A stretch of 64,000 bases of DNA from Emergencia sp. 1XD21-10. GTDB lineage: Bacteria; Bacillota; Clostridia; Peptostreptococcales; Anaerovoracaceae. The position numbers and the translations under genes were made by a program. Shown here piece by piece: positions 1 to 64,000 of this stretch (positions are counted from its first letter, which is position 1; each line of letters opens with the position of its first letter). The stretch spans positions 62,001 through 126,000 of the forward strand of contig NZ_QWEQ01000003.1 in assembly GCF_009936045.1 (NCBI RefSeq), given 5' to 3'. Below the pieces are notes generated by a model. The model worked only from the letters and a program-made list of their open reading frames with translations, was not told the DNA's origin and did not search any database.

Positions 1-70
1 CGCAAGCAGCAAAGGAAAATACCATAGCGAGTGCTAATGCAGAAATTAATAATTTTTTCATCTTCAGCAT
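1..70 (-). CDS. Secreted lipoprotein, N-terminal fragment only
   Basis: Only the first 23 codons lie in the window; the rest runs off the left edge. They read as a signal peptide: a basic start (MLKMKKLL), a hydrophobic core and a lipobox-like end (SFAAC). This is typical of a substrate-binding or other surface lipoprotein. The ATG at 70 is preceded by AGGAG at 7-nt spacing, and a consensus promoter lies at 121-149. A second in-frame ATG at 61 is possible. The mature function cannot be told. Confidence 0.6.
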   Translation of the reverse strand, partial: MLKMKKLLISALALAMVFSFAAC

Positions 71-120
71 AGTTTCTCTCCTAATTTTCTTTTCATATTT
101 TAGTATTAGCGTATAGTTAT

Positions 121-149
121 ATTATATCGAACAATCTCTTGATTGTCAA
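121..149 (-). promoter_or_regulatory. Consensus sigma-70/A promoter for the lipoprotein gene
   Basis: On the minus strand TTGACA (149-144) and TATAAT (126-121) are separated by exactly 17 bp, a perfect consensus. It lies in the gap after rnfB and about 50 bp upstream of the lipoprotein start, so that gene is probably transcribed independently of the rnf operon. Confidence 0.75.
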
Positions 150-170
150 TATTTTATCAAAGATTCATGA

Positions 171-971
171 TTACTCAAACACTTTAATAATCCTTCTCGG
201 GCACTTCTCCGCACATGCACCACAATGCGTACATTTGCTGTAATCGATTCTTGCAATGTTATTTTCCATTACAATTGCATCTGACGGGCAGTTCTTTGCG
301 CAAAGCCCGCAGCCGATACATCCTGCTTTGCAAGCGTTCATTACCTCTTTACCCTTGGCAAGAGATACACACTGCACCCTGTGAGTTGAAGCAGCCGGTA
401 CCAATTCAATTAAGTCGTGCGGACAAACTTTGATACACTTTCCGCAGGCAATACAAAGCGCTTCGTCTACAACGGCTTTCTTATCGATAATACGGATTGC
501 TCTCTCCGGACAAACCTTTGCGCAGGAACCATAGCCCAAACAGCCATATTTGCAGGCATACGGGCTGGAACCCGGCATTTTAGCCGCATAAGCACAGCTT
601 TCGATACCGATGTACTGATAATCCACCTGTTTCATGTCGCTGGTTCCGTTACATCTGACATAAGCAACCATTTTCTCCATGTCGCCTACTTCCTGCCCCA
701 TAATCCTTGCGATTTCCTCTGCAACGGACTTACCACCTACAGGGCATGCTGTCACTGGAGCGCTGCCCTCTGCAATGGCTTTTGCAAGAGCGTCACAGCC
801 CGCGTAACCACAGCCACCACAGTTACTGCCAGGCAGCACTTCACGAACTGCCACCTCAAGTTCATTGACTTCTACGTGGAACACTTTTTCAGCAATACTG
901 AGCGCAATACCGATGATTGCACTAATCACACACAGAGAAACGACTGCGATTACAATTTCACTCATATTCAT
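171..971 (-). CDS. rnfB: Rnf complex subunit B, polyferredoxin
   Basis: 266 residues. RnfB carries electrons between the ferredoxin side and the membrane part of the Rnf ferredoxin:NAD+ oxidoreductase. An N-terminal membrane helix (about residues 4-26) is followed by the Fe-S domain CGGCGYAGC...C. After it come several ferredoxin-type CxxCxxCxxxCP motifs, including CIACGKCIKVCP, CIGCGLCAKNCP and CTHCGACAEKCP. The start at 971 (MNMSEI) was chosen because GAGGAGG lies 8 nt upstream; the frame stays open further upstream without a better ribosome site. It is the last gene of rnfCDGEAB, 14 bp after rnfA. Confidence 0.95.
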   Translation of the reverse strand: MNMSEIVIAVVSLCVISAIIGIALSIAEKVFHVEVNELEVAVREVLPGSNCGGCGYAGCDALAKAIAEGSAPVTACPVGGKSVAEEIARIMGQEVGDMEKMVAYVRCNGTSDMKQVDYQYIGIESCAYAAKMPGSSPYACKYGCLGYGSCAKVCPERAIRIIDKKAVVDEALCIACGKCIKVCPHDLIELVPAASTHRVQCVSLAKGKEVMNACKAGCIGCGLCAKNCPSDAIVMENNIARIDYSKCTHCGACAEKCPRRIIKVFE

Positions 972-985
972 ATCTGGTTCCTCCT

Positions 986-1564
986 CTATGCTAACATACC
1001 GAATCCGTAAAATGCGATAGACATCAGGCAAGCTGTCATTAATACAGCTGGTGTTCCCCTGAAGGAATCAGGGAAATCATTAGTCTCGCTCTTTTCTCTC
1101 ACACCCGCCATGATAATGATAGCAATACCAAAGCCGACAGCAGTTCCAATTCCGGATACAACACTTGTGATGAAGTCATTTCCTGCCTGCACGTTGGTCA
1201 GCGCTGTACCAAGTACCGCACAGTTGGTCGTAATCAGAGGCAGGAATACACCTAAGCTCTGATAAAGTGGTGGAATCGCTTTCTTCAGGAATAGCTCTAC
1301 AAGCTGCACCAGAAAAGCGATTACCATAATGAACACGATAGTTCTCAGGTAAGTCAAATCAAACCTTACCAGCAAGTAATCGTAGAGCAGGCTGGACACT
1401 GCGGAAGCAATAGTGATAACAAAGATTACTGCACCGCTCATACCAGCTGCTGTTTTTACATTCTTAGATACGCCCAGAAATGGACAGATTCCTAAAAACT
1501 GACTCAATACAACATTGTTAATCAGCGCTGTTGTAAGAAGTACTAAAAATAAGCTGTTACTCAT
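986..1564 (-). CDS. rnfA: Rnf complex membrane subunit A
   Basis: 192 residues, about six membrane helices, matching RnfA/NqrE in length and in the signature around NNVVLSQFLGICPFLGVSK. RnfA and RnfE are homologous, inverted membrane subunits that in related complexes hold an iron-sulfur centre between them and form part of the ion path. The ATG at 1564 has AAGGAGGT at 8-nt spacing. It overlaps the end of rnfE by 8 nt, which implies coupled translation. Confidence 0.95.
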   Translation of the reverse strand: MSNSLFLVLLTTALINNVVLSQFLGICPFLGVSKNVKTAAGMSGAVIFVITIASAVSSLLYDYLLVRFDLTYLRTIVFIMVIAFLVQLVELFLKKAIPPLYQSLGVFLPLITTNCAVLGTALTNVQAGNDFITSVVSGIGTAVGFGIAIIIMAGVREKSETNDFPDSFRGTPAVLMTACLMSIAFYGFGMLA

Positions 1565-2237
1565 TTGCTTCTACCTCCTTACATACAGCCGGGCACTGCT
1601 TGCAGTTGCCGCTGCAGCCACCTTCATCCTTGACATGACGGTTAGCCCCTTTCAATTTTAGCTTGTTCTGAATCATACAGAGTATGGACAGTACGAAGAA
1701 CGCACCTGGCGCCATGACGAAAATAGAAATCGGTTCATAGCTTTCTGGCATAATCTGTATGTTGAAAATAGTTCCATTGCCAATCAGTTCTCTCACCATG
1801 CCGATAACGGTAAGACCCAGGGTAAATCCAAGACCTATGCCTACACCATCAAAGATAGAAAGGAATGGACCATATTTGGACGCATAAGTCTCTGCTCTCC
1901 CTAAAATGATACAGTTTACTACAATCAGAGGAATAAAGATTCCGAGACTTTCATAAAGGAATGTCATATATGCATGCATCAAAAGTTCCACAATCGTTAC
2001 AAATGATGCAATAATAATGATATAAACCGGTACTCTGACACCGTTCGGAATCACCTTTCGCAAAAGCGAAATAATGAGATTCGACATAATCAGTACCGCC
2101 ATGGTTGCGATACCCATACCGAAACCGTTGCTGGCACTGGTAGTTACTGCAAGAGTCGGACACATGCCGAGCATGAGCACAAAGGTTGGATTTTCCTTGA
2201 TGACGCCGTTATATAATCTTTCTAATACTGCTTTCAT
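1557..2237 (-). CDS. rnfE: Rnf complex membrane subunit E
   Basis: 226 residues, multi-helix membrane protein homologous to RnfE/NqrD (ENPTFVLMLGMCPTLAVT, GRAETYASK). The C-terminal tail is Cys-rich (CSGNCKQCPAVC), as in some clostridial RnfE proteins; the tail might bind a metal or cluster but this is not established here. It starts 5 bp after the rnfG stop with AAAGGAG upstream and overlaps rnfA. Together with RnfA it forms the membrane core of the ferredoxin:NAD+ oxidoreductase. Confidence 0.95.
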   Translation of the reverse strand: MKAVLERLYNGVIKENPTFVLMLGMCPTLAVTTSASNGFGMGIATMAVLIMSNLIISLLRKVIPNGVRVPVYIIIIASFVTIVELLMHAYMTFLYESLGIFIPLIVVNCIILGRAETYASKYGPFLSIFDGVGIGLGFTLGLTVIGMVRELIGNGTIFNIQIMPESYEPISIFVMAPGAFFVLSILCMIQNKLKLKGANRHVKDEGGCSGNCKQCPAVCKEVEANE

Positions 2238-2242
2238 CTATC

Positions 2243-3334
2243 TCACGCTCCTTTCAGTTCATTATTGTAGTACTCAATTGCACCGTTTACTGCGGTCAAT
2301 ACAGCATCCGTTGTAATTGTCGCACCAGCAATCATGTCAATTTCATTGTTTTCCTGCTTTGCGCCAGAAGAAACATGGGAAACAGTCGCTGCCTTCATAC
2401 CGATAAACTGCGCTGCAAACTCATCGCTGGTACACTGTCCGCCAAGGGTCTTTGTCTCGTTACAAATCAGCGTGGAAAATCCTTTGATGATTCCATCTTT
2501 TCCAATTCCCAGTGCAATCTGCAAATCTCCATCATAACCATTATGTGCAGTTACGATAACGACATATCCTTCGCCCTTTGCGTCTTTGACCTCGTTGACA
2601 GTATAGTCTTCACCGCCGACTTCACTGAATTCAATGTCGGTCAATTCTTCCGGAGCAATGCCCGGGAATGCTTTTGCCATCGGATCTGCTTCCTCTGTCG
2701 GCGCAAGCCCGCCACCAAAGTTAGCTTGGTAGAATGCGATTGCTGCATTGGCTGCATCGGTTACAGCACCTGTCGTAATTGTTGCACCGCCAATAGCATC
2801 GATTTCATTGTCAGCAGAAGCGCCGGTCTTGCTATATGCGAGCTGTTCTGCTTTTTTTCCTTTAAATTGCTCTGTAAAAGCAGGTTCTGTACACTTGGAG
2901 CCAAGTCCTGCAGTTTCCGAATGAGATACTACATTAAATCCTGTCAATGTGCCATCAGAAGTAATTCCGACTGCGATCTGAATATTACCGCCGTATCCAC
3001 TGGGGGAAGTCGCTGCGATAACATAACCCTTTGGTGTCGCACTGGAATCTGTCGGGTCGATTACTGCTAAAACATCATTAATAAAGCAGCCGTCGTATCC
3101 TGCTCCAGCCAGCATTTCTGCTGAGCCTTCAAGAAGCGCATCTGTGTTATCAATCTGAGCAAAACCCTTTGCCTCTGGATACACAACTTTGTAAACTTCT
3201 GCTCTGGCGTTGATTTCTGCCTGATCAATCGGACCTTTGGTAACCTGATAGACAACCGATAATGCCAGAATCGCTATAAAAGTAACAACTACTAATACTA
3301 ATGTATTGGCAACCGTTGCTGTTTTCTTTTTCAT
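2243..3334 (-). CDS. rnfG: Rnf complex subunit G with two tandem FMN-binding domains
   Basis: 363 residues, well over the usual single-domain RnfG of roughly 190-220. One membrane anchor (about 8-30) precedes two FMN_bind domains. Each has a glycine-rich TSPSGYGG or HNGYDGD segment and ends in the flavinylation-type motif GGATITT (about residue 185) or AGATITT (about residue 340). The threonine of this motif carries covalent FMN in RnfG/NqrC. Two FMN sites are therefore plausible, though whether both are modified is inference. It overlaps rnfD by ATGA and is followed by rnfE after 5 bp. Confidence 0.93.
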   Translation of the reverse strand: MKKKTATVANTLVLVVVTFIAILALSVVYQVTKGPIDQAEINARAEVYKVVYPEAKGFAQIDNTDALLEGSAEMLAGAGYDGCFINDVLAVIDPTDSSATPKGYVIAATSPSGYGGNIQIAVGITSDGTLTGFNVVSHSETAGLGSKCTEPAFTEQFKGKKAEQLAYSKTGASADNEIDAIGGATITTGAVTDAANAAIAFYQANFGGGLAPTEEADPMAKAFPGIAPEELTDIEFSEVGGEDYTVNEVKDAKGEGYVVIVTAHNGYDGDLQIALGIGKDGIIKGFSTLICNETKTLGGQCTSDEFAAQFIGMKAATVSHVSSGAKQENNEIDMIAGATITTDAVLTAVNGAIEYYNNELKGA

Positions 3335-4275
3335 GCTTTGCTTCCTCCTTTCGCCTTTTCACTGCCGAAAGGCTTTGGAATTGTAATATTCTCAATCAGC
3401 GGAACAAGAAGGTTGCAGATAATAATCGCATAGGACACACCTTCTGCGGAAGAGCCTACGGTTCTAAACAGAGCTGTGAACAGTCCCAGAAGAATGCCAT
3501 AAAGCAATTGTCCCTTCGGCGTAATCGGGCTAGTCGCATAATCTGTCGCCATAAAGAATGCTCCCACGAGAAGACCGCCGGAGAGAACCTGTGCCAGCAG
3601 ATAATTCATACTGATGTCACCGCCGTTAATCAAATTAATCAGCAGAATAAATGCTGCCGTTGACAGTATATAAGTAAGGGGAATTCTCACAGAAATCACT
3701 TTCTTTACAACCAGATAAATACCTCCCGCAAAAATCGCCAGCGCGGATACCTCTCCAATACATCCGCCGTGGAAGCCTAAAAACAATGCCAGCAAATCAG
3801 GCAGCTCTCCGGCCTTCATTGCTGCAAGCGGAGTTGCAGAGGAAACACCGTCCATAGTAAAATCTGTCATTCTTCCTGAAAATGAAATTAACAGAAAACA
3901 TCTTGCTGCCAACGCTGGATTCATAAAGTTCTGACCCAGACCGCCAAACAGCATTTTTACTGCAACGATAGCAAAGAGACCTCCCAGTACTGGCATCCAC
4001 CATATTGCTGTAGCCGGCAGATTGATTGCGAGAATCAATCCTGTCACTACTGCACTGCCATCAAAAACACTCACCGGTTTCTTGACTGCCAAATCAAATA
4101 AAAACTCTCCAATTACGCAGGTCACTACTGAAATAATAATTACCTGCAGAGCACCTATTCCGAAATGATACACGCCAAAGGCGAGAATCGGAAGAAGTGC
4201 AATGATTACATCCCGCATAATAGATTGGGTCGTACTTTGCTCCCTCACATGAGGAGACACTGAAACATTATACAT
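3331..4275 (-). CDS. rnfD: Rnf complex membrane subunit D
   Basis: 314 residues, multi-spanning RnfD/NqrB family. The motif DGVSSATPLAAMK contains the threonine that carries covalently bound FMN in this family. RnfD passes electrons within the membrane and is thought to help couple them to Na+ or H+ movement. It starts 16 bp after rnfC with an AGGTG-type ribosome site and overlaps rnfG by 4 nt. Nothing appears truncated. Confidence 0.95.
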   Translation of the reverse strand: MYNVSVSPHVREQSTTQSIMRDVIIALLPILAFGVYHFGIGALQVIIISVVTCVIGEFLFDLAVKKPVSVFDGSAVVTGLILAINLPATAIWWMPVLGGLFAIVAVKMLFGGLGQNFMNPALAARCFLLISFSGRMTDFTMDGVSSATPLAAMKAGELPDLLALFLGFHGGCIGEVSALAIFAGGIYLVVKKVISVRIPLTYILSTAAFILLINLINGGDISMNYLLAQVLSGGLLVGAFFMATDYATSPITPKGQLLYGILLGLFTALFRTVGSSAEGVSYAIIICNLLVPLIENITIPKPFGSEKAKGGSKA

Positions 4276-4291
4276 AAAACACCTCTACTTC

Positions 4292-5614
4292 TTAACCAAT
4301 GATACGCATTTCACGCACTTTTGCCTTGCCTAGCTTAAACATCTGCGTGAGTGGAATCTTTGCTGGGCAGCCATAAGTACAGCAACCGCACTCCATACAT
4401 TCCATACCACCTAAACGGTCGAACTTCTCATAATTCTCTGCCTTAATTTCTTTTGCGAGCATTTGCGGAACCAAATCACTTGGACAAACGCCTACACATC
4501 TGCCACAATGGATACATGCGGACTGGGCAAGTGCAGCTACATCGTCCTGATTGAATACAAGAATGGCAGAGGAGGTTTTCACCACAGGAACATCCAAAGT
4601 GCTAAGTGCTGCCCCCATCATAGGTCCTCCGGCAATAAATTTCACTGCGTCCTCTCTCGCACCCCCGGCAGCTTCCAGTACTTCACTGAAAGACATCCCC
4701 AGCGGAACATCTAAATTACAAGGCGTATTTACACCCTCACCTGTAATTGTCATAATCCTGTGAATCAGCGGCATATTCTGATATACTGCTTCATAAATTG
4801 CAAAGCAGGTAGCTGCATTGACAACCAAACATCCTTTGTCTGCCGGCAGCATTTTAGAATTGATTTTTCTTCCTGTCACGGCATAAATCAGCTGTCTTTC
4901 GCCACCCTGCGGATATTTGGTCTTCAAAGAAACGACAGAGATTCTCTCTTCGCCTGCAGCCTTTTCCTGAAGCAGCGCAATCGCCTGCGGCTTATTGTCC
5001 TCTATTCCGATTACTGCTTTTGCTTTGTCAAAAAGTTTCAGGATAGCTTTAATGCCCAGAATCATTTCATTACTTTTTTCCAGCATTAAACGATAATCTG
5101 CCGTCAAATATGGCTCACACTCTGCGCCATTGATAATAATGGTGTCGATATCCTGCGGATTCTTCGGAGAAAGCTTCACTCCGCTAGGAAAACCTGCACC
5201 GCCTAGACCGACAATACCAGCTTCTGTAATCGCGTCAATAATTGCTTCTGCTGACATGCTGTCCAAATCACGGCTCTCACCATAACCATCTACGGTTTCA
5301 TTCACATTATCGTTTTCGATTATAATGCAGTCTGTCTTTTCTCCGTTTACAACAGTTCGCTTTTCAATGGACTTTACCGTTCCTGACACTGCGCTGTAAA
5401 TTGAAGCAGAAATATACCCGTCAGATTCTGCAATCATTTGTCCTCTTAGTACACGTTCACCCGGTGAAACAATTGCTTTCGCCGGCGCTCCAATATGCTG
5501 CAGCAAAGGATATACCATGGTATTTGTCGCAGAGACAGAAGTGATAGGACTATCTTTGGATAGCTCCTTCCCTTCATACGGATGAGCTCCTTTTTTTGCC
5601 TTATTTTGACTCAT
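4292..5614 (-). CDS. rnfC: Rnf complex subunit C, NAD(H)-side iron-sulfur flavoprotein
   Basis: 440 residues, the normal length for clostridial RnfC. The glycine-rich segment GLGGAGFPSGVK marks the nucleotide/FMN region. Two ferredoxin-type cluster motifs follow in the C-terminal part (CIHCGRCVGVCP and CMECGCCTYGCP). RnfC exchanges electrons with NAD(H) on the cytoplasmic face. It is the first gene of the operon, with GAGGAGCG upstream of the ATG and a promoter plus Rex-like site just ahead. Confidence 0.96.
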   Translation of the reverse strand: MSQNKAKKGAHPYEGKELSKDSPITSVSATNTMVYPLLQHIGAPAKAIVSPGERVLRGQMIAESDGYISASIYSAVSGTVKSIEKRTVVNGEKTDCIIIENDNVNETVDGYGESRDLDSMSAEAIIDAITEAGIVGLGGAGFPSGVKLSPKNPQDIDTIIINGAECEPYLTADYRLMLEKSNEMILGIKAILKLFDKAKAVIGIEDNKPQAIALLQEKAAGEERISVVSLKTKYPQGGERQLIYAVTGRKINSKMLPADKGCLVVNAATCFAIYEAVYQNMPLIHRIMTITGEGVNTPCNLDVPLGMSFSEVLEAAGGAREDAVKFIAGGPMMGAALSTLDVPVVKTSSAILVFNQDDVAALAQSACIHCGRCVGVCPSDLVPQMLAKEIKAENYEKFDRLGGMECMECGCCTYGCPAKIPLTQMFKLGKAKVREMRIIG

Positions 5615-5655
5615 TCAATCACGCTCCTCTTATTAAATAGGCAGTTTTATATCTT

Positions 5656-5684
5656 ATTCTAGCATAGTACTTTAGTACTAGCAA
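5656..5684 (-). promoter_or_regulatory. Candidate promoter of the rnf operon
   Basis: Minus strand: TTGCTA (5684-5679), 17-bp spacer, TAGAAT (5661-5656), about 40 bp upstream of the rnfC ATG. The spacer contains an inverted repeat, TAGTAC-TTTA-GTACTA, which may be a further regulator site. Confidence 0.5.
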
Positions 5685-5689
5685 CGATT

Positions 5690-5707
5690 TTGTTAATTTC
5701 TTGACAA
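5690..5707. promoter_or_regulatory. Near-consensus Rex operator upstream of rnfC
   Basis: The 18 bp are TTGTTAA-TTTC-TTGACAA. The Rex consensus in Firmicutes is TTGTTAA-N4-TTAACAA, so only one base differs. The site ends 5 bp upstream of the candidate rnf -35 box. Rex senses the NADH/NAD+ ratio, which fits an operon whose product reduces NAD+. No rex gene lies in the window. Confidence 0.55.
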
Positions 5708-5762
5708 ATTTTCCTAATATATGTATAATATTTTCTAATATATATTATTCAGTCTATTCTAT

Positions 5763-6668
5763 CTACTGTTTTGCTTTTCGATATCCTGCCTCAATCGCTT
5801 CTTCCTCTGAATCAAAAATAATCAGATTCTTGGAATCTTCCATCTCCCCATAAGCTCGCTGACCCGGGCAGTGATAAATCTTAGAGCGTTTATTACCCCT
5901 TATCTCTTCGACAATTTTCTCCTCTTCATCATCCTGCGCTGCTGCATTATTTAGGTCCAGTCGATTATCCCCATTGCTGTAATCAATTTCGATTCCTGGC
6001 TGTACATTATAAACAAATACATTAAAACAAACACCCTCGCCATCGTCCTCCACAGAATATCCTTCCATCTGCACTCCTCTGGCTACTAAATCGTTTCCAT
6101 CATAAATTGGCGTTACACGATACAGCACATGTCCGCCTGTTTCTTTTACATAATCCGCCACCATATCTTCAAAGGGAAGCATTCCGTCCACATTCATATA
6201 TCTGGTGCCGGTAATGAGATTCTTCTCATTGGCATTCTCTCCAGTTAGCTGATATCCCAGAAGATGGCAGCGATTATAAAGATATTTTCCGTCTACAATG
6301 TCGTATTTGGCAAGCTGCCAGCCGGACGGCTTGACCATGCCGATGCTGCCTCTCTTTTCGGTGGGCATTAAATCCCTGCCTACATTGGCAAAAGCAACAC
6401 CGCAGCGTCCAAGACGGTCCAGATCGCTATATGTCTCAAAGGATTCTGTGGACATATCTGCTTCTGAAAACGCTGGCATATTATCTTCCAGTACAACATA
6501 AGGGCTGTTCTCATAAGGCGGAATTTCTGAAAGAGAATAAGACGCAGTCTCTGAAGTTTCTAAAATCCCCATCTGCTCAAGCTGACTGCACCCGGACAAT
6601 AATACTGTCAAGGTTAAAATCAGTATTAAAACTCTATTCTTATTATAAAACAATTTGTATAAATCCAT
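5763..6668 (-). CDS. Lipoprotein DNA/RNA non-specific endonuclease (DNA-entry nuclease family)
   Basis: 301 residues. A lipobox (LTVLLSGCSQ) follows an N-terminal hydrophobic stretch, so the protein is probably anchored outside the membrane. The core has the ββα-metal nuclease layout of EndA/DNA-entry nucleases: DRLGRCG (about 84-90) and the catalytic-type block YNRCHLLGYQLTGENANEKN, with the likely catalytic His in RCHLLGY and the metal-binding Asn downstream. Likely roles are extracellular nucleic-acid degradation or DNA uptake. It is monocistronic, with AGGAG ahead of the ATG at 6668. Confidence 0.85.
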   Translation of the reverse strand: MDLYKLFYNKNRVLILILTLTVLLSGCSQLEQMGILETSETASYSLSEIPPYENSPYVVLEDNMPAFSEADMSTESFETYSDLDRLGRCGVAFANVGRDLMPTEKRGSIGMVKPSGWQLAKYDIVDGKYLYNRCHLLGYQLTGENANEKNLITGTRYMNVDGMLPFEDMVADYVKETGGHVLYRVTPIYDGNDLVARGVQMEGYSVEDDGEGVCFNVFVYNVQPGIEIDYSNGDNRLDLNNAAAQDDEEEKIVEEIRGNKRSKIYHCPGQRAYGEMEDSKNLIIFDSEEEAIEAGYRKAKQ

Positions 6669-6751
6669 TCCTGTACGCTCCTATCTATTTATTCTATTTC
6701 ATTATCTCAAAAGAACATTCGTTCGTCAAGAGTTATTTTCAAAAAAAAGAA

Positions 6752-6788
6752 AAACTGTGCATTCAATGTGGCACTGAATGCACAGTTT
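6752..6788 (-). terminator. Rho-independent terminator after the DUF3343 gene
   Basis: Two 14-nt perfectly complementary arms (6752-6765 and 6775-6788) form a hairpin; on the minus strand it runs into a T-rich tract (6733-6754). It closes the dac-DUF3343 operon. Confidence 0.85.
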
Positions 6789-6803
6789 GGGTCCTATCTC
6801 TTT

Positions 6804-7061
6804 TTACACACTTCTATAAGACTTTGTTCCGCCAATACGAGTCACCTGATAGATTCCTCGAGTTGTAATCTGCCGTTCTGCCAACACTCCCCGCACCCGT
6901 TCTATTGAGTCAATCCTCAGATAGAGGCCAGTGCTGCAGGAATGAGTTATCTGCGGAGGCAACTTTCGCAGGGCAGCATGAAATCCATTTTCCTCCAGGA
7001 CATCTTTGGCATAGGCTGCTTTATAAAAAGAAGAAAAGGAAAGAATATACTCATTCTCCAT
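6804..7061 (-). CDS. DUF3343 small protein (putative Se/S carrier-like)
   Basis: 85 residues. The layout matches DUF3343 proteins: an N-terminal YILSFSSFYKAAYAKDVL segment, then PPQITHSCSTGLYL with the family's Cys near the middle, then a short α/β tail. DUF3343 members are proposed carriers of sulfur or selenium on the conserved Cys. The function here is unproven. The gene lies 28 bp after the carboxypeptidase gene and shares its terminator. Confidence 0.7.
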   Translation of the reverse strand: MENEYILSFSSFYKAAYAKDVLEENGFHAALRKLPPQITHSCSTGLYLRIDSIERVRGVLAERQITTRGIYQVTRIGGTKSYRSV

Positions 7062-7089
7062 GGTAGTCTCCTTCTATGTGCTTCTGAAA

Positions 7090-8340
7090 TCAGAATAAAT
7101 TTTTTATCTTGCGTATGTAATAGGTTAGGAAGGAAACTTTCTTTACATCTCTGTCGGACACCAGATCGTAGGTACCTGCTTTTTCTTTTCCGATATATAC
7201 AGTCAAAGTACCTACTTTGTCACCTTTTCGCAGAGGCAGTTTTATGTTCTTATTTATGGTAACTTTACATGCCGCCTGCTTTTCTTCTCCTTTTTTGACA
7301 AAAGCTGTTATTTTTTCGGTAGTTAATGCTTGAAAATAATAAGGCTCTCCTTTATCAAGGGTCACTTTTTTCATACGCTGCCCCTTGTCTGCCAAGGTGA
7401 CCGACGCATAGTTAGCAAATCCGTAATTCAAAAGCTTTGAAACTTCTTCAAACCGGATTTTTGAAGTCTTTGCACCTAACACCACGGCTATCAGCGTAGT
7501 ATCATCCTTTGTCGCCGAAGCGGAAAGACAGAAGCCCGCCTCCTGAGTAAAGCCAGTTTTTATACCATTAGCACCGGGATACTGTTTGATTAATTTGTTG
7601 GTATTGGTCAGTCCGAACTCCTTTTCTTTTCCGGGAAGCCCAACCTGTATCGTCGTCTGCCAGGTATTAAACCATTTTTGCGTGTGCTCGTGCTTCAAAA
7701 GCTTTTGCGACATCACTCCTATATCATATGCACTGGTGTAATGATCTGCTACAGGTAATCCGTTGGTATTTACAAAGTGCGTATCCCTCATGCCAAGTTC
7801 TTCTGCCCGCTTATTCATTTTTTCCACAAAAACTTCTTCACTGCCTGCAATGTATTCCGCTGTAGCAACACAGGCATCATTAGCACTGACAATGGCAATT
7901 CCTTCCAAAAGCTCCTCCAGTGTATGGGTTTCACCAACTTCCATATACATCTGGCTGCCTCCCATAGAAGCTGCTCTTTCAGAAATTGTTACCGGGTCGG
8001 TCAATTTAACTTTCCCATCTTCAACTGCTTCCATTGCAAGAAGCATGGTCATAACTTTGGTTACTGACGCTGGCGGCAGCTCTTTGTGAGCGTCCTGCTG
8101 ATAAAGGACTTTACCCGTGTCCGCATCAATGAGTACTGCTGCCTTTACATCTAAATTCAAATTAGCTTTCTTTTGTTCTTCGGTTGGAGCACCCTCAGAC
8201 GTCAAACTATCAGACACTGTTTCCAGCACTACAGGCTCCTGCGGGTTAGAATAGTATTTCACACCTAAAATTCCACCAGTTCCGCAAAGGCAAAGGGCAC
8301 AAAGTAGGCATAACGCTCTTTTTCGATTCTTCCTTATCAT
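7090..8340 (-). CDS. D-alanyl-D-alanine carboxypeptidase (DacF/PBP5 family)
   Basis: 416 residues. An N-terminal signal/anchor is followed by the S11 peptidase core with all three active-site motifs: SVTK (catalytic Ser), SAN and KTG (GIKTGFTQEAG). A C-terminal β-rich PBP5_C domain follows, with an end segment that may sit at the membrane. The enzyme trims the terminal D-Ala from peptidoglycan stem peptides. The start at 8340 (MIRKNRKRAL) was preferred over an in-frame upstream codon because AGAGGTG precedes it and the signal peptide then begins normally. Confidence 0.93.
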   Translation of the reverse strand: MIRKNRKRALCLLCALCLCGTGGILGVKYYSNPQEPVVLETVSDSLTSEGAPTEEQKKANLNLDVKAAVLIDADTGKVLYQQDAHKELPPASVTKVMTMLLAMEAVEDGKVKLTDPVTISERAASMGGSQMYMEVGETHTLEELLEGIAIVSANDACVATAEYIAGSEEVFVEKMNKRAEELGMRDTHFVNTNGLPVADHYTSAYDIGVMSQKLLKHEHTQKWFNTWQTTIQVGLPGKEKEFGLTNTNKLIKQYPGANGIKTGFTQEAGFCLSASATKDDTTLIAVVLGAKTSKIRFEEVSKLLNYGFANYASVTLADKGQRMKKVTLDKGEPYYFQALTTEKITAFVKKGEEKQAACKVTINKNIKLPLRKGDKVGTLTVYIGKEKAGTYDLVSDRDVKKVSFLTYYIRKIKNLF

Positions 8341-8501
8341 AAAAACACCTCTCTCATTTGGTGTAATATATGAGAAAAGTGCAGCGGATATGCTAATTGC
8401 CGGAAAAGATTGCTGCAAGGTTCGTTGTAGTGATAGGGGATTTTCTAAATTATTGCTGGTTTTTCACCGTGGTACTAATCGGAAGAACAGCAAGCGACAT
8501 T

Positions 8502-9058
8502 ATTTCAATCCGCACGCCTGCAAGAGGCGCGACCTGAGCGTAGGCAGAAGTAAAGGGTATGAGGTATTTCAATCCACGCGCCTACAAGAGGCGCGACCCA
8601 GTCAATATGGAAGTATATATAATCCCACACATTTCAATCCACGCGCCTACAAGAGGCGCGACACGATGACAGAGCATACGCAAGAAGACGGTCAAGTAAT
8701 TTCAATCCACGCGCCTACAAGAGGCGCGACACCTAATATCGGCGAGCAGGCTATTCTTAATAAGATTTCAATCCACGCGCCTACAAGAGGCGCGACGTTT
8801 ACTGCAATTACTGCCGCAATTCCCATAAATATTTCAATCCACGCGCCTACAAGAGGCGCGACCCAACAGGGTCTGTGTGACGGATTTTATGCCCATTTCA
8901 ATCCACGCGCCTACAAGAGGCGCGACATGTACCTTGATGACTGGATTAAGCTGTTTGCAATTTCAATCCACGCGCCTACAAGAGGCGCGACACATTGGAC
9001 CATCTTTCCAAGGCTATAAACAATGGATTTCAATCCACGCGCCTACAAGAGGCGCGAC
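8502..9058 (-). CRISPR. CRISPR array 1, type I-C, 9 repeats and 8 spacers
   Basis: 32-nt repeats start at 8502, 8566, 8631, 8699, 8765, 8831, 8895, 8960 and 9027. Read on the plus strand each begins ATTTCAATCC and ends GGCGCGAC. Spacers are 32-36 nt. The repeat at 8502 has three substitutions, as expected at the old trailer end. Transcription should therefore run on the minus strand from a leader at about 9059-9218. The repeat family is the one used by type I-C Cas5/Cas7/Cas8c, whose genes lie 2.3 kb away. Confidence 0.97.
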
Positions 9059-9218
9059 TGCAAAATTATAAAAGTTTTCTATAATTTTTATCAATTTTTT
9101 GTTTTATTTCTATCTCTACATACTACTAAACTGTCAAAACTCTCTTAAGACCACCTCTTTTCATTGAATTACAGGTGCGAAACATCCCAGAAAGTCATGT
9201 TCACTTCATTTTCGCACC
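9059..9218 (-). promoter_or_regulatory. Leader of CRISPR array 1
   Basis: An AT-rich stretch adjoins the newest repeat. It ends in an inverted repeat with arms GGTGCGAAA (9174-9182) and TTTCGCACC (9210-9218). The same pair stands at almost the same distance (116 versus 117 bp) from array 2, which marks both regions as homologous leaders. Confidence 0.65.
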
Positions 9219-9276
9219 ACCAAAATTTCATCTTTTCCAAAATATTTTTAGGACAAGTGTATTTTATCTGTCTCAA

Positions 9277-10257
9277 TTATACCTCAAAAGGATTTTCTTC
9301 ACCTGTAAAGTATTTCTTTGCTCCTAAAATAGAGTTTTCTGCCATATTTGCCACCGCTTCATCCGTGTAGAACGCCATATGAGATGTAACGATAACATTG
9401 GCATAAGACCTTAAGATTGCTAATCGCGGATTTCCCAGAGGCTCACCCATGCGGTCAAAATAGTACAGACCACTTTCGTGCTCGACTACATCTAGGCACG
9501 CAAATCCAACCTTTTCCGATTCGATCGCATCAATCAGTGCATCACTGTCAATTAAAGCACCTCTGGCACAATTTACAATCCCGACTCCGTCTTTCATCAT
9601 GCGCAGTGCATTATTATCAATCAGGTGATAATTTTCATCTGTTGCAGGTGCGTGAAGTGTAATAATATCTGACTCACAAAACAGCTGTTCAAGTTCAACA
9701 TACTCGCCCAAAGCTTTGACAGACTCTTTCTGATAAGGATCATAAGCTAAAATTTTACACCCAAATCCAGTTAAATTACGAATTACCGTTTCTCCTATCC
9801 GACCAGTTCCGATCACGCCGACAGTGCAACCTGGTAGTTCGCGCGCCAATTTTCCCCGAAGTGTAAAATCTTGTACATCCCCACGCATCATGATATGCTT
9901 CATTTTACGAAGCCCCATAAGAATCAGCATAACAGTAAAATCTGCCACGCTGGATGGCGAATAGGTTACATTTGTAATACCCATACCAAGTTTTTTCGCA
10001 TATTTCCAGTCAATATGGTCATATCCAATCGTTCTAGTCGAAATACATTTTATTCCAAGCTGATAAAATTTATCAATTAACTCTCTGTCAATAACGGTTG
10101 TAATAATATCCACGGCATCATAGCCTGCTGCTAACTCTGCATTTGCTAAGCAAGGCGTTTCTGCAGTGTAACCATACTCCACATCATACTTTTCACAAAA
10201 TTTGTCGAAGAAAGGCTTTTCGTCAAAGTCTCTCATACTATATACAAATAATTTCAT
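9277..10257 (-). CDS. D-lactate dehydrogenase-type D-2-hydroxyacid dehydrogenase
   Basis: 326 residues. The Rossmann motif is GVIGTGRIG (about 148-156). The catalytic triad is visible as Arg in NCARGALID, Glu in DVVEHE and His in TSHMAFYT; the last is typical of D-lactate dehydrogenases. It reduces a 2-oxoacid, probably pyruvate, with NADH; other 2-oxoacids are possible. The start at 10257 follows GAGAGGT. The gene lies between two CRISPR arrays, in the same direction as the cas operon but without functional link. Confidence 0.9.
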   Translation of the reverse strand: MKLFVYSMRDFDEKPFFDKFCEKYDVEYGYTAETPCLANAELAAGYDAVDIITTVIDRELIDKFYQLGIKCISTRTIGYDHIDWKYAKKLGMGITNVTYSPSSVADFTVMLILMGLRKMKHIMMRGDVQDFTLRGKLARELPGCTVGVIGTGRIGETVIRNLTGFGCKILAYDPYQKESVKALGEYVELEQLFCESDIITLHAPATDENYHLIDNNALRMMKDGVGIVNCARGALIDSDALIDAIESEKVGFACLDVVEHESGLYYFDRMGEPLGNPRLAILRSYANVIVTSHMAFYTDEAVANMAENSILGAKKYFTGEENPFEV

Positions 10258-10284
10258 GTCGCTACCTCTCGCATTTACTTGCAT

Positions 10285-10510
10285 TTATCATACCACAAAT
10301 AAAAAAGAATGCATAGCATTTAAGAATGATTGTCAAAATCTATTATTAAAAATTAATAATCTCTCGTCCATTTTAATAGAGGAATATAAATTGAAACTAA
10401 CTGAAATTCTATATATTTTACTATTTTCACAGCCACCAACTTGTGACTATAAATAGGCACAAGTTGGAACCAGTGATCATAGAAGGTTACGGTAACTACA
10501 ACCCCGGCGC
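10285..10510. other. Intergenic gap with a hairpin at the trailer end of array 2
   Basis: AT-rich gap. The hairpin CCAACTTGTG/CACAAGTTGG (10436-10467, 12-nt loop) lies 43 bp beyond the last repeat of array 2 in its direction of transcription. It lacks a strong T-run on the minus strand, so it is at best a weak terminator or processing signal. No gene is seen. Confidence 0.4.
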
Positions 10511-11223
10511 ATTTCAATCCACGCACCCCTCACGGGGTGCGACCTTTCTGTTCTTCCTGATGGCGTGGGGAGGCGGCTGATTTCAATCCACGCACCCCTC
10601 ACGGGGTGCGACTACTTCCGAAGAAGCAACTTTCAAGTATTTTTGCTTATTTCAATCCACGCACCCCTCGCGGGGTGCGACTTTTGCTAATCCTTCAAAA
10701 CTCCGGAAAAACACCGATTTCAATCCACGCACCCCTCACGGGGTGCGACACTCTTGTAACCGCCCAAAACTCTCATCAGTCAGCATTTCAATCCACGCAC
10801 CCCTCACGGGGTGCGACTAGCAAACACCTTTGATGGCGAAACTGGTGAGTCATTTCAATCCACGCACCCCTCACGGGGTGCGACTCTGACACCATGATTG
10901 TATCTCCCACATCAAACGATTTCAATCCACGCACCCCTCACGGGGTGCGACTTTCTGTGCTTACAAGTATTTCCGTAGGATTACCAATTTCAATCCACGC
11001 ACCCCTCACGGGGTGCGACGGATGTAGCACTGTATGAATCAGATCAACAAAGCATTTCAATCCACGCACCCCTCACGGGGTGCGACGTGCAAATAAACCT
11101 GTTTCTCCCTGTTCAAATCCGGCGCACTGGCCGCACCCCTCACGGGGTGCGACGCACGACTGTTCTGTCCAATCTTCTTTAAGTTGGCAAGGCGCACTGG
11201 CCGCACCCCTCACGGGGTGCGAC
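10511..11223 (-). CRISPR. CRISPR array 2, type I-C, 11 repeats and 10 spacers
   Basis: 33-nt repeats start at 10511, 10580, 10649, 10717, 10785, 10852, 10919, 10987, 11054, 11121 and 11191. The standard form begins ATTTCAATCC and ends GGGGTGCGAC on the plus strand. The hairpin arms differ from array 1, but both ends of the repeat agree. The repeat at 10649 has one substitution in the loop. The two repeats nearest the leader (11121, 11191) share a replaced 5' part starting GGCGCACTGG. The array directly follows cas2. Confidence 0.97.
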
Positions 11224-11387
11224 GTGCAAATAAACGCCAATTTCCCAATAAAATCACCATTTATTTGTAAATTCTTTATAATTTTTAAAAGTATAAATAC
11301 ATATACTTCCAGAAAAGTAACTATTATGTCTATAATTCTGGTGCGAAAGCCCAAGGATTTTATGTCCACTTGCCTTTCGCACCTTTC
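11224..11387 (-). promoter_or_regulatory. Leader of CRISPR array 2
   Basis: AT-rich region between cas2 and the first repeat, with arms GGTGCGAAA (11340-11348) and TTTCGCACC (11375-11383) shared with the array 1 leader. Its repeat-proximal 12 nt (GTGCAAATAAAC on the plus strand, 11224-11235) recur at 11087-11098 inside the array. Confidence 0.65.
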
Positions 11388-11678
11388 TTAAACCATCAAA
11401 ACGCCTTCAGCTTCATAACTTTCTTTGGCTCCGAAATGCTCTACTTTTGTTTGATAATTATTTCCCAAATAGTAAAACCTGACACTATCTTGTCTTTCGT
11501 CAATCAAAGACAAAAGTTTATCCTTTAAGAGCAGCATTTGTGAACTGTCCACTATACATTCAAATACCGAATTTTGTACACGCTGACCATAATTGACACA
11601 TTCCTTTGCGACCTTTCGAAGCCTGGTCTTTCCAGCTTTGTCCTGTGTTGACACATCGTATGTAATTAATACTAGCAT
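11388..11678 (-). CDS. cas2: CRISPR-associated endonuclease Cas2
   Basis: 96 residues, normal for type I-C Cas2. The ferredoxin-like fold starts MLVLITYDVST, with the conserved Asp at residue 8, and contains RVQNSVFEC. Cas2 dimers bridge Cas1 dimers in the spacer-integration complex. It starts 10 bp after cas1 and is the last cas gene; the array 2 leader follows at once. Confidence 0.96.
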   Translation of the reverse strand: MLVLITYDVSTQDKAGKTRLRKVAKECVNYGQRVQNSVFECIVDSSQMLLLKDKLLSLIDERQDSVRFYYLGNNYQTKVEHFGAKESYEAEGVLMV

Positions 11679-11688
11679 CTGAAACCTC

Positions 11689-12720
11689 CTACTTCCATAA
11701 AAACGGTGGATAGCCTTCCAGGTCTCCTCGAATAGTCCGCGCTAACAGCATTGCCTGTATATGAGGCACCAGCCCCCAGCAAAGCTTTTCCTCAAGAAAT
11801 GGATGGGTAATCATCTCTTTCTTACGTTGTTGCCATGCCGACAAGAACTGTTTTCTTCCGTCTTCATTGAGCAATACCGCCCCATCTGCTTGCGTCTCAA
11901 AATGCACTGCTTTCATAATCTTTCGATTGATTAAAGAAAGCACAAAGCGGTCCGCCATAATCCCACGCAGTTCTTCCATCATATCCAGTGCCAAAGACTT
12001 TCTACCAGGTCTATCACTGTGCAAAAATCCTACATAAGCATCCAGTCCAACGCCCTCCAGTGCACCTGCACAATCATTTCCAAGCAAAGTGTATGCAAAG
12101 GAAAGCAGCGCATTCACTTTATCCAGCGGCGGTCGGCGATTGCGACCGCAAAACTGAAAATCTTCTTTCTGATTGATAATCAAATCATCAAAAACTGCAA
12201 AATATCGAGATGCCAGCTCACCTTCAATGCCACGTAAGGAATCCAGCGTATCACATGTGCGAATCCCGGAAAGCCCTTGATGGAGCTGTCCAGAAATTTC
12301 TTTGATACGCTCAATATCAACACGCAAACCGTGATCTCTGACAGTCCGCTCCAAGCTCCACCTGCAGTTAAAAACTTTTCCCAAAATCATTGCCTTTGCG
12401 TATGACAAACTTCTATCTACATCATCCGAAATTCGATATTGCTCTTTTCGTAGCAGCACATTTCCATATGGTATCCCTGAAGTGCGAGCCAAGAATCTGC
12501 CTTGCGGCGAGAAAAAACTCAGCCCAATTTCTTTCCGTGCACAAGCACCCATCAGCGCTGGTGAAGCACCTTTATACGAGAAACTGACAATCTGCTCCAG
12601 CGTATGAAGCGGAAATCTTCCGGCAGTTTCCTCATCACGAAGGATTACTACATTTTCTCCGTCCAGTGCCAGATACACATCCTCAGAAAGTACATATAAT
12701 GTATTGAGCAGCTTCTTCAC
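11689..12720 (-). CDS. cas1: CRISPR-associated integrase Cas1 (type I-C)
   Basis: 343 residues, full length. The N-terminal β-sheet domain begins KKLLNTLYVLSED and the α-helical catalytic domain follows (ALLSFAYTLLGNDCAGALEGVGLDAYVGFLH), holding the metal-binding Glu and His. It integrates new spacers with Cas2; in I-C, Cas4 helps select PAM-bearing prespacers. GTG start, with its first G shared with the cas4 stop (TAGTG) and GGAGGTG upstream. Confidence 0.96.
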   Translation of the reverse strand: MKKLLNTLYVLSEDVYLALDGENVVILRDEETAGRFPLHTLEQIVSFSYKGASPALMGACARKEIGLSFFSPQGRFLARTSGIPYGNVLLRKEQYRISDDVDRSLSYAKAMILGKVFNCRWSLERTVRDHGLRVDIERIKEISGQLHQGLSGIRTCDTLDSLRGIEGELASRYFAVFDDLIINQKEDFQFCGRNRRPPLDKVNALLSFAYTLLGNDCAGALEGVGLDAYVGFLHSDRPGRKSLALDMMEELRGIMADRFVLSLINRKIMKAVHFETQADGAVLLNEDGRKQFLSAWQQRKKEMITHPFLEEKLCWGLVPHIQAMLLARTIRGDLEGYPPFLWK

Positions 12721-13388
12721 TACAATGCACCTCCTTCTCCCAGTCTATCTGCAATATACCGTTCCACATTAAGTTTCTTGTTTAATTTTGGCAAACAAAG
12801 ATCCTTTAACGAACAGCTGCGACATTTTTTACTAGTTTTCACTTTGGGCGTGTTTCCCTTCTTGTAAAGTGTATGCATTTCCTCGCATAGCTTCTCAACT
12901 TGTCCTCGAAGTGTCATATCAAAAATAACTTCCGTCCGGCGCTTATTTTCGCCATAAAACAGATACCCTTTGGGAATATCCGTGAGAAACATCTCCTCCA
13001 GACATATTGCCTGGGCACAAAGCTGTACTGCATCTTCGCAGCCATCTTTCTCTGTTCCTCGCTTGTATTCCACCGGTACAACATCCCACGTTCCGTCATA
13101 ATTAGACAAGGCTATGCCGTCACACGCTCTGTGAAACTCCACTACATCACACTGCCCAGAAAGCCCCAACTGCCGTGAGGAAATGCGGAGACCCCGCATG
13201 ATAATTAAGTCTCCGCGCTTTTCCACAGACATCTCATCATGGGCTTTCTTGTGCATCAAAATCCCTGCTGTCGTTTGATAGTTTTCTGCCCACTGCTGTT
13301 CTACATGAATGAGCGCCCACTGCCTTCGGCAAAAGGCAAAGTGCTGAATGCCCGAAAGCTGGATGTATTCTTGTTCCTCATATCCCAT
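12720..13388 (-). CDS. cas4: CRISPR-associated Cas4 exonuclease
   Basis: 222 residues. One Cys near the N terminus (FAFCRRQWAL) and three near the C terminus (KKCRSCSLKDLCLPKL) form the Fe-S cluster site. The RecB-type nuclease core lies between, including VPVEYKRG with the QxxxY-like and E-x-K elements. It trims and orients prespacers for Cas1-Cas2. It sits 2 bp after cas7 and overlaps cas1 by one base. Confidence 0.95.
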   Translation of the reverse strand: MGYEEQEYIQLSGIQHFAFCRRQWALIHVEQQWAENYQTTAGILMHKKAHDEMSVEKRGDLIIMRGLRISSRQLGLSGQCDVVEFHRACDGIALSNYDGTWDVVPVEYKRGTEKDGCEDAVQLCAQAICLEEMFLTDIPKGYLFYGENKRRTEVIFDMTLRGQVEKLCEEMHTLYKKGNTPKVKTSKKCRSCSLKDLCLPKLNKKLNVERYIADRLGEGGAL

Positions 13389-13390
13389 AG

Positions 13391-14308
13391 CTATATTTTT
13401 CTTGTTACTTCTACAGACTCAGGAATCATTTCATCGTGAATCACAACTTCATAATCCTGATAACAACGAGGATAAACTACATCCACTCCCCGTCTAATCT
13501 CCACTGCTTCAAAGAGCTTATGTGCTGGACAATCCCCCAGTTCAGTGCTGTGCTTAAACACAATGAGCTCTCTAACTGCCATTTTGCCTCTTGCCGCAGA
13601 ATGATCGATTTCAAACATATTGATAATTGCTTTCCACAATAATTCCAAATCCTCTTCAGAAAAGCCAGTTACCTTTTTCGCCAAATTAGCAGAAATATAG
13701 CCTTCTACCCGGTACAGACCATACGGTACAATGCTCTTTCTTCCCATTTCGTTCTGTTTCATTTCTGCATCCTTTTCAGTAGTAATTGCAACACGAGTAA
13801 TGGTAACTTCCTGACTCATAATCGGATCAACACTACGGGCAAATCCCAGCTGCACAGGACCGCGTACCTGACCGCAATTGAGTGCATCTTTTACAAAAGT
13901 AGTCATCACAGCACCAAAGGTCCTGATGTCATAAAAATTTCTGCACATAAAGTCACGTACTTTCAAATCAATATCTGGGTTCGCTTTCTTTGCTTCCTTA
14001 ATCCTCTTTTCATCCAACCCAAGATATTTATATGCCAAGCTGTCACTTCGATTTAGCGGAACATCACCTTTTATGTAAATTTTATAGCCCTGTCCTCCTT
14101 CGGAAATATCCTGTCCATAGTCGGGATCCATTGCAGTTTCTACATAGTTACGTATTTTTCTCTTCAAGCACACATCTGTAACAATACCATATCCGCTTTC
14201 CGGATCGATTCTTGGCAGATTTCCCGCGTCAGGATCTCCATTGGGATTGCCATTTTCCACATCAAACAAAACCACAAACTCATATCTGTTCTTGATTACT
14301 TCACTCAT
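13391..14308 (-). CDS. cas7: Cas7c (Csd2), Cascade backbone subunit
   Basis: 305 residues with the Csd2/Csh2 signature at the N terminus (NRYEFVVLFDVENGNPNGDPDAGNLPR). In type I-C about seven copies coat the spacer part of the crRNA. The start at 14308 lies directly after the cas8c stop, so translation is likely coupled. No truncation is seen. Confidence 0.96.
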   Translation of the reverse strand: MSEVIKNRYEFVVLFDVENGNPNGDPDAGNLPRIDPESGYGIVTDVCLKRKIRNYVETAMDPDYGQDISEGGQGYKIYIKGDVPLNRSDSLAYKYLGLDEKRIKEAKKANPDIDLKVRDFMCRNFYDIRTFGAVMTTFVKDALNCGQVRGPVQLGFARSVDPIMSQEVTITRVAITTEKDAEMKQNEMGRKSIVPYGLYRVEGYISANLAKKVTGFSEEDLELLWKAIINMFEIDHSAARGKMAVRELIVFKHSTELGDCPAHKLFEAVEIRRGVDVVYPRCYQDYEVVIHDEMIPESVEVTRKI

Positions 14309-14309
14309 T

Positions 14310-14708
14310 TTACTTTACCTCCTGCTCCTTTTTCATATAACGGTCTTGTGTCTGGTGATAATACCCGAGAATAAACATACCCTGTTCCTCTAAGTTCAGC
14401 CGCTTAGGATAGGCGATTCCTTGATCATCCGATACAGAGAATTTATCCTGCAGTGTACCTAATTTCTGTTCAAACCAAATTTCAGTGCTTTTATTCCTTA
14501 CTGCAATCTTTTTCATATGACTGTTTTTCAATTTCAGTAAAACAGGAAAAATGGATGCTGGCATAGCACAAGCCGAATTAAAATACCGATCTTTAATTGT
14601 AGCATTCACCTTACCCGGCTTATTGGATTCCTCCTGAATATGCTCAAGCACCGCAAACATCCTTCCTAGATTATATGGGACATTTTTACTGTTTTCATTC
14701 AGACTCAC
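14310..14708 (-). CDS. cas11c: Cas11c, small Cascade subunit made from an internal start in cas8c
   Basis: Type I-C systems are known to make Cas11 by internal translation of cas8c. Here a perfect AGGAGG (14722-14717) stands 8 nt ahead of an in-frame GTG (14708-14706). It would give a 132-residue helical protein starting (M)SLNENSKNVPYNLGRMF and sharing the cas8c stop. Length and position agree with described Cas11c proteins. In-frame ATGs nearby lack such a ribosome site. Confidence 0.7.
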   Translation of the reverse strand: MSLNENSKNVPYNLGRMFAVLEHIQEESNKPGKVNATIKDRYFNSACAMPASIFPVLLKLKNSHMKKIAVRNKSTEIWFEQKLGTLQDKFSVSDDQGIAYPKRLNLEEQGMFILGYYHQTQDRYMKKEQEVK

Positions 14709-16103
14709 TGTAAGTTCCTCCTCTTCTGTTACCCTTGTATTTCGCATAAGGTATGCTTTGATAATTGCTGCACGTCCTCGTGTGATTTTATAAATACCTG
14801 CGTTGCTGTCATCCTGGTCAGCCCGTATTCTCTGCAATACTGCCTGATAAAGACTCTCCGGATAACGTCCGCCCGATAAAATCGCTCGAAACGAATTCCC
14901 TCCTATATGATCTGGCGCCTTTTTATCCTTTGACTTCTTATTTGCGATTTCCTGCAGCATTCTCCATACACCGAGATGTTTAACAATATCGCTGGCGGGT
15001 CGAATCACTTCCATTCGATCATAATGTGTCTTCAAATGGCTCAAAATGTTTCCAAATCCATCTTGATAGAAGAAGCGTACTGACAGTCTTCCCGCATTAG
15101 GTCCAAGACCCAAAATGCAAAACCTTTGTTCAGGATTGATAGCTTCTAAATCTGCATCAACATCGACGCTCCATCCCTTCTCCAAGTTTTTAAAAATACC
15201 AGCTACAATTTCCTGATTATCTGCGGTAGGCTCTATACAATCAGCAAAACTTTTTTGATAAATTTCCTCTCCACTTTCTGCCCAGTAGACAACCATAGTG
15301 GTTCCTATGATACTTCTATAGTCTCTATTGCTGATCAAGTAATTCAAAGCAGTTGTATAAGCGTATGCCGCATATTCGCTCACCGGTGCATTATAACTCT
15401 GCTCCTTTCCATAGGAGCAAAATGCCGGTGCATTAAATCCTACTAGCGATGCTCCGCTTGATTGTGCGCCGGGCACGCCTTTTATCTTCCCGTGTATTCT
15501 CGCAATAGGTGCACGCTTGCCCGTTACAAGACAGATTCCTTCCTTACCGCCATCTTTCTCATGGTAGGCTTTTTCCCAGGCATTCTGGATTTCATCATCC
15601 TCCTGTATAAAACGACCGTCTAATTGAAAAACCAAATTAGATGCAGCACACAATTCTTCATAATTGGCTGCAATCACCGGATGTTCCTCAGCATGCTCCG
15701 GATTCCAGCTTTGAAAAAAATTCTTTACCGCTTCGGCGGCTTCAGAGTGAACATCCGCTAAATCCTCTGTATGTAACTTTTTTGAAGCAAGAAAGCAATT
15801 TCTTGCTCGATCTGGTTTTCCCTTCGTATCTATGCCTAGAAAGTAGCTGACATTGTCACAGAGAAAATTGGGAGATATTCCGCTGGTCTTGACGCCCTGT
15901 TCCGGGACTTTGAGCAGAGATGGAATTTCCACAGTTTTTTTGCCACGCAGTTGCTCAGTTGTCAGCGTTACAATGCCCTTAAGTTCGCCGTTTGCTGCAA
16001 TATCCAAAGCTGCTGCAACTTTTGCCTGACACCATCCCGGTGCAGTTACCTTGCCTTGCTCTTCTAAGGCTTTATAATATTCCACCAATGACTGCAGTAT
16101 CAT
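14310..16103 (-). CDS. cas8c: Cas8c (Csd1), large Cascade subunit
   Basis: 597 residues, matching type I-C Cas8c. This subunit recognises the PAM and recruits Cas3 to the opened target. The N-terminal part begins MILQSLVEYYKALEEQGKV, typical of Csd1. The C-terminal helical part doubles as a separately translated Cas11c (see that entry). It overlaps cas5 by 4 nt (ATGA). Confidence 0.95.
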   Translation of the reverse strand: MILQSLVEYYKALEEQGKVTAPGWCQAKVAAALDIAANGELKGIVTLTTEQLRGKKTVEIPSLLKVPEQGVKTSGISPNFLCDNVSYFLGIDTKGKPDRARNCFLASKKLHTEDLADVHSEAAEAVKNFFQSWNPEHAEEHPVIAANYEELCAASNLVFQLDGRFIQEDDEIQNAWEKAYHEKDGGKEGICLVTGKRAPIARIHGKIKGVPGAQSSGASLVGFNAPAFCSYGKEQSYNAPVSEYAAYAYTTALNYLISNRDYRSIIGTTMVVYWAESGEEIYQKSFADCIEPTADNQEIVAGIFKNLEKGWSVDVDADLEAINPEQRFCILGLGPNAGRLSVRFFYQDGFGNILSHLKTHYDRMEVIRPASDIVKHLGVWRMLQEIANKKSKDKKAPDHIGGNSFRAILSGGRYPESLYQAVLQRIRADQDDSNAGIYKITRGRAAIIKAYLMRNTRVTEEEELTVSLNENSKNVPYNLGRMFAVLEHIQEESNKPGKVNATIKDRYFNSACAMPASIFPVLLKLKNSHMKKIAVRNKSTEIWFEQKLGTLQDKFSVSDDQGIAYPKRLNLEEQGMFILGYYHQTQDRYMKKEQEVK

Positions 16104-16756
16104 CGAACCACCTCACAATCAGTAAGATCGAGCATACCACCATTTAATACGGCTCTGAAAAACAATGGCTGTATTTCTTCCCCGGTATAGTCAAAGTCGA
16201 AAAACATATAGCCCAAATCCCTGTCTTCAGCAGAATAAGCTGTATCAACCCCCTGCTCCTCGTACAGTTCAAATTTTGCCGGAAACTCTCTGCACCCAAA
16301 ATAAGGTTGATGATAGCACTTTCCGCTGCGCAGCCTGCGCATCATAATATCCTTAAATTTCCCCGGATTATCCCCTACATTTGCTTTTTCTGTCATCTCA
16401 AAATGCGCATCTATAACATAGTCAACATCTTTGAGCAAAACGGCTGCACGCTGTGCAATATCTTCTTTCGCATTGATATACAGAGGCTTCGCATTTCCGT
16501 TCATCACTGATAACACATTGGTGTGCTGTATTTTACTCTGTAGCTCATTTCTCCGCACGCTGGTAAAGGCAATAGGCTTTCGCACGTAAATCTTGTCAAT
16601 GACCCATCGCATGCCCGGATGCCAATAGATTGCTTCTAAGATGCCCCTTGCTGCAGAAGGTGTTATCACATCGTAGCTGCAACGTTCCACTTTCATTTCC
16701 GGTCTGGAAAACAGGGCATAATCGCCCCACACATGTACTCGTACGCCATGACTCAT
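16100..16756 (-). CDS. cas5c: Cas5c (Cas5d), crRNA-processing nuclease of type I-C
   Basis: 218 residues with the N-terminal RAMP fold (GVRVHVWGDYALFSRPEMKVERCSYDVITPSAARGILEAI). In type I-C, which lacks Cas6, this protein cuts pre-crRNA at the repeat hairpin and stays on the 5' handle. It lies 24 bp after cas3 and overlaps cas8c by 4 nt. Confidence 0.95.
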   Translation of the reverse strand: MSHGVRVHVWGDYALFSRPEMKVERCSYDVITPSAARGILEAIYWHPGMRWVIDKIYVRKPIAFTSVRRNELQSKIQHTNVLSVMNGNAKPLYINAKEDIAQRAAVLLKDVDYVIDAHFEMTEKANVGDNPGKFKDIMMRRLRSGKCYHQPYFGCREFPAKFELYEEQGVDTAYSAEDRDLGYMFFDFDYTGEEIQPLFFRAVLNGGMLDLTDCEVVR

Positions 16757-16780
16757 AAATTTTCACTCCTTTCCTTTATT

Positions 16781-18934
16781 TTAATAGTAAAGACCAATTC
16801 CCATCTCTGCATTTAGCTGTATCCCGCAGCCTTCATGATAATATTCCGCCTGCTCTAATACGGCAAAGTCGTCAAACAAAGGTGTAATCATGCCTTTTTC
16901 CCATAGCGTTCTGTAATCATTTTCGTATACACTGATACAATACTTCCCTGCTTTTCTCATTAGCGGCAAGCAATACTGATCGTCTGCAAATTTTTCCGCA
17001 ATTTCCTTTGCCTCATCTTCCAACGCAATGAGTACAGTCTTTGTATCCTGTTCAATGAGGTGAAACTCTTTTGCTACTGTTGCAAAAGGAAAGTTATAAC
17101 TCCTAGTACCTTTTTCAAATGCCTCTACTACCTCATGCTTGTCCAAAAAATTTCTTCTGAAATCGTATAGTCTTGCAAAATAATCGTAAATTGCTTCCAA
17201 ATCTGTAATATCTTCATATTTTCTTACAATCTGTTCTGCCACATCTCTCATCTGCTTCATACTGGATGGAAGTTTTCCTCGCTCCTGGCTTTCCAATTGA
17301 AAGAAAACAGTTTTACACTGTTCTGCCGACAGCATTCCTTCTCGATTGCACCGTCCTGCCGCCTGAATGATGGAATCAATTCCTGCCAGTTCCCTAAACA
17401 CAAAAGGGAAGTCCAGATCTACACCCGCCTCAACCAGGCTGGTTGCGATTAATCTGCACGGTTTTCCTGCCATCAGCTTTTCTCTTACTGTTTTCAAAAT
17501 CCGCTGCCGGTGTGCGGGATACATGTATGTAGATAAGTGATATATATCCTCTTCACCCTCTTCTAACAAACGATGATAGATTTCCTGCACATCCATTCTT
17601 CTATTCAGAATACAGAGGATCTGCTTTTTATTCTTCAGTTCATCAAGCAAATGCGCCTTTGTTATGATACCGCCGTTTTCCACATTGGTACGTTTAAAAA
17701 ATGCATACATGTTGTGCACGTCTGGGCAGATTTCCTGTACATTTTTAGAAAGTTCTTCCGGAAAATATTTCATCAGCGCCGGCTGAGTTGCCGTACACAA
17801 AACCACCGTACACCCATAATTGTAAACCAGCTCGCTAATTGCCTGTATGCATGGCTTCAAATAATCTGTCGGGAGCATTTGCACCTCATCAAAGATAATG
17901 ACGCTCTTTGCCAAATTATGTAATTTTCTGCACTTGGACGGCTTATTGGAAAATAACGATTCAAAAAACTGAACATTGGTTGTCACGACAACCGGCTTGT
18001 CATAGTTTTCTGCGGCCAGTCGGTGCTTTGCTTCTTCTTGCTCGTCTTCAAAAGAGATATTGCAATGATCCTCCAACACATTTTCAGCTCCTAAAATCTC
18101 CCGAAACACCTGCGCATTTTGTTCAATGATAGAAGTGAAAGGAATTACGTAGATGATTCGTTCCAGCTCATGTGTCACTCCATGGCGAAGCGCAAATCCA
18201 AGAGAAGATACAGTCTTTCCGCCGCCAGTAGGCACTGTGAGCGTATAGATACCCTGTTCTTCCTTTCCTTTCTCCAGACAAGCTTTCAAAATCTCTGTTC
18301 TTTTGCCATTGACTGTTTCGCATGCCTGATTGTCGAGCCAGGGTTTAATATGATCATCATATCTTTCTGTAAGCGTCTGCAATGATTCACCGCTTGATTC
18401 TCTGAAAACTCCCTCATTCATGAATTTTTCTGTATTCAGAAAGTCCGCATCTACTAGACACGAAAATAACATTCTAGTCCAGAAAGATATAGAAAATCCA
18501 CCCTTTCCTAGGATCCTCAGCGGTGGTGGCACCAAGCCCCTTATCTCGATTTCTTCTTTAAATTGGCTATAGTCTTCAACTGGTTTCCGTAACCTTCCCT
18601 GTAATGTTGGAATTCCCGCTCCATCTGACGTCGTTCCTCCATCTGGAATTCCGCCGTGATGTCCGGCAACACAATATGCTGCGCAGTAGTTTAAACCGCT
18701 GCCTTTTCCATAAAGTTCTTTTGCGCCGGCTGTAGAATGGTCGACCCTCGCTCCGCCAAGCAGTCTTTTCTGAAAAGCATTGGAATATTTCCCCAGATCA
18801 TGAGCCTTTGCCGTCTCCGCTGCTTGTGCACTGGAATAGAATGCCTTCGCAAAATCTCCTGCAAGCTCAGCAGTTTCTAAAAGATGCTCTTTCACAGACT
18901 GTTCTCTTTTTCCATCTTCACTGATGTGTGCCAA
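16781..18934 (-). CDS. cas3: Cas3 nuclease-helicase (type I-C)
   Basis: 717 residues. The N-terminal HD nuclease domain has AKAHDLGKYSNAFQ and later GHHGG. The SF2 helicase domain has PTGGGKT (Walker A), IIFDEVQML (DEAD-box position) and ATSLVEAGVDLDFP (motif V), with QAAGRCNREG as motif VI. It degrades the target strand after Cascade binding. The start is uncertain: a TTG at 18934 has no good ribosome site. An AUU at 18952, six codons upstream in frame, follows AGAGGTGA and would keep the family-like YLAHIS opening. Confidence 0.95.
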   Translation of the reverse strand: MAHISEDGKREQSVKEHLLETAELAGDFAKAFYSSAQAAETAKAHDLGKYSNAFQKRLLGGARVDHSTAGAKELYGKGSGLNYCAAYCVAGHHGGIPDGGTTSDGAGIPTLQGRLRKPVEDYSQFKEEIEIRGLVPPPLRILGKGGFSISFWTRMLFSCLVDADFLNTEKFMNEGVFRESSGESLQTLTERYDDHIKPWLDNQACETVNGKRTEILKACLEKGKEEQGIYTLTVPTGGGKTVSSLGFALRHGVTHELERIIYVIPFTSIIEQNAQVFREILGAENVLEDHCNISFEDEQEEAKHRLAAENYDKPVVVTTNVQFFESLFSNKPSKCRKLHNLAKSVIIFDEVQMLPTDYLKPCIQAISELVYNYGCTVVLCTATQPALMKYFPEELSKNVQEICPDVHNMYAFFKRTNVENGGIITKAHLLDELKNKKQILCILNRRMDVQEIYHRLLEEGEEDIYHLSTYMYPAHRQRILKTVREKLMAGKPCRLIATSLVEAGVDLDFPFVFRELAGIDSIIQAAGRCNREGMLSAEQCKTVFFQLESQERGKLPSSMKQMRDVAEQIVRKYEDITDLEAIYDYFARLYDFRRNFLDKHEVVEAFEKGTRSYNFPFATVAKEFHLIEQDTKTVLIALEDEAKEIAEKFADDQYCLPLMRKAGKYCISVYENDYRTLWEKGMITPLFDDFAVLEQAEYYHEGCGIQLNAEMGIGLYY

Positions 18935-19008
18935 GTATTTTTCTTCCGTAATCGCTCACCTCTTTCTTCCCTCTGTTAATAAATTGCTTTGCTATTTATA
19001 ATAACTTT

Positions 19009-19037
19009 ACTATATATAACATTTCCCTTTATGTCAA
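19009..19037 (-). promoter_or_regulatory. Promoter of the cas operon
   Basis: Minus strand TTGACA (19037-19032), 17-bp spacer, TATAGT (19014-19009), five of six bases at -10. It lies about 60 bp upstream of cas3 and is the only strong candidate for the seven-gene operon. Confidence 0.7.
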
Positions 19038-19112
19038 CACTTCAATAGATTTAGATATAATTTTATGCGAGTATCGAATTTAAATTTAGGATTAATATGA
19101 GTAATATTAAAA

Positions 19113-19133
19113 CAGGGCCGCTCAGCGACCCTG
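19113..19133 (-). terminator. Terminator after the MFS gene
   Basis: Hairpin of two 10-nt arms with a 1-nt centre, one G-U wobble when read on the minus strand, followed by TTTTAATA. It lies 20 bp beyond the MFS stop and shields the cas promoter. Confidence 0.65.
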
Positions 19134-19152
19134 CTTTTTTATATATAACCTA

Positions 19153-20454
19153 TCACTCCTCCAGTTTCCATATGTGCTTATCCCTGCGAAACATCAAGCA
19201 GGTAACCACACCCAAAATGCCAATCACGAAGAAGAATAGCGCTGCACCAGCGCCTTTTCCACTGCCGAACAGACTGCACCACAGGCTGGCAGTACCGGCA
19301 GAAGACTGTACTGCCATAAACGGCTCAAAGACCCTGTCAACCAGCAGACCACCTAAAAGATAACCGATAGGAATGGTGAAAAACTGCAGCGTATTTCTTG
19401 CCGCATACACTCTGCCCTGCATCTCAACAGGGATATGGCTGCGCATAACTACATCCATATTGGCGTTCATAATCGGAATCCAGATCCATCCCAGCACTCC
19501 GCCGATACACCACACCGGTATCGAAGTACCTAAGGCTAAGATAAAATTCTCCGTACTCATAGCTAATAGAAGCGTATTACAGATAACACGGATTCGGCTT
19601 TTCGGCTCCGGCAGCAGCGAAGCTGCAATACTGCCTGCCAACATAGCAAGCCCCGTTGCCGTATTGACTGCCGCAAGAGCGGTTTCTCCTCCGCCTGCTC
19701 TTGACAGCAGCATTGCCGGAAAAGCTGCATTGTACATAGATGCCGTCAGATTAATTGCCGCCAGAAACAACATTAGGTCGAGAATCCCTCTATTGCTCCA
19801 CAAATAGGAAAGTCCTGCCTTTGCAGACTGTACCAGAGGCTCCTTGCCTTCTCCTGCACACTTGCCCTCAGGAATTTTTATCCATAGGCACAGCGTTACA
19901 AAGGCGCATAGAAAAGTTGCCAGGTCAAAGTAAACCACCGCGGATAGACCAAACACTGCGTATAGTGTCGTTGCTGCTATTGGAGTCAAAATATTTACCA
20001 CAGAGCCGGACAGCGACCGCAAGCCTGACACCCGTTGGTAATGCTTCTTCGGTACAATCAAAGTCACCGTCACATCTACTGCCGGCTGCTGCACCGTCCC
20101 CATGAGACCGTTCAATGCGTTTAGCGCATAAAGGTGCCAGATTTCCAGCTGCCCCGTTTTTAAAAGCACAAGCACCACGAATGTGCAGACCGCTGCAAAG
20201 CTGTCGCTTACCAGCAATGTCAGCTTTTTGTTCCACTTATCGCTGAGGGCGCCTGCAAAAATGCTCATCGCAACATAAGGCGCATACGAGCATACTGCCA
20301 AAAGCGCCGTCGTCAAAGCAGATCCCTTCTCCTCATATGTCCACAAAATCAGCACAAAACTGGTCATCGAACTGCCCAGCAGCGATAAGGACTGAGTAGA
20401 CCACAAAATTAGGAAACTGTGAAGTTCCTTACATATCATTTTTAAATTGTTCAT
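19153..20454 (-). CDS. MFS exporter, MefA-like (macrolide efflux family)
   Basis: 433 residues with about 12 membrane helices. The first helix pair (LWSTQSLSLLGSSMTSFVLILWTYE) and the loop FAGALSDKWNKKLTLLVSD match the MFS group that includes Mef macrolide exporters. Substrate cannot be assigned: many members do not give resistance. The start at 20454 has AAGGAG 9 nt upstream. The frame stays open further upstream, but that extension is hydrophilic and overlaps a short leader ORF. Terminators flank both sides. Confidence 0.75.
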   Translation of the reverse strand: MNNLKMICKELHSFLILWSTQSLSLLGSSMTSFVLILWTYEEKGSALTTALLAVCSYAPYVAMSIFAGALSDKWNKKLTLLVSDSFAAVCTFVVLVLLKTGQLEIWHLYALNALNGLMGTVQQPAVDVTVTLIVPKKHYQRVSGLRSLSGSVVNILTPIAATTLYAVFGLSAVVYFDLATFLCAFVTLCLWIKIPEGKCAGEGKEPLVQSAKAGLSYLWSNRGILDLMLFLAAINLTASMYNAAFPAMLLSRAGGGETALAAVNTATGLAMLAGSIAASLLPEPKSRIRVICNTLLLAMSTENFILALGTSIPVWCIGGVLGWIWIPIMNANMDVVMRSHIPVEMQGRVYAARNTLQFFTIPIGYLLGGLLVDRVFEPFMAVQSSAGTASLWCSLFGSGKGAGAALFFFVIGILGVVTCLMFRRDKHIWKLEE

Positions 20455-20542
20455 AAGACTTTGCTCCTTTTTATTTAGATAATTTCCAAATAGACTGCAA
20501 AGCCCTTGGGCGAATCTCCGTTCACTCCATACAAGTTCACCC

Positions 20543-20584
20543 TTAAGCCTTGCATGGAGCTGCTGCAATAGCCAGTTTCATCAT
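20543..20584 (-). CDS. Possible 13-residue leader peptide ahead of the MFS gene
   Basis: ATG at 20584 with AGGGAG 5-6 nt upstream opens MMKLAIAAAPCKA and stops at 20543, 88 bp before the MFS ATG. Mef-type and other ribosome-antibiotic genes are often controlled by such short leader ORFs. I see no clear competing stem-loop set, so the regulatory role is a guess. Confidence 0.3.
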   Translation of the reverse strand: MMKLAIAAAPCKA

Positions 20585-20760
20585 TTTCACTCCCTTCATG
20601 CAAAATTCTAAGTAAAAGTATATCATATAATCTTATCCTTGAAAACTGCACCAAAGAAAATTTTCGTTCCTAACACATGTTTTGAAAAAGGTAAAAAACT
20701 CACAGCACAGCCCCTAAATAAACACCCGCCACGCATCCAACGCGTGGTTTTCTTATATAT
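20585..20760. other. Gap between the MFS and por operons
   Basis: A weak minus-strand promoter (TTTTCA-17-TATACT, ending about 45 bp before the leader ORF) can be read for the MFS gene. A hairpin CCACGC/GCGTGG (20729-20747) followed by TTTTCT on the plus strand has no plus-strand gene before it. Nothing else is seen. Confidence 0.35.
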
Positions 20761-20803
20761 AAAATGACCAACTCCTATCAGCGTGATAGGAGCTGGTCAT
20801 TTT
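20761..20803 (-). terminator. Terminator of the por operon
   Basis: Twenty-base arms (20761-20780 and 20784-20803) with one mismatch and a GCG loop. On the minus strand it is followed by TTTTATATATA. It stands 10 bp after porB. Confidence 0.85.
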
Positions 20804-20813
20804 TAAAACGATT

Positions 20814-21746
20814 TTATCGCTGGCATTTTTCTTTCAGTTTTTCCCACTGTTCGTCCACATAATTCTGGGCATCTTCAATCATCCACTCATTGCCCTTTGC
20901 GAACATGTGCTTAAATCTGCCCTGCTTTTCGAGGAAACGTTCCACCGGCAGTTTCTTTGCAGGCTCATAGGTCAGCTTCCATACGCCCTGCTCAATCTCA
21001 TAAAGCGGCCAAACGCAAGTATCCACAGCCAATTTACAGATTTCCGCAAGATCTTCCATCTCGTATCTCCAGCCTCTGGGACAAGGAGAAAGTATGTTGA
21101 GGAAACACGGTCCTTCAGTGTAAATCGCCTTGTGTGCTTTGTTATGCAGGTCTCTAAAATCTCCAAGGAAAGTAGTCTGCGCTGCATAAGGCACGTTGTG
21201 CGCAGCGATGATTTCTGTCAAATTCTTCTTGTTCTGTACTTTTCCATAGGACTTGCTTCCTACCGGTGTAGTCGTCGCATCTGCAAAACGAGGTGTTGCA
21301 GATGAACGCTGAATCCCCGTATTCATATACGCTTCGTTGTCATAGCATACATAGACCATATCGTGACCACGTTCCATCGCCCCCGATAGAGACTGAAAAC
21401 CGATATCATAAGTACCGCCGTCTCCGCCAAAGCAGATAAACTTATAGTTGTCCTTAATTTTACCTCTCTTTTTCAGCACATGATAAGCCGTCTCTACGCC
21501 ACCGGTCATGGCTGCTGCATTTTCAAAAGCGCTGTGAATATAGCTGTCCTCATAAGCTGTATATGGATACATAAAAGTGGAAACTTCCAAACAGCTTGTC
21601 GCATTGGATACTACTGCTTTATCTCCTTCGTCAAGGGCACGAAGCACGCCGTTTACGGCAACGCCCGCACCGCAGCCAGCACAGAGTCTGTGTCCTGGTA
21701 CAAATCTATTTTTCTTTCCTAATTCTGTCTTTAAACTGTAAGCCAT
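20814..21746 (-). CDS. porB: 2-oxoacid:ferredoxin oxidoreductase, β subunit (PorB type)
   Basis: 310 residues. It holds the thiamine-diphosphate site: GHRLCAGCGAG at the start, then the TPP motif FGGDGGTYDIGFQSLSGAMERGHD and the Mg-binding CYDNEAYMNTG. Cys residues for the proximal [4Fe-4S] cluster are present, including CPRGWR. With the α, γ and δ subunits it interconverts a 2-oxoacid plus CoA and acyl-CoA plus CO2, using ferredoxin. It is the last gene of the operon, 2 bp after porA. Confidence 0.93.
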   Translation of the reverse strand: MAYSLKTELGKKNRFVPGHRLCAGCGAGVAVNGVLRALDEGDKAVVSNATSCLEVSTFMYPYTAYEDSYIHSAFENAAAMTGGVETAYHVLKKRGKIKDNYKFICFGGDGGTYDIGFQSLSGAMERGHDMVYVCYDNEAYMNTGIQRSSATPRFADATTTPVGSKSYGKVQNKKNLTEIIAAHNVPYAAQTTFLGDFRDLHNKAHKAIYTEGPCFLNILSPCPRGWRYEMEDLAEICKLAVDTCVWPLYEIEQGVWKLTYEPAKKLPVERFLEKQGRFKHMFAKGNEWMIEDAQNYVDEQWEKLKEKCQR

Positions 21747-21748
21747 GT

Positions 21749-22936
21749 CTATCTATCCTCCAAATCTCTAACGCCGATATGTCTGTAAACCTGGCCGACC
21801 TGACCTGTTTCTATCATTATAAAGAGGGCGTCGTAAATTTCTTCGTAAGTGGAAATGGTTACATCTCTGCCACCAAGACCATATACGTAATTGACTGCCA
21901 TCGGTCTTTTTGCAAGATCGTATAAAGCACTTCGCGTCTCTGCAAAAATAGGACCGCCGCAAGCAGAGAAACCTTCACTCTTGTCCATTACCGCTACAGC
22001 TTTTACTTTGGAAAGGGCTGCTGCCAGTTCCTCCATTGGGAATGGTCTGAACACTCTCAGCTTAATGAGACCAACCTTTTTGCCTTCTGCACGAAGCATG
22101 TCCACCGCAGCTTTTCCAGTTCCTGCGGAGGAGCCGATTACTACTACCGCCGTTTCTGCGTCATCCATATAGTACTCTTCAAAGAACCCGTATTTTCTGC
22201 CGGAAACTTTCTCGTATTCCTTTGCAACTTCCAAGATTCTTGTCTTGGCGTCTTTCATGGCTTCAGCCTGCGCTTTTTTAATTTCCATATAGTATGGAGA
22301 AACGCCATAAGGACCTACCGCAAGAGGATTTTCAGCCTTTAAAAGATAGTTTTCCGGTTCGTATTCTCCAACGAAAGCTTTTACATCTGCATCATCGAGA
22401 AGCTCGATATTTTCAACAGCATGGCTCGTAATAAAGCCGTCCTGACAGATCATAATCGGCAGGCGGCAGCTTTCTGCAATCGGCATTGCCTGAATATAGT
22501 TATCGTAAACTTCCTGATTATTTTCTGCATAAATCTGAATCCAGCCTGCATCTCTGCAGCCCATGGAGTCGGAGTGGTCGTTATTGATATTAATAGGACC
22601 GGTCAGCGCACGGTTTACCACTGCCATGGTAATCGGCAGTCTGGAGGAAGACGCTACATAAAGCAGTTCCCACATCAAGGCAAGACCTGCGGAAGAGGTT
22701 GCCGTAATTGCTCTTGCACCTGCTGCGGAAGCTCCGATACAGGTGGACATTGCGGAATGTTCAGATTCTACTGCTACAAACTCTGTGTCTACCAGACCGT
22801 CAGCGATATACTTGGAAAAATACTGTGGAATTTCTGTAGATGGTGTAATCGGAAACGCCCCCATCACATCGGGGTTAATCTGTCTCATCGCCACTGCAAC
22901 TGCTTCGTTGCCGCTCATTCTGTCTTTTACTGCCAT
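21749..22936 (-). CDS. porA: 2-oxoacid:ferredoxin oxidoreductase, α subunit (PorA type)
   Basis: 395 residues, full length for PorA. It starts MAVKDRMSGNEAVAVAMRQINPDVMGAFPITPSTEI and has the active-site region TATSSAGLALMWELLYVASSSRLP. The wording is closest to pyruvate synthases, but branched-chain 2-oxoacid enzymes are similar and cannot be excluded by eye. It follows porD without a gap; the operon lies behind a T-box that probably reads isoleucine tRNA. Confidence 0.93.
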   Translation of the reverse strand: MAVKDRMSGNEAVAVAMRQINPDVMGAFPITPSTEIPQYFSKYIADGLVDTEFVAVESEHSAMSTCIGASAAGARAITATSSAGLALMWELLYVASSSRLPITMAVVNRALTGPININNDHSDSMGCRDAGWIQIYAENNQEVYDNYIQAMPIAESCRLPIMICQDGFITSHAVENIELLDDADVKAFVGEYEPENYLLKAENPLAVGPYGVSPYYMEIKKAQAEAMKDAKTRILEVAKEYEKVSGRKYGFFEEYYMDDAETAVVVIGSSAGTGKAAVDMLRAEGKKVGLIKLRVFRPFPMEELAAALSKVKAVAVMDKSEGFSACGGPIFAETRSALYDLAKRPMAVNYVYGLGGRDVTISTYEEIYDALFIMIETGQVGQVYRHIGVRDLEDR

Positions 22937-23239
22937 TTACTTTTCCTCCTTTCCCATAGTGATTGCCCCAAAGGGACATACTTTTGCACAGACGCCGCAG
23001 CCTTTGCAGTGATAAAGGTCTGTATCCTCTCTTCTTCCGTCTTTCACCGGTATCGAAACATCTGGACAAAACGGCACGCACAGCATACAGTGCTTACATT
23101 TTTCTGCATCGAAGAAAGGAGTTAATACTCTCCATTCTCCGGTATTTACTAATCTGGAAGTGCCCGGTTCATAGATCTCTGCCCCTGTGGTCAGCTCCTG
23201 CCACGCACTCTGCTCGTTGATATTCTTTGCTAATTTCAT
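22937..23239 (-). CDS. porD: 2-oxoacid:ferredoxin oxidoreductase, δ subunit (ferredoxin-like PorD)
   Basis: 100 residues with two [4Fe-4S] motifs, CKHCMLCVPFCP and CKGCGVCAKVCP, which relay electrons from the TPP site to free ferredoxin. The N-terminal 50 residues (EIYEPGTSRLVNTGEWRVLTP) are typical of PorD. It sits between the γ and α genes as in four-subunit archaeal and clostridial enzymes. Confidence 0.93.
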   Translation of the reverse strand: MKLAKNINEQSAWQELTTGAEIYEPGTSRLVNTGEWRVLTPFFDAEKCKHCMLCVPFCPDVSIPVKDGRREDTDLYHCKGCGVCAKVCPFGAITMGKEEK

Positions 23240-23262
23240 CTCGACTTAACCTACCTTTTAAC

Positions 23263-23850
23263 TTAACCTACTTTTACTTCGTTCATGGACATCTTCAGCG
23301 CTTCCATATTGCCTGCAATCACGCCGGGCTTGTTCGCAAATTTATGGCTGAAGGAAGTTTCCATATCCTGCAGAAATTTCTCATTGTCAACGACATTGCT
23401 GACCTTTACTACAGCAGCAAGCATCGGTGTATTTGGAAAGTTCTTTCCCAGTGTGGCAACAGAAATTTTCTCTGCATCTACTGTGCACACCTTTCCCCGA
23501 TAGCCGCGTAGCAGCGGTCTCAGTTCTGAAGGCTCCTTGCTGCTGTTAATGATAATCGCGCCATCTTCAGAAAGTCCCGCTGTCACATCTACAGTATGCA
23601 GCAGGGTTTCATCTACCACAACCACATAATTAGGGTTATAAATATTAGAGTGAACTTTATTCTCATAATCAGAAATCCGATTATAAGCCGTAATTGGCGC
23701 GCCCATTCTCTCCGGACCGTATTCAGGAAATCCCTGTACTTGTTTTCCGGAGCTAAACGCTACATCGGCTAATAGCAAACATGCTGTTTTGGCGCCCTGA
23801 CCGCCTCTGCCGTGCCATCTGATCTCTACCGTATCGTTATTCTTTTGCAT
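23263..23850 (-). CDS. porC: 2-oxoacid:ferredoxin oxidoreductase, γ subunit (PorC type)
   Basis: 195 residues with the family opening VEIRWHGRGGQGAKTACLLLADVA, then PEYGPERMGAP. This subunit packs against α and contributes to CoA handling. It is the first gene of the operon; AGGAGG precedes the ATG at 23850. The T-box terminator lies 187 bp upstream, so it is the direct target of that switch. Confidence 0.93.
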   Translation of the reverse strand: MQKNNDTVEIRWHGRGGQGAKTACLLLADVAFSSGKQVQGFPEYGPERMGAPITAYNRISDYENKVHSNIYNPNYVVVVDETLLHTVDVTAGLSEDGAIIINSSKEPSELRPLLRGYRGKVCTVDAEKISVATLGKNFPNTPMLAAVVKVSNVVDNEKFLQDMETSFSHKFANKPGVIAGNMEALKMSMNEVKVG

Positions 23851-23908
23851 TCGTTTTCCTCCTATTAATTAAAGATCTGTTCCAGATCACTTGCTTTGCT
23901 GCAGCCTG

Positions 23909-23943
23909 TTGACAAAAATGTCCTATTTCGCGAAATTTGTCAA
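23909..23943. repeat. Nested inverted repeats between the T-box and porC
   Basis: Outer arms TTGACAAA (23909-23916) and TTTGTCAA (23936-23943) enclose the palindrome TTTCGCGAAA (23926-23935). There is no T-run, so this is more likely a protein-binding site or RNA structure than a terminator. An ORF with a TTG start at about 24016 and AGGAG upstream crosses it (about 58 codons, overlapping the porC start). I do not trust it as a gene. Confidence 0.4.
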
Positions 23944-24036
23944 TGTCGCTCGCTATGAGGCGACGCTTCGCAAGGTGCTTTTCTTGAAACATACGGAAAT
24001 ATCGAAGACCCAATATTTCTCCTATGTCATAAAAAA

Positions 24037-24315
24037 CTCCGTCCTGTATCAGGACGGAGATATAAAATCTTCGCTTAACCACCTGCTACAACATACCATC
24101 ATATGTTCTTCCGATTACGGGGAAGGCCCGTCAGCACTTACTCAACCGCCGCATTTATTAACACAGGTTAGTCTTTCAGCCCTGCAACTCAGGAGTGATA
24201 TTCAATCTATGCCTACATTCAGTACCGGGCTTTCACCATCCCCGGCTCGCTCTTACCTTTTTGGCGTAAATCTACTGTCTCCGTCAAAGTCTTTGGTTCA
24301 TATGAAATTTAATTC
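24037..24315 (-). promoter_or_regulatory. T-box leader (tRNA-sensing attenuator) of the por operon
   Basis: On the minus strand the RNA has a T-box Stem I: AGCGAGCCGGGGATGGTGAAAG, then GAATATCACTCC and CTGAGTTGC. Next comes a T-box sequence variant AGGTGGTTAAGCG (24084-24072). It ends in a strong terminator hairpin (24037-24059, 10-bp arms, TAT loop, then six T). The likely specifier is ATC (24199-24197), i.e. isoleucine, by its place before ACTCC; TAT (Tyr), one base earlier, is the alternative. The UGGU of the T-box fits a tRNA with A at position 73, as in tRNA-Ile. Uncharged tRNA would allow read-through into porCDAB. Confidence 0.85.
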
Positions 24316-24321
24316 ATGACT

Positions 24322-24350
24322 ATTCTACCTTTTGGCCAGCAGAATGTCAA
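24322..24350 (-). promoter_or_regulatory. Promoter of the T-box/por transcript
   Basis: Minus strand TTGACA (24350-24345), 17-bp spacer, TAGAAT (24327-24322). A start near 24315 would place Stem I about 75 nt into the transcript. Confidence 0.75.
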
Positions 24351-24417
24351 CAGTTTTTGTTTATATTCTACAAACATTTTTTCTTTTCTTTGTTTGTATT
24401 TCCCAAGCATACCTAGT

Positions 24418-24999
24418 CTATTTGAATTTGCAGCGAATTTCCTCGACGGCTTTCGCCACAATCTTCTCTGCATCAAATCCTTCGATATCCAGCGCTTCTG
24501 CTTTGATGCATTCTGTTTCAGGAATGCCAAGCATATCGGCTGCTCCACACATATAATCGTAACCATAATTTTTTTCTCCAATGAAGCCGCCCGCTGTCGT
24601 AATATATGTCAGCTTTTTTCCATTGCACAGTCCGATAAATCCTGTATTAGTAGCTTTAAAGGTCAAGTCTGCTACCATAATATTTTCGATGTAGACTTTA
24701 AGAATTGCTGCGAAGGACAAATCCCAATAAGGTGTGCCGATTACGATATAGTCCGCTTCCTTAAACTGTTTCGCCAGGCTGAACATCTGATGCGTGAAGT
24801 CTTTTTTGCGAACCAGGTCGTCCCGAATATCCAATTTCTCCATAGTGTGAGGCTGCACGCTGCCGTTTCTGAGGACTACCGTTTCAACCTCAGTCTCCGG
24901 ATTTTTTTTCAGAAATTCTTCCAGATAAACGTCGCACAAAATCTTAGTTCTGGACCTTTCATCCCTGACACATGCGTCTATGAATAACAGTTTTTCCAT
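24418..24999 (-). CDS. NAD(P)H-dependent flavodoxin-fold oxidoreductase (AzoR/NQO-like)
   Basis: 193 residues. The flavodoxin-like fold is shown by MEKLLFIDACVRDERSRT (phosphate-binding loop side), ADYIVIGTPYWDLSFAAILKVYIENI and TYITTAGGFIGEKNYGYDYM. Such enzymes reduce quinones, azo compounds or free flavin with NAD(P)H. The substrate is unknown. The start at 24999 follows GGAGGCGAG. It is the last gene of a three-gene operon with the PC4-like and ABC-F genes. Confidence 0.8.
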   Translation of the reverse strand: MEKLLFIDACVRDERSRTKILCDVYLEEFLKKNPETEVETVVLRNGSVQPHTMEKLDIRDDLVRKKDFTHQMFSLAKQFKEADYIVIGTPYWDLSFAAILKVYIENIMVADLTFKATNTGFIGLCNGKKLTYITTAGGFIGEKNYGYDYMCGAADMLGIPETECIKAEALDIEGFDAEKIVAKAVEEIRCKFK

Positions 25000-25009
25000 T
25001 TCTCGCCTC

Positions 25010-25228
25010 CTACTGTATCTCGCCAAGCAAGGCTGCCAGCGCTTTTGCCTCATCTTTTGTTAAGGTAACGCCCTTTCCCATTTTCTCATGCGCAGGCGCC
25101 CAGTCTCGCAGATCATACTTCGGTGCAGCACCGTTCCAGCTGACCAAATTCAGCTCCTTGCGCCAACCTCTTGCACCTTCTGATAACACGCCGATTTCCT
25201 CTATGATTTCATATTTAATATCTGCCAT
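25010..25228 (-). CDS. YdbC-like PC4/p15 single-strand DNA-binding protein
   Basis: 72 residues, MADIKYEIIEEIGVLSE... with WRKELNLVSWNGAAPKYDLRDW, matching bacterial PC4-like YdbC proteins in length and pattern. They bind single-stranded DNA as dimers; the cellular role is unclear. The ATG at 25228 follows GAGGAGAG. It lies 19 bp after the ABC-F gene and 10 bp before the flavoprotein gene. Confidence 0.8.
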   Translation of the reverse strand: MADIKYEIIEEIGVLSEGARGWRKELNLVSWNGAAPKYDLRDWAPAHEKMGKGVTLTKDEAKALAALLGEIQ

Positions 25229-25247
25229 AACACTCTCCTCACTCTTC

Positions 25248-27044
25248 TTATTTCTTGTAATTGGCAATTTCCTCTGCTAACTCGTTCAGATACGTCCACC
25301 GCTCTATCTTTTCAAGCAGCTGTGTTTCAAGTTCTTCCTTCTCCATCTGCAGCTCTGCCAGCTTTGAAAAATCCGTGGCATGTCGGCTCATCTCTGCTTC
25401 CGCTTCTGCCAGCCGGCTTTCCAGCGCCTCAATATCCGCATCAATCGTCTCAAACTCTTTCTGTTCATTATATGTGAAACGGGGTTTCTGCGGCTTTGTT
25501 TCTCGCCGCTTAGGCTCTGGTGCCTTTTCCTGTTTTGCTATTGTCTGCTGTTCCAAAAGCTCTAAACTGTGCTTTGCCTCATAGTCTGTAAACCCTCCAT
25601 TGTACTGGCGTATCTCACCACCCGGTAAAAATGCAAAGGTCTTTCGGGTCACTCTATCCAGAAAATATCGGTCATGGGATACGGCGATGACCGCACCATT
25701 AAAATCGTCCAAATAGTCCTCCAACACCGTCAGGGTTTCGATATCCAGGTCATTGGTCGGTTCGTCCAAAATCAGTACATTTGGTGCTGTCATCAAAATA
25801 CTGAGCAGGTACAGTCTTCGCTTCTCACCACCGGAAAGATGTCCAATTTTGACAGAGTGCATATGGGGCGGAAACAGAAAGCGCTCCAGCATTTGGGAAG
25901 CTGAGAAACTCCCTTCGCTGGTCTGCACAGTGCCTGCAATATCAGAAATATAACGAATCACTCTGGCATCCTCATCGAGAGCCTGATTTTCTTGCGAGAA
26001 ATAGCCGATTTTTACGGTATCACCTTTTTCCACTTTACCACTGTCACTGGCGATTTGCCCCATAAGCATACCGAGAAGGGTCGACTTTCCACAGCCGTTA
26101 GGTCCGATGATACCGACTCTGTCATTTCGTAAAAGGATATAGCTAAAATCATCAATCAGCCGCAGATCGCCGTAGGCTTTGCTGAGATGTTCAATCTCAA
26201 TAATCTTCTTACCCAGTCTGCTGGATGCGGCAGTCATTTCCAGCGCGGCATCGCCTATTACCAATTTACTTTCTTCCAGCTGATGGAACCTCTCAATTCT
26301 GCCCTTTGCCTTTGTAGTACGAGCCTTAGCACCTCTACGAATCCAAGCAAGTTCCTTGCGATAAATGGCCTGCCGCTTTCTCTCCGATGCCAGTTCCATC
26401 TCCTTTCTGGCAGCCTGGGTCTCCAAATAGTAATCGTAATTGCCATCATAGCTGTAAAGCTTTCCGCCGTCGATTTCCACAATTCGGTTAGCCACTCGAT
26501 CTAAAAAATACCTATCATGGGTAATCATGAATATCGCACCTTTGTAGCGAAGCAAATATTCTTCCAGCCAAATAATGACATCGCTGTCCATATGGTTGGT
26601 CGGCTCATCCAGGATTAACAAATTGCTTTCCGCCGTCAAAACTGCTGCCATGGCAACCCGTTTCCTCTGTCCGCCGGAAAGCTGCCCCATCTTCTGTTCA
26701 AAGTCGGTAATGCCAAGCTTTGTCAGCATGGACTGGTACTGATACTGCTCAACTTGACTGCCAGTTTCCAAAAGATACCGCGATGCCTGTTCCATCACAG
26801 ACAGCCCTGGGTCGTAGGGCGGATTCTGCGCCAGATATGCGCTGCGAAGCTCTCTGGATTTTGTGATGGTGCCGCCTTCCTCATCGACTGCACCCGCAAG
26901 AATCTTCAGCAAAGTAGATTTTCCGCTTCCGTTGACGCCGATTAGTCCAATTTTATCCTCCTGATCGATGGAAAGGTTCACATCCATCAGCAGCGGCTTT
27001 TCTGTATAACTCTTTTTAATATGTTCTGCATTTAGTAAAATCAT
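25248..27044 (-). CDS. ABC-F family ATPase (Uup/YdiF type)
   Basis: 598 residues with two ABC domains and no membrane part. Walker A motifs are GVNGSGKST (about 36) and GPNGCGKST; signature motifs are LSGGQRKRVAMA and LSGGEKRRLYLL. The linker between the domains is rich in Arg/Lys. A C-terminal coiled coil (about 530-598) marks the Uup/YdiF branch rather than dedicated antibiotic-resistance types. ABC-F proteins act on the ribosome or on DNA intermediates. First gene of its operon. Confidence 0.92.
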   Translation of the reverse strand: MILLNAEHIKKSYTEKPLLMDVNLSIDQEDKIGLIGVNGSGKSTLLKILAGAVDEEGGTITKSRELRSAYLAQNPPYDPGLSVMEQASRYLLETGSQVEQYQYQSMLTKLGITDFEQKMGQLSGGQRKRVAMAAVLTAESNLLILDEPTNHMDSDVIIWLEEYLLRYKGAIFMITHDRYFLDRVANRIVEIDGGKLYSYDGNYDYYLETQAARKEMELASERKRQAIYRKELAWIRRGAKARTTKAKGRIERFHQLEESKLVIGDAALEMTAASSRLGKKIIEIEHLSKAYGDLRLIDDFSYILLRNDRVGIIGPNGCGKSTLLGMLMGQIASDSGKVEKGDTVKIGYFSQENQALDEDARVIRYISDIAGTVQTSEGSFSASQMLERFLFPPHMHSVKIGHLSGGEKRRLYLLSILMTAPNVLILDEPTNDLDIETLTVLEDYLDDFNGAVIAVSHDRYFLDRVTRKTFAFLPGGEIRQYNGGFTDYEAKHSLELLEQQTIAKQEKAPEPKRRETKPQKPRFTYNEQKEFETIDADIEALESRLAEAEAEMSRHATDFSKLAELQMEKEELETQLLEKIERWTYLNELAEEIANYKK

Positions 27045-27176
27045 GGTTCTATTATATACGCTTCCCTATATGAAAATCAACTCTTGTTATCACTTCTTTT
27101 CTATCTTTTCCGTTCCTTTGCGGACGTCAATTATGGCGCGCCTTCCGCTGCACCCAGTCAGAATTAGTGAAATAAA

Positions 27177-27207
27177 ATACGGATGCCTAATCATGCAGCA
27201 TCCGCAT
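27177..27207 (-). terminator. Terminator after the Gate-domain membrane protein gene
   Basis: Ten-base arms (27177-27186 and 27198-27207, one mismatch) followed on the minus strand by TTTTATTT. It lies 24 bp after the stop. Confidence 0.7.
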
Positions 27208-27231
27208 TTTACGATATAATTTAAGAAAGCT

Positions 27232-28455
27232 TTATCCAATAAGCATATATAATAAGTGTGCGCTGACACCAGCAATCAGACCGCCGATTGTATGGCAGAG
27301 AATTGCCTTTCCTGTCAATTCTCTGAATCTCAAAGAATCCATCATCGCAACGTGCGTACTCAGATAACCACTCCAACACATGCACATCGCTGTAAAAACT
27401 GCGATATCATTACCAGAAGCCAGACCATCTGCTACTAAATTCGGCACCAGTCCAATGGCAGCACCCGCAGCGCCCAGCGCCGTAATTGGCACAGAAATCC
27501 CTTCTGCCGCAGTAAAGCCAAACAATGGGGTCAGAATAAATTCCACTTTTTCCGCAAGCCACGGCAAAAATCCAACGCCTTCATAAGCTGCACCAGTAAA
27601 AGTTCCATCAGCAGAAGGTCCGCCAGTCAGCATCATCACGATAGTACAGATGATAAGCACGCCAGGAATAATGGCAAATCCCATAGATACGCCATTTTTT
27701 CCGCCTTCCAGCATAGCACCCATGAAACGTTCACCCAGGCTGCCCTCACGAATCATTCTTTCGTCAAGGGAAATCTGACCACAACCGGATTTCACATCGA
27801 CTTCCGCTTCTGTTCCGTAAATTTTCTTTGTATGGCGAAGCATTAATCTTGCACTGACAATACTGCCAATGACTGCACCCAGATTACCAATCAGAGCCGC
27901 CACCACAAAGCTTTCGCCTGCCGGTGCCTTAATCCCAATCATAAAGGTAGTAATAATCATGCCCATACCAAAGGCCGTCCCAATGTTAGTCAATGCCGGA
28001 AGCTGATATTTTTTGAAATATCTTCTGAAATTATCGTCCTCTGCCAGAGATAAAATTGCTGGATTATCGGACAAATAAGTAGTAACTACGCCTACTATGC
28101 TTGCGCCTGGAAGCCCGTAAAGAGGCTTCATTAAAGGTGACAAAATTTTATTAATCGCTGCTACAACGCCGAATTCCGTTAATAATCCAGCAGCCGCACC
28201 AGCAAGTACGGCGATTGCCATAATATAAAATACCGTGTTCAGTAAGAGGTCATAGGCTGTATTCATCAGCGTATTCATCATATTGACAGTTCCCATGGTA
28301 ATTCCAAGGTACCCAAATATCACGCCAAAGATTCCTAAAAATACTAATGTTTCCAGACTAAACGCATTTTTCACCCGGGGCTTTCTATTTTCCACAATTT
28401 TCATCTGTGGTTTTGTCAGCTGCGGTTCTCTCTGCACAGATAAATTCTCCTGCAT
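27232..28455 (-). CDS. Nucleoside-recognition (Gate) domain membrane protein, CD0519/CD1768-like
   Basis: 407 residues, about 10-11 helices. Gate-domain style segments include GLPGASIVGVVTTYLSDNPAILSLAEDDNF and a mirrored PLFGFTAAEGISVPITALGAAGAAIGLVP. The overall pattern matches a family of conserved Firmicutes membrane proteins of unknown substrate. The start at 28455 (MQENLSVQREP) was chosen over an upstream in-frame codon because GGAAGGAA precedes it. The divergent LysR gene 143 bp away is its probable regulator. Confidence 0.75.
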   Translation of the reverse strand: MQENLSVQREPQLTKPQMKIVENRKPRVKNAFSLETLVFLGIFGVIFGYLGITMGTVNMMNTLMNTAYDLLLNTVFYIMAIAVLAGAAAGLLTEFGVVAAINKILSPLMKPLYGLPGASIVGVVTTYLSDNPAILSLAEDDNFRRYFKKYQLPALTNIGTAFGMGMIITTFMIGIKAPAGESFVVAALIGNLGAVIGSIVSARLMLRHTKKIYGTEAEVDVKSGCGQISLDERMIREGSLGERFMGAMLEGGKNGVSMGFAIIPGVLIICTIVMMLTGGPSADGTFTGAAYEGVGFLPWLAEKVEFILTPLFGFTAAEGISVPITALGAAGAAIGLVPNLVADGLASGNDIAVFTAMCMCWSGYLSTHVAMMDSLRFRELTGKAILCHTIGGLIAGVSAHLLYMLIG

Positions 28456-28598
28456 TACAAATTCCTTCCTTCTTTTCACTTTCTTTTTTATCTGTCTTGT
28501 ATTTTTCTCTCTCATACTGTATCATAAAAGTATAAATCACAAAAGCGAATTTTTTTCATGTTTTACATTATAAAATCAGATATATAGGAGTGAAAACG

Positions 28599-29468
28599 AT
28601 GGAATCCAATTTACAGAAATACCAAGCCTTTCTCAAGACTGTGGAATATGGCAGCTTTACCAAAGCCGCTGAACTTTTGAACTATTCCCAGTCAGGAATC
28701 AGCCGCATGATTTCCGACATAGAAAAAGAATGGAATCTAACGCTTCTAGAGCGCGGTAAAGCTGGCGTCTTCTTGACCTCTCAGGGCGAAAAGCTGCTTC
28801 CGTTTATTCAGTCTTTATGCAGAGAATACGATGCCCTTACAGAACAGGTAGACGAGCTTTCCGGTCTTCACACAGGACTAATCCGAATTGCTACCTTCTC
28901 CAGTATTGCTACTCACTGGATTCCTAACATCATCAAACATTTTCAAGCGGACTATCCCGGCATTGACTATGAACTGCTCATGGGTGACTACGAAGAAATC
29001 GAAGCTTGGGTCGTCAGCGGCAAAGCGGATTGCGGCTTTCTGCCTCTCCCCATCCGATCCTCACTGGAAACCATTCATCTTGAAATGGACGAACTGCTGG
29101 TGGCACTTCCCAAAGGTCACCCCCTTGAACACTGCAAAAAATTCCCTCTAAAGGCGCTGTGCGACGATCCCTTTATTCTTCCAAAAACAGGAAAGCGCGT
29201 GGACGCTGAACAGATTTTTCGCTATCATCAGTTAACGCCCAAGATTCGCTGTTCTACTTTCGATGACTACGCCATCATGGCAATGGTGGAAAGCGGTCTG
29301 GGAATCAGCATTCTGCCCAGCCTGATTTTAAAGCGTTCCCCCTACAACATCATCACAAAGCCTTTAGAAGAGCCCGCCTACCGTGACCTTGCACTGATTT
29401 TGCGCAGCAAAAAAAACGCTTCCCTTGCGGTAAAGCGTTTTCTGGAATATCTGGATTATCGGAAGTAG
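28599..29468 (+). CDS. LysR-family transcriptional regulator
   Basis: 289 residues. The N-terminal winged helix-turn-helix is typical (LQKYQAFLKTVEYGSFTKAAELLNYSQSGISRMISDIE). The C-terminal substrate-binding fold begins at GLIRIATFSSIATHWIPNIIKHF. The ATG at 28599 lies 8 nt after AGGAG. It is divergent from the Gate-domain membrane protein, the usual layout for a LysR target. The inducer is unknown. Confidence 0.9.
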   Translation: MESNLQKYQAFLKTVEYGSFTKAAELLNYSQSGISRMISDIEKEWNLTLLERGKAGVFLTSQGEKLLPFIQSLCREYDALTEQVDELSGLHTGLIRIATFSSIATHWIPNIIKHFQADYPGIDYELLMGDYEEIEAWVVSGKADCGFLPLPIRSSLETIHLEMDELLVALPKGHPLEHCKKFPLKALCDDPFILPKTGKRVDAEQIFRYHQLTPKIRCSTFDDYAIMAMVESGLGISILPSLILKRSPYNIITKPLEEPAYRDLALILRSKKNASLAVKRFLEYLDYRK

Positions 29469-29483
29469 CCCGCACAGATGAGC

Positions 29484-30041
29484 TTACTCCCATCCACTTT
29501 TCTTCATGATTTTTTTCAGCCTGTCACTAAGTATAAGTGCCAACACCATTTTTATGCTGTCCGGCAGCAAAAATGGGAATACACACCAGCCCAACACTGC
29601 GCTGAGACCGATAGCTCCCGTGTTTTGGGTATACACCACCATAAACCAAATAGTCCCAAATACGTAGTAGGTAACCATTCCCAAAACCATGGAGAGAGCA
29701 CGCACCCAGATTTTCTCACCGAGCAGCCGCTCTAAACTCCAATAGAGAAGTCCGCTGAGCAAAAATCCCAGCACATATCCGCCGGTAGTACCCATCAGCA
29801 CACCAAGCCCACTGGAAAATCCTGCAAAGACTGGAACACCAACAGCTCCCAGCAGAACATAGATAACAACGACCAGAGTGCCCCTCTTGCCCCCTAACAC
29901 ACCAAAGGCTAAAAACAGCGCAAAGGTCTGCATCGTAAAAGGAACCAAAGTAGGAATTGATATCCAGGAACATACTGCCATAATAACTGCAAACATTGCC
30001 ACACAAATCATATCATAGGTTTTATTTCTTGTTGTAGTCAT
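29484..30041 (-). CDS. bioY: Biotin ECF transporter S component BioY
   Basis: 185 residues, about six helices, with BioY hallmarks: SWISIPTLVPFTMQTFALFLAFGVLGGKRGTL near the N terminus and GGYVLGFLLSG mid-protein. It binds biotin and works with the shared EcfAAT module, whose genes are not in the window. The start at 30041 follows AAGGAG. It converges with the LysR gene (15 bp between stops) and has its own strong promoter. Confidence 0.92.
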   Translation of the reverse strand: MTTTRNKTYDMICVAMFAVIMAVCSWISIPTLVPFTMQTFALFLAFGVLGGKRGTLVVVIYVLLGAVGVPVFAGFSSGLGVLMGTTGGYVLGFLLSGLLYWSLERLLGEKIWVRALSMVLGMVTYYVFGTIWFMVVYTQNTGAIGLSAVLGWCVFPFLLPDSIKMVLALILSDRLKKIMKKSGWE

Positions 30042-30074
30042 AATTAAATACTCCTTCTTTCTTGAACTAAAGAG

Positions 30075-30103
30075 AGTATAACATCTACGCCTCTTCATGT
30101 CAA
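30075..30103 (-). promoter_or_regulatory. Promoter of bioY
   Basis: Minus strand TTGACA (30103-30098), 17-bp spacer, TATACT (30080-30075). No clear BirA operator is visible around it. Confidence 0.7.
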
Positions 30104-30224
30104 CCTTGTTTTTTAATAAAAGGTGACAATGATGCGGCACATTTCAAACTGCATTTTTGCATAAAATACCTGTATAAAATCCATTTCATATGTAAAGGCT
30201 ATATCGCGAAAGGAAGTGAATTTG

Positions 30225-31007
30225 ATGATAAAATTCGATATGCACTGTCACACCAAAGCCGGTTCCATCGATGCAAAAATTCCAATCGAACGCTATATTG
30301 AACTTTTAATATCTCACGGTTTCTCCGGTATGCTGATAACTGACCACGATACATACAAAGGCTATCGGTATTTTAAAAATTTTTGCCACAGCATAACCAG
30401 CGATTTTACAGTACTGGTCGGAGTGGAATACGACACCAGGGACGCCGGTCACATTCTGGTGATTATGCCAGATGGCATTTTTCTGCCTGTGCTAAAAATC
30501 CGCGGCATGTCCATTGCGCGACTGATAAAGCTGGTCCATCAGTATGGCGGAATTCTAGGACCTGCTCATCCTTTCGGCACTCGCTACAACAGCGCTCTGC
30601 TTCTCCGCAAGCTGCGCAAAAATCCTCAGCTTGTCAACCACTTTGATTTTATTGAAGGCTTTAACACCTGTGAAAGTCCCCTTGCCAACCAGAAAGCGCA
30701 GGCCCTTGCAAAAGCATATGGCAAACCCTGTATCAGCGGTTCAGACTCTCACAAAGAAGATTATGTTGGCATGGCATTTACTGCTTTCCATGAGAATATC
30801 ACCTGCAACAATGATTTAATCTCCGCTATTACCTGCGGTGGAATCATTGCTTTCGGAGGTACAGAACGAATCATGCTCCCGAAGCACAAAAAAAGACATT
30901 CTATAGCCGCCTCCCTTGGATTCCGCGCCTACAATCGCAGTCTGGGTCTGCTTTATTCCCCTTACAGACAGCTAAAACTTCGCAAATTACCCTTGCACCG
31001 CAAATAA
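30225..31007 (+). CDS. PHP-domain metallo-phosphoesterase
   Basis: 260 residues. PHP metal-site motifs in order: DMHCHT (about 5), TDHDTYKGY (about 42), GVEYD, GPAHPFG and GSDSHKED. Relatives hydrolyse phosphate esters or nucleotide 3',5'-bisphosphates; the substrate here is unknown. An in-frame GTG at 30216 exists, but AGGA sits too close to it, so ATG at 30225 was chosen. A terminator follows. Confidence 0.82.
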   Translation: MIKFDMHCHTKAGSIDAKIPIERYIELLISHGFSGMLITDHDTYKGYRYFKNFCHSITSDFTVLVGVEYDTRDAGHILVIMPDGIFLPVLKIRGMSIARLIKLVHQYGGILGPAHPFGTRYNSALLLRKLRKNPQLVNHFDFIEGFNTCESPLANQKAQALAKAYGKPCISGSDSHKEDYVGMAFTAFHENITCNNDLISAITCGGIIAFGGTERIMLPKHKKRHSIAASLGFRAYNRSLGLLYSPYRQLKLRKLPLHRK

Positions 31008-31041
31008 TAATTTGATAAAATGTAAATAGCAATTGTCCCTG

Positions 31042-31066
31042 AGTCGAACCCCACAAAGGTCCGACT
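31042..31066 (+). terminator. Terminator after the PHP gene
   Basis: AGTCGAACC (31042-31050) pairs with GGTCCGACT (31058-31066) with one mismatch, followed by seven T. Confidence 0.75.
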
Positions 31067-31115
31067 TTTTTTCTCAGGATTTTATTATTAATTTACGCAA
31101 AAAGGAGACGAAGAA

Positions 31116-32399
31116 ATGAACGAATCAAAACCAAAGGCAAACGGCTGGGCTCTGCTTCCAATTCTGGTATTTCTAATCCTATTTCTAGGAACCGGAATTC
31201 TACTCAATGACTTTTATACCATGCCAGCTGTTGTAGGCTTCTTAATCGCGCTTATCGTAGCATTTGTCCAGACAAAGGGCAAAACCTTTACCGAAAAGCT
31301 GCACATTGCTGCTATTGGAATCGGGGAAGATAATATCATCACAATGTGCTTGATATATCTTGCCGCAGGCGCTTTTTCAGGAGCAGTATCTGCAGCAGGG
31401 GGAGTCGACAGTACCGTCAATCTGGGGCTTTCCCTGATGCCGCCAAGCGTTGCAGTAATCGGTCTGTTTGTCATCGGCTGCTTTATCTCAATTTCCATGG
31501 GTACTTCCATGGGTACCATCGCAGCCCTTGCCCCAATCGCTGTAGGCATTGCGGACAAGACCGGCTTTGCGCTGCCAATCTGTATCGGTGCAGTTGTGTC
31601 CGGCGCTATGTTCGGCGACAATCTGTCCATGATTTCAGATACCACCATCGCAGCGGTAAGAACCCAGGGCTGTGAGATGAAAGATAAATTCAGAAAGAAC
31701 TTTCTGATTGTACTTCCAGCAGCAATTATCACCGTTGTCATACTGTTCTGCCTGACTCGCGGCGCTTCTTTTACATTAGAAGCAGAGCTCAATTATAATA
31801 TCTGGCAGGTTATGCCGTATATCTTTGTATTAGTGACTGCCGTAATCGGAATCAACGTGTTTGTTGTTTTAATCAGCGGCACCGTACTTTCCATTCTCAT
31901 TGGTCTTTTCACCGGCTCCCTTGTCGTATCTGAAGTATTCACTTCTATCGGCAGCGGCGTCACCGGTATGTATGATATCACTGTAATTTCCATGCTGGTT
32001 GCTGCCATCAGCGCACTGGTCAAAGAAAACGGAGGATTCGCTTTTATTCTCGAAAAAATCCATAGCCGTATTCATACATATAAAGGCGCGGAAGTTGGTA
32101 TTGCTGCTCTGATTTCTGTTGTTGACGCAGCGACCGCCAACAACACCGTGGCTATCGTAATTGCGGGCCCAATCGCAAAAGAAATCAGCGACGACTACGG
32201 CATTTCACCGGAACGAAGCGCTTCCCTTCTGGATATGTTCGCCTCCGTATTTCAGGGGATTATTCCTTACGGCGCCCAGCTGCTGTCTGCTGCAACGCTG
32301 ACAGGGCTAACCTCCTTTGATATCATTCCGTATCTGTTCTATCCTTACCTAATGGCAGTGTGCGGTCTGATCAGCGTCGCTGTCTCGAAGAAAAAATAA
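31116..32399 (+). CDS. NhaC-family Na+/H+ antiporter
   Basis: 427 residues, about 11-12 helices. The family core is seen in SMGTSMGTIAALAPIAVGIA, VSGAMFGDNLSMISDTTIAAVRTQG and DAATANNTVAIVIAGPIAKEI. It would exchange Na+ for protons, matching a cell that may run on a sodium gradient from Rnf; some family members exchange organic acids instead. AAAGGAGACG precedes the ATG and a strong terminator follows. Confidence 0.88.
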   Translation: MNESKPKANGWALLPILVFLILFLGTGILLNDFYTMPAVVGFLIALIVAFVQTKGKTFTEKLHIAAIGIGEDNIITMCLIYLAAGAFSGAVSAAGGVDSTVNLGLSLMPPSVAVIGLFVIGCFISISMGTSMGTIAALAPIAVGIADKTGFALPICIGAVVSGAMFGDNLSMISDTTIAAVRTQGCEMKDKFRKNFLIVLPAAIITVVILFCLTRGASFTLEAELNYNIWQVMPYIFVLVTAVIGINVFVVLISGTVLSILIGLFTGSLVVSEVFTSIGSGVTGMYDITVISMLVAAISALVKENGGFAFILEKIHSRIHTYKGAEVGIAALISVVDAATANNTVAIVIAGPIAKEISDDYGISPERSASLLDMFASVFQGIIPYGAQLLSAATLTGLTSFDIIPYLFYPYLMAVCGLISVAVSKKK

Positions 32400-32421
32400 T
32401 AACCCCATCTTGCATAAGGTT

Positions 32422-32460
32422 AAAGAAGCTGTCTCAAAATAAAATGAGACAGCTTCTTTT
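32422..32460 (+). terminator. Strong terminator after nhaC
   Basis: Two perfect 15-nt arms (32422-32436 and 32445-32459) with an 8-nt loop. It ends in TTTT, 22 bp after the stop. Confidence 0.9.
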
Positions 32461-33103
32461 CGGCTTTAGGCCAGCGCCCGCTACAAGCAGCTAGTCCGGC
32501 AAGTTCATGTACGGGAGCAAACCTGGCAGAAAGAGAATCAAGATATGCCGATGATTTACCCCGCGCCATATTTTAGCTTGATTTCTGTATACATGGCGCG
32601 AACCTTTGAGAAAGTGCCAGATACAAAAGCTTTTTAAGAAAAAATGGCGGCTGCAGAAAGAAATGCAGACAGATAGTCGGAAAAACTTTGGTATCCTACA
32701 GTAAAATATCAAAAAAGCAAGTATCGGGCGGCAGGCTCGTGCCAGTATTTGAGAAAATGAATCCAAATATGGCGGTTGGCGGATGGCTGGCGCCATGTAT
32801 ACAAAAAAACGCTTAAAATATGGCGTTTTCCAGGAGATGAACGCCATATATACAAAAAAATCCTGAGATTATGGCGCACCGGTTTCTCCACAGCATGAAA
32901 TACTGCATACCAATCATTAAATCAGATTAAACTTCATCCTGGCATTTGTCTTGGATTCTTTTTCGCTCCAATATCACTTTTACTTCAAAAGAACTGTCTC
33001 ATTTCCTTACTTTTTAGATAGTTTTTTACATATTGTCAATCATCAGCTTCTCTACCTATTTTTCCTACTTAATAAAAAAATCCGTAGTACCAAAAACAGA
33101 AAA
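32461..33103. repeat. Gene-free gap with scattered CGCCAT/ATGGCG repeat units
   Basis: No convincing gene in 640 bp. A 19-nt unit beginning CGCCATGTATAC and ending in seven A (32791-32809) recurs with one change at 32842-32860. Its 13-nt head occurs inverted at 32586-32598. A larger inverted pair CGCGCCAT/ATGGCGCG spans 32562-32600. A related ATTATGGCGCACC lies at 32868-32880, and an ATTATGGCGCGCC-like copy at about 27131. Minus-strand reading frames here are low-complexity by-products of the repeats. Confidence 0.45.
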
Positions 33104-33135
33104 ACAGGAATCCCTTTCATGCAAGAGATTCCTGT
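33104..33135 (-). terminator. Terminator of the iorAB operon
   Basis: ACAGGAATC (33104-33112) pairs with GATTCCTGT (33127-33135); on the minus strand it is followed by TTTTCTGTTTTT. It stands 17 bp after iorB. Confidence 0.8.
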
Positions 33136-33151
33136 CTTTTAAATTTTATAG

Positions 33152-33730
33152 TTATTTTACAGCGTCTGCGCCTACTTTGAATGCTTTCAGGTTCAGATCG
33201 ATGAACTTTTCTTTTACATTCTTTCTGATGATATCTTCCCAGTCGATATCGTCAAGCCCCATCAATTTTACAAGGGCGCCTAGAAGAATGACGTTAGCCG
33301 CTTTTACGTTGCCCAGGTCCGCAGCCATTTTGGATGCGTCCATGGTATGTACGCGGTCTGCTGCCTTTTCAATTTCTTCAATGACATCGTTTGCATATTC
33401 TTCTACGCCGGTCAGTACGGTCATGGAAGGAATTCTCTCTGTATTGACAACCACTGCGCCATCTGGTTTCAGATAATCCAGAGTTCTCAGCGCTTCCATT
33501 TCTTCAAAGGAAACGATGATATCTGCAGTACCCTTTTCGATGACAGGAGAGAATACTTTCTCTTTGCTGTATCTAACCTGAGAAACCACGTCGCCACCTC
33601 TCTGGCTCATGCCGTGAATTTCACTCATCTTTACGTCGTAGCCTGCTTCCATCAGACCGAAGGTCAGCATCTTTGCAGCAGTGATGGTGCCCTGTCCGCC
33701 GACACCTGATAATAAAATATTCTTTGTCAT
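33152..33730 (-). CDS. iorB: Indolepyruvate:ferredoxin oxidoreductase, β subunit
   Basis: 192 residues with the POR-γ-type opening NILLSGVGGQGTITAAKMLTFGLM and SEIHGMSQRGGDVVSQVRY. With IorA it oxidises aryl-2-oxoacids from aromatic amino acids to aryl-acetyl-CoA and reduces ferredoxin. The gene starts 1 bp after iorA, so translation is coupled. Confidence 0.94.
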   Translation of the reverse strand: MTKNILLSGVGGQGTITAAKMLTFGLMEAGYDVKMSEIHGMSQRGGDVVSQVRYSKEKVFSPVIEKGTADIIVSFEEMEALRTLDYLKPDGAVVVNTERIPSMTVLTGVEEYANDVIEEIEKAADRVHTMDASKMAADLGNVKAANVILLGALVKLMGLDDIDWEDIIRKNVKEKFIDLNLKAFKVGADAVK

Positions 33731-33731
33731 T

Positions 33732-35510
33732 TTATTTCTCCTCCTTTACGATGGCATCTACCGGGCAAACCTGTGCGCAAACGTCGCAGCCTACACAGTC
33801 AGCTCTATTGATATGTACTTTCTTAGTATCTTTGTCAAAGATCAGTGCAGGACATCCAGTCTTCTGACATGCCTTACATCCGATACACTTGTCAGGATCT
33901 ACAACATCCTTTGTCTGGAACAGACCCGGGAATTCTTCCAGATCAGCCTGAGAGAATTTCTTCAGCACGCACGGCCATCTTGTGATGATAACAGATGGTT
34001 CATCCAGATCCCAAAATTCATCAAAGGCGGCGTCAACTGCTTTCAGGTCGTTCGGATCGATTACTTTTACATGCTTGATACCGATGGCTTTAACCAACGC
34101 TTCCATGTTGATCATGTTAGCTTCTTCACCTTTTACGGTGTAGCCAGTACCCGGATTCTGCTGATGACCCGTCATACCGGTAATTCTGTTATCGAGAATT
34201 ACGTTGATGGTATTGCTGTTGTTGTAAACGGTGTTCATCAGGGAGTTTACGCCGGTATGGAAGAATGTAGAGTCACCCAGTACGGTAACAACCTTTCTCT
34301 TAATGCCTTCTCTGTTGAAGGTTTTCTGCGCGCCGTGCCCCATAGAAATAGATGCGCCCATACAGATCGCAGCGTCCATTGCATTATAAGGCGCGCCGTA
34401 TGCCAAAGTATAGCAGCCGATGTCGCCAGTAATCATCACATCTTTTCTCTTGCCCAGTCTATAGAACAGTCCTCTGTGCGGACATCCTGCACAAAGTGTC
34501 GGCGGACGCTTGATGACTTTTTCTTTGTCATAAGAAATCTGCGGCAGTTCTTCACCGTAAAGCGCTTTTCTCAGCACGTCGGATGTCATTTCACCGTATG
34601 CAGGGAATGTATCCTTGCCGTGGCATGCAAATCCGAGACGCTGTACAAATTCTTCGATATATGGATCGTCTTCTTCTACGATATAAATCGTTTCTACCTT
34701 GCTGCAGAACTCTTTGATCATCTCTGTCGGCAGCGGGAATGTGAAGCCTAATTTCAGATAAGAAGCATCTTCTCCGAATACTTCCTTCGCATAGTAATAG
34801 GAAGGACCGGATGCGATAACACCGATTTTGGTTCCGTTCATCTCAGCAAAGTTGAACTTGGACTGTTCGGAGTACGCCTCCAACTTCTTGGTTCTTTCTT
34901 CCATGTTTACTCTGTTGACTCTTGCGTTAGCAGGCACGCAGACGAATCTTGCCAGATCCTTTTCCCAAGGTCTGTTGGCAACTTCTACTCTTTCGCCAAC
35001 TTCTACCAGCGATTTAGAGTGACATACACGAGTAACCATTCTCATCAGCACCAATGCGCCATAGGTTTCGGAAACTTCATAAGCTTCCTTCATCATGTCA
35101 AGGCATTCCTGAGAGTCTGCAGGCTCAAACATCGGCATCTTTGCCATCTTAGCAAAGTTTCTGTTGTCCTGTTCATTCTGAGAGGAGAACATGCCCGGCT
35201 CATCAGCTGTTACCAGTACGGAACCGCCGTTTACTCTCATGGTGGCAAAGGTCATCATCGGGTCAGCAGCTACGTTTACACCTACGTGCTTCATGGAAGC
35301 CATGCTTCTTGCCCCAGCCATTGATGCCCCTGCTGCGGATTCCATGGCTACCTTTTCGTTCGGTGCCCATTCAGCGTAAATCTCCTTATATTTAGCAACA
35401 TTTTCCAAAATTTCTGTACTAGGCGTTCCAGGATATGCAGATGCGTGTGTTACGCCAGCCTCATAAGCCCCTCTTGCAATAGCTTCATCGCCTGTTAATA
35501 ATTTTTTCAT
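33732..35510 (-). CDS. iorA: Indolepyruvate:ferredoxin oxidoreductase, α subunit
   Basis: 592 residues, full length. The N-terminal pyrimidine-binding domain begins KKLLTGDEAIARGAYEAGVTHASAYPGTPSTEI. The TPP-binding domain has LCAGCPHRGLFYRLG and TGDIGCYTLAYGAPYNAMDA. The C-terminal two-cluster ferredoxin part has CIGCKACQKTGCP and CVGCDVCAQVCP. It feeds electrons from Phe, Tyr and Trp breakdown into the ferredoxin pool used by Rnf. A strong promoter and a divergent GntR gene lie upstream. Confidence 0.95.
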   Translation of the reverse strand: MKKLLTGDEAIARGAYEAGVTHASAYPGTPSTEILENVAKYKEIYAEWAPNEKVAMESAAGASMAGARSMASMKHVGVNVAADPMMTFATMRVNGGSVLVTADEPGMFSSQNEQDNRNFAKMAKMPMFEPADSQECLDMMKEAYEVSETYGALVLMRMVTRVCHSKSLVEVGERVEVANRPWEKDLARFVCVPANARVNRVNMEERTKKLEAYSEQSKFNFAEMNGTKIGVIASGPSYYYAKEVFGEDASYLKLGFTFPLPTEMIKEFCSKVETIYIVEEDDPYIEEFVQRLGFACHGKDTFPAYGEMTSDVLRKALYGEELPQISYDKEKVIKRPPTLCAGCPHRGLFYRLGKRKDVMITGDIGCYTLAYGAPYNAMDAAICMGASISMGHGAQKTFNREGIKRKVVTVLGDSTFFHTGVNSLMNTVYNNSNTINVILDNRITGMTGHQQNPGTGYTVKGEEANMINMEALVKAIGIKHVKVIDPNDLKAVDAAFDEFWDLDEPSVIITRWPCVLKKFSQADLEEFPGLFQTKDVVDPDKCIGCKACQKTGCPALIFDKDTKKVHINRADCVGCDVCAQVCPVDAIVKEEK

Positions 35511-35573
35511 AAGGGTGAATCCTCCTTCTTCTATCTACCAAGTAATCTCTTACATGATTAACTTCTTAACCAC

Positions 35574-35602
35574 ATTTTAGAACCGGAAATTTCCGTTGTC
35601 AA
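35574..35602 (-). promoter_or_regulatory. Promoter of iorAB with a palindrome in its spacer
   Basis: Minus strand TTGACA (35602-35597), 17-bp spacer, TAAAAT (35579-35574). The spacer contains the perfect 12-bp palindrome CGGAAATTTCCG (35584-35595). A protein bound there would block RNA polymerase, so it is a candidate operator. Confidence 0.65.
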
Positions 35603-35695
35603 TTGATTTCACCAAATCAACCTATATTTTTTTCAATTTTTTCCGCTTTATGTATATATAAACAATTTTTCTATCTATTTTTTATTTATTTATAA

Positions 35696-35711
35696 TTATT
35701 GTATACAATAA
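35696..35711. promoter_or_regulatory. Perfect 16-bp palindrome, candidate GntR operator
   Basis: TTATTGTATACAATAA lies between iorA and the divergent gntR gene. GntR/FadR-type regulators commonly bind short palindromes of this TTGTnnACAA kind. It is about 95 bp upstream of the iorA -35 and 164 bp upstream of the gntR -35. The assignment to the neighbouring GntR protein is inference. Confidence 0.45.
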
Positions 35712-35874
35712 ACCGTGAATGCTCTATTTTTCCATAAATCCGATTTTTCCAATGATAAAGGTGCATATAATTACACATTTCCCGCATTTTCACCATATTT
35801 TTCCCGTAAAAATAAGGCATTATCAATCATTCATTATTTTTCGTCAAACCCTTTTCAAAGAAATCAGAAAACTA

Positions 35875-35903
35875 TTGACATTATGGTGAAAATCCCTTAA
35901 AAT
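35875..35903 (+). promoter_or_regulatory. Promoter of the gntR gene
   Basis: TTGACA (35875-35880), 17-bp spacer, TAAAAT (35898-35903); 42 bp before the ATG. Confidence 0.7.
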
Positions 35904-35944
35904 ATGCCTATCGATATGAAGACTAGACAAAGGAATACCAGACT

Positions 35945-36592
35945 ATGAACAAGCCGATTAAGAAAGCCCCTATACGGGATCAGATTTACGACATCATCAA
36001 GAAAAATATAATTGAAGGAAAATACGAACCCGGAAGCCGCCTAAGCATTACAGCCCTTTCCAAAGAACTGAATGTCAGTAATTCTCCAGTGAGAGAAGCA
36101 CTTTCCATGCTGAATCGCGACGGTATCATCGACATTTATCCCAATTCCGGACCCAGCGTCATTAAATTTTCCGAGCGAAGACTTGCACAGATTGCACAGG
36201 CAATTTTGAGCATGCTTCTTGGCGCCTTTGAAATCTGCCAGCAGACCGGCAGAATGGATCAGCTTGTAGAACTTTTACAGAAAACATTGAAAGCACAGAT
36301 TGACCATCTGGAGGTAGACAATATGCAGGAATACGTTCGTTATTCCATCAGTTTCGAGTCCGCTTTCATCACCTGCTGTGACAATCCTTATATCACACGG
36401 CAGTACGGTCAAATCGAAGATTTATTTTACATGATTGTACTCTATAATCACTGGCATATTGACAGAAGCAGAAATCACACTGTCATGGAACACCAGCAGA
36501 TTCTGAGCGCTATCATCAGCGGCGATTACAGCACCGCAAAGGATTTGCTGTCTGCCCATTATAATCGCTTCCAACTAAACGAAACAAACTAA
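35945..36592 (+). CDS. GntR-family transcriptional regulator (FadR-like)
   Basis: 215 residues. N-terminal winged helix: IRDQIYDIIKKNIIEGKYEPGSRLSITALSKELNVSNSPVREALSMLNRDG. The C-terminal all-helical FCD-type domain is somewhat diverged (SFESAFITCCDNPYITRQYGQIEDLF...). It probably responds to an organic acid. Divergent from iorAB, so likely its regulator. AAAGGA precedes the ATG and a terminator follows. Confidence 0.87.
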   Translation: MNKPIKKAPIRDQIYDIIKKNIIEGKYEPGSRLSITALSKELNVSNSPVREALSMLNRDGIIDIYPNSGPSVIKFSERRLAQIAQAILSMLLGAFEICQQTGRMDQLVELLQKTLKAQIDHLEVDNMQEYVRYSISFESAFITCCDNPYITRQYGQIEDLFYMIVLYNHWHIDRSRNHTVMEHQQILSAIISGDYSTAKDLLSAHYNRFQLNETN

Positions 36593-36652
36593 ATTCTTCC
36601 ATCCCTTCTGCATACTCCCTCCTATTCTTTCAGAATTGAAGTATGCAATAGG

Positions 36653-36691
36653 AAAGCTCTTGCCTCTCCCCTTTCTGGCAAGAGCTTTTTT
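36653..36691 (+). terminator. Terminator after gntR
   Basis: AAAGCTCTTGCC (36653-36664) pairs with GGCAAGAGCTTT (36677-36688) followed by TTT. It also lies 14 bp after the convergent ykvI-like gene and could serve both, though its T-run is better on the plus strand. Confidence 0.75.
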
Positions 36692-36701
36692 CATGAAAAA
36701 A

Positions 36702-37787
36702 TTAATTTCTTTGCACAGTGTTCTTCCTATGTCCAATTTGCCACCGAAACACACAGAACAGCAGTATAATGCCCAGATATCCCGTAAAAGGATAAATAAA
36801 TGCTACCAGTTTGTCAAAAGGCAGCTGCCCCAGGATAAAACTGTCAGCGCTGACCAGAAAAGCAATAATCAGAGACGCTTTACTCTTCGGTCTTGCAAGA
36901 CCATTGCAGATGGACCAGAGCACCGGCGCTGCTGTAGAGAAGATGCCGCAGATCATAATACAGACAAACACCGTTCCCGCTGCAGATGATACGTTTTCTG
37001 CCAGTTTCAGAGAAGGCACGATACTGCTTTCTGCCAAATCCAGCCGTGAGGTCAATGCCAAATTCATGAAGATCACCGTAATCATCAGCAGTACGCCACC
37101 CGCAATGCCGCCAGCCGCTGCCTCTCTTTCAGATTTCGCATCCCTTCCCAGCGCCATCAGAAATGCAACTGAACTGACTGTATTATAGGCAACATACAAA
37201 ATGCCGCTAAACCACCAGTTCTGTGCAGGGCGTGCATTCTGTAAAAATTCCACATCTACATTTCCCGCCATCAGATCACCAAAGTTCGCTGTAATCGTGC
37301 AGATTGCAATAAACACAGAAAAACCAATGATAAGCGGTCCCATAAGCCCTACAATATCAATGAGTTTATCAAGTCCAAAAGCAAAAGCGCCAAAGACCAG
37401 AAGCGCCATAATCAGTCCCCCTACATAGTAACTGACCCCGCAATACTCCGAAAGCGACGCTCCTGCACCGGAAATCATCACAGCAAGGACTGCAAATAAA
37501 TAAAACAGAACAAAATATTCATAAAAAGTTCCCAGTATTTTTCCGCAAAAAAGCTGGTATGGCTTTTCTGCAGCTTTTTCACCTACCCGATGTCCAATCT
37601 TCATCAGGCTGCCACCTGCCCAGGAAAAAAGAATCATACTGACAATGGCTCCAGCGATTCCCATAGTTCCATAAGATGTATAAAACTGTAAAATTTCCTG
37701 TCCCGTTGCAAAACCAGAGCCGATTTCAAAGGCGATATAGGCTCCAGCATACTTCATAACCCGGATGATACTAATTCTTTCTTTCAA
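36702..37787 (-). CDS. YkvI-family membrane transporter
   Basis: 361 residues, about 10 helices. The family opening YAGAYIAFEIGSGFATGQEILQFY resembles the first helix of APC/LeuT-type transporters. It is thought to carry amino acids or similar solutes, but the substrate is unproven. The start is the TTG at 37787 (reading MKERISIIRVMKYAG), with AAGGGGG 7 nt upstream; this fits family N termini better than the longer open frame. Confidence 0.78.
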   Translation of the reverse strand: MKERISIIRVMKYAGAYIAFEIGSGFATGQEILQFYTSYGTMGIAGAIVSMILFSWAGGSLMKIGHRVGEKAAEKPYQLFCGKILGTFYEYFVLFYLFAVLAVMISGAGASLSEYCGVSYYVGGLIMALLVFGAFAFGLDKLIDIVGLMGPLIIGFSVFIAICTITANFGDLMAGNVDVEFLQNARPAQNWWFSGILYVAYNTVSSVAFLMALGRDAKSEREAAAGGIAGGVLLMITVIFMNLALTSRLDLAESSIVPSLKLAENVSSAAGTVFVCIMICGIFSTAAPVLWSICNGLARPKSKASLIIAFLVSADSFILGQLPFDKLVAFIYPFTGYLGIILLFCVFRWQIGHRKNTVQRN

Positions 37788-37872
37788 CGCGAATCCCCCT
37801 TTGTACTTCCTACCAGAATATGCGGACAAAGAAAAAAATAGACCGAAAGCCTCTGCTTTCAGTCTATCCATT

Positions 37873-38112
37873 TTACATGTTCACTTGCTTGCCGTCCTCG
37901 CCAGAAGACTCTGCTACCACTCTTGCAAAATCCTCCCATTTATAGCTGCCCCGATCAGTCTCTCGATCCGGATCCTGTGCATTAAAAAAGCAGCTAGGAA
38001 TTTCTCTTTCTTTCAGATTCTTCGCAATGCAAGGCGTGCATCCTTCATTATGATTGACCGGGTTAAAAGGACAATCATAGTCATTGCAGGTACAAAAACT
38101 CACTTTCCCCAT
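37873..38112 (-). CDS. Small Cys-rich protein, DUF6485-like
   Basis: 79 residues with a dense Cys pattern (CTCNDYDCPFNPVNHNEGCTPCIAKN...IPSCFF), suggesting a bound metal or cluster. The pattern resembles short DUF6485 proteins of anaerobes, whose function is unknown. The ATG at 38112 has AGGAGG upstream. It lies 85 bp upstream of the ykvI-like gene in the same direction. Confidence 0.6.
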   Translation of the reverse strand: MGKVSFCTCNDYDCPFNPVNHNEGCTPCIAKNLKEREIPSCFFNAQDPDRETDRGSYKWEDFARVVAESSGEDGKQVNM

Positions 38113-38139
38113 GTTGTAGCGCCTCCTCGTTTTTTCTTA

Positions 38140-38424
38140 TCATACTCTATTTTCCTCCGCTGCGCAAGCTTTCTTCACAGGATGCCGAATCACAGTTTTG
38201 CACCGCTGTGCGGCGACTCTTCTTGGATCGGACAGATAAATTTCGTGGTGCCGCCGGTTTTCTGTAAAGTCTGTCACAAAACCCTGCTCTGCCACGTATG
38301 CCTCCATCAGCGCCACCGTTTGCGGCTCGTCATCATAAGTCCCCACGTGCATGCACTGAACACAAAGTCCTTCCTCCATCGTCAGATATTCCACTTTGGA
38401 GTAGAACCATTTGCTAGTAGGCAG
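38140..38424 (-). pseudogene. C-terminal remnant of a GyrI-like small-molecule-binding protein
   Basis: The reading frame gives KVEYLTMEEGLCVQCMHVG... EIYLSDPRRVAAQRCKTVIRHPVKK, matching the last third of GyrI-like ligand-binding proteins (normally about 200 residues). The frame closes upstream with a stop at 38425-38427, and no N-terminal part lies in the next 250 bp. The break sits where mobile-element DNA appears to begin, so insertion of the element probably cut the gene. The missing half may lie at the other end of the element. Confidence 0.6.
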
Positions 38425-38648
38425 CTACCTCTTAGTGTTATATAATCCCTGTAAATCCCTACCTTTCACGAATCACGAATGTTATCTCGTACCGACCTGT
38501 GACTGCTGATTTTAAGGTGTTTTAGATGCTCCTTTTAGCAGGCGATTAGCAAGGGGATTGAATTTAGGGAAATGGTATGCTGTAAACCGTTTCCCATTTC
38601 GTATCTGCATTTCACAACTGGTGTTAAAATAGTTTAAACTGTTTGCTG
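38425..38648. other. Gap at the probable left boundary of the integrative element
   Basis: No gene. It contains a tandem repeat CACGAAT-CACGAAT (38467-38480) and AT-rich stretches, as expected near recombinase arm sites. The crossover core cannot be fixed without the right end of the element. Confidence 0.35.
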
Positions 38649-38675
38649 TTTAAGGTCACAAATTGTGACCTTAAA
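38649..38675. repeat. Perfect 27-bp palindrome downstream of the ORF6N gene
   Basis: Thirteen-base arms (TTTAAGGTCACAA and its complement) around a single A. It belongs to a set of four related palindromes in and around the ORF6N gene. It is not followed by a T-run. Confidence 0.75.
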
Positions 38676-38683
38676 GAAATCTA

Positions 38684-39646
38684 CTATTCTTCGGTTTCCA
38701 GTTCCAACCGCTGCAATATGTCCTTGATAATTCCCTCGTCTTGGATAAGATTGATTCCAAAACACTTTTTCCCTGCGTCTTTCAAGGATGCTCCTACATG
38801 ATAGGCTGTCGTTCGGTCAAGAATCAAAAACCTGTCATGAAATACTTTTGTATATTTTACTTCCAATGTCGGATATTGTGCATTAAAATTCTCCACATCC
38901 GTTTTAGTCAACTTTGTCCGTTTCAAAGTATATACCTTGACCGCCACATTTTCCTTTTTCTTGGAAAGAAGATTTAATGTCCCAACATCAACATATCCGT
39001 CTATTAGAGTAATCTCTTTGTCCGCTTTCTGAATAAGGCTGACAATCAGACTAAACGCATCATATATCTGCCCATCAAAAAACACCTTTTGATTAGATTC
39101 CTCATGTTCGGATATGTACTCAAATATCTGCTCTAATTTTTCGTCTGTCTGTTTTTGATATTCCAACTGCCGCAATTCAACTGTGCTAATACGTTCAAAG
39201 AGCAGAGCATTGTTGGAGATAAATCGCCGCATCTCTACAAAAGATTTCATTATACTTATGCTTACTTGTACAGCCACATCACTTCGTAAAACGGCAGAAA
39301 GCATAGCAATCCCTTGTTCTGTAAATACATATGGTAAATATCGTCTACCACCCTTTTTCATTTCATCTTCCTTTGAGGTCGCAAATTGCGACCTCAAAGA
39401 TTCTGTCTCTTCTACATTTAATTGAAAACGGAATTCTTCTGGAAAACGAGCAATATTTCTTTTTACTGCTTCATTGAGCCTTTTAGTTTCTACTTGATAC
39501 AGCATTGCTAAATCACTATCTATCATAACCTGTTGATTACGAACAACATAAATCATGCTTTTTATATCAAATTGAGTTACTTCGGTATGTGGCTCTTGAA
39601 TATCCGTATTAACTTTTGTCAAGGCTTTCTGCTCGGTATCAGCCAT
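38684..39646 (-). CDS. ORF6N-domain protein with a phospholipase-D-like C-terminal part
   Basis: 320 residues. The N-terminal ORF6N DNA-binding domain, typical of phage and mobile-element antirepressor-like proteins, runs about 25-140 (VRNQQVMIDSDLAMLYQVETKRLNEAVKRN... LRSQFATS... YVFTEQGIAMLSAVLRSDVA). The C-terminal part (about 195-315) has FHDRFLILD, resembling a single HxD half-site of PLD-like folds. Function is unknown; regulation of the element is a guess. A 29-bp palindrome lies inside the codons for LRSQFATSK. Confidence 0.8.
   Translation of the reverse strand: MADTEQKALTKVNTDIQEPHTEVTQFDIKSMIYVVRNQQVMIDSDLAMLYQVETKRLNEAVKRNIARFPEEFRFQLNVEETESLRSQFATSKEDEMKKGGRRYLPYVFTEQGIAMLSAVLRSDVAVQVSISIMKSFVEMRRFISNNALLFERISTVELRQLEYQKQTDEKLEQIFEYISEHEESNQKVFFDGQIYDAFSLIVSLIQKADKEITLIDGYVDVGTLNLLSKKKENVAVKVYTLKRTKLTKTDVENFNAQYPTLEVKYTKVFHDRFLILDRTTAYHVGASLKDAGKKCFGINLIQDEGIIKDILQRLELETEE
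39371..39399. repeat. Perfect 29-bp palindrome inside the ORF6N coding region
   Basis: Fourteen-base arms (CTTTGAGGTCGCAA and its complement) around a single A. It coincides with the codons for the conserved LRSQFATSK of the ORF6N domain. Confidence 0.8.
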
Positions 39647-39664
39647 ATCTACCGTCCTTTCTAT

Positions 39665-39729
39665 TTTTGAGGTGCCAATTTGCTACCTCAAAATCATCCA
39701 AAACTTGAAGTCGCAAGTTGCGACTTCAA
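39665..39729. repeat. Two further palindromes of the same family upstream of the ORF6N gene
   Basis: 39665-39693: 14-base arms starting TTTTGAGGTGCCAA with two mismatches. 39705-39729: perfect 12-base arms TTGAAGTCGCAA around one G. They lie 19-83 bp upstream of the ORF6N ATG, where a promoter or operator would sit. Confidence 0.75.
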
Positions 39730-39916
39730 ATTCCCACACTTCGTATTATTCTAAACTAAAAATTCAAAATTAGAATTTCAAGTCTTATGTACGCTCATTG
39801 TTTGCCTTTATAGTATATCATACATTTTTCTACGGGAATAGACATAATCTTACCTTATCCATAGAAAAAGAGAATAAAACAACCTGTCTTAAAAATTGCC
39901 TTATCCTCTATGTTCC
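39730..39916. other. AT-rich gap between the ORF6N and integrase genes
   Basis: Contains AATTCAAAATTAGAATT-like short repeats and no gene. In Tn916-type elements the integrase lies next to one end, so the element boundary could also be here rather than near 38.4 kb. Confidence 0.3.
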
Positions 39917-41299
39917 TTATAAATTTTTCGCCAATGTTTTCAACAACGCCGCCATCTCTGGATTGGCAAGCAGCTTGAGAAGCATTTCTTGGTCTGTCTG
40001 TGATGCTGTTTCTTCCTTTGTTTCTTCCTGCACTTCCTCCGCAACAGGGGCAGCTTTGCTCTGGTAAAACTGTTCTTCAAACCTCTGTGCATTTATCCGT
40101 CTGTCATCATCTATGATGTGGGAATACACATCGGCTACCATTTTGACCTGTGCATGTCCAGAATCGCCCTGCACGGATTTCATATCGCCACCGTTGAGCT
40201 TCAACTTATATGTGATACTCGAATGACGGAAACTGTGAAAGACGACTGGCGGTAAATCATTATCTTTAATGAGCTTCGCCAATGCCCGATTGATAACCTG
40301 TCCCTCAATCGGTCTGCCGCAGGATGAAGCGAATACAAGGTTAAAATCCATATATTCATCTCCGAACAGCTCTTTGAGGTTTTCTATATCCTCACGCCTG
40401 CTGACGAGCATTTGTGCAACCGTCTTAGGCAGGAATATCTTTCGGATACTGGTCTTTGTTTTCGGCTCTTTCAGCACCAGAGAGGTATGTGTGCTTGCTA
40501 CCGCAGGTGGGAACTTGAATATAACACCCTTTTCCCCTAACTGTTCCAGAGCATTGCGGTTGACACGCTGCAACTCTTTATTCACGAAAATATAAGCACA
40601 ATCGTTCTTGATGCTGTTTTCGGAAATGTCGATGCAGTCCCAAGTCAGACCGAGCATTTCCCCCATACGCAGAGAACAGGAAAAAGCAAGATTTAATGCC
40701 AATGACAGATTATCGTCATCGCAGACCTCCAATGCCTTGAATAAGGTTTCCGCTGTCCAGATGTCACGCTCCTTGTGTTCCTCTTTCGGAAGTGTAGCAT
40801 TTTGTACGGGATTTCTTGACATCAGCTCCCACTTTACACCTTGATTGAAGGCGTTGCGAAGCAGCTTATGAATTTCTCTTACTGTATGGGCTGTGAGGTA
40901 TTCATGGGTCGGCTTACGGTTGTTGACTACCTTTGCCTTGACTGACAACAGGCTCTGGTAATATTTGTCCATCGTCCTCGGTGTCACCTCTTCCAGTTTC
41001 ATATCTCCGATAAGGGGATTGATATAATTGAAAATCAAGCTTCTTCTCGCTTCATAAGTTGACATCGCCCAAGTATTCACTCCATAAATGGACATATATT
41101 CTTCAAGCAGGTCGCTGACGGTACTTGCAGTCGGGACAATGAATGTCCCTGTTTCCTGCTCAAATTCCACCTGCACCTTACGCTTTTTTGCTTCAGCATT
41201 AGTGGCAAATGTTTCCCACTTCTGCCTTTTCACGCCGTTTTCATCTGTATAAGAATAAACTACGGAATAGCGGTTTTTTCTCTTTACGATTGATGCCAT
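39917..41299 (-). CDS. int: Tyrosine recombinase (integrase) of the integrative element
   Basis: 460 residues. An N-terminal arm-binding region (KRQKWETFATNAEAKKRKVQ) and core-binding SAM-like domain precede the catalytic domain. The active-site residues are the Arg in SLRMGEMLGL, HSFRHSS, GHAQVKMVADVYSH and the Tyr in the last. A charged C-terminal extension rich in Glu (about 420-450) is less usual. It integrates and excises the element. It is the last gene of the mazF-HTH-int run, 14 bp after the nearest HTH gene. Confidence 0.92.
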   Translation of the reverse strand: MASIVKRKNRYSVVYSYTDENGVKRQKWETFATNAEAKKRKVQVEFEQETGTFIVPTASTVSDLLEEYMSIYGVNTWAMSTYEARRSLIFNYINPLIGDMKLEEVTPRTMDKYYQSLLSVKAKVVNNRKPTHEYLTAHTVREIHKLLRNAFNQGVKWELMSRNPVQNATLPKEEHKERDIWTAETLFKALEVCDDDNLSLALNLAFSCSLRMGEMLGLTWDCIDISENSIKNDCAYIFVNKELQRVNRNALEQLGEKGVIFKFPPAVASTHTSLVLKEPKTKTSIRKIFLPKTVAQMLVSRREDIENLKELFGDEYMDFNLVFASSCGRPIEGQVINRALAKLIKDNDLPPVVFHSFRHSSITYKLKLNGGDMKSVQGDSGHAQVKMVADVYSHIIDDDRRINAQRFEEQFYQSKAAPVAEEVQEETKEETASQTDQEMLLKLLANPEMAALLKTLAKNL

Positions 41300-41313
41300 G
41301 CTTTCTCACCTCC

Positions 41314-41526
41314 TTACATCGTGCTGTCAAGCCAAGCGTCAAAGCTGCTTTTTACAATTCGGATTCCATTGCCCATGCGGACACTCTGAAACAGATTCTT
41401 CTTTATCAGTGCATAAGCGGTAGGTCGGCTTATGCCTAGCATCTGCTGAATCTCTGCAACAGAATAGCTTTTTTTATTCTGGGCGGTGTTCAAAGCCCCG
41501 CCCATCTCTGCAATATGTTCTTTCAT
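41314..41526 (-). CDS. Excisionase-type HTH_17 protein (HTH-D)
   Basis: 70 residues with one MerR-like/HTH_17 DNA-binding unit: KSYSVAEIQQMLGISRPTAYALIKKNLFQSVRMGNGIRIVKSSFDAWLD. Its position immediately before int matches Xis of Tn916-like elements, so it is the best excisionase candidate. The start overlaps the stop of the gene before it by one base. Confidence 0.8.
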   Translation of the reverse strand: MKEHIAEMGGALNTAQNKKSYSVAEIQQMLGISRPTAYALIKKNLFQSVRMGNGIRIVKSSFDAWLDSTM

Positions 41527-41936
41527 CAGTCTATAACCTCCTTATGTACGTCAGCCTTTATGTAATGGGTCTGGGATTGATACCATTCCTCAAAGCTGTC
41601 TTTATAAATCCTTGTGGCTTGCCCCACCTTTGCGGTACGAAACATCTTTTTCTTTATCAGCTCATAGATGGAGCTATCGGAAACGCCGAGTGAATCTGCT
41701 GCTTCCCGAACAGAAAAGGTAATGCCTGTCCAGTTCTTCCCCGGCGGAGTGCCGTCAACCTTTTTATAATGGAGCTGATTATCATACCATTTTTCAAAGC
41801 TGTCCACCATTACCCGCATTTTTCCTGCGATAATGACCGTTTCAAAGTATCCTTTCTTTACAAGCCAGTAGGAATCTGTTTTCCCGATTCCAAGCAATCG
41901 CCGCATTTCTGTTACGGATATACTTTTCTTATTCAT
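41526..41936 (-). CDS. Double HTH_17 protein (two excisionase-like units in one chain, HTH-C)
   Basis: 136 residues with two complete HTH_17 units: ISVTEMRRLLGIGKTDSYWLVKKGYFETVIIAGKMRVMVDSFEKWYD (about 4-50) and FSVREAADSLGVSDSSIYELIKKKMFRTAKVGQATRIYKDSFEEWY. A fused pair could bridge two DNA sites. The start at 41936 (MNKKSIS) follows GGGAGG and overlaps the previous gene by 8 nt. Confidence 0.75.
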   Translation of the reverse strand: MNKKSISVTEMRRLLGIGKTDSYWLVKKGYFETVIIAGKMRVMVDSFEKWYDNQLHYKKVDGTPPGKNWTGITFSVREAADSLGVSDSSIYELIKKKMFRTAKVGQATRIYKDSFEEWYQSQTHYIKADVHKEVID

Positions 41937-42168
41937 CAGCCTGCACCTCCCTCTGGGAGCCAAGCCATCTGTCAAAGCTCTTTTTTGATATGCGGTAATT
42001 CTTTCCTACTTTGACACAATGGAAACAGCCCTTTTTTACTAAATCATAAGCGGCTGTCCTGCCTATGCCTAAAATGCTCCGTATCTCGTCTACGGTATAT
42101 ACCCGCTTTTCGTATGTAATAAGAGGGGGAGAGGTTCTGCCGTCCCCATTTGCTTTATTTCTGCCCAT
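41929..42168 (-). CDS. Excisionase-type HTH_17 protein (HTH-B)
   Basis: 79 residues: a charged N-terminal tail, then YTVDEIRSILGIGRTAAYDLVKKGCFHCVKVGKNYRISKKSFDRWLGS. GGAGGAAAATC precedes the ATG. It is close in sequence to HTH-A (YTVDEIQDILGIGRNAAYSLVKSG), which suggests a recent duplication. Confidence 0.78.
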   Translation of the reverse strand: MGRNKANGDGRTSPPLITYEKRVYTVDEIRSILGIGRTAAYDLVKKGCFHCVKVGKNYRISKKSFDRWLGSQREVQADE

Positions 42169-42218
42169 TGATTTTCCTCCGTGATGTTTATATTCGGCTC
42201 GTCAGCCATTGCATCCTG

Positions 42219-42252
42219 CTATATAGCCAAGCATCTTTGCTTGGCTATATAG
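42219..42252. repeat. Perfect 14-bp-arm hairpin between HTH-A and HTH-B
   Basis: CTATATAGCCAAGC (42219-42232), 6-nt loop, GCTTGGCTATATAG (42239-42252), flanked by direct TTGCATC copies. No T-run follows on the minus strand. It may be an operator or RNA-processing site within the mazF-HTH-int transcript. Confidence 0.6.
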
Positions 42253-42295
42253 TATTGCATCACGGGTCAAATGTGAAACGTACAAAATCAGTTTT

Positions 42296-42547
42296 TCAGA
42301 CAGTTTCGCACACTTGACAAGGGTTCATTTCATTATCAAGCCATTCATCAAAACTCTTTTTTGATATGCGGATATTTCCGCCTATGCGGACGCTGTGGAA
42401 TACCCCCGATTTGACAAGGCTGTATGCGGCGTTCCTGCCTATGCCCAAAATGTCCTGTATCTCATCCACCGTATAAATCCGTTTCTCATACGGCAACGGC
42501 ATCTCTGTTTCTTCCTTATTTAATGCTGCAATCTTATCTTCAAACAT
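42296..42547 (-). CDS. Excisionase-type HTH_17 protein coupled to mazF (HTH-A)
   Basis: 83 residues with one HTH_17 unit (RIYTVDEIQDILGIGRNAAYSLVKSGVFHSVRIGGNIRISKKSFDEWLDNEM). The start at 42547 (MFEDKIAAL) follows GGAGGGTGG and overlaps the mazF stop by 8 nt. Because no MazE-like gene is present, this protein is a candidate antitoxin or repressor for mazF; that is inference. Confidence 0.75.
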   Translation of the reverse strand: MFEDKIAALNKEETEMPLPYEKRIYTVDEIQDILGIGRNAAYSLVKSGVFHSVRIGGNIRISKKSFDEWLDNEMNPCQVCETV

Positions 42548-42923
42548 TGTCCACCCTCCTGTCTGCTTTCTGCACATTCTTTACGCCAATGCTGATAAGC
42601 AGGGGATTCGTGATTTCTTCCATACACCGCTCATCAAGCTGTGCCATCCTCTCTTTCAGCCGTTTCTTATCTATTGTGCGTATCTGTTCAAATAAAATAA
42701 TGGAATCAGCGGGAAGTCCTGCAATCCCATCTAAACAGAAATGTGTCGGCAGTTTTCCCTTTTTCGGTCTGCTTGTAATAGCGGCGATAATGACTGTCGG
42801 GCTGAACCTATTGCCCGTATTGTTGGATATGATAAGTACGGGTCGTGTGCCGCCCTGTTCTGAACCGATAACGGGATTCAGCTCTGCGTAATAAATGTCA
42901 CCACGCTTTATAATTCTATCCAT
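42540..42923 (-). CDS. mazF: MazF/PemK-family endoribonuclease toxin
   Basis: 127 residues. Family motifs: IIKRGDIYYAELNPVIGSEQGGTRPVLIISNN near the N terminus with the catalytic-type Arg, then IIAAITSRPKKGKLPTH with the conserved Thr/Ser. The C-terminal helix (EERMAQLD-like) is diverged. MazF cleaves mRNA at short sequence motifs. A classical antitoxin is not adjacent; the next gene encodes an HTH_17 protein overlapping by 8 nt. Confidence 0.9.
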   Translation of the reverse strand: MDRIIKRGDIYYAELNPVIGSEQGGTRPVLIISNNTGNRFSPTVIIAAITSRPKKGKLPTHFCLDGIAGLPADSIILFEQIRTIDKKRLKERMAQLDERCMEEITNPLLISIGVKNVQKADRRVDNV

Positions 42924-43439
42924 AAGTGTCTGACCTCCTATCTGGATTTAGGCAGGTATATCCTGCCTATGTAGCAGCCAGACGCAGGGAAGTATTTAAG
43001 GTCGGAAGAGCATAAAACAAAACTCTGTTTCCATAGACCGCCCTGCATCTGGCTTTATGATAAAAAAGCATTTTCTATTTGTCCTCGACACCCCGAAAAT
43101 GCAAATGCGTTGCTCACGCAGGGAAATCGCCAAACGGTCAGCAGCGAACTGACGCCACGGGAGTTGCACCCCAACTGTCGGTCTGACAGAGCCGCCCAAT
43201 GCTAACATTCAAGACGGGAGTACCATTATTCTCTTTGTGGGTCATGGCGAAATCGGGAGCTGCCCGATATTTTGAGTCGGTATTTATCCGCTCACCACCT
43301 TTCATCGCTTTCTGCTTATCGGCAGGTCATGGCGTACCGCTGCACACGCTTATGCTCATCACAATCACAAAGAGGAAGTATTTGACGAATGAGTATTCAG
43401 TTGTCAAAGAGCTGTCCCGTTCTCGTTGAGTAAAGAAAA
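42924..43439. other. Structured gap between mazF and the sigma-like gene
   Basis: About 515 bp with no convincing gene. It has CTCTTTGTG (43231-43239) paired with CACAAAGAG (43368-43376), two direct GTCATGGCG copies (about 43243 and 43327), and short hairpins such as CTGTC/GACAG and TCGGG/CCCGA. It likely holds the promoter of the mazF-HTH-int run and could encode a structured RNA. Confidence 0.35.
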
Positions 43440-43471
43440 CTGGGTGAGAGGATTTTTGCCCTCTCACCCAG
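43440..43471 (-). terminator. Terminator after the sigma-like gene
   Basis: CTGGGTGAGAGG and CCTCTCACCCAG form a 12-bp stem; on the minus strand TTTTCTTT follows. It lies 30 bp after the stop. Confidence 0.8.
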
Positions 43472-43500
43472 TAGCCGATGGGAAAGTGTGATTTTCCCCT

Positions 43501-43929
43501 CTACCTGAAAAACTTTTTTAATTTTTCTTTGAGCCTGTCCATACGCCTGTAAACTGCTTTCTCTGTAATGCCCAGATATAACGCAATTTCATGGACAGAA
43601 TAGCCGTTTGATTTCATCCATGCACTTTGCAGTGTAAGCCTGTCCACCATAATGAGGATTTGATAAAGTTGCGGATTTTCAATGCTGTCTAAAAATTCTT
43701 CTACCGTCCTCACTTCGGGCTGCGCTGCATCCTCCGCAATTTCATCAAGGTATGTACCTGCATCCTGCCATTTCTCATAGTACCGCCTGTCGGAATTGAA
43801 TATCGCCCAATCATGGACATGGAGCTTTTCAATATCATCTTCATCAACTCCCAAACTTCTAAGCTGTCTTTCCTCAGCTTCTTTCCATATACGCCATTTC
43901 CGTTCTTCTCTGGCTTTGTTGTATGCCAT
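43501..43929 (-). CDS. Sigma-like regulator of the element (Tn916 Orf7-like)
   Basis: 142 residues. The C-terminal part looks like sigma region 4 (DRLTLQSAWMKSNGYSVHEIALYLGITEKAVYRRMDRLKEKLKKF); the N-terminal part is acidic and charged. Such small sigma-like proteins control conjugation genes in Tn916-type elements. The start at 43929 follows TTGGAGG; the frame is open further upstream without a suitable ribosome site. Confidence 0.72.
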   Translation of the reverse strand: MAYNKAREERKWRIWKEAEERQLRSLGVDEDDIEKLHVHDWAIFNSDRRYYEKWQDAGTYLDEIAEDAAQPEVRTVEEFLDSIENPQLYQILIMVDRLTLQSAWMKSNGYSVHEIALYLGITEKAVYRRMDRLKEKLKKFFR

Positions 43930-44121
43930 AATTTCTTTCCTCCAATCTGAATTTTTTTGAAAATCCAGATTGGTAGGCGGTGAACGGCATCCAACACTCA
44001 AAACAATCTTGTGGCATATTTCATCAAAAAAAGACAAAAGAAAAACCGCAAAGGCTGTCACCACATAAGGAGATAATTTGAAAACATTATTGGAACACAA
44101 CTTATGGGGAATAGCAAAGGC

Positions 44122-44163
44122 AAAGCCAGCGTAAGAAGCGTTTCTGCTTCTTATGCTGGCTTT
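44122..44163. terminator. Long hairpin between the sigma-like gene and tnpV
   Basis: Eighteen-base arms (44122-44139, 44146-44163) with one G-U pair; A-runs before and T-runs after make it terminator-like in both directions. It may insulate the two modules or mark the edge of the nested element. Confidence 0.55.
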
Positions 44164-44288
44164 CTTTATACCAAAAATAAAATCGCACATTCGCAAAGTG
44201 GAAAATCCTTTGCTACACTTTAGGCGAAGGATGTAGGACAGATTTTGCGGACATTTAAAATAAAAAAAGAATGTGGAGGTAACAGACA

Positions 44289-44663
44289 ATGGCAAAGACG
44301 ATTTTTGAGGAACTGGATGGCAAATACGAACGGCAAGGAGATTATCTAATACCGTGTATAACTTTACCCACCGAAGAAGAACAGCCGATAGGCACATGGG
44401 GACAGCGGCATCTGGACTATCTGAAGCAGTACCGCAAAGTTACATACACCAATCTTCTTACAAGCGGCAGACTGAATACTTACCTTGCCGATATTGACAG
44501 GCAGGCGCAGGAACGCTTTGAACGGCTCATAGAGGGAATGAAACAGGCACAGGGCATAACGGAACGCCTAAAAGAAGAAAACGCCTTAGAATGGACAGGG
44601 CGGCTGGGTAACATAAGGGCTTGTGCAAGGGAGATTGTGGAGGAAGAAATCTTATACACATAA
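44289..44663 (+). CDS. TnpV-like transposon protein
   Basis: 124 residues matching TnpV of Tn4451-type mobilisable transposons: FEELDGKYERQGDYLIPCITLP, then GTWGQRHLDYLKQYRKVTYTNLLTSGRLNTYLADID. Function is unknown; TnpV is not needed for excision of Tn4451. GTGGAGGT precedes the ATG. It opens the plus-strand run that ends with the serine recombinase at 55,970. Confidence 0.8.
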   Translation: MAKTIFEELDGKYERQGDYLIPCITLPTEEEQPIGTWGQRHLDYLKQYRKVTYTNLLTSGRLNTYLADIDRQAQERFERLIEGMKQAQGITERLKEENALEWTGRLGNIRACAREIVEEEILYT

Positions 44664-44790
44664 CGGAGTAGCGACAGGGTGTAAAGCTCTGTCGTTTTTC
44701 TTTTTTGGGGGATAAAAATTTGCGTTTTATGAATTGATATGTTTGTTCAAACGGCTATGGTAGATACCGTGCAATTTGAGGAGAACAGAA

Positions 44791-44952
44791 ATGTTTGAGT
44801 ATATGACGGCACAGGACGCAGCGGAGCTTTGGGGAATATCGGTAAGGCGGGCACAAAGGCTCTGTAAGGAAAATCGGATTGAGGGCATATTGAATATCAA
44901 TCGGGCATGGCTCATACCAAAAGGAGCTGTTAAACTTGCCGATGCCCGATAA
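44791..44952 (+). CDS. Small HTH DNA-binding protein
   Basis: 53 residues, MFEYMTAQDAAELWGISVRRAQRLCKENRIEG..., a short excisionase-like helix-turn-helix unit (residues about 5-35) followed by a WLIPKGA wing. GAGGAG stands 7 nt before the ATG. Such mini-HTH proteins are common next to resistance cargo in Firmicutes elements. Target unknown. Confidence 0.65.
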   Translation: MFEYMTAQDAAELWGISVRRAQRLCKENRIEGILNINRAWLIPKGAVKLADAR

Positions 44953-45040
44953 AGATAACCCGATAAAGCAAAATTAGCTTCTCCCATTTACCTTATACTG
45001 ATATGGCAGACGTTAATCAGGATTTTAAAAAGATTCCTTA

Positions 45041-45054
45041 TCTTTATGAAATCT
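45041..45054 (+). promoter_or_regulatory. NisR/SpaR-type box (TCT-N8-TCT) upstream of lanF
   Basis: TCT-TTATGAAA-TCT lies 55 bp before the lanF ATG, with TATTCT about 15 bp downstream as a possible -10. The TCT-N8-TCT layout is the binding site known for NisR-type response regulators. The same 22-nt sequence recurs at 50206-50227. Confidence 0.55.
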
Positions 45055-45108
45055 TCAAAAACATCAGCTATTCTTTTTCCATAATCAAAAGAAAGGACAG
45101 TACAGACT

Positions 45109-45810
45109 ATGGAAATGATTTTGAAAACAACAAACCTCTGCAAATCTTTCAACGGACAGACGGCGGTAAACAACATATCGCTGAACATTGAAAGAAACTC
45201 CGTCTATGGATTATTGGGACCGAACGGTGCCGGGAAATCTACGACGCTCAAAATGATTACGGGCATTTTGAAACCGACCTCTGGGAATATCGAATTTGAC
45301 GGTCACGCATGGAAACGCAGCGACTTAAACCATATCGGAGCGTTGATTGAAATGCCGCCGCTTTATGAAAATTTAACTGCCTATGAAAATCTAAAAGTAA
45401 GGACTACTATTTTAGGACTGACAGATAAGCGGATTGACGAAGCGCTGCAAATCGTCCGGCTGACGGAAACAGGCAGGAAACGAGCCGGACAGTTTTCTCT
45501 TGGTATGAAACAGCGTCTTGGAATTGCGGTTGCATTACTGAACAACCCGAAACTGCTCATACTTGATGAACCAACCAACGGGCTTGACCCGATTGGGATT
45601 GAAGAACTTAGAGAGCTTATCCGTTCTTTTCCGGCGAAAGGTATTACGGTTATCCTGTCCAGCCACATTCTTTCAGAAGTGCAGCAGATAGCCGACCATA
45701 TCGGCATTATCGCGGGTGGCGTTCTTGGATATGAGGGAAAATTGAACACAAACGAAAATTTGGAACAGCTTTTTATGGACGTTGCAAAAAACAATCACAG
45801 GGAGGGTTAA
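45109..45810 (+). CDS. lanF: Lantibiotic self-protection ABC transporter, ATPase (LanF)
   Basis: 233 residues. Walker A GPNGAGKST (about 39), signature FSLGMKQRLGIA, Walker B LLILDEPTNGLD. The sequence is the BcrA/LanF type (VYGLLGPNGAGKSTTLKMITGILKPTSGNIEFDG). With LanE and LanG it expels lantibiotics from the membrane. Two permeases, a lipoprotein and a two-component pair follow with spacings of 3-6 bp or small overlaps. Confidence 0.88.
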   Translation: MEMILKTTNLCKSFNGQTAVNNISLNIERNSVYGLLGPNGAGKSTTLKMITGILKPTSGNIEFDGHAWKRSDLNHIGALIEMPPLYENLTAYENLKVRTTILGLTDKRIDEALQIVRLTETGRKRAGQFSLGMKQRLGIAVALLNNPKLLILDEPTNGLDPIGIEELRELIRSFPAKGITVILSSHILSEVQQIADHIGIIAGGVLGYEGKLNTNENLEQLFMDVAKNNHREG

Positions 45811-45813
45811 GGC

Positions 45814-46539
45814 ATGGACTATCTGAAATCAGAACATTTGAAATTCAAGAGGACAATATCGAACAAACTGATTTTCATTGTTCCGCTAATCACAGCTATT
45901 TTTGCGTGGCTTATGGGTGGATTTATGGGATATCAGTACATGACGCTTTACTGGTGGTATGCGTTCCTGCTTCCGGGAGCAATCGCAATTTTGTGTTCTT
46001 TGTCACACAGAAAAGAAGAAAACGCCGGGAAATACTATTCGGTATTTTCTATGCCTGTAAACCTTTCAAGATTTGAATTTGCCAAGGGCATTATCTTAGT
46101 CGAAAAACTGCTTGTTTCAGCGATATTTTTAGCATTGCTTATTTCTATCAGTAATATCATTGCTCCGGCAACGGCAGTATATTCTCTTTTACACAGCATT
46201 GTAGGAAGTATCGGGATTGTCCTTGCGTCTGTCTGGCAAATCCCTTTGTGCCTGTACTTAGCACGCAAAACGGGAATGTTTGTGCCGATTGTGTTAAATA
46301 CAATACTTGGAATTGTTCTATCTACTGCTACTGCATTAGGAAATACAATAGCATGGTGGTTTGTACCGTATTGTTGGGCGGCAAAACTGGCAGAGCCGCT
46401 TATGGGAATTGAAATAAACGGGACTTATGCGGGGAATTGTGGATTTTCTATATCCATTATAATTTCCATTGCGTTGTCAATACTCTTGTTCCTTATTTTG
46501 TCCTATGCCGACGCAAAGGATTTTTCCAAAGGGAGGTAG
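45814..46539 (+). CDS. lanE: Lantibiotic self-protection permease LanE (MutE/EpiE family)
   Basis: 241 residues, six predicted helices, with the MutE-type pattern SEHLKFKRTISNKLIFIVPLITAIFAWLMGG, YMTLYWWYAFLLPGAIAILC and EENAGKYYSVFSMP. It pairs with LanG as the membrane part of the immunity pump. The gene starts 3 bp after lanF. Confidence 0.85.
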   Translation: MDYLKSEHLKFKRTISNKLIFIVPLITAIFAWLMGGFMGYQYMTLYWWYAFLLPGAIAILCSLSHRKEENAGKYYSVFSMPVNLSRFEFAKGIILVEKLLVSAIFLALLISISNIIAPATAVYSLLHSIVGSIGIVLASVWQIPLCLYLARKTGMFVPIVLNTILGIVLSTATALGNTIAWWFVPYCWAAKLAEPLMGIEINGTYAGNCGFSISIIISIALSILLFLILSYADAKDFSKGR

Positions 46540-46545
46540 ACGGAA

Positions 46546-47277
46546 ATGGGTTTTATTTATGCGGTTCGTTCTGAACAGGTAAAAACAAAGCATACACCGT
46601 TTTGGGCTATCCATTTTTGTATACCTGCTATTGGGGCATTGTTATTTCTTGCTTACTATTCCCAGTATGGCAGCACAGCAGATAGTAAAAAGCTCAGAAT
46701 GATATTGGAAATTACGACAACGTTTTTCCCATTGTTGATAAGCGTTATTGTCGGCCTTAATGTTGCACTGGAAGAAAAGGCTTCACACTTCCAAACGCTG
46801 CTTGCTGTACCGAACCGACACAAAAATATGCTTGCAAAATTAACTTATCTTTATGGTTCGGGGGTATTTGCATTGTTCTTTCTGTTCCTGTTATTTGTGA
46901 TTGGCATACATCTTTTGGGAATGGCTGATACAGTACCGCTCAGAATGCTGATTGGAGCCGCCGTCGGGATGGCATTTTGTAATTTGATAATATACATCCT
47001 GCACCTGTTCCTCAGCTTCAAATTTGGATTAGGGTTATCCCTGTTTTGGGGCGTATTTGAAAGTCTGCAATGTATCTTATATAGCAATATAGAACTAAAA
47101 GGCATAGCAAGGTATATTCCCTTTTCATGGTCTATGAATTGGGTAAAGGATATTTTGAGCCGACAAATTTTCAACTATGGAGCGGAAAAAATATGGATTG
47201 CAGCATTAACGACAGGCGGCTTGCTGTTGACCTTATTATGGTTTTCTCATTGGGAAGGACGGAAAAATTATGAATAA
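46546..47277 (+). CDS. lanG: Lantibiotic self-protection permease LanG (MutG family)
   Basis: 243 residues, six predicted helices (FLLFVIGIHLLG, AAVGMAFCNLIIYILHLFLSFKFGLGLSL). Its N terminus EQVKTKHTPFWAIHFCIPAIGALLFLAYY is typical of MutG-type permeases. It overlaps the lipoprotein gene by 8 nt. Confidence 0.85.
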   Translation: MGFIYAVRSEQVKTKHTPFWAIHFCIPAIGALLFLAYYSQYGSTADSKKLRMILEITTTFFPLLISVIVGLNVALEEKASHFQTLLAVPNRHKNMLAKLTYLYGSGVFALFFLFLLFVIGIHLLGMADTVPLRMLIGAAVGMAFCNLIIYILHLFLSFKFGLGLSLFWGVFESLQCILYSNIELKGIARYIPFSWSMNWVKDILSRQIFNYGAEKIWIAALTTGGLLLTLLWFSHWEGRKNYE

Positions 47278-48085
47278 AAATAGAAAAATGGTTATCGTCT
47301 TGCTATTTGCTTTTGTTGTATGCTTTTCTCTTGCGGGCTGTTCTTTACAGGAAAAAATCAAGGAATATTCCAGTGATAAAGAGCAATGCTATCTGGACGC
47401 AGAGAATGTGACGCAATTCTCCTTTAAGGGAAACGACTATACGATTTTGGAGGACACCGTTTCTAATGGCGGGCTTGGGGAATGGACTGGATATATCCGG
47501 CAGCTTGCAGCGGTAGACGAAACAGGAAAAGTATTGCTTCAGGAAAACATAGAAGCCGCTACCTTTCGGACGTTGGCAGATTTAGCGGATAAAGCCCCGG
47601 AAGCTGCTTATATTATCCCATTCTTGAATGTGTACGCAGCCCCTAACGCTGACGATTATCTGATTGTAGATGTAAACGGAGGGTATCACAAAGCTGTTAG
47701 AAAAGAAAATATCAAAGACACAGATACGGTCTTTGACTTCAAGGACACAGAGCAGTCTATGAGTGGAAAGTTTGAAATCAATCCCGAAAATGCAACGCAG
47801 CTCCTTTGTGACGGGATTATTTATCAAGTAACCTCTGATACCGCATCAAATGATGAATTGGGAAGCTGGATTGATATTATTGCGGAAAGCGTTACATTCG
47901 ATACGGAAACGAAACGCCCTTTGTCCAAAGAAGATTTGAACAAGATTGACTGGGACGGAAAAAACGCCGGACAGGGGCGGGAACAATGGTTTTACGCAGA
48001 TGTTTACGAGATTTACGATACGGATAAGACAGAAGCGGTTGCGGTAAAAATAAATAACCGCTACTATATTGCAGAGCAGAAATGA
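47270..48085 (+). CDS. lanI: NisI/SpaI-like lantibiotic-binding lipoprotein (LanI)
   Basis: 271 residues. Lipobox FSLAGCSL at about residue 24 directs it to the outer face of the membrane. Two similar halves (NVTQFSFKGNDYTILEDTVSNGGLGEW and NATQLLCDGIIYQVTSDTASNDELGSW) give an internal duplication, as in NisI-type proteins. It would catch lantibiotic at the surface. Found downstream of lanFEG in one operon. Confidence 0.8.
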   Translation: MNKNRKMVIVLLFAFVVCFSLAGCSLQEKIKEYSSDKEQCYLDAENVTQFSFKGNDYTILEDTVSNGGLGEWTGYIRQLAAVDETGKVLLQENIEAATFRTLADLADKAPEAAYIIPFLNVYAAPNADDYLIVDVNGGYHKAVRKENIKDTDTVFDFKDTEQSMSGKFEINPENATQLLCDGIIYQVTSDTASNDELGSWIDIIAESVTFDTETKRPLSKEDLNKIDWDGKNAGQGREQWFYADVYEIYDTDKTEAVAVKINNRYYIAEQK

Positions 48086-48148
48086 CCGCTTTTCTGCCCT
48101 TGCGGATTATGCTATAATACGAAAAGAGCAACGAAAGGAGGCGACACT

Positions 48149-48808
48149 ATGGCAGCAATCCTTATGGTTGATGATGAACGGCCTATTTTAGAGCTTGTGA
48201 AAAATGGGCTGCAAAAAGACGGACATTTCATTACTGCCTATATGTCTGCCGCACAGGTTCCGCTTGATAAGCTGAACAGATACGATTTGATTATACTGGA
48301 TATTATGATGCCGGATATGGACGGATTTTCTTATTGCAATAAAATCCGTTCATTGGTGGACTGCCCTATTCTCTTTTTGACAGCTAAGACAATGGAAAAT
48401 GATATTACATTCGGGCTTGGCTTGGGGGCAGACGACTATCTGACAAAACCATTCCGCATTGCGGAGCTGCGGGCAAGGGTAAATGCCCACTTACGCCGGG
48501 AACACAGGGAACGGCATGCCGCCCTTACCTTTGAACGGATAAAAATTGATTTGTCCGCAAAGGAGCTGCGGGTAGATGATACACCCATTCCCCTAACAAA
48601 AAGCGAATATCTGATTTGTGAATACCTTGCAAGAAATAAAGGACAGGTATTTTCAAAAGAACAGATTTATGAAGCAGTTTTGGGCTTGGAGGGCGACAGC
48701 GATAATTCTACCATTTCCACCCATATCAAAAATATCCGGGCGAAATTAAGCAAATTGGATATTCAGCCGATAGCGACAGTTTGGGGGATAGGGTACAAAT
48801 GGGAATAA
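48149..48808 (+). CDS. lanR: OmpR-type response regulator (LanR/SpaR-like)
   Basis: 219 residues. Receiver domain with VDDERPI, phospho-acceptor Asp in LIILDIMMPDMDG (about 52) and Lys in YLTKPF. The C-terminal winged helix has KIDLSAKELRVDDTPIPLTKSEYLICEYLARNKGQVFSKEQIYEAV. It probably binds the two TCT-N8-TCT boxes flanking the module. AAAGGAGGCG precedes the ATG; it overlaps the kinase gene by 10 nt. Confidence 0.9.
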   Translation: MAAILMVDDERPILELVKNGLQKDGHFITAYMSAAQVPLDKLNRYDLIILDIMMPDMDGFSYCNKIRSLVDCPILFLTAKTMENDITFGLGLGADDYLTKPFRIAELRARVNAHLRREHRERHAALTFERIKIDLSAKELRVDDTPIPLTKSEYLICEYLARNKGQVFSKEQIYEAVLGLEGDSDNSTISTHIKNIRAKLSKLDIQPIATVWGIGYKWE

Positions 48809-50163
48809 AAAAGCCAACATCATTGAAAGCGTCTTTTTGGAAATTTTTATGTATGCTGCTGATTGGGCTAATGGTTTCGGTAGCTATTCCATTTAGCCTT
48901 ATCCTTGCCGGAACCAGAATGGGCTTTATTACTTATGCGGATTATTCAGAACGCAGCGCAAAAAATCTTGTTCCAATTATTGCTGCAACGCCGGATTTAA
49001 CAGATGTACAGCTTCCTATGGGGTGCAAATACCTCATACTGGATAAGAATTATCAAATGCGGGAAACGTCTTTAGAGGGCGAAGATTTAGACAGGGCTAT
49101 GGAGTATGCCCTGTCTGGAAAGATAAACGAAAACCTCAACAAGCAGTATCTGTTTGTTACCCGTGAAAATGAATATGTGGTGCTTCAATATTACATTGGC
49201 TCACAGTTTATAAATGAATGGTTCTATAATCATTTTCCCTCACCGGAAATTCTGCTATATATCCTCATGGGGATAAACTGTATCGCGGTCTGCGTGATAT
49301 TAACAGCGAAATTTGCAAAAAATATGAGGGCGCAGCTCTCCCCGCTTTTTGAAGCAACAGAAAAAGTGGCAGAACAAAATCTTGATTTTGAGGTGGGACA
49401 CTCAAAAATCAAAGAATTTGAAGATGTGTTATGTTCTTTCTCTGATATGAAAAATAATTTGAAATCATCTTTAGAGAAACAATGGAGTGCGGAACAATTA
49501 CAAAAAGAGCAGATAGCGGCGCTTGCCCACGATTTGAAAACGCCTTTAACTGTCATTCAAGGAAATATCGACTTGATAAGCGAAACAGAGCTTGACGACG
49601 AACAGCGGTTATATGCGGGGTATATTATAGAAAGTTCCGGGCAGATGGGCGTTTATATCAGGACGCTGATTGATATATCCCGGACAGTAGCCGGGTATCA
49701 TCTCAATTTGGAAGAATTTGATATAGCTGATTATATGCAACAGATTGAAGCGCAGGCAAATTCATTATGCCTTACAAAAGAAATTTGTTTACACATGGAA
49801 ACAGGGGAAAATTTAGGAACTTTCAAAGCGGATAAATTACTACTGGAACGGGCAATTATGAATGTGATAGGCAATGCGATAGATTACTCTCCACCAAAAG
49901 GGACAATCTATGTAGAGGTGCAAAAGCCAGACGATTTTCTACAAATCGCCATAATAGATGAGGGAACTGGTTTTACAAATGAGGATTTGCATCATGCAAG
50001 GGAGCAGTTTTTTATGGGCGACATCAGCCGAAGCTCTAATATGCACTTTGGCATGGGGCTTTATATCACAAGCAGCATTGTAAAGCAACACAAGGGGGAA
50101 CTTGCTCTTAAAAATTCCGATAAAACAGGCGGTGCAGAGGTTATAATAAAAATTCCATATTAG
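48799..50163 (+). CDS. lanK: Sensor histidine kinase (LanK/SpaK-like)
   Basis: 454 residues. Two membrane helices (about 15-38 and 150-170) flank an extracellular sensor of about 110 residues. HAMP-like and dimerisation regions with LAHDLKTPLTVIQGN (phospho-His) and an ATPase domain (NVIGNAIDYSPPKGT, DEGTGF, GMGLYITSSIV) follow. It probably senses a lantibiotic directly. ATG at 48799 was chosen over TTG at 48781 because a G-rich ribosome site precedes it. Confidence 0.88.
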   Translation: MGIKKPTSLKASFWKFLCMLLIGLMVSVAIPFSLILAGTRMGFITYADYSERSAKNLVPIIAATPDLTDVQLPMGCKYLILDKNYQMRETSLEGEDLDRAMEYALSGKINENLNKQYLFVTRENEYVVLQYYIGSQFINEWFYNHFPSPEILLYILMGINCIAVCVILTAKFAKNMRAQLSPLFEATEKVAEQNLDFEVGHSKIKEFEDVLCSFSDMKNNLKSSLEKQWSAEQLQKEQIAALAHDLKTPLTVIQGNIDLISETELDDEQRLYAGYIIESSGQMGVYIRTLIDISRTVAGYHLNLEEFDIADYMQQIEAQANSLCLTKEICLHMETGENLGTFKADKLLLERAIMNVIGNAIDYSPPKGTIYVEVQKPDDFLQIAIIDEGTGFTNEDLHHAREQFFMGDISRSSNMHFGMGLYITSSIVKQHKGELALKNSDKTGGAEVIIKIPY

Positions 50164-50206
50164 GATTTAATGGGCGATAGGAAACATCGCTCATTATTTT
50201 TGCAAA

Positions 50207-50220
50207 TCTTTATGAAATCT
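50207..50220 (+). promoter_or_regulatory. Second NisR/SpaR-type box downstream of lanK
   Basis: The same TCT-TTATGAAA-TCT inside a 22-nt exact copy (50206-50227) of the lanF upstream site, with TATTTT about 17 bp further on. It points to another LanR-controlled transcript, now reading into a gene remnant and the small KTR gene. Confidence 0.5.
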
Positions 50221-50290
50221 TCAAAAATATTTCGTAGTATTTTAAAAGTGAACGATTGAACTTAAAGTCCACCATATAAAAAACGGCATG

Positions 50291-50454
50291 TTGTTGATTT
50301 TTCTGATTTGGCATAAGGGTGTAAAACTTACGATGAGATCATCGGTAAAATGACGAACACCTCAGAGGTTAAATTGAATTATATTGGCATCGCAATTTGC
50401 GGCAATAAAAAGCAGATTAACAAGTTGACAGGAAATATGCCTTTGTTAAGATAG
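50291..50454 (+). pseudogene. Remnant of an unrecognised gene
   Basis: In one frame VDFSDLA, a stop (TAA), then CKTYDEIIGKMTNTSEVKLNYIGIAICGN... to a stop at 50452-50454. It reads like protein code interrupted by a stop and lacking its beginning. I do not recognise the family. The second LanR-type box lies just upstream. Confidence 0.35.
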
Positions 50455-50469
50455 GAGGAGAAATGGTTT

Positions 50470-50640
50470 ATGAGAACTGAATGGGTACATTGTCCTGTTT
50501 GCGGAGCTAAAACCCGTGATAGGATTGGAGAGGATACTATTTTGAAGAACTACCCTCTCTATTGTCCGAAGTGTAAACAAGAAACATTGATAGAAGCAAA
50601 AAAATTCCAAGTAACCGTCATCAGAAAGGAAAACACATAA
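50470..50640 (+). CDS. Cysteine-rich KTR-type zinc-ribbon protein (copy 1)
   Basis: 56 residues with two CxxC pairs (CPVCGAKTRDRIGEDTILKNYPLYCPKC), a likely zinc ribbon. The central KTRDR segment names the group. Function is unknown; such genes are common beside cargo in Firmicutes elements. A relative with about the same Cys spacing lies at 56,367. AGGAGG lies about 10 nt before this ATG. Confidence 0.72.
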   Translation: MRTEWVHCPVCGAKTRDRIGEDTILKNYPLYCPKCKQETLIEAKKFQVTVIRKENT

Positions 50641-50645
50641 TACGC

Positions 50646-50685
50646 AGAGCCAATAAACGAGTTGAATGAATCGTTCGTTGGCTCT
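50646..50685 (+). terminator. Terminator after the first KTR gene
   Basis: AGAGCCAA (50646-50653) pairs with TTGGCTCT (50678-50685), with extra pairing AACGA/TCGTT inside, followed by TTCTT. Confidence 0.65.
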
Positions 50686-50753
50686 TTCTTATGCCTAAAC
50701 TATATAGTATTCCCACCTTCTGAAAAAATTATTCAAAAACTTTTTGGAAAGTA

Positions 50754-51340
50754 TTGACAAACACTTATTTCATTCAGTACAATAAAATACTCTTTTATGA
50801 GAACCACAACCAATTACATATCCTCACAGAATTTGGGAGTACGGCTTTACGCCGTACACGCCTGCGGTATGCGAAAAAGAAATACCGCCGTTGCCATTGC
50901 CGCCTTGAACTGTCGGCGGAGGTCAAGCGTAACAGACAGTTTCGACTTTGAATTTCAAAGCCGGTTACATCATTGTGAAACCAAAACCGCAAGGGATAAG
51001 TCTATCCTTTTGTATTGGTCGGTACACATTGATGTGCCGGCTTTTTTTGCTGCCCAAATGCCGGCTACAACTAAATGACCGGCTGGATGGGATATGATTT
51101 TGCGATAACCTCTTTTTTCGGAGAGTGAGTGAAACAACGCCGCCTGAGATGGGGGCAGGGACAAAAAAACAACGTTCAGACAAACCGGCGGAAAACAACA
51201 GACCGTATGCGGCAGAAAGAGTGTCGCATACCGCAGCAAGCAGGGAAACTGTATTGACAGTTTCCGCCCCAACCGGCTTTATGAGCCGATTGCCCTTTGG
51301 GGAATACCCCAATCCCCTCAAAAATCCAAGAAAGGACTGA
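50754..51340 (+). promoter_or_regulatory. Gap before mobC: promoter, hairpins and a candidate oriT
   Basis: TTGACA (50754-50759), 18-bp spacer, TACAAT (50778-50783) is a good plus-strand promoter. Hairpins follow: GTACGGC/GCCGTAC near 50838, CGGTAT/ATACCG near 50870, GTATGCG/CGCATAC near 51207, and GGAAACTGT-ATTG-ACAGTTTCC at 51244-51265. Three near-copies of TGCCGGCT lie at about 51032-51086. The last hairpin, 80 bp before mobC, is the best oriT candidate. No gene is seen. Confidence 0.4.
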
Positions 51341-51344
51341 TGTT

Positions 51345-51647
51345 ATGAACGAAGCCAAGAACAAAAATTTATTTATCCGTGTGAGCGAAAAAGAGAAAAA
51401 CATCATTGAGCAGAACGCCAAAAAGTGCGGGCTTTCCGTGTCAGAGTATCTCCGCCAGCGTGCTTTGGGGTATATGCCAAGAGCCGCCCTGCCCGAAGCA
51501 TTTTTCTCTTTTAATGATAAGCTGGACGAACTCTGTATCGCTGTCGAAGGCAAAATTACAGCGGATACGGAAGAAAAAATTATTAGACTCATTGACAGTA
51601 TTACCGAAGAACTGATACTGCCAAAACGTGAAAGGCTGGTGGTGTAA
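51345..51647 (+). CDS. mobC: MobC-like relaxosome accessory protein
   Basis: 100 residues, ribbon-helix-helix-type: KNLFIRVSEKEKNIIEQNAKKCGLSVSEYLRQRALGY is the standard MobC/plasmid mobilisation opening. It helps the relaxase open DNA at oriT. The start at 51345 (MNEAKNKN) follows AAAGGA; the relaxase gene begins directly after its stop. Confidence 0.85.
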   Translation: MNEAKNKNLFIRVSEKEKNIIEQNAKKCGLSVSEYLRQRALGYMPRAALPEAFFSFNDKLDELCIAVEGKITADTEEKIIRLIDSITEELILPKRERLVV

Positions 51648-53000
51648 ATGGCTACCACCGGCTTCTGGCCTGTCAAAGACAGGCTGAAGGAAGTGATTGA
51701 TTATGCGGAAAATCCCGATAAAACCATAGACAAAAAGTATGTGGACAGCGATTTGTACACCGCTTTACAGTATGTATCCAACGATAAAAAGACCGATGAG
51801 CGTATGTATGTCAGCGGCATCAACTGCAATGCAAAGCGGGCGTATGAGCGTATGACGGCAACGAAAAAACGCTTCGGGAAAACAGGCGGCAATGTGGCGT
51901 ACCACGGGTACCAGAGCTTCCAGACCGGCGAAGCCACGCCCGAAGAAGCGCACAAATTCGGCATGGAAACCGCAAAGCGGATGTGGGGAAACGAGTATGA
52001 AATTGTTGTTACCACACACCTTAATACAGACAATGTCCATAATCATTTTGTTGTAAATTCCGTATCCTTTAAGACGGGCAGGAAATTTGAAAACCATATC
52101 TCCGACCACCATAAACTCCGTGAAATCTCCGACTCTGTATGTTTGGAACATGGGAAAAGCATCTTGAAAGACGCAGAGTTTTACGGCAGAAGCAAAAAAG
52201 AATACTGGCGGAAACAAAACGGCGGGCTGTCACATCGGGAGATTTTAAAAGCGGATATTGACGCCGCCCTTGCCCAGTCCGCCAACTTCAAGGCATTTGA
52301 AATCCGTTTAAAGGATATGGACTATGAAATCTGCCGTGATGAGAACTTCGCCCATTATTCCGTAAAAGGGACAGGCTGGCAGAGGGCAGTCCGCTTAGAC
52401 CGGCTTGGAAAAGAATACACGCCCGAAGCAATCAGGGCAAAACTGCTTGACAACCAGCGGCATGTCGACTATGTCCCATTCCACAAGCCGAAATATACGC
52501 CGCTCCTTACGCTTGAAATCGAGTACCGTAAAATACAGCGCATGGACGGCATACAGATACTTTTTTCCCTTGTGATTGAACTTTGCAGGCTGGTTACGGG
52601 AAACAACATTGCCCCCGAAACTCCCCGCCCACTCTCCCCCACCATGCGGCAGGAAATCGTAAAATTAGATAAAACGCTGAAAGAATACAAGTTCCTATGT
52701 AAAAACAACATTGATTCCCCGCAGGAGCTTGTTTCTTTTATCGGAGAAAAACGGGAGCAAATCGGCGCATTGGAAAAAGAACGGCAGTCAATTTACAACC
52801 GAAACCGCCACAAAAAAGATGATGGATTGAACAAAGCGGCAAGAGAAATCTCCGCCAAGATAAAACCTCTGCGGGCGGAATTGTCCCTTGCAAAAGCAGT
52901 CCTTGAAAAAATACCGAAGCTGAAAGAGGTAATTGAAGCCGAACGGCAGGCGGAAACCGCTGTTATAACCAAAAATAAGGAAAGAAGGTATGCACGATGA
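51648..53000 (+). CDS. mobA: Relaxase / mobilisation nuclease (TnpZ/MobA type)
   Basis: 450 residues. The relaxase core has the three-His metal motif HLNTDNVHNHFVVNS (about 128-142) and a candidate nicking Tyr among the N-terminal tyrosines. The C-terminal half is helical and charged. It nicks oriT and leads the DNA strand into the recipient through a pore supplied by the host conjugation system. Tn4451-like elements carry such a gene (tnpZ). Overlaps parB by 4 nt. Confidence 0.88.
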   Translation: MATTGFWPVKDRLKEVIDYAENPDKTIDKKYVDSDLYTALQYVSNDKKTDERMYVSGINCNAKRAYERMTATKKRFGKTGGNVAYHGYQSFQTGEATPEEAHKFGMETAKRMWGNEYEIVVTTHLNTDNVHNHFVVNSVSFKTGRKFENHISDHHKLREISDSVCLEHGKSILKDAEFYGRSKKEYWRKQNGGLSHREILKADIDAALAQSANFKAFEIRLKDMDYEICRDENFAHYSVKGTGWQRAVRLDRLGKEYTPEAIRAKLLDNQRHVDYVPFHKPKYTPLLTLEIEYRKIQRMDGIQILFSLVIELCRLVTGNNIAPETPRPLSPTMRQEIVKLDKTLKEYKFLCKNNIDSPQELVSFIGEKREQIGALEKERQSIYNRNRHKKDDGLNKAAREISAKIKPLRAELSLAKAVLEKIPKLKEVIEAERQAETAVITKNKERRYAR

Positions 53001-53893
53001 CAAATAGCAAAATTAAAACCAATACCCCGCCGAAGAAAAAGGCGGCGAATATCCAAGTAGATAAACTCCGTACTTTTGAGGGACATCCCTTTAAGGTACT
53101 GGATAATGAAGATATGGGCAATCTTATCGTAAGCATCAGACAGCAAGGCATTATCTCCCCACTGATTGTAAGAGCAATTGAAAGCACAGATGAATATGAA
53201 GTGATAAGCGGACACAGGCGTTTACACGCCGCCATAAAAGCAGGGCTTTCCGAAGTGCCTGCTTTAATTTATCCCCTTGACCGAAACGAAGCGATGATTG
53301 CGGTTGTAGACAGCAACCTGCACCGTGAAAGGCTGCTCCCAAGCGAAAAAGCCTTTGCCTACAAAATGAAAATGGATGCAATGAAAGCACAGGGCAGGAG
53401 AACGGATTTAACTTTGTCGCAAGCTGCGACAAAGTCAGATACCGCCGCCGAAATAGGAAAATCACAGAATGAGAGCCGTGACCAAGTGTTCCGCTATATC
53501 CGTCTGACTTACCTTATCCCCGAACTGCTTGACAAAGTTGATGAAGGCATTATCGCACTCAGCCCCGCCGTGGAACTGTCCTACCTCTCCAAAGAACAGC
53601 AGAAAATACTGCTTGACGCAATGAGCCTGAACGACTGCACACCATCCCACGCACAGAGTATCCACATGAAGAAACAGGCTCAGCAGAATACTCTTTCCTC
53701 GGACGGTATTTATGAAATCATGTCGGAGGAAAAAGCCAACCAGACCGAGCGAATCAGCTTTAAAGTACAGGATTTAAAGGGATTTTTCCCGAAAAACTTT
53801 ACGCAAAAACAGATGACGGACACGATTCTGAAGCTGCTTTATGAATACAACAGAAAACTGGAACGCAGACGAAACAGCCGTGATGAAAGGTAA
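52997..53893 (+). CDS. ParB/Spo0J-like DNA-binding protein
   Basis: 298 residues. The ParB N-terminal domain has VDKLRTFEGHPFKVLDNEDMGNLIVSIRQQGIISPLIVR and the CTPase-type motif ISGHRRLHAAI; an HTH region follows (IGKSQNESRDQVFRYIRL). There is no ParA in view, so it may regulate or stabilise the element rather than partition it. A 25-bp near-palindrome (53411-53435) lies in the codons for LSQAATKS. Confidence 0.85.
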   Translation: MTNSKIKTNTPPKKKAANIQVDKLRTFEGHPFKVLDNEDMGNLIVSIRQQGIISPLIVRAIESTDEYEVISGHRRLHAAIKAGLSEVPALIYPLDRNEAMIAVVDSNLHRERLLPSEKAFAYKMKMDAMKAQGRRTDLTLSQAATKSDTAAEIGKSQNESRDQVFRYIRLTYLIPELLDKVDEGIIALSPAVELSYLSKEQQKILLDAMSLNDCTPSHAQSIHMKKQAQQNTLSSDGIYEIMSEEKANQTERISFKVQDLKGFFPKNFTQKQMTDTILKLLYEYNRKLERRRNSRDER

Positions 53894-53902
53894 GGTGGAA
53901 GT

Positions 53903-54187
53903 ATGAAAAAATTAGAAACTTTTACAGTCAATCCAAATGCAGTCTATATGCTGCCGCATGAGCCGATAGATGAAAATGAGAAAATCAATTTATCGCAAGA
54001 GGTACTGCCCCGCTGTCCCGAAATCCGCATTGAAAGCGGAAAATTAGTGCGTTTCAGTGGTGAAAACGAGTTTTCATTAAAAATTGGCGGCACGACCTAC
54101 AAGGTCAACACCCATTTCAGCAAAAAAGGAAGCCAAAGCGTATTGGAACAGTTTAAAGAACTGATATTGTCCGAGAAGCTGGTTTAA
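53903..54187 (+). CDS. TnpW-like transposon protein
   Basis: 94 residues. The C-terminal part FSLKIGGTTYKVNTHFSKKGSQSVLEQFKELI matches small TnpW-type proteins that precede serine recombinase genes in Tn4451-like elements. Function is unknown. It lies between parB (9 bp gap) and the recombinase. Confidence 0.7.
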   Translation: MKKLETFTVNPNAVYMLPHEPIDENEKINLSQEVLPRCPEIRIESGKLVRFSGENEFSLKIGGTTYKVNTHFSKKGSQSVLEQFKELILSEKLV

Positions 54188-54272
54188 TATTGCACATTGG
54201 AAAAAGATAACTGGGTATAGTAAGATAACCCTGCCTTTGCTATGCCCAGTTGTCGGAAAGGAGATTATTTTT

Positions 54273-55970
54273 ATGACAACAGCAAAATTAAACGGGCAGA
54301 CAGAAGAAAAAATCACAGCTTTGTATTGTAGGCTTTCGGTTGACGACGATAATAAAGACGAGGAATCCAATTCCATAACGAACCAAAAACAGATTTTAAA
54401 GGATTACGCCCGCAAAGAGGGATACAACAACACAATGTTTTTTGTGGACGACGGCGTGTCGGGGACGACCTTCCAAAGACCGAATTTTGTGCGTATGGAG
54501 CGTATGGCAGAAAACGGCGAAATCGGCACGATTATCGTCAAAGACCTTTCACGCTTCGGGCGTGAGCAGGTGGAAATGGGCAGGCTTACGCAAGTGGTGT
54601 ACCCATCCCTCGGCATCCGCTTTATCGCCATACAAGAACGTGTGGACACTCTGACCGGCGACGGCGTGGAGATGATGCCCTTCCACAATATTTTCAACGA
54701 ATGGTATGCGGCGCAGACCTCTAAGAAAATCCGTGCGGTGTGGCAGTCCAAAGCGGAACACGGCGAACGTATCGCTTCTATCGTACCCTATGGGTACAGA
54801 AAATCGGAAGATAACCCGAAACAATGGGTAATCGACGAACCGGCGGCGCAAACCGTAAGGAAGATTTTTGCCCTGTGCCTTGCAGGGAAAGGCCCGATGC
54901 AGATTGCAAGGCAGCTTGAAGAAGAACAGATACTCTCCCCCGCCGCCTATTTTGAATCCATCGGCAGGAAACATGCTCAGAAAGTCCCCAAAAACCCTTG
55001 CGGGTGGGAACAGGCGACCGTTGGCTATATCCTTGAAAACAGGCAGTACACCGGCTGCGCCGTCAATTTCAAAAGCACTACCGTCAGTTACAAAGTCCAT
55101 AAGAGAATCCAGCACAGCGAGGAGGATTACCAAATCATCCCCGATATGCAGGAAGCCATCATCTCCGAGGAACAATGGCTGAGGGTGCAGGAACTTCGCA
55201 AACACAAGCGCAGACCGACGAAAACCGGCAGGACGAGCCTTTTTTCGGGGCTGCTCTACTGCTACGACTGCAAATCGAAAATGCACTTTGTCGCCGCCAA
55301 GAGCATGAAACGGAAACAGGAGCATTTCCGCTGTTCCCAATATAAATCCGGCAGAGGGAATTGCACCATGCACTATATCCGCGATATTGTCCTTGAAAGG
55401 CTTGTGCTGGAAGCTGTCAGCGATTTATCCGATTTTGTACGCTGTTATGAGCCGGTATTCCTGTATCTGCTGGCAAAGAAAAACAACGCCATGCGGCAGA
55501 AGGAATACCAAAAACTTCAGCAGGCTGTTGAGAACGGCACAAAGCGGATAGCGGAAATCGACAGGCTGATTGAAAAGGTATTTGAACAGAACGCAGGCGG
55601 CATCCTCTCCGACGAACGGTTTGCTAAAATGCTTCAGAACTACGAAAAGGAGCAGAAAGCATTGACGCTGGAATTGGAAGAAAACCGCCAGACCTTGCAG
55701 AATGCCGAACAGCGGGTAATGGATTTAAGGCTTGTCTTACGCACTTTGCGGGAGATGACCGACATTAAGGAGCTTACCCCTACGCTTGTCAATTCGCTGA
55801 TTGAGCGTATCGAAGTCCACAACAGCGAAAATTTCGGTGGACACAGCCATGTGAAGGTGGATATTTATTTTACGGCGGTGGGGATGATAGATATTCCCAC
55901 CGAAAAAGAAATCCTTGCCACAATGGAAGAAATACGGAACAATCCGCAGGACTTCAAATTCGTAGCATAA
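54273..55970 (+). CDS. tnpX: Large serine recombinase (TnpX-like)
   Basis: 565 residues. The resolvase domain starts with LYCRLSVDDD (catalytic Ser), then GVSGTTFQRPNF and VKDLSRFGRE. The recombinase domain follows, then a zinc ribbon (CYDCKSKM...CSQYKSGRGNC) and a coiled coil (about 415-490). It excises and inserts the nested element as a circle, usually at short GA-type sites. The start at 54273 follows AAAGGAG. It is the last gene of the plus-strand run. Confidence 0.92.
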   Translation: MTTAKLNGQTEEKITALYCRLSVDDDNKDEESNSITNQKQILKDYARKEGYNNTMFFVDDGVSGTTFQRPNFVRMERMAENGEIGTIIVKDLSRFGREQVEMGRLTQVVYPSLGIRFIAIQERVDTLTGDGVEMMPFHNIFNEWYAAQTSKKIRAVWQSKAEHGERIASIVPYGYRKSEDNPKQWVIDEPAAQTVRKIFALCLAGKGPMQIARQLEEEQILSPAAYFESIGRKHAQKVPKNPCGWEQATVGYILENRQYTGCAVNFKSTTVSYKVHKRIQHSEEDYQIIPDMQEAIISEEQWLRVQELRKHKRRPTKTGRTSLFSGLLYCYDCKSKMHFVAAKSMKRKQEHFRCSQYKSGRGNCTMHYIRDIVLERLVLEAVSDLSDFVRCYEPVFLYLLAKKNNAMRQKEYQKLQQAVENGTKRIAEIDRLIEKVFEQNAGGILSDERFAKMLQNYEKEQKALTLELEENRQTLQNAEQRVMDLRLVLRTLREMTDIKELTPTLVNSLIERIEVHNSENFGGHSHVKVDIYFTAVGMIDIPTEKEILATMEEIRNNPQDFKFVA

Positions 55971-55976
55971 CAAAAT

Positions 55977-56366
55977 GATACGGTGTAATCCCTTTTACCG
56001 AGTTACACTGTATCTTACATAAAAACATCCTTATCTGGCGACAGCAAAGGCTGTTATACCTTTACGGCTCACGGAGATTTTATCGCTAATATACAGAGAT
56101 TTAACCTCTACTTGCAGGGTAAAAATCTCCCTTGTGCTGACAAAGATTTTTTTAACGGACTATCCGTCCATTTTTTATGCAGCATATATAAATAGAAATC
56201 TCTGCTTGCAGACAAGAAAAATCCCTCCAAACTTCAAAAAGCGAAGTCGGAGGGTGTTCAAAGCATGACAAAGCAACCCACCCGAACATCGTTTTTTTTA
56301 TTCGGCGGGTGTCTTACCTATTTACAATAAAAAAGCAGAGCCAATCATCTGCGATTTCTCACAAAT
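55977..56366. other. Gap after tnpX with hairpins, probable right end of the nested element
   Basis: GATACxGTGTAA/TTACACxGTATC (55977-56014) is a hairpin just after tnpX. CCCTCC..GGAGGG (56223-56254, with inner ACTTC/GAAGT) and CACCCG..CGGGTG (56279-56311) are terminator-like stems between convergent genes. The end of the serine-recombinase element must lie in or just past this gap. No gene is seen. Confidence 0.4.
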
Positions 56367-56561
56367 TTATCGGCTCTGCGGCTTAGCGGCTGGCTCTGAA
56401 ATAACTATCATCTTTAAATCTATAACATTTATCAGATTCTCATGTTTGCACTTTGGACAAAATAAAGGGAAGTTTTTTAGAATCGTGTCCTTTCGCATCT
56501 TATCCCTTGTTTTGCTTCCACAAACGGGACATCTAATCCATTCGGCTGTGTTTGCATCCAT
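56367..56561 (-). CDS. Cysteine-rich KTR-type zinc-ribbon protein (copy 2)
   Basis: 64 residues: IRCPVCGSKTRDKMRKDTILKNFPLFCPKCKHENLINV. Two CxxC pairs and clear similarity to copy 1 at 50,470. It lies 17 bp after the DUF4180 gene and shares its direction with the MATE/TetR set, so it seems part of that cargo. GGAGGTAG precedes the ATG. Confidence 0.72.
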   Translation of the reverse strand: MDANTAEWIRCPVCGSKTRDKMRKDTILKNFPLFCPKCKHENLINVIDLKMIVISEPAAKPQSR

Positions 56562-56578
56562 ACACTACCTCCTGCAAA

Positions 56579-56977
56579 TTAACGCTCGTAACTGTCTCTT
56601 TTTTTGTTTTTAACACATCCAGAGAGCTTGTCAACAGCCAAAGCAGCAGTAGGCTGAAAGTAAATGTCTTTTCCTTTATTACTCTCATACATAAAATCTT
56701 TCAATGGCTTACTCGTATATTTTGAAAAATCACCATATATCGCAAATCTTACGCCATAGTTGATAAATTTCTGTAATATTTCTCCTGCCAGACAAGTACT
56801 CAAAACAAAGAAATCATTTACAATAGCTCCCTTATTTACAGCAATATTGGTGCAGCCCGTTTCATATTTCACTGTCATAACCAAGTCTAAAGCGGACTGA
56901 ACATCCCTAATCAATAACTCCTCGCTGTTCACAACTGCAACTTCTGTATTATTTTTCTTTATAACTTCTGTTTTCAT
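56579..56977 (-). CDS. DUF4180 protein
   Basis: 132 residues, matching DUF4180 in length and pattern (SEELLIRDVQSALDLVMTVKYETGCTNIAVNKGAIVNDFFVLSTCLAGEILQKFINYGVRFAIYGDFSKYTSKPLKDFMYESNKG). The function of the domain is unknown; it often travels with TetR-regulated exporters. It follows the MATE gene by 12 bp in the same operon. Confidence 0.8.
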   Translation of the reverse strand: MKTEVIKKNNTEVAVVNSEELLIRDVQSALDLVMTVKYETGCTNIAVNKGAIVNDFFVLSTCLAGEILQKFINYGVRFAIYGDFSKYTSKPLKDFMYESNKGKDIYFQPTAALAVDKLSGCVKNKKRDSYER

Positions 56978-56989
56978 TTTCTACCTCCA

Positions 56990-58357
56990 TCAATTCTGAA
57001 TTGTTTTCACAACGACTTTTGACTGCCACTTATTTCCTTTGTATCTCATAATAACAATAGCACTTGCTACACACCATCCTAGACAAGAAGCGATGGCAAT
57101 CGAAAGAAGCCCTAATTTTCCTATCAACAATACGGTAACAAACAATTTTACAAGTATGGATGCCAGTGAATGAATACCTGCAATCAGTGTATCTCCAACT
57201 CCAGAAAGTACACCGCCTAATCCATATATCAAAGCATTTATCGGATAAAACCATAGGCAAATATGGAAATAGCTATAACCGCTTAATATCATTTCTTCGT
57301 TATTGCCAATGATTAACCCCAATATTTTCTTTCCCCAGAGCAGCAAAACAATGGAAAGCAGAGCTGTAATAACGATTGCAAGCATTATGCCAAACCTTGT
57401 GCCTTGCTTCATACGATTTTCTTCATTTGCCCCGATATTTTGTCCTGCAAAAATACTCAAAGCGTTTCCAAGTGCTTGAACAGGCAGTAAAATAAATGCT
57501 TCAATTCTGCTTGCTGCTGTCATTCCGCCTATGCTTGCATTTCCTAACTGGTTGATAAAGCCCTGCACAATCAACATACCGAGAAAAACTGCTAATTGCT
57601 GTATGATAATCGGTATACAGATTTTTAATGAAAGCTTTAATAATTCCTTGTCAAAAGAAAGCTCACTTATCATTGGAATTGCCATCGGAAATTTCTTTCG
57701 AAGCTGTATCAACAGGTACACACCAGAAATTGCCTGTGCAATAATGGTTGAAGCCGCAATTCCAATAACGCCTCCGCCATTTCTAACAAAAACGATGTTA
57801 AGCACTAAATTGATAATGGATGAAACAATCAGAGCAAATAACGGCATTTTTGTTTCACCAAAACTTCTCATAACTGCACCAAGCAAATTATACAGTATGG
57901 AAAATGGGATGCCTAAAAATACCGTTCTTAAATATACCGAAGCAAGCCCTAAAAGTTCGGCGGGTGTCTGGGTAATCTTTAATAAAGGTTTTGCTAAAAT
58001 TGCCCCGCCAAACGCCATCACCAATCCTAAAACCAACAAAAATATAGACATCGTGGAAATAAGGCTTTTAATCTGCTCAAATTGCTTTGCTCCGAAAAAT
58101 TGGGCAAGAAGTATCGTAATACCAATAGCCAAACCCAAGATAACCGAAACAAACAGCAAATAAATCGGAACAGATACGCCGATAGCAGATAACGCATCTT
58201 CACTTACGAAACGCCCCGCAACGACGGCATCAATAACATTATAAAGCTGTTGTAATAAAGTTCCTAAAAAAATGGGAATTGAAAACAAAACTAACTGTTT
58301 CTTTATACTCCCCGAAGTCAACGTCGTAGGCTGACCTCTTGTTTCTTTCTTCTGCAT
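56990..58357 (-). CDS. MATE-family multidrug exporter
   Basis: 455 residues with 12 predicted helices in two MATE halves (IFLGTLLQQLYNVIDAVVAGRFVSEDALSAIGVS and the mirrored LAVFLGMLIVQGFINQLGNASIGGMTAASRIEAFILLP). It exports cationic drugs or toxins using Na+ or H+. It lies 17 bp after the TetR gene, which probably represses the set. Substrate unknown. Confidence 0.9.
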   Translation of the reverse strand: MQKKETRGQPTTLTSGSIKKQLVLFSIPIFLGTLLQQLYNVIDAVVAGRFVSEDALSAIGVSVPIYLLFVSVILGLAIGITILLAQFFGAKQFEQIKSLISTMSIFLLVLGLVMAFGGAILAKPLLKITQTPAELLGLASVYLRTVFLGIPFSILYNLLGAVMRSFGETKMPLFALIVSSIINLVLNIVFVRNGGGVIGIAASTIIAQAISGVYLLIQLRKKFPMAIPMISELSFDKELLKLSLKICIPIIIQQLAVFLGMLIVQGFINQLGNASIGGMTAASRIEAFILLPVQALGNALSIFAGQNIGANEENRMKQGTRFGIMLAIVITALLSIVLLLWGKKILGLIIGNNEEMILSGYSYFHICLWFYPINALIYGLGGVLSGVGDTLIAGIHSLASILVKLFVTVLLIGKLGLLSIAIASCLGWCVASAIVIMRYKGNKWQSKVVVKTIQN

Positions 58358-58374
58358 TTCTTTCCTGCCTCCTG

Positions 58375-58953
58375 CTATTCATACAAACTGTCAATCAAAT
58401 GGTCAACCATAAAATCAAAAGTTTCCATATGATTGTGTGGAAGAATATCCCTATTTTTGATATTCATAATTAAAGAGTAAATAACTGACATTGCCAAACC
58501 CGCATCAACTTTAAATTTCAAATGCGGCTGACCCGAAAAAAGCTGCTCGCTCATATGATTGGATTCCTCAATTTTTTTTGCCTGTTCCTCTGATAATTTG
58601 TTCATCAATATTGTGAAGTCTGTACTGTCTGAATCGTATAAAAAGTTGTTTTTATCGTATTCCCGATAAATGAGTTTTAATGCTTCTGTGACACCATACT
58701 TATCCCTGTGCTTCTCAATTACTTCTGATGCTGCATTGCAAATCTGCTCTTGTACAGAACACAAGACCTCACAAAAGAGAGCTTCTTTCGATTCAAAGAA
58801 CAAATAAAATGCTCCCTTTGAGATACCTACCTGCTTGCAAAGCTCATCGACACTTGTTTTCTTATAGCCATACTGTGTCCAACTCTGCTTACAGACATCC
58901 TGCAAACCTCTTTTGATGTTTTCCTTTTCTCGTTCGGTAAAACTTCTTGCCAT
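58375..58953 (-). CDS. TetR/AcrR-family regulator
   Basis: 192 residues. N-terminal HTH: FTEREKENIKRGLQDVCKQSWTQYGYKKTSVDELCKQVGISKGAFYLFFESKEALF. The C-terminal helical ligand domain is variable. First gene of the TetR-MATE-DUF4180-KTR run. AGGAGAAG precedes the ATG. The tandem repeats at 59,059 lie upstream but closer to the XRE gene. Confidence 0.88.
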   Translation of the reverse strand: MARSFTEREKENIKRGLQDVCKQSWTQYGYKKTSVDELCKQVGISKGAFYLFFESKEALFCEVLCSVQEQICNAASEVIEKHRDKYGVTEALKLIYREYDKNNFLYDSDSTDFTILMNKLSEEQAKKIEESNHMSEQLFSGQPHLKFKVDAGLAMSVIYSLIMNIKNRDILPHNHMETFDFMVDHLIDSLYE

Positions 58954-59058
58954 AATTCTTCTCCTTTCTGTGACTTAAAATACTATTTCGGTCATAGATA
59001 TAATATAATAATTGTGATGAAAAGTCAAGTAGTCTATTAAAAAATACAATTAAGCTTT

Positions 59059-59146
59059 TAAATCTCTCTTTATAAGATATTAAATCTCTTATTATAGGAC
59101 ATTTCATATCGTTCAATAAGACATTACATCTCTGTAAAATATAAAG
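59059..59146. repeat. Four tandem 22-bp imperfect repeats upstream of the XRE gene
   Basis: Units start at 59059, 59081, 59103 and 59125; units 1 and 2 agree at 18 of 22 positions (TAAATCTCT...ATA.GA.AT), unit 3 at 14 with unit 2, unit 4 mainly in its first half. The period of two helical turns would place bound proteins on one face. Likely an operator array controlling the XRE gene and/or the divergent TetR operon. Confidence 0.6.
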
Positions 59147-59178
59147 GTAAAATTTTTCAGAGTATAGGTGGTGACCTT

Positions 59179-59538
59179 ATGGACAAAAGAAACAACGATT
59201 TTGACTTTGATTTTATGCCGTTAGGACAGGCAATCAAAAAAGCCCGCAAAGCCCAAGGCATGACAAGAGAACAGCTTGCCCGTATAATTGATTATGACCC
59301 AAGACACCTCCAAGCAGTTGAAAACGAAGGTCAATATCCAAGCATAGAGCTGTTCATTCAACTTATCGTAATGTTTGATGTATCGGTTGATGAATATATA
59401 CATACAGACAAAACGATAAGGAAAAGCTCTGTTCGCAGGCGTTTGGACGCCATGCTTGACCGATTGGACGATAAAGAGTTATCCATCGTTGAAGCAACAG
59501 TAAATGGACTATGTAAAGCAAAAGAGCCAGAGGAATAA
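59179..59538 (+). CDS. XRE-type HTH regulator of the conjugative element
   Basis: 119 residues. HTH_3 domain: LGQAIKKARKAQGMTREQLARIIDYDPRHLQAVENEGQYPSIELFIQLIVMFDVSVDEY. It holds the place of Orf9 in Tn916-like elements, the repressor beside the conjugation module. AGGTGG precedes the ATG; four 22-bp repeats lie just upstream. It converges on the hydrolase gene with 25 bp between them. Confidence 0.82.
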   Translation: MDKRNNDFDFDFMPLGQAIKKARKAQGMTREQLARIIDYDPRHLQAVENEGQYPSIELFIQLIVMFDVSVDEYIHTDKTIRKSSVRRRLDAMLDRLDDKELSIVEATVNGLCKAKEPEE

Positions 59539-59563
59539 CCCTCTGGTATTCTTTTGTCTTTTT

Positions 59564-61357
59564 CTAATAGGCAACCACACCATAACCATAGATTGAGCTA
59601 CTCCCGACTGGATAGCTCTGCTGCTTGCAGGCATCCCCAGAGTTGCCCTCCACGGTGTAGACCGTTCCATTCTCGCATTTCTCCACGATTCCTACATGGT
59701 CGATTGAACCGTCATGCCCCCAATCAAAGAAAATAAGGTCGCCTGTCTGCGGCTCATAGTTCTTATCCTGCCATTGCCCCTTGCCCTTGAACCAGTTTAC
59801 ACCGTCCGAGCAGAGGGAGAATTTCGGGATGATGCCGCTCTCCAGATAGCCGCACTGGTCGGCACACCACGACACGAAGCAGGCACACCATTCCACACGC
59901 CCGTCAAATCCGTACCAACTCCAATAAGGCTGACCGCCCTCATTGCCGAGCTGTGTCAAGGCAACCTCCACAATGGCTTGGTTTCCGCCGCTTGTAAACG
60001 CCCGCCCGTATGGATAGTAACGCAGCACATGGGCGGGGTACTGCGTGTCGCCGTATTTTTCCCAACCCAGACGGTTTGCCTGCATCGCAGAAAATTCCAC
60101 CGCATTTGCATAGGAATAGCCGCCGTAATTGCTCTTTGCCCATGAGATATAGCCGTTGCCGAAGTTATAACCCTGCAAGGCAAGCTTGATACGCTCCATG
60201 TCTATCGGGCTTTCCACCTCGGCTGACGTGAGTGCGGCTTTCAATTCCTGCACGCCGCACTCAATGGAATACTCTGGGTCTTTGATGCCGTTCGGCTCAT
60301 GGGGGTATTTCTTGTTGAAGCTCCCCTCCGCTGACTGCATCGGGTCGCTGCCCTTTCCCCCAGATTCCTGCATCATCACCGCCTTGATAAGCTCCACATA
60401 TTCGGGGATGCCGTACTGCTTCGCATATTTTTGTATCAGCGGCGTGTAGGCTTCTACCTCCGCACTGACGGGGGTATAGGAAGTGCTGTCGCTGCCGCCG
60501 CCAAACAGGGAAACGGCACACCCAAGCAGGACGACAATGAGGATTATCACAATGGCAACCCACCCGCCTGCGATGAGTGCGGAAACCAGAGCCTTTGTGC
60601 CTGCGATAATCGCCTTGACTGCCGCAACGGTGGCTCTGACCGTGGCTTTCGTTGCTTCGGCTGTCGCTTTTGCGGTGGCTTTCGCCGTCTGTGCCGCCTT
60701 TTGTGTGGCTTTTGCGGATGCCTTTGCCGCTTTCTGTGCGGTCTTTGTAGTCTGCTCCGTAGTCTTAATCGCCGTCTTGGATGTCGCCCTTGCGGTTTTC
60801 ACGCCTTTTTCTGTCGCCTTGACCGTGCCTTTTGCGGTGGTCTTGACGGTTTTCTCTGCATTTCTGGCGGTGGTTTTAATTGTCCGTTTCCCCTGCTGCC
60901 TTGTCTTTATCAACTGGCTTGCCCCTGTCTGCGTTGCTTCGTTCTTAACAGGAACATCGGGGACAGAAGAACGGCTCGCAGTTCCGTGACGGATCTGCGA
61001 GCCTGCCTGTTCTGCATACTCCTTTGCCCTTTTCTGCTCGGCGGCTTTCACCGCACGTTTGGTCTTAAATTCAGCGATTTTATCTTTAGCCCTGCCGATA
61101 TTCTCTTTGGTTGTCTGGACATTCTTCTGTCCCTGCTTATTGAATTGATGGATTCCCTCGTCCTTAATACGCCCCGAAGCATGGGAAAACTTATCGGCGG
61201 CATATTCCGCAGGCGAATTTTCCTCCGCATAATATCCCTGCTCCGCCTTGTCCTTTGTCTTGGCATAAGCGGATTTCATGCGTTCGCCTGCGATGGCGGC
61301 TTTGTCCAACGTCTTAATCGTGCCTTTGACCGCATCTCTGGTCTTTATATCAGCCAT
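59564..61357 (-). CDS. Conjugation-associated cell-wall hydrolase (CwlT-like, lysozyme + NlpC/P60)
   Basis: 597 residues. The N-terminal 265 residues are very rich in Lys, Ala and Thr and end in one membrane helix (WVAIVIILIVVLLGCAVSLF). A lysozyme/SLT-like domain follows (YAKQYGIPEYVELIKAVMMQESGG, with the catalytic-type Glu). The C-terminal NlpC/P60 or CHAP domain has CACFVSWCADQCG and IDHVGIVE. The enzyme opens peptidoglycan for the mating channel. GGAGGT precedes the ATG; the sortase gene is 36 bp upstream. Confidence 0.9.
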   Translation of the reverse strand: MADIKTRDAVKGTIKTLDKAAIAGERMKSAYAKTKDKAEQGYYAEENSPAEYAADKFSHASGRIKDEGIHQFNKQGQKNVQTTKENIGRAKDKIAEFKTKRAVKAAEQKRAKEYAEQAGSQIRHGTASRSSVPDVPVKNEATQTGASQLIKTRQQGKRTIKTTARNAEKTVKTTAKGTVKATEKGVKTARATSKTAIKTTEQTTKTAQKAAKASAKATQKAAQTAKATAKATAEATKATVRATVAAVKAIIAGTKALVSALIAGGWVAIVIILIVVLLGCAVSLFGGGSDSTSYTPVSAEVEAYTPLIQKYAKQYGIPEYVELIKAVMMQESGGKGSDPMQSAEGSFNKKYPHEPNGIKDPEYSIECGVQELKAALTSAEVESPIDMERIKLALQGYNFGNGYISWAKSNYGGYSYANAVEFSAMQANRLGWEKYGDTQYPAHVLRYYPYGRAFTSGGNQAIVEVALTQLGNEGGQPYWSWYGFDGRVEWCACFVSWCADQCGYLESGIIPKFSLCSDGVNWFKGKGQWQDKNYEPQTGDLIFFDWGHDGSIDHVGIVEKCENGTVYTVEGNSGDACKQQSYPVGSSSIYGYGVVAY

Positions 61358-61393
61358 ACAAAACCTCCTTTCCCAGAGGATTTTGCGGTCATG

Positions 61394-62179
61394 CTAATTT
61401 ACCTTTTTCGCCACGACTACAAGCCTGCCGTTCTGTGCGGAATATTCGCAGGTGGAGAGCGTAATCAGTTTATCCCCATATTCAGCGGTCACGCCCGTAT
61501 CGTACAAAGCAAGCTCCTTGCACTTTACGACATAAGCGGCAAACTCTTTTTCATCTTCCGCATGGACAAAGTCATAATAGCGGTATCCCTGTGAGCTGTA
61601 TGCCACGGTCTTAAACACGGCGATGATTTCATACTCCGCCTGCTCCGTGAGGGTGTCAAACTGGATGGTCTTGTGCTTCTCATAAAAGCTCTTGGATTTG
61701 TAATCTTCCAACGCCCCGAACATCCTGCCGCCCTTGATGTGGTGTCCGTAGATAATCAGATTGTCGCTTGTGAGAATATCGCAGTCCTCTTGGATATAAG
61801 GCACTCCCAAATCGCTGTACTGTTTTTCAAAGTTGTGCTTCAGATAGAAATTCGGACTGTTCTTGCTCTGCATGACGGGATAGTTAATATTTGTACCCTC
61901 AATGGCAATCCAACCCGCCATATCCTCATTCTGCAAATACAGCTCCTTGTACTTTGCCAGAATATCCTCGCCCTCGCTGACTGGCTCATCCTTATCTTTG
62001 GGCAGTTCTTCCTCTGGCTCGGCGTTCTCCACAACCTCCGCAATCTCCGCAAAGGCTTCGGTCTGCTCGTCTATCTGCTGATAATGGCTGTAAATCTTGA
62101 AGCCGCAAAAAACCGCCGCTCCCAAAAAGGCAACAGCGGCGGCAATACAGATAATGGATTTATAGTTTTTTAAATTCAT
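61394..62179 (-). CDS. srtB: Class B sortase
   Basis: 261 residues. N-terminal membrane anchor, then the sortase β-barrel with catalytic His in IIYGHHIKGG and Cys in TLSTCEYSAQNGRLVV; the conserved Arg is in NGRL. It attaches surface proteins to peptidoglycan or cross-bridges. Class B sortases are frequent in clostridial conjugative elements. No sorting-signal substrate is seen in the window. Confidence 0.9.
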   Translation of the reverse strand: MNLKNYKSIICIAAAVAFLGAAVFCGFKIYSHYQQIDEQTEAFAEIAEVVENAEPEEELPKDKDEPVSEGEDILAKYKELYLQNEDMAGWIAIEGTNINYPVMQSKNSPNFYLKHNFEKQYSDLGVPYIQEDCDILTSDNLIIYGHHIKGGRMFGALEDYKSKSFYEKHKTIQFDTLTEQAEYEIIAVFKTVAYSSQGYRYYDFVHAEDEKEFAAYVVKCKELALYDTGVTAEYGDKLITLSTCEYSAQNGRLVVVAKKVN

Positions 62180-62244
62180 AGGCTTTTTTTCCTTTCTCTA
62201 ATCCCTGCCCTGCTTTCTGGGCAGAACAACATTTTTTCATAGCT

Positions 62245-62649
62245 TTACCGTGTATGCTCTGCCTGCTTTTTAGGGGCGGGTAAATCCCTGCAATATTCGG
62301 GATACCTTACCTTGATGCCCTCCATGAAATACGGGGCAAACTCGCAGCAGAACAATTCCTCTGGCGTAAAATATTTCTCACGCCCCTCCTCCGCATATCC
62401 GTTCCAGAGGTTAAAGGCAAGGTGGCAGACCTTGACCGTCCCGCTTGTCTGCCATCCTGCGTGCATCCCCTCTGGCTCAATGCAGTCTGTCTTAAAATCG
62501 AACATGGAATTGATATTCTTCCTCGTTTCCTCCGCAATCCCCATCACATAAAAAAATGCCCTGTGGTAACAGTCGTTGACCTTGCATTTCATCATGTTTT
62601 CCAGAAAGAAATCACGGTGGGCAGCGTTGCGGAATCTTATCTCTGACAT
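62245..62649 (-). CDS. DUF6075-like protein of conjugative elements
   Basis: 134 residues: MSEIRFRNAAHRDFFLENMMKCKVNDCYHRAFFYVMGIAEETRKNI... HLAFNLWNGY... YFTPEELFCCEFAPYFMEGIKVRYP. It resembles a small group of accessory proteins found between virB4 and hydrolase genes of gut Firmicutes elements. No function is known. GGAGAT precedes the ATG. Confidence 0.6.
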   Translation of the reverse strand: MSEIRFRNAAHRDFFLENMMKCKVNDCYHRAFFYVMGIAEETRKNINSMFDFKTDCIEPEGMHAGWQTSGTVKVCHLAFNLWNGYAEEGREKYFTPEELFCCEFAPYFMEGIKVRYPEYCRDLPAPKKQAEHTR

Positions 62650-62715
62650 AGAAAATCTCCTTTCCTTAATTCGCCCTGCTTTCTGGGCATAAAGGTATGC
62701 CCGCAGGGTGCTTTC

Positions 62716-64000
62716 CTAAACCTCGCCAAATTTGGTCGTCATCAGCTTATACAGCTCCGTATTGCGTGGGAACTTGTTGACGAACGGCACAAGGGAGCTG
62801 CCTACTTTCAAAAGCCCCTGCCCCGCACCAACATTCGTGATATAGCTCATCTGAAGGTCGGAAATGTTAAGGAGCTTCGCAAGCTCGATGCGGTCTGTCG
62901 ATGCCTGATTCAGCATGATAATAAATTCGCTGTTGGCAAGCATCGTCCTCGCCGTATGGCTCTGCAAGAGGTCGTCCACGTTCTGCGTAATTCCAGTACA
63001 GTACGCCCCATACTTACGCACACGTTTCCAGAGTGTAAAAAGGAAGTTCGCAGAATACTCATGCTGAAACAGCAGGTAAATCTCGTCAATGAAAATAAAG
63101 GTGTTCCTGCCTTTCGCCCTGTTCATCGTGATGCGGTTCAAGATGCTGTCGAGGACAACAAGCATACCGATAGGCTGTAACTGTTTGCCCAAATCCAGAA
63201 TGTCATAGCAGATAAGGCGGCTGTGGGTGTCCACGTTGGTATGCTTGGCAAAGGTATTGAGAGAGCCGTCCGTGAAAAGCTCAATCGCAAGGGCGATTTC
63301 CTGTGCTTCTGGCTCGTCCTGCTTCAACAGCTCCTCACGGAAGTCCTGCAAGGTCGGCGGCGTCCCCATATAGTTCCCCTGCTGATAGTAGCGGTACACG
63401 CCCGCCGTACAGCGGTCAATGATGGACTTCTGCTTTGCCCCCAGACTTGCACCGCCGATAAGCTGCTCGCACAAAGACAAAATAAACTCTGATTTCAAGA
63501 TGACGGGGTTTGCACCGTCGCCGTAATCAGAGTTCATATCCATAGCATTTATATGGTTTTCGCTTGTAGCGGAAATGTGAATAACTTCCCCCTGCATCGC
63601 TTTCACAAGAGGGGAGTACTCACGTTCGGGGTCTATAATAATTACATCTGCGTTAGGGTCGGTGAGGATAATATTTGTCATTTCCTCCTTTGCTGTGAAT
63701 GACTTGCCCGCACCAGACACGCCGAGGATAAAGGAATTTCCGTTCAGCAGATGGCGGCGGTTGGCGATAATCATATTTTTACTGATTACATTCTGCCCAT
63801 AATACACACCGTCCTTATGGTAAATTTCCTGCACACGAAACGGGATAAACACCGCAAGGCTCTCCGTGGTGAGGGTACGCAGGGCATCAATCTTCCTCAC
63901 TCCGAACGGCAGGGCGGTATTCAAACCGTCCATCTGCTGATACTTCAGCACGGCAAACTGGCAGAGATGTTTTCTCGCTGTCGTGAGTAATGCTTCAGTA
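62716..64000 (-). CDS. VirB4/TraE-type conjugation ATPase, 5' end beyond the window
   Basis: At least 427 residues; the frame is open to the right edge (…LCQFAVLKYQQMDG), so the N-terminal part is missing. Walker A GVSGAGKSF and Walker B TFIFIDEIYLLF are clear, and the region between them (DVIIIDPEREYSPLVKAMQG) is typical of VirB4. It powers assembly and use of the mating channel in the type IV secretion-like apparatus. Ends 66 bp before the DUF6075-like gene. Confidence 0.92.
   Translation of the reverse strand, partial: TEALLTTARKHLCQFAVLKYQQMDGLNTALPFGVRKIDALRTLTTESLAVFIPFRVQEIYHKDGVYYGQNVISKNMIIANRRHLLNGNSFILGVSGAGKSFTAKEEMTNIILTDPNADVIIIDPEREYSPLVKAMQGEVIHISATSENHINAMDMNSDYGDGANPVILKSEFILSLCEQLIGGASLGAKQKSIIDRCTAGVYRYYQQGNYMGTPPTLQDFREELLKQDEPEAQEIALAIELFTDGSLNTFAKHTNVDTHSRLICYDILDLGKQLQPIGMLVVLDSILNRITMNRAKGRNTFIFIDEIYLLFQHEYSANFLFTLWKRVRKYGAYCTGITQNVDDLLQSHTARTMLANSEFIIMLNQASTDRIELAKLLNISDLQMSYITNVGAGQGLLKVGSSLVPFVNKFPRNTELYKLMTTKFGEV

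Follow-up and report, generated by a model that had tools for sequence, protein, structure and literature searches.

An isoleucine-type T-box leader precedes porCDAB in Emergencia and other Clostridia and probably serves isoleucine synthesis

In the window (the whole stretch of DNA that was analysed, 64,000 nt of Emergencia sp. 1XD21-10), an operon encoding all four subunits of a 2-oxoacid:ferredoxin oxidoreductase is preceded on the minus strand by a T-box leader with an isoleucine (AUC) specifier, and this arrangement recurs at por loci of several genera. We consider it probable that a tRNA-Ile T-box attenuates porCDAB and that the encoded enzyme carboxylates propionyl-CoA to 2-oxobutyrate for isoleucine synthesis.

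Architecture of the por leader

An earlier note on this DNA had described a T-box at positions 24037-24350 leading into porCDAB, and both the element and its coordinates proved correct. The Rfam T-box covariance model (RF00230) fits the minus strand end to end at 24296-24047, from Stem I to the antiterminator (model positions 1-219 complete, 65.2 bits, E=6.4e-14, E-value mode), with a promoter-like site and a terminator flanking it and the four por genes downstream. The leader is absent from the standard Rfam scan because its score lies below the curated RF00230 gathering threshold of 93 bits. Six T-boxes were detected in the host genome, five of which, including that of ileS (70.1 bits), scored below the same threshold.

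A sigma-70-like promoter (TTGACA-17-TAGAAT; 24350-24322, minus strand) matches 11 of 12 consensus positions; since a single site of this type in the sequence compares with a mean of 1.2 in shuffles, such a site represents no evidence by itself. The terminator is better evidence than the promoter hexamers. Folding and pattern search identified an intrinsic terminator at 24059-24031 (minus strand), consisting of a 10-pair hairpin (24059-24037) and a T-run, and the last 70 nt of the leader exhibited a fold z-score of -2.48 relative to shuffles, with 4 of 200 shuffles folding equally well.

Sequence and Rfam alignment place the UGGU of the T-box sequence at 24081-24078 (minus strand), corresponding to the bulge that in known T-boxes pairs with the NCCA end of the tRNA. 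The GGUGGU core is present in the T-box sequence of the window, AGGUGGUUAAGCG, and is invariant across 23 aligned por leaders, whereas the flanks of this sequence differ from the RF00230 consensus. The strand CGUCCU (24056-24051, minus strand), assigned from the Rfam alignment, covariation and the hairpin, is common to two mutually exclusive structures: it pairs with AGG and GCG in the antiterminator, or is taken up by the terminator hairpin. In the alignment of the window and 22 relatives, pairs of Stem I, of the pre-antiterminator stem and of the antiterminator were shown to vary on both sides with pairing retained. Such double-sided changes affect 4 of the 11 predicted Stem I pairs (columns 18-107, 55-75, 57-73 and 58-72) and antiterminator columns such as 140-171.

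Between the terminator and porC, a 180 nt stretch (23851-24030) contains an inverted repeat, TTGACAAA...TTTTGTCAA. Among the fetched loci, blastn (E 0.01) retrieved only the window's own copies of this stretch.

The specifier codon

The por leader reads GAA-U-AUC-AC, which places AUC (24199-24197, minus strand) in the register of the ileS T-box of the host genome. In four other host T-boxes, the codon directly 5' of the conserved AC agrees with the downstream gene: ileS has AUC, leuA has CUC, and UGG precedes both a trpB-like gene and a ligase remnant with trpS behind it (the identities of leuA, the ligase remnant and trpS were checked, while ileS and trpB were named by eye). The specifier of a valS leader (L002) was unreadable by this AC-register rule. 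Alternative readings of the por specifier as UAU or UCA were ruled out by the register with the other host leaders and by conservation.

The isoleucine specifier proposed in the earlier note was borne out across the data set, as AUC follows GAAN in all 62 por T-box leaders, where N is represented by all four letters. These comprise 23 leaders from Rfam and 39 retrieved by a model trained on those 23, a procedure that may bias the 39 towards AUC. The specifier pattern misread four of the 39, while reading by eye returned AUC in 39/39.

As a control, 391 genomes of the class (Clostridia) were scanned with a Stem I model for which por leaders had been the sole training set, and 163 of them contained a match at E 1e-8. 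The best 30 loci were read (the window's own and 29 others, with genes counted in either orientation); in the 29, the specifier pattern caught nothing in two and several candidates in some. Homology to ileS was found in 25 of the 29 (24 clear, one, L218, weak at 32% identity), and the remaining loci contained a citramalate-synthase-like gene (1/29) or, by eye, a methyltransferase-like frame (3/29). The retrieval of ileS leaders by a model trained on por links leaders of this type to isoleucine by a line of evidence that does not depend on por. Because of this retrieval and the 62/62 AUC specifiers, an isoleucine-tRNA switch on por is well supported; as a regulator the T-box is ordinary, and what is unusual is its target.

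The citramalate-synthase-like case (L191, genome G503) carries an AUC leader before a frame for which citramalate synthase is the best model (NF042433, 597 bits over 443 residues, against a cut-off of 950, with the frame ending at the edge of the locus). At the three methyltransferase loci (L208, L210 and L215), AUC T-box-like leaders are located upstream of a frame that by eye resembles a class I methyltransferase.

Conservation and evolution of the T-box-por pair

A PorC search of 197 genomes of the family returned matches in 83 at E 1e-10, 75 of which were taken as por (>=52% identity). Leaders were read at 50 of the family loci, of which 30 were the highest in similarity and 20 were chosen by hand, mostly from more complete genomes, and a T-box was located 5' of por at 30: the window's own, 22 of the 29 others by Rfam and 7 more by the Stem I model, including one (L033) at which the Rfam scan had no match. 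No T-box was detected at the other 20 of the 50, one of which (L121) has just 169 nt 5' of porC and is not judgeable.

Among named organisms, the best 80 of at least 549 matches included 32 loci with a T-box (E <=1.3e-12; the next match was at 0.44). Records among these 32 derive from Emergencia, Anaerovorax, Butyricicoccus, Agathobaculum, Intestinibacillus, Syntrophomonas and Desulfoscipio, and the closest named relative among the matches listed is an Emergencia with 97% PorA identity. At the remaining 48 of the 80, at least four of which (L060, L080, L083 and L113) are cut upstream, no T-box was found; loci without it include those of Clostridium drakei, C. thailandense, two Fusibacter, Dethiosulfatibacter and many Lachnospiraceae records. 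There is some overlap within the 62 T-box loci, because some named loci are family contigs (for instance L037/L008 and L045/L018), so that not every locus counts as independent. A coarse grouping of open frames, which split por itself over several clusters, revealed no conserved neighbour gene beyond por that would name the substrate at these 80 loci, the best of at least 549.

In a PorA tree of 129 sequences (129 of the 130 rows, L133 being missing; a few rows scored as without a T-box are loci cut upstream), 61 of the 62 T-box rows fell into a single group of 91 rows (SH-aLRT 91), which also contains 30 rows without a T-box. T-box presence required 9 state changes on this tree, compared with a mean of 43 in shuffles; the simple reading would be one gain of the T-box with several losses.

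One por leader (L128, genome G035) was seen by eye to lack Stem I while retaining the T-box and terminator end. In genome G035, matches exceeding the model cut-offs were obtained for threonine deaminase as well as for citramalate synthase.

The Por enzyme

The operon is encoded on the minus strand in the order C-D-A-B. The gamma subunit gene porC (23850-23263; TIGR02175, 207.5 bits, cut-off 81.1) and the ferredoxin-like delta subunit gene porD (23239-22937; TIGR02179, 93.2 bits, cut-off 60.05) are followed by porA (alpha subunit, 22936-21749) and porB (beta, TPP-binding subunit, 21746-20814), the best matches of which are pyruvate synthase models (474.9 bits, cut-off 550, and 352.4 bits, cut-off 405, respectively). 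PorA and PorB score below the curated cut-offs of every model matched, including the pyruvate synthase equivalogs.

The earlier note had called for a comparison of PorA with characterised pyruvate, 2-oxobutyrate and branched-chain enzymes. Pyruvate-type models were nearer than 2-ketoisovalerate-type models (475 versus 349 bits for PorA, 352 versus 293 bits for PorB), and the nearest solved chains for both subunits belong to pyruvate:ferredoxin oxidoreductase 9bt4, although no residue was found to separate T-box PorA from other PorA, the active-site segment of the aligned PorA rows containing no fixed difference. Pyruvate enzymes conserve a Thr and an Arg that have a role in substrate contact, and Thr31 and Arg109 of PorA align with these residues. 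Position 118 of PorA is an Asn, compared with Trp in 9bt4 and Phe in 7plm; as this Asn is common to 123 of the 129 PorA rows, it is not specific to T-box loci. The host genome encodes three further full-length pyruvate:ferredoxin oxidoreductases, which makes plausible the earlier suggestion that the name pyruvate synthase would be a misnomer.

Isoleucine pathway genes in por genomes

The distribution of ilvC was associated with por (relatedness ignored throughout). The gene is present in 30/30 family genomes with T-box por versus 106/167 others (p 7e-6), in 68/75 por versus 68/122 other genomes (p 1e-7; 197 genomes), and in 30/30 T-box-por versus 17/20 other por genomes (p 0.06).

For ilvA, the comparison covered the 95 genomes whose completeness is known to be at least 90%, with 26 of unknown completeness omitted and relatedness ignored. 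Here, ilvC without an ilvA match over the cut-off was seen in 7 genomes with por and 1 without, and ilvC with ilvA in 29 and 40, respectively (p 0.02). Over all 197 genomes the contrast is weak (18 and 9 without ilvA, 50 and 59 with it; p 0.08). The hand-copied list of ilvA genomes holds 127, compared with 128 in the program tally. Loss of ilvA is not special to T-box por, as the gene is missing in 9/30 T-box-por and 3/20 other por genomes.

Among the seven well-covered por genomes without ilvA, G142 and G174 represent the clean T-box cases. Neither contains an ilvA match at 1e-20 or a citramalate synthase match at 1e-40, and both carry ilvC-ilvD without the ilvA that ends the ilvBNCDA cluster of the host genome; in G174, ilvBN are unlisted among the longest frames chosen, and opposite-strand frames may hide them. 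Conversely, G004 and G093, of the same genus, contain ilvA and no por match. As regards the other five, deaminase matches below the threshold were present in G016 and G050, a citramalate synthase is encoded in G084, and G068 and G082 carry por without a T-box. Matches to TIGR00977 of ~210-237 bits (e.g. in G016 and G082) perhaps represent leuA or another type of citramalate synthase.

The host genome itself keeps ilvA and a complete ilvBNCDA cluster, so that por would constitute an additional route there. A search of 26 genomes for methylmalonyl-CoA mutase gave a single positive, which is not the host genome; propionyl-CoA would thus be derived from outside propionate or by another route. Pyruvate formate-lyase, present over the cut-off in the host genome, G142 and G174, could alternatively make 2-oxobutyrate from propionyl-CoA and formate, by analogy with Escherichia coli, for which this reaction is shown in PMC7476758. 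The same paper argues that some reports of reductive carboxylation may reflect pyruvate formate-lyase.

Proposed mechanism and alternative explanations

Genes under T-box control are expressed more strongly once their cognate tRNA is uncharged, i.e. under starvation. Uncharged tRNA-Ile would thus bind at both the AUC codon and the UGGU bulge, allowing the antiterminator to form and porCDAB to be transcribed, while with charged tRNA-Ile the terminator would form and porCDAB would be switched off by transcription attenuation. PorCDAB would then convert propionyl-CoA, CO2 and reduced ferredoxin to 2-oxobutyrate, which would enter the ilvBNCD pathway to yield isoleucine. From the logic of the regulator and the co-occurrence of genes, we infer that the reductive direction, serving the supply of isoleucine, is the most likely one, as the earlier note had proposed and as we also regard as the best reading: there would be little sense in placing an enzyme that breaks down 2-oxo acids under an isoleucine T-box. 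Of the two reactions named there, 2-oxobutyrate formation is favoured and carboxylation of 2-methylbutyryl-CoA ranks behind it; propionyl-CoA is preferred because of the pyruvate-type scores, the presence of ilvC in 30/30 T-box-por genomes and the lack of both ilvA and citramalate synthase in G142 and G174.

It is unlikely, though well worth considering, that under the same switch the enzyme instead carboxylates 2-methylbutyryl-CoA to 3-methyl-2-oxovalerate, from which transamination alone would yield isoleucine (branched-acid salvage). PMC7356843 names 2-methylbutyrate as a compound from which isoleucine is made in rumen fermentation; such salvage would also explain a separately regulated operon where ilvBNCDA is complete, and loss of ilvA would fit it too. 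However, the enzyme is nearer to the pyruvate than to the 2-ketoisovalerate models, and ilvC accompanies T-box por in 30/30 family genomes, though valine and leucine synthesis require ilvC anyway. That the switch controls an ordinary pyruvate synthase, which would supply pyruvate under isoleucine starvation, seems improbable: the best-scoring models are indeed those of pyruvate synthase subunits and the closest solved chains those of 9bt4, but a switch that reads isoleucine only (62/62) would be odd for a product that feeds valine, leucine and much else, and the host genome has three other full-length pyruvate enzymes.

Members of the 2-oxoacid:ferredoxin oxidoreductase family are reversible and often catabolic in fermenters, which would allow an oxidative enzyme with the T-box acting as a general starvation signal rather than a biosynthetic one. 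We regard this as very improbable, since 2-oxo acids would be burnt during isoleucine shortage and the other T-boxes in these genomes are, by eye, mostly located before synthetases and biosynthetic genes. It is scarcely credible that the leader is a decayed, functionless T-box: its score below the Rfam cut-off and the L128 leader without Stem I would be in keeping with decay, but the AUC, the T-box core and the covarying stems are kept over many genera, and the host ileS T-box likewise scores below the cut-off.

Relation to known systems

The por leader shares with ileS-class T-boxes (RF00230, attenuation type) the Stem I specifier loop, the UGGU, the strand common to antiterminator and terminator, and the AUC register, and differs from them in controlling a 2-oxoacid:ferredoxin oxidoreductase operon and in its sub-gathering score. 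Similarly, the enzyme has the gamma, delta, alpha and beta subunits, the C-D-A-B gene order and the Thr31 and Arg109 counterparts of Por-type pyruvate:ferredoxin oxidoreductase (9bt4), in contrast to which PorA and PorB lie under the curated cut-offs and Asn118 replaces Trp. In the titles and abstract openings of the literature matches listed, no link between a T-box and a 2-oxoacid:ferredoxin oxidoreductase was found.

The reaction and purpose proposed here are those of 2-oxobutyrate:ferredoxin oxidoreductase (2-oxobutyrate synthase, EC 1.2.7.2), which is known biochemically; here, candidate genes and their isoleucine switch are proposed. Ferredoxin-dependent carboxylation of propionate to 2-oxobutyrate is described for several anaerobes in PMC7476758, where the activity is cited to Buchanan 1969, Monticello 1984 and Eikmanns 1983. 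Isoleucine formation from propionate by reductive carboxylation has been known biochemically for decades, with the responsible enzyme partly questioned in PMC7476758, and the conserved isoleucine switch on an oxidoreductase operon provides a candidate gene for the route. The automatic name pyruvate synthase might need correcting, and the finding bears on the use of propionate and branched acids by gut anaerobes.

A related arrangement is the isoleucine T-box on citramalate synthase (L191), where an AUC leader precedes an enzyme that also opens a route to 2-oxobutyrate, although enzyme and route differ. Furthermore, among seven T-box-por genomes in which 30 of 54 T-boxes were read, three (G129, G195 and G047; loci L186, L187 and L188) contain a UUC (Phe) T-box before a phenylacetate-CoA ligase gene (TIGR02155, 572-598 bits, cut-off 646) and, by eye, an ACT-like frame. 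By analogy, this T-box would control a possible step from an outside acid to an amino acid, here with UUC and with no oxidoreductase gene recognised, and T-box-controlled phenylalanine synthesis from phenylacetate is possible at these loci. Together, this suggests that making amino acids reductively from acids of the surroundings, under T-box control, may be a theme in these organisms. Tentatively, and with some reservation, isoleucine-T-box PorCDAB might represent the 2-oxobutyrate:ferredoxin oxidoreductase genes of Clostridia, a dedicated carboxylase for isoleucine synthesis from propionate that replaced threonine deaminase in some lineages, within a wider set of T-box-controlled reductive syntheses that includes phenylalanine.

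For Geobacter, PMC2700814 notes that leuA is preceded by a T-box and, under tryptophan, that iorAB-paaK is preceded by a conserved sequence; PMC2940859 concerns cysteine. The host genome contains, at L148:4134-6184 (contig C22), a Trp (UGG) T-box located before a C-terminal fragment of a PaaK-type ligase, which looks truncated, and trpS.

Other features of the window

Elsewhere on the minus strand of the window, a pemK RNA motif (43155-43229, 43.5 bits) was observed upstream of a frame (42540-42923) that by eye resembles PemK/MazF. CRISPR type I-C genes encoding Cas3, Cas5c and Cas8c are located at 14310-18934, and a membrane protein of the CD0519/CD1768 family (NF049989, 589 bits) is encoded at 27232-28515.
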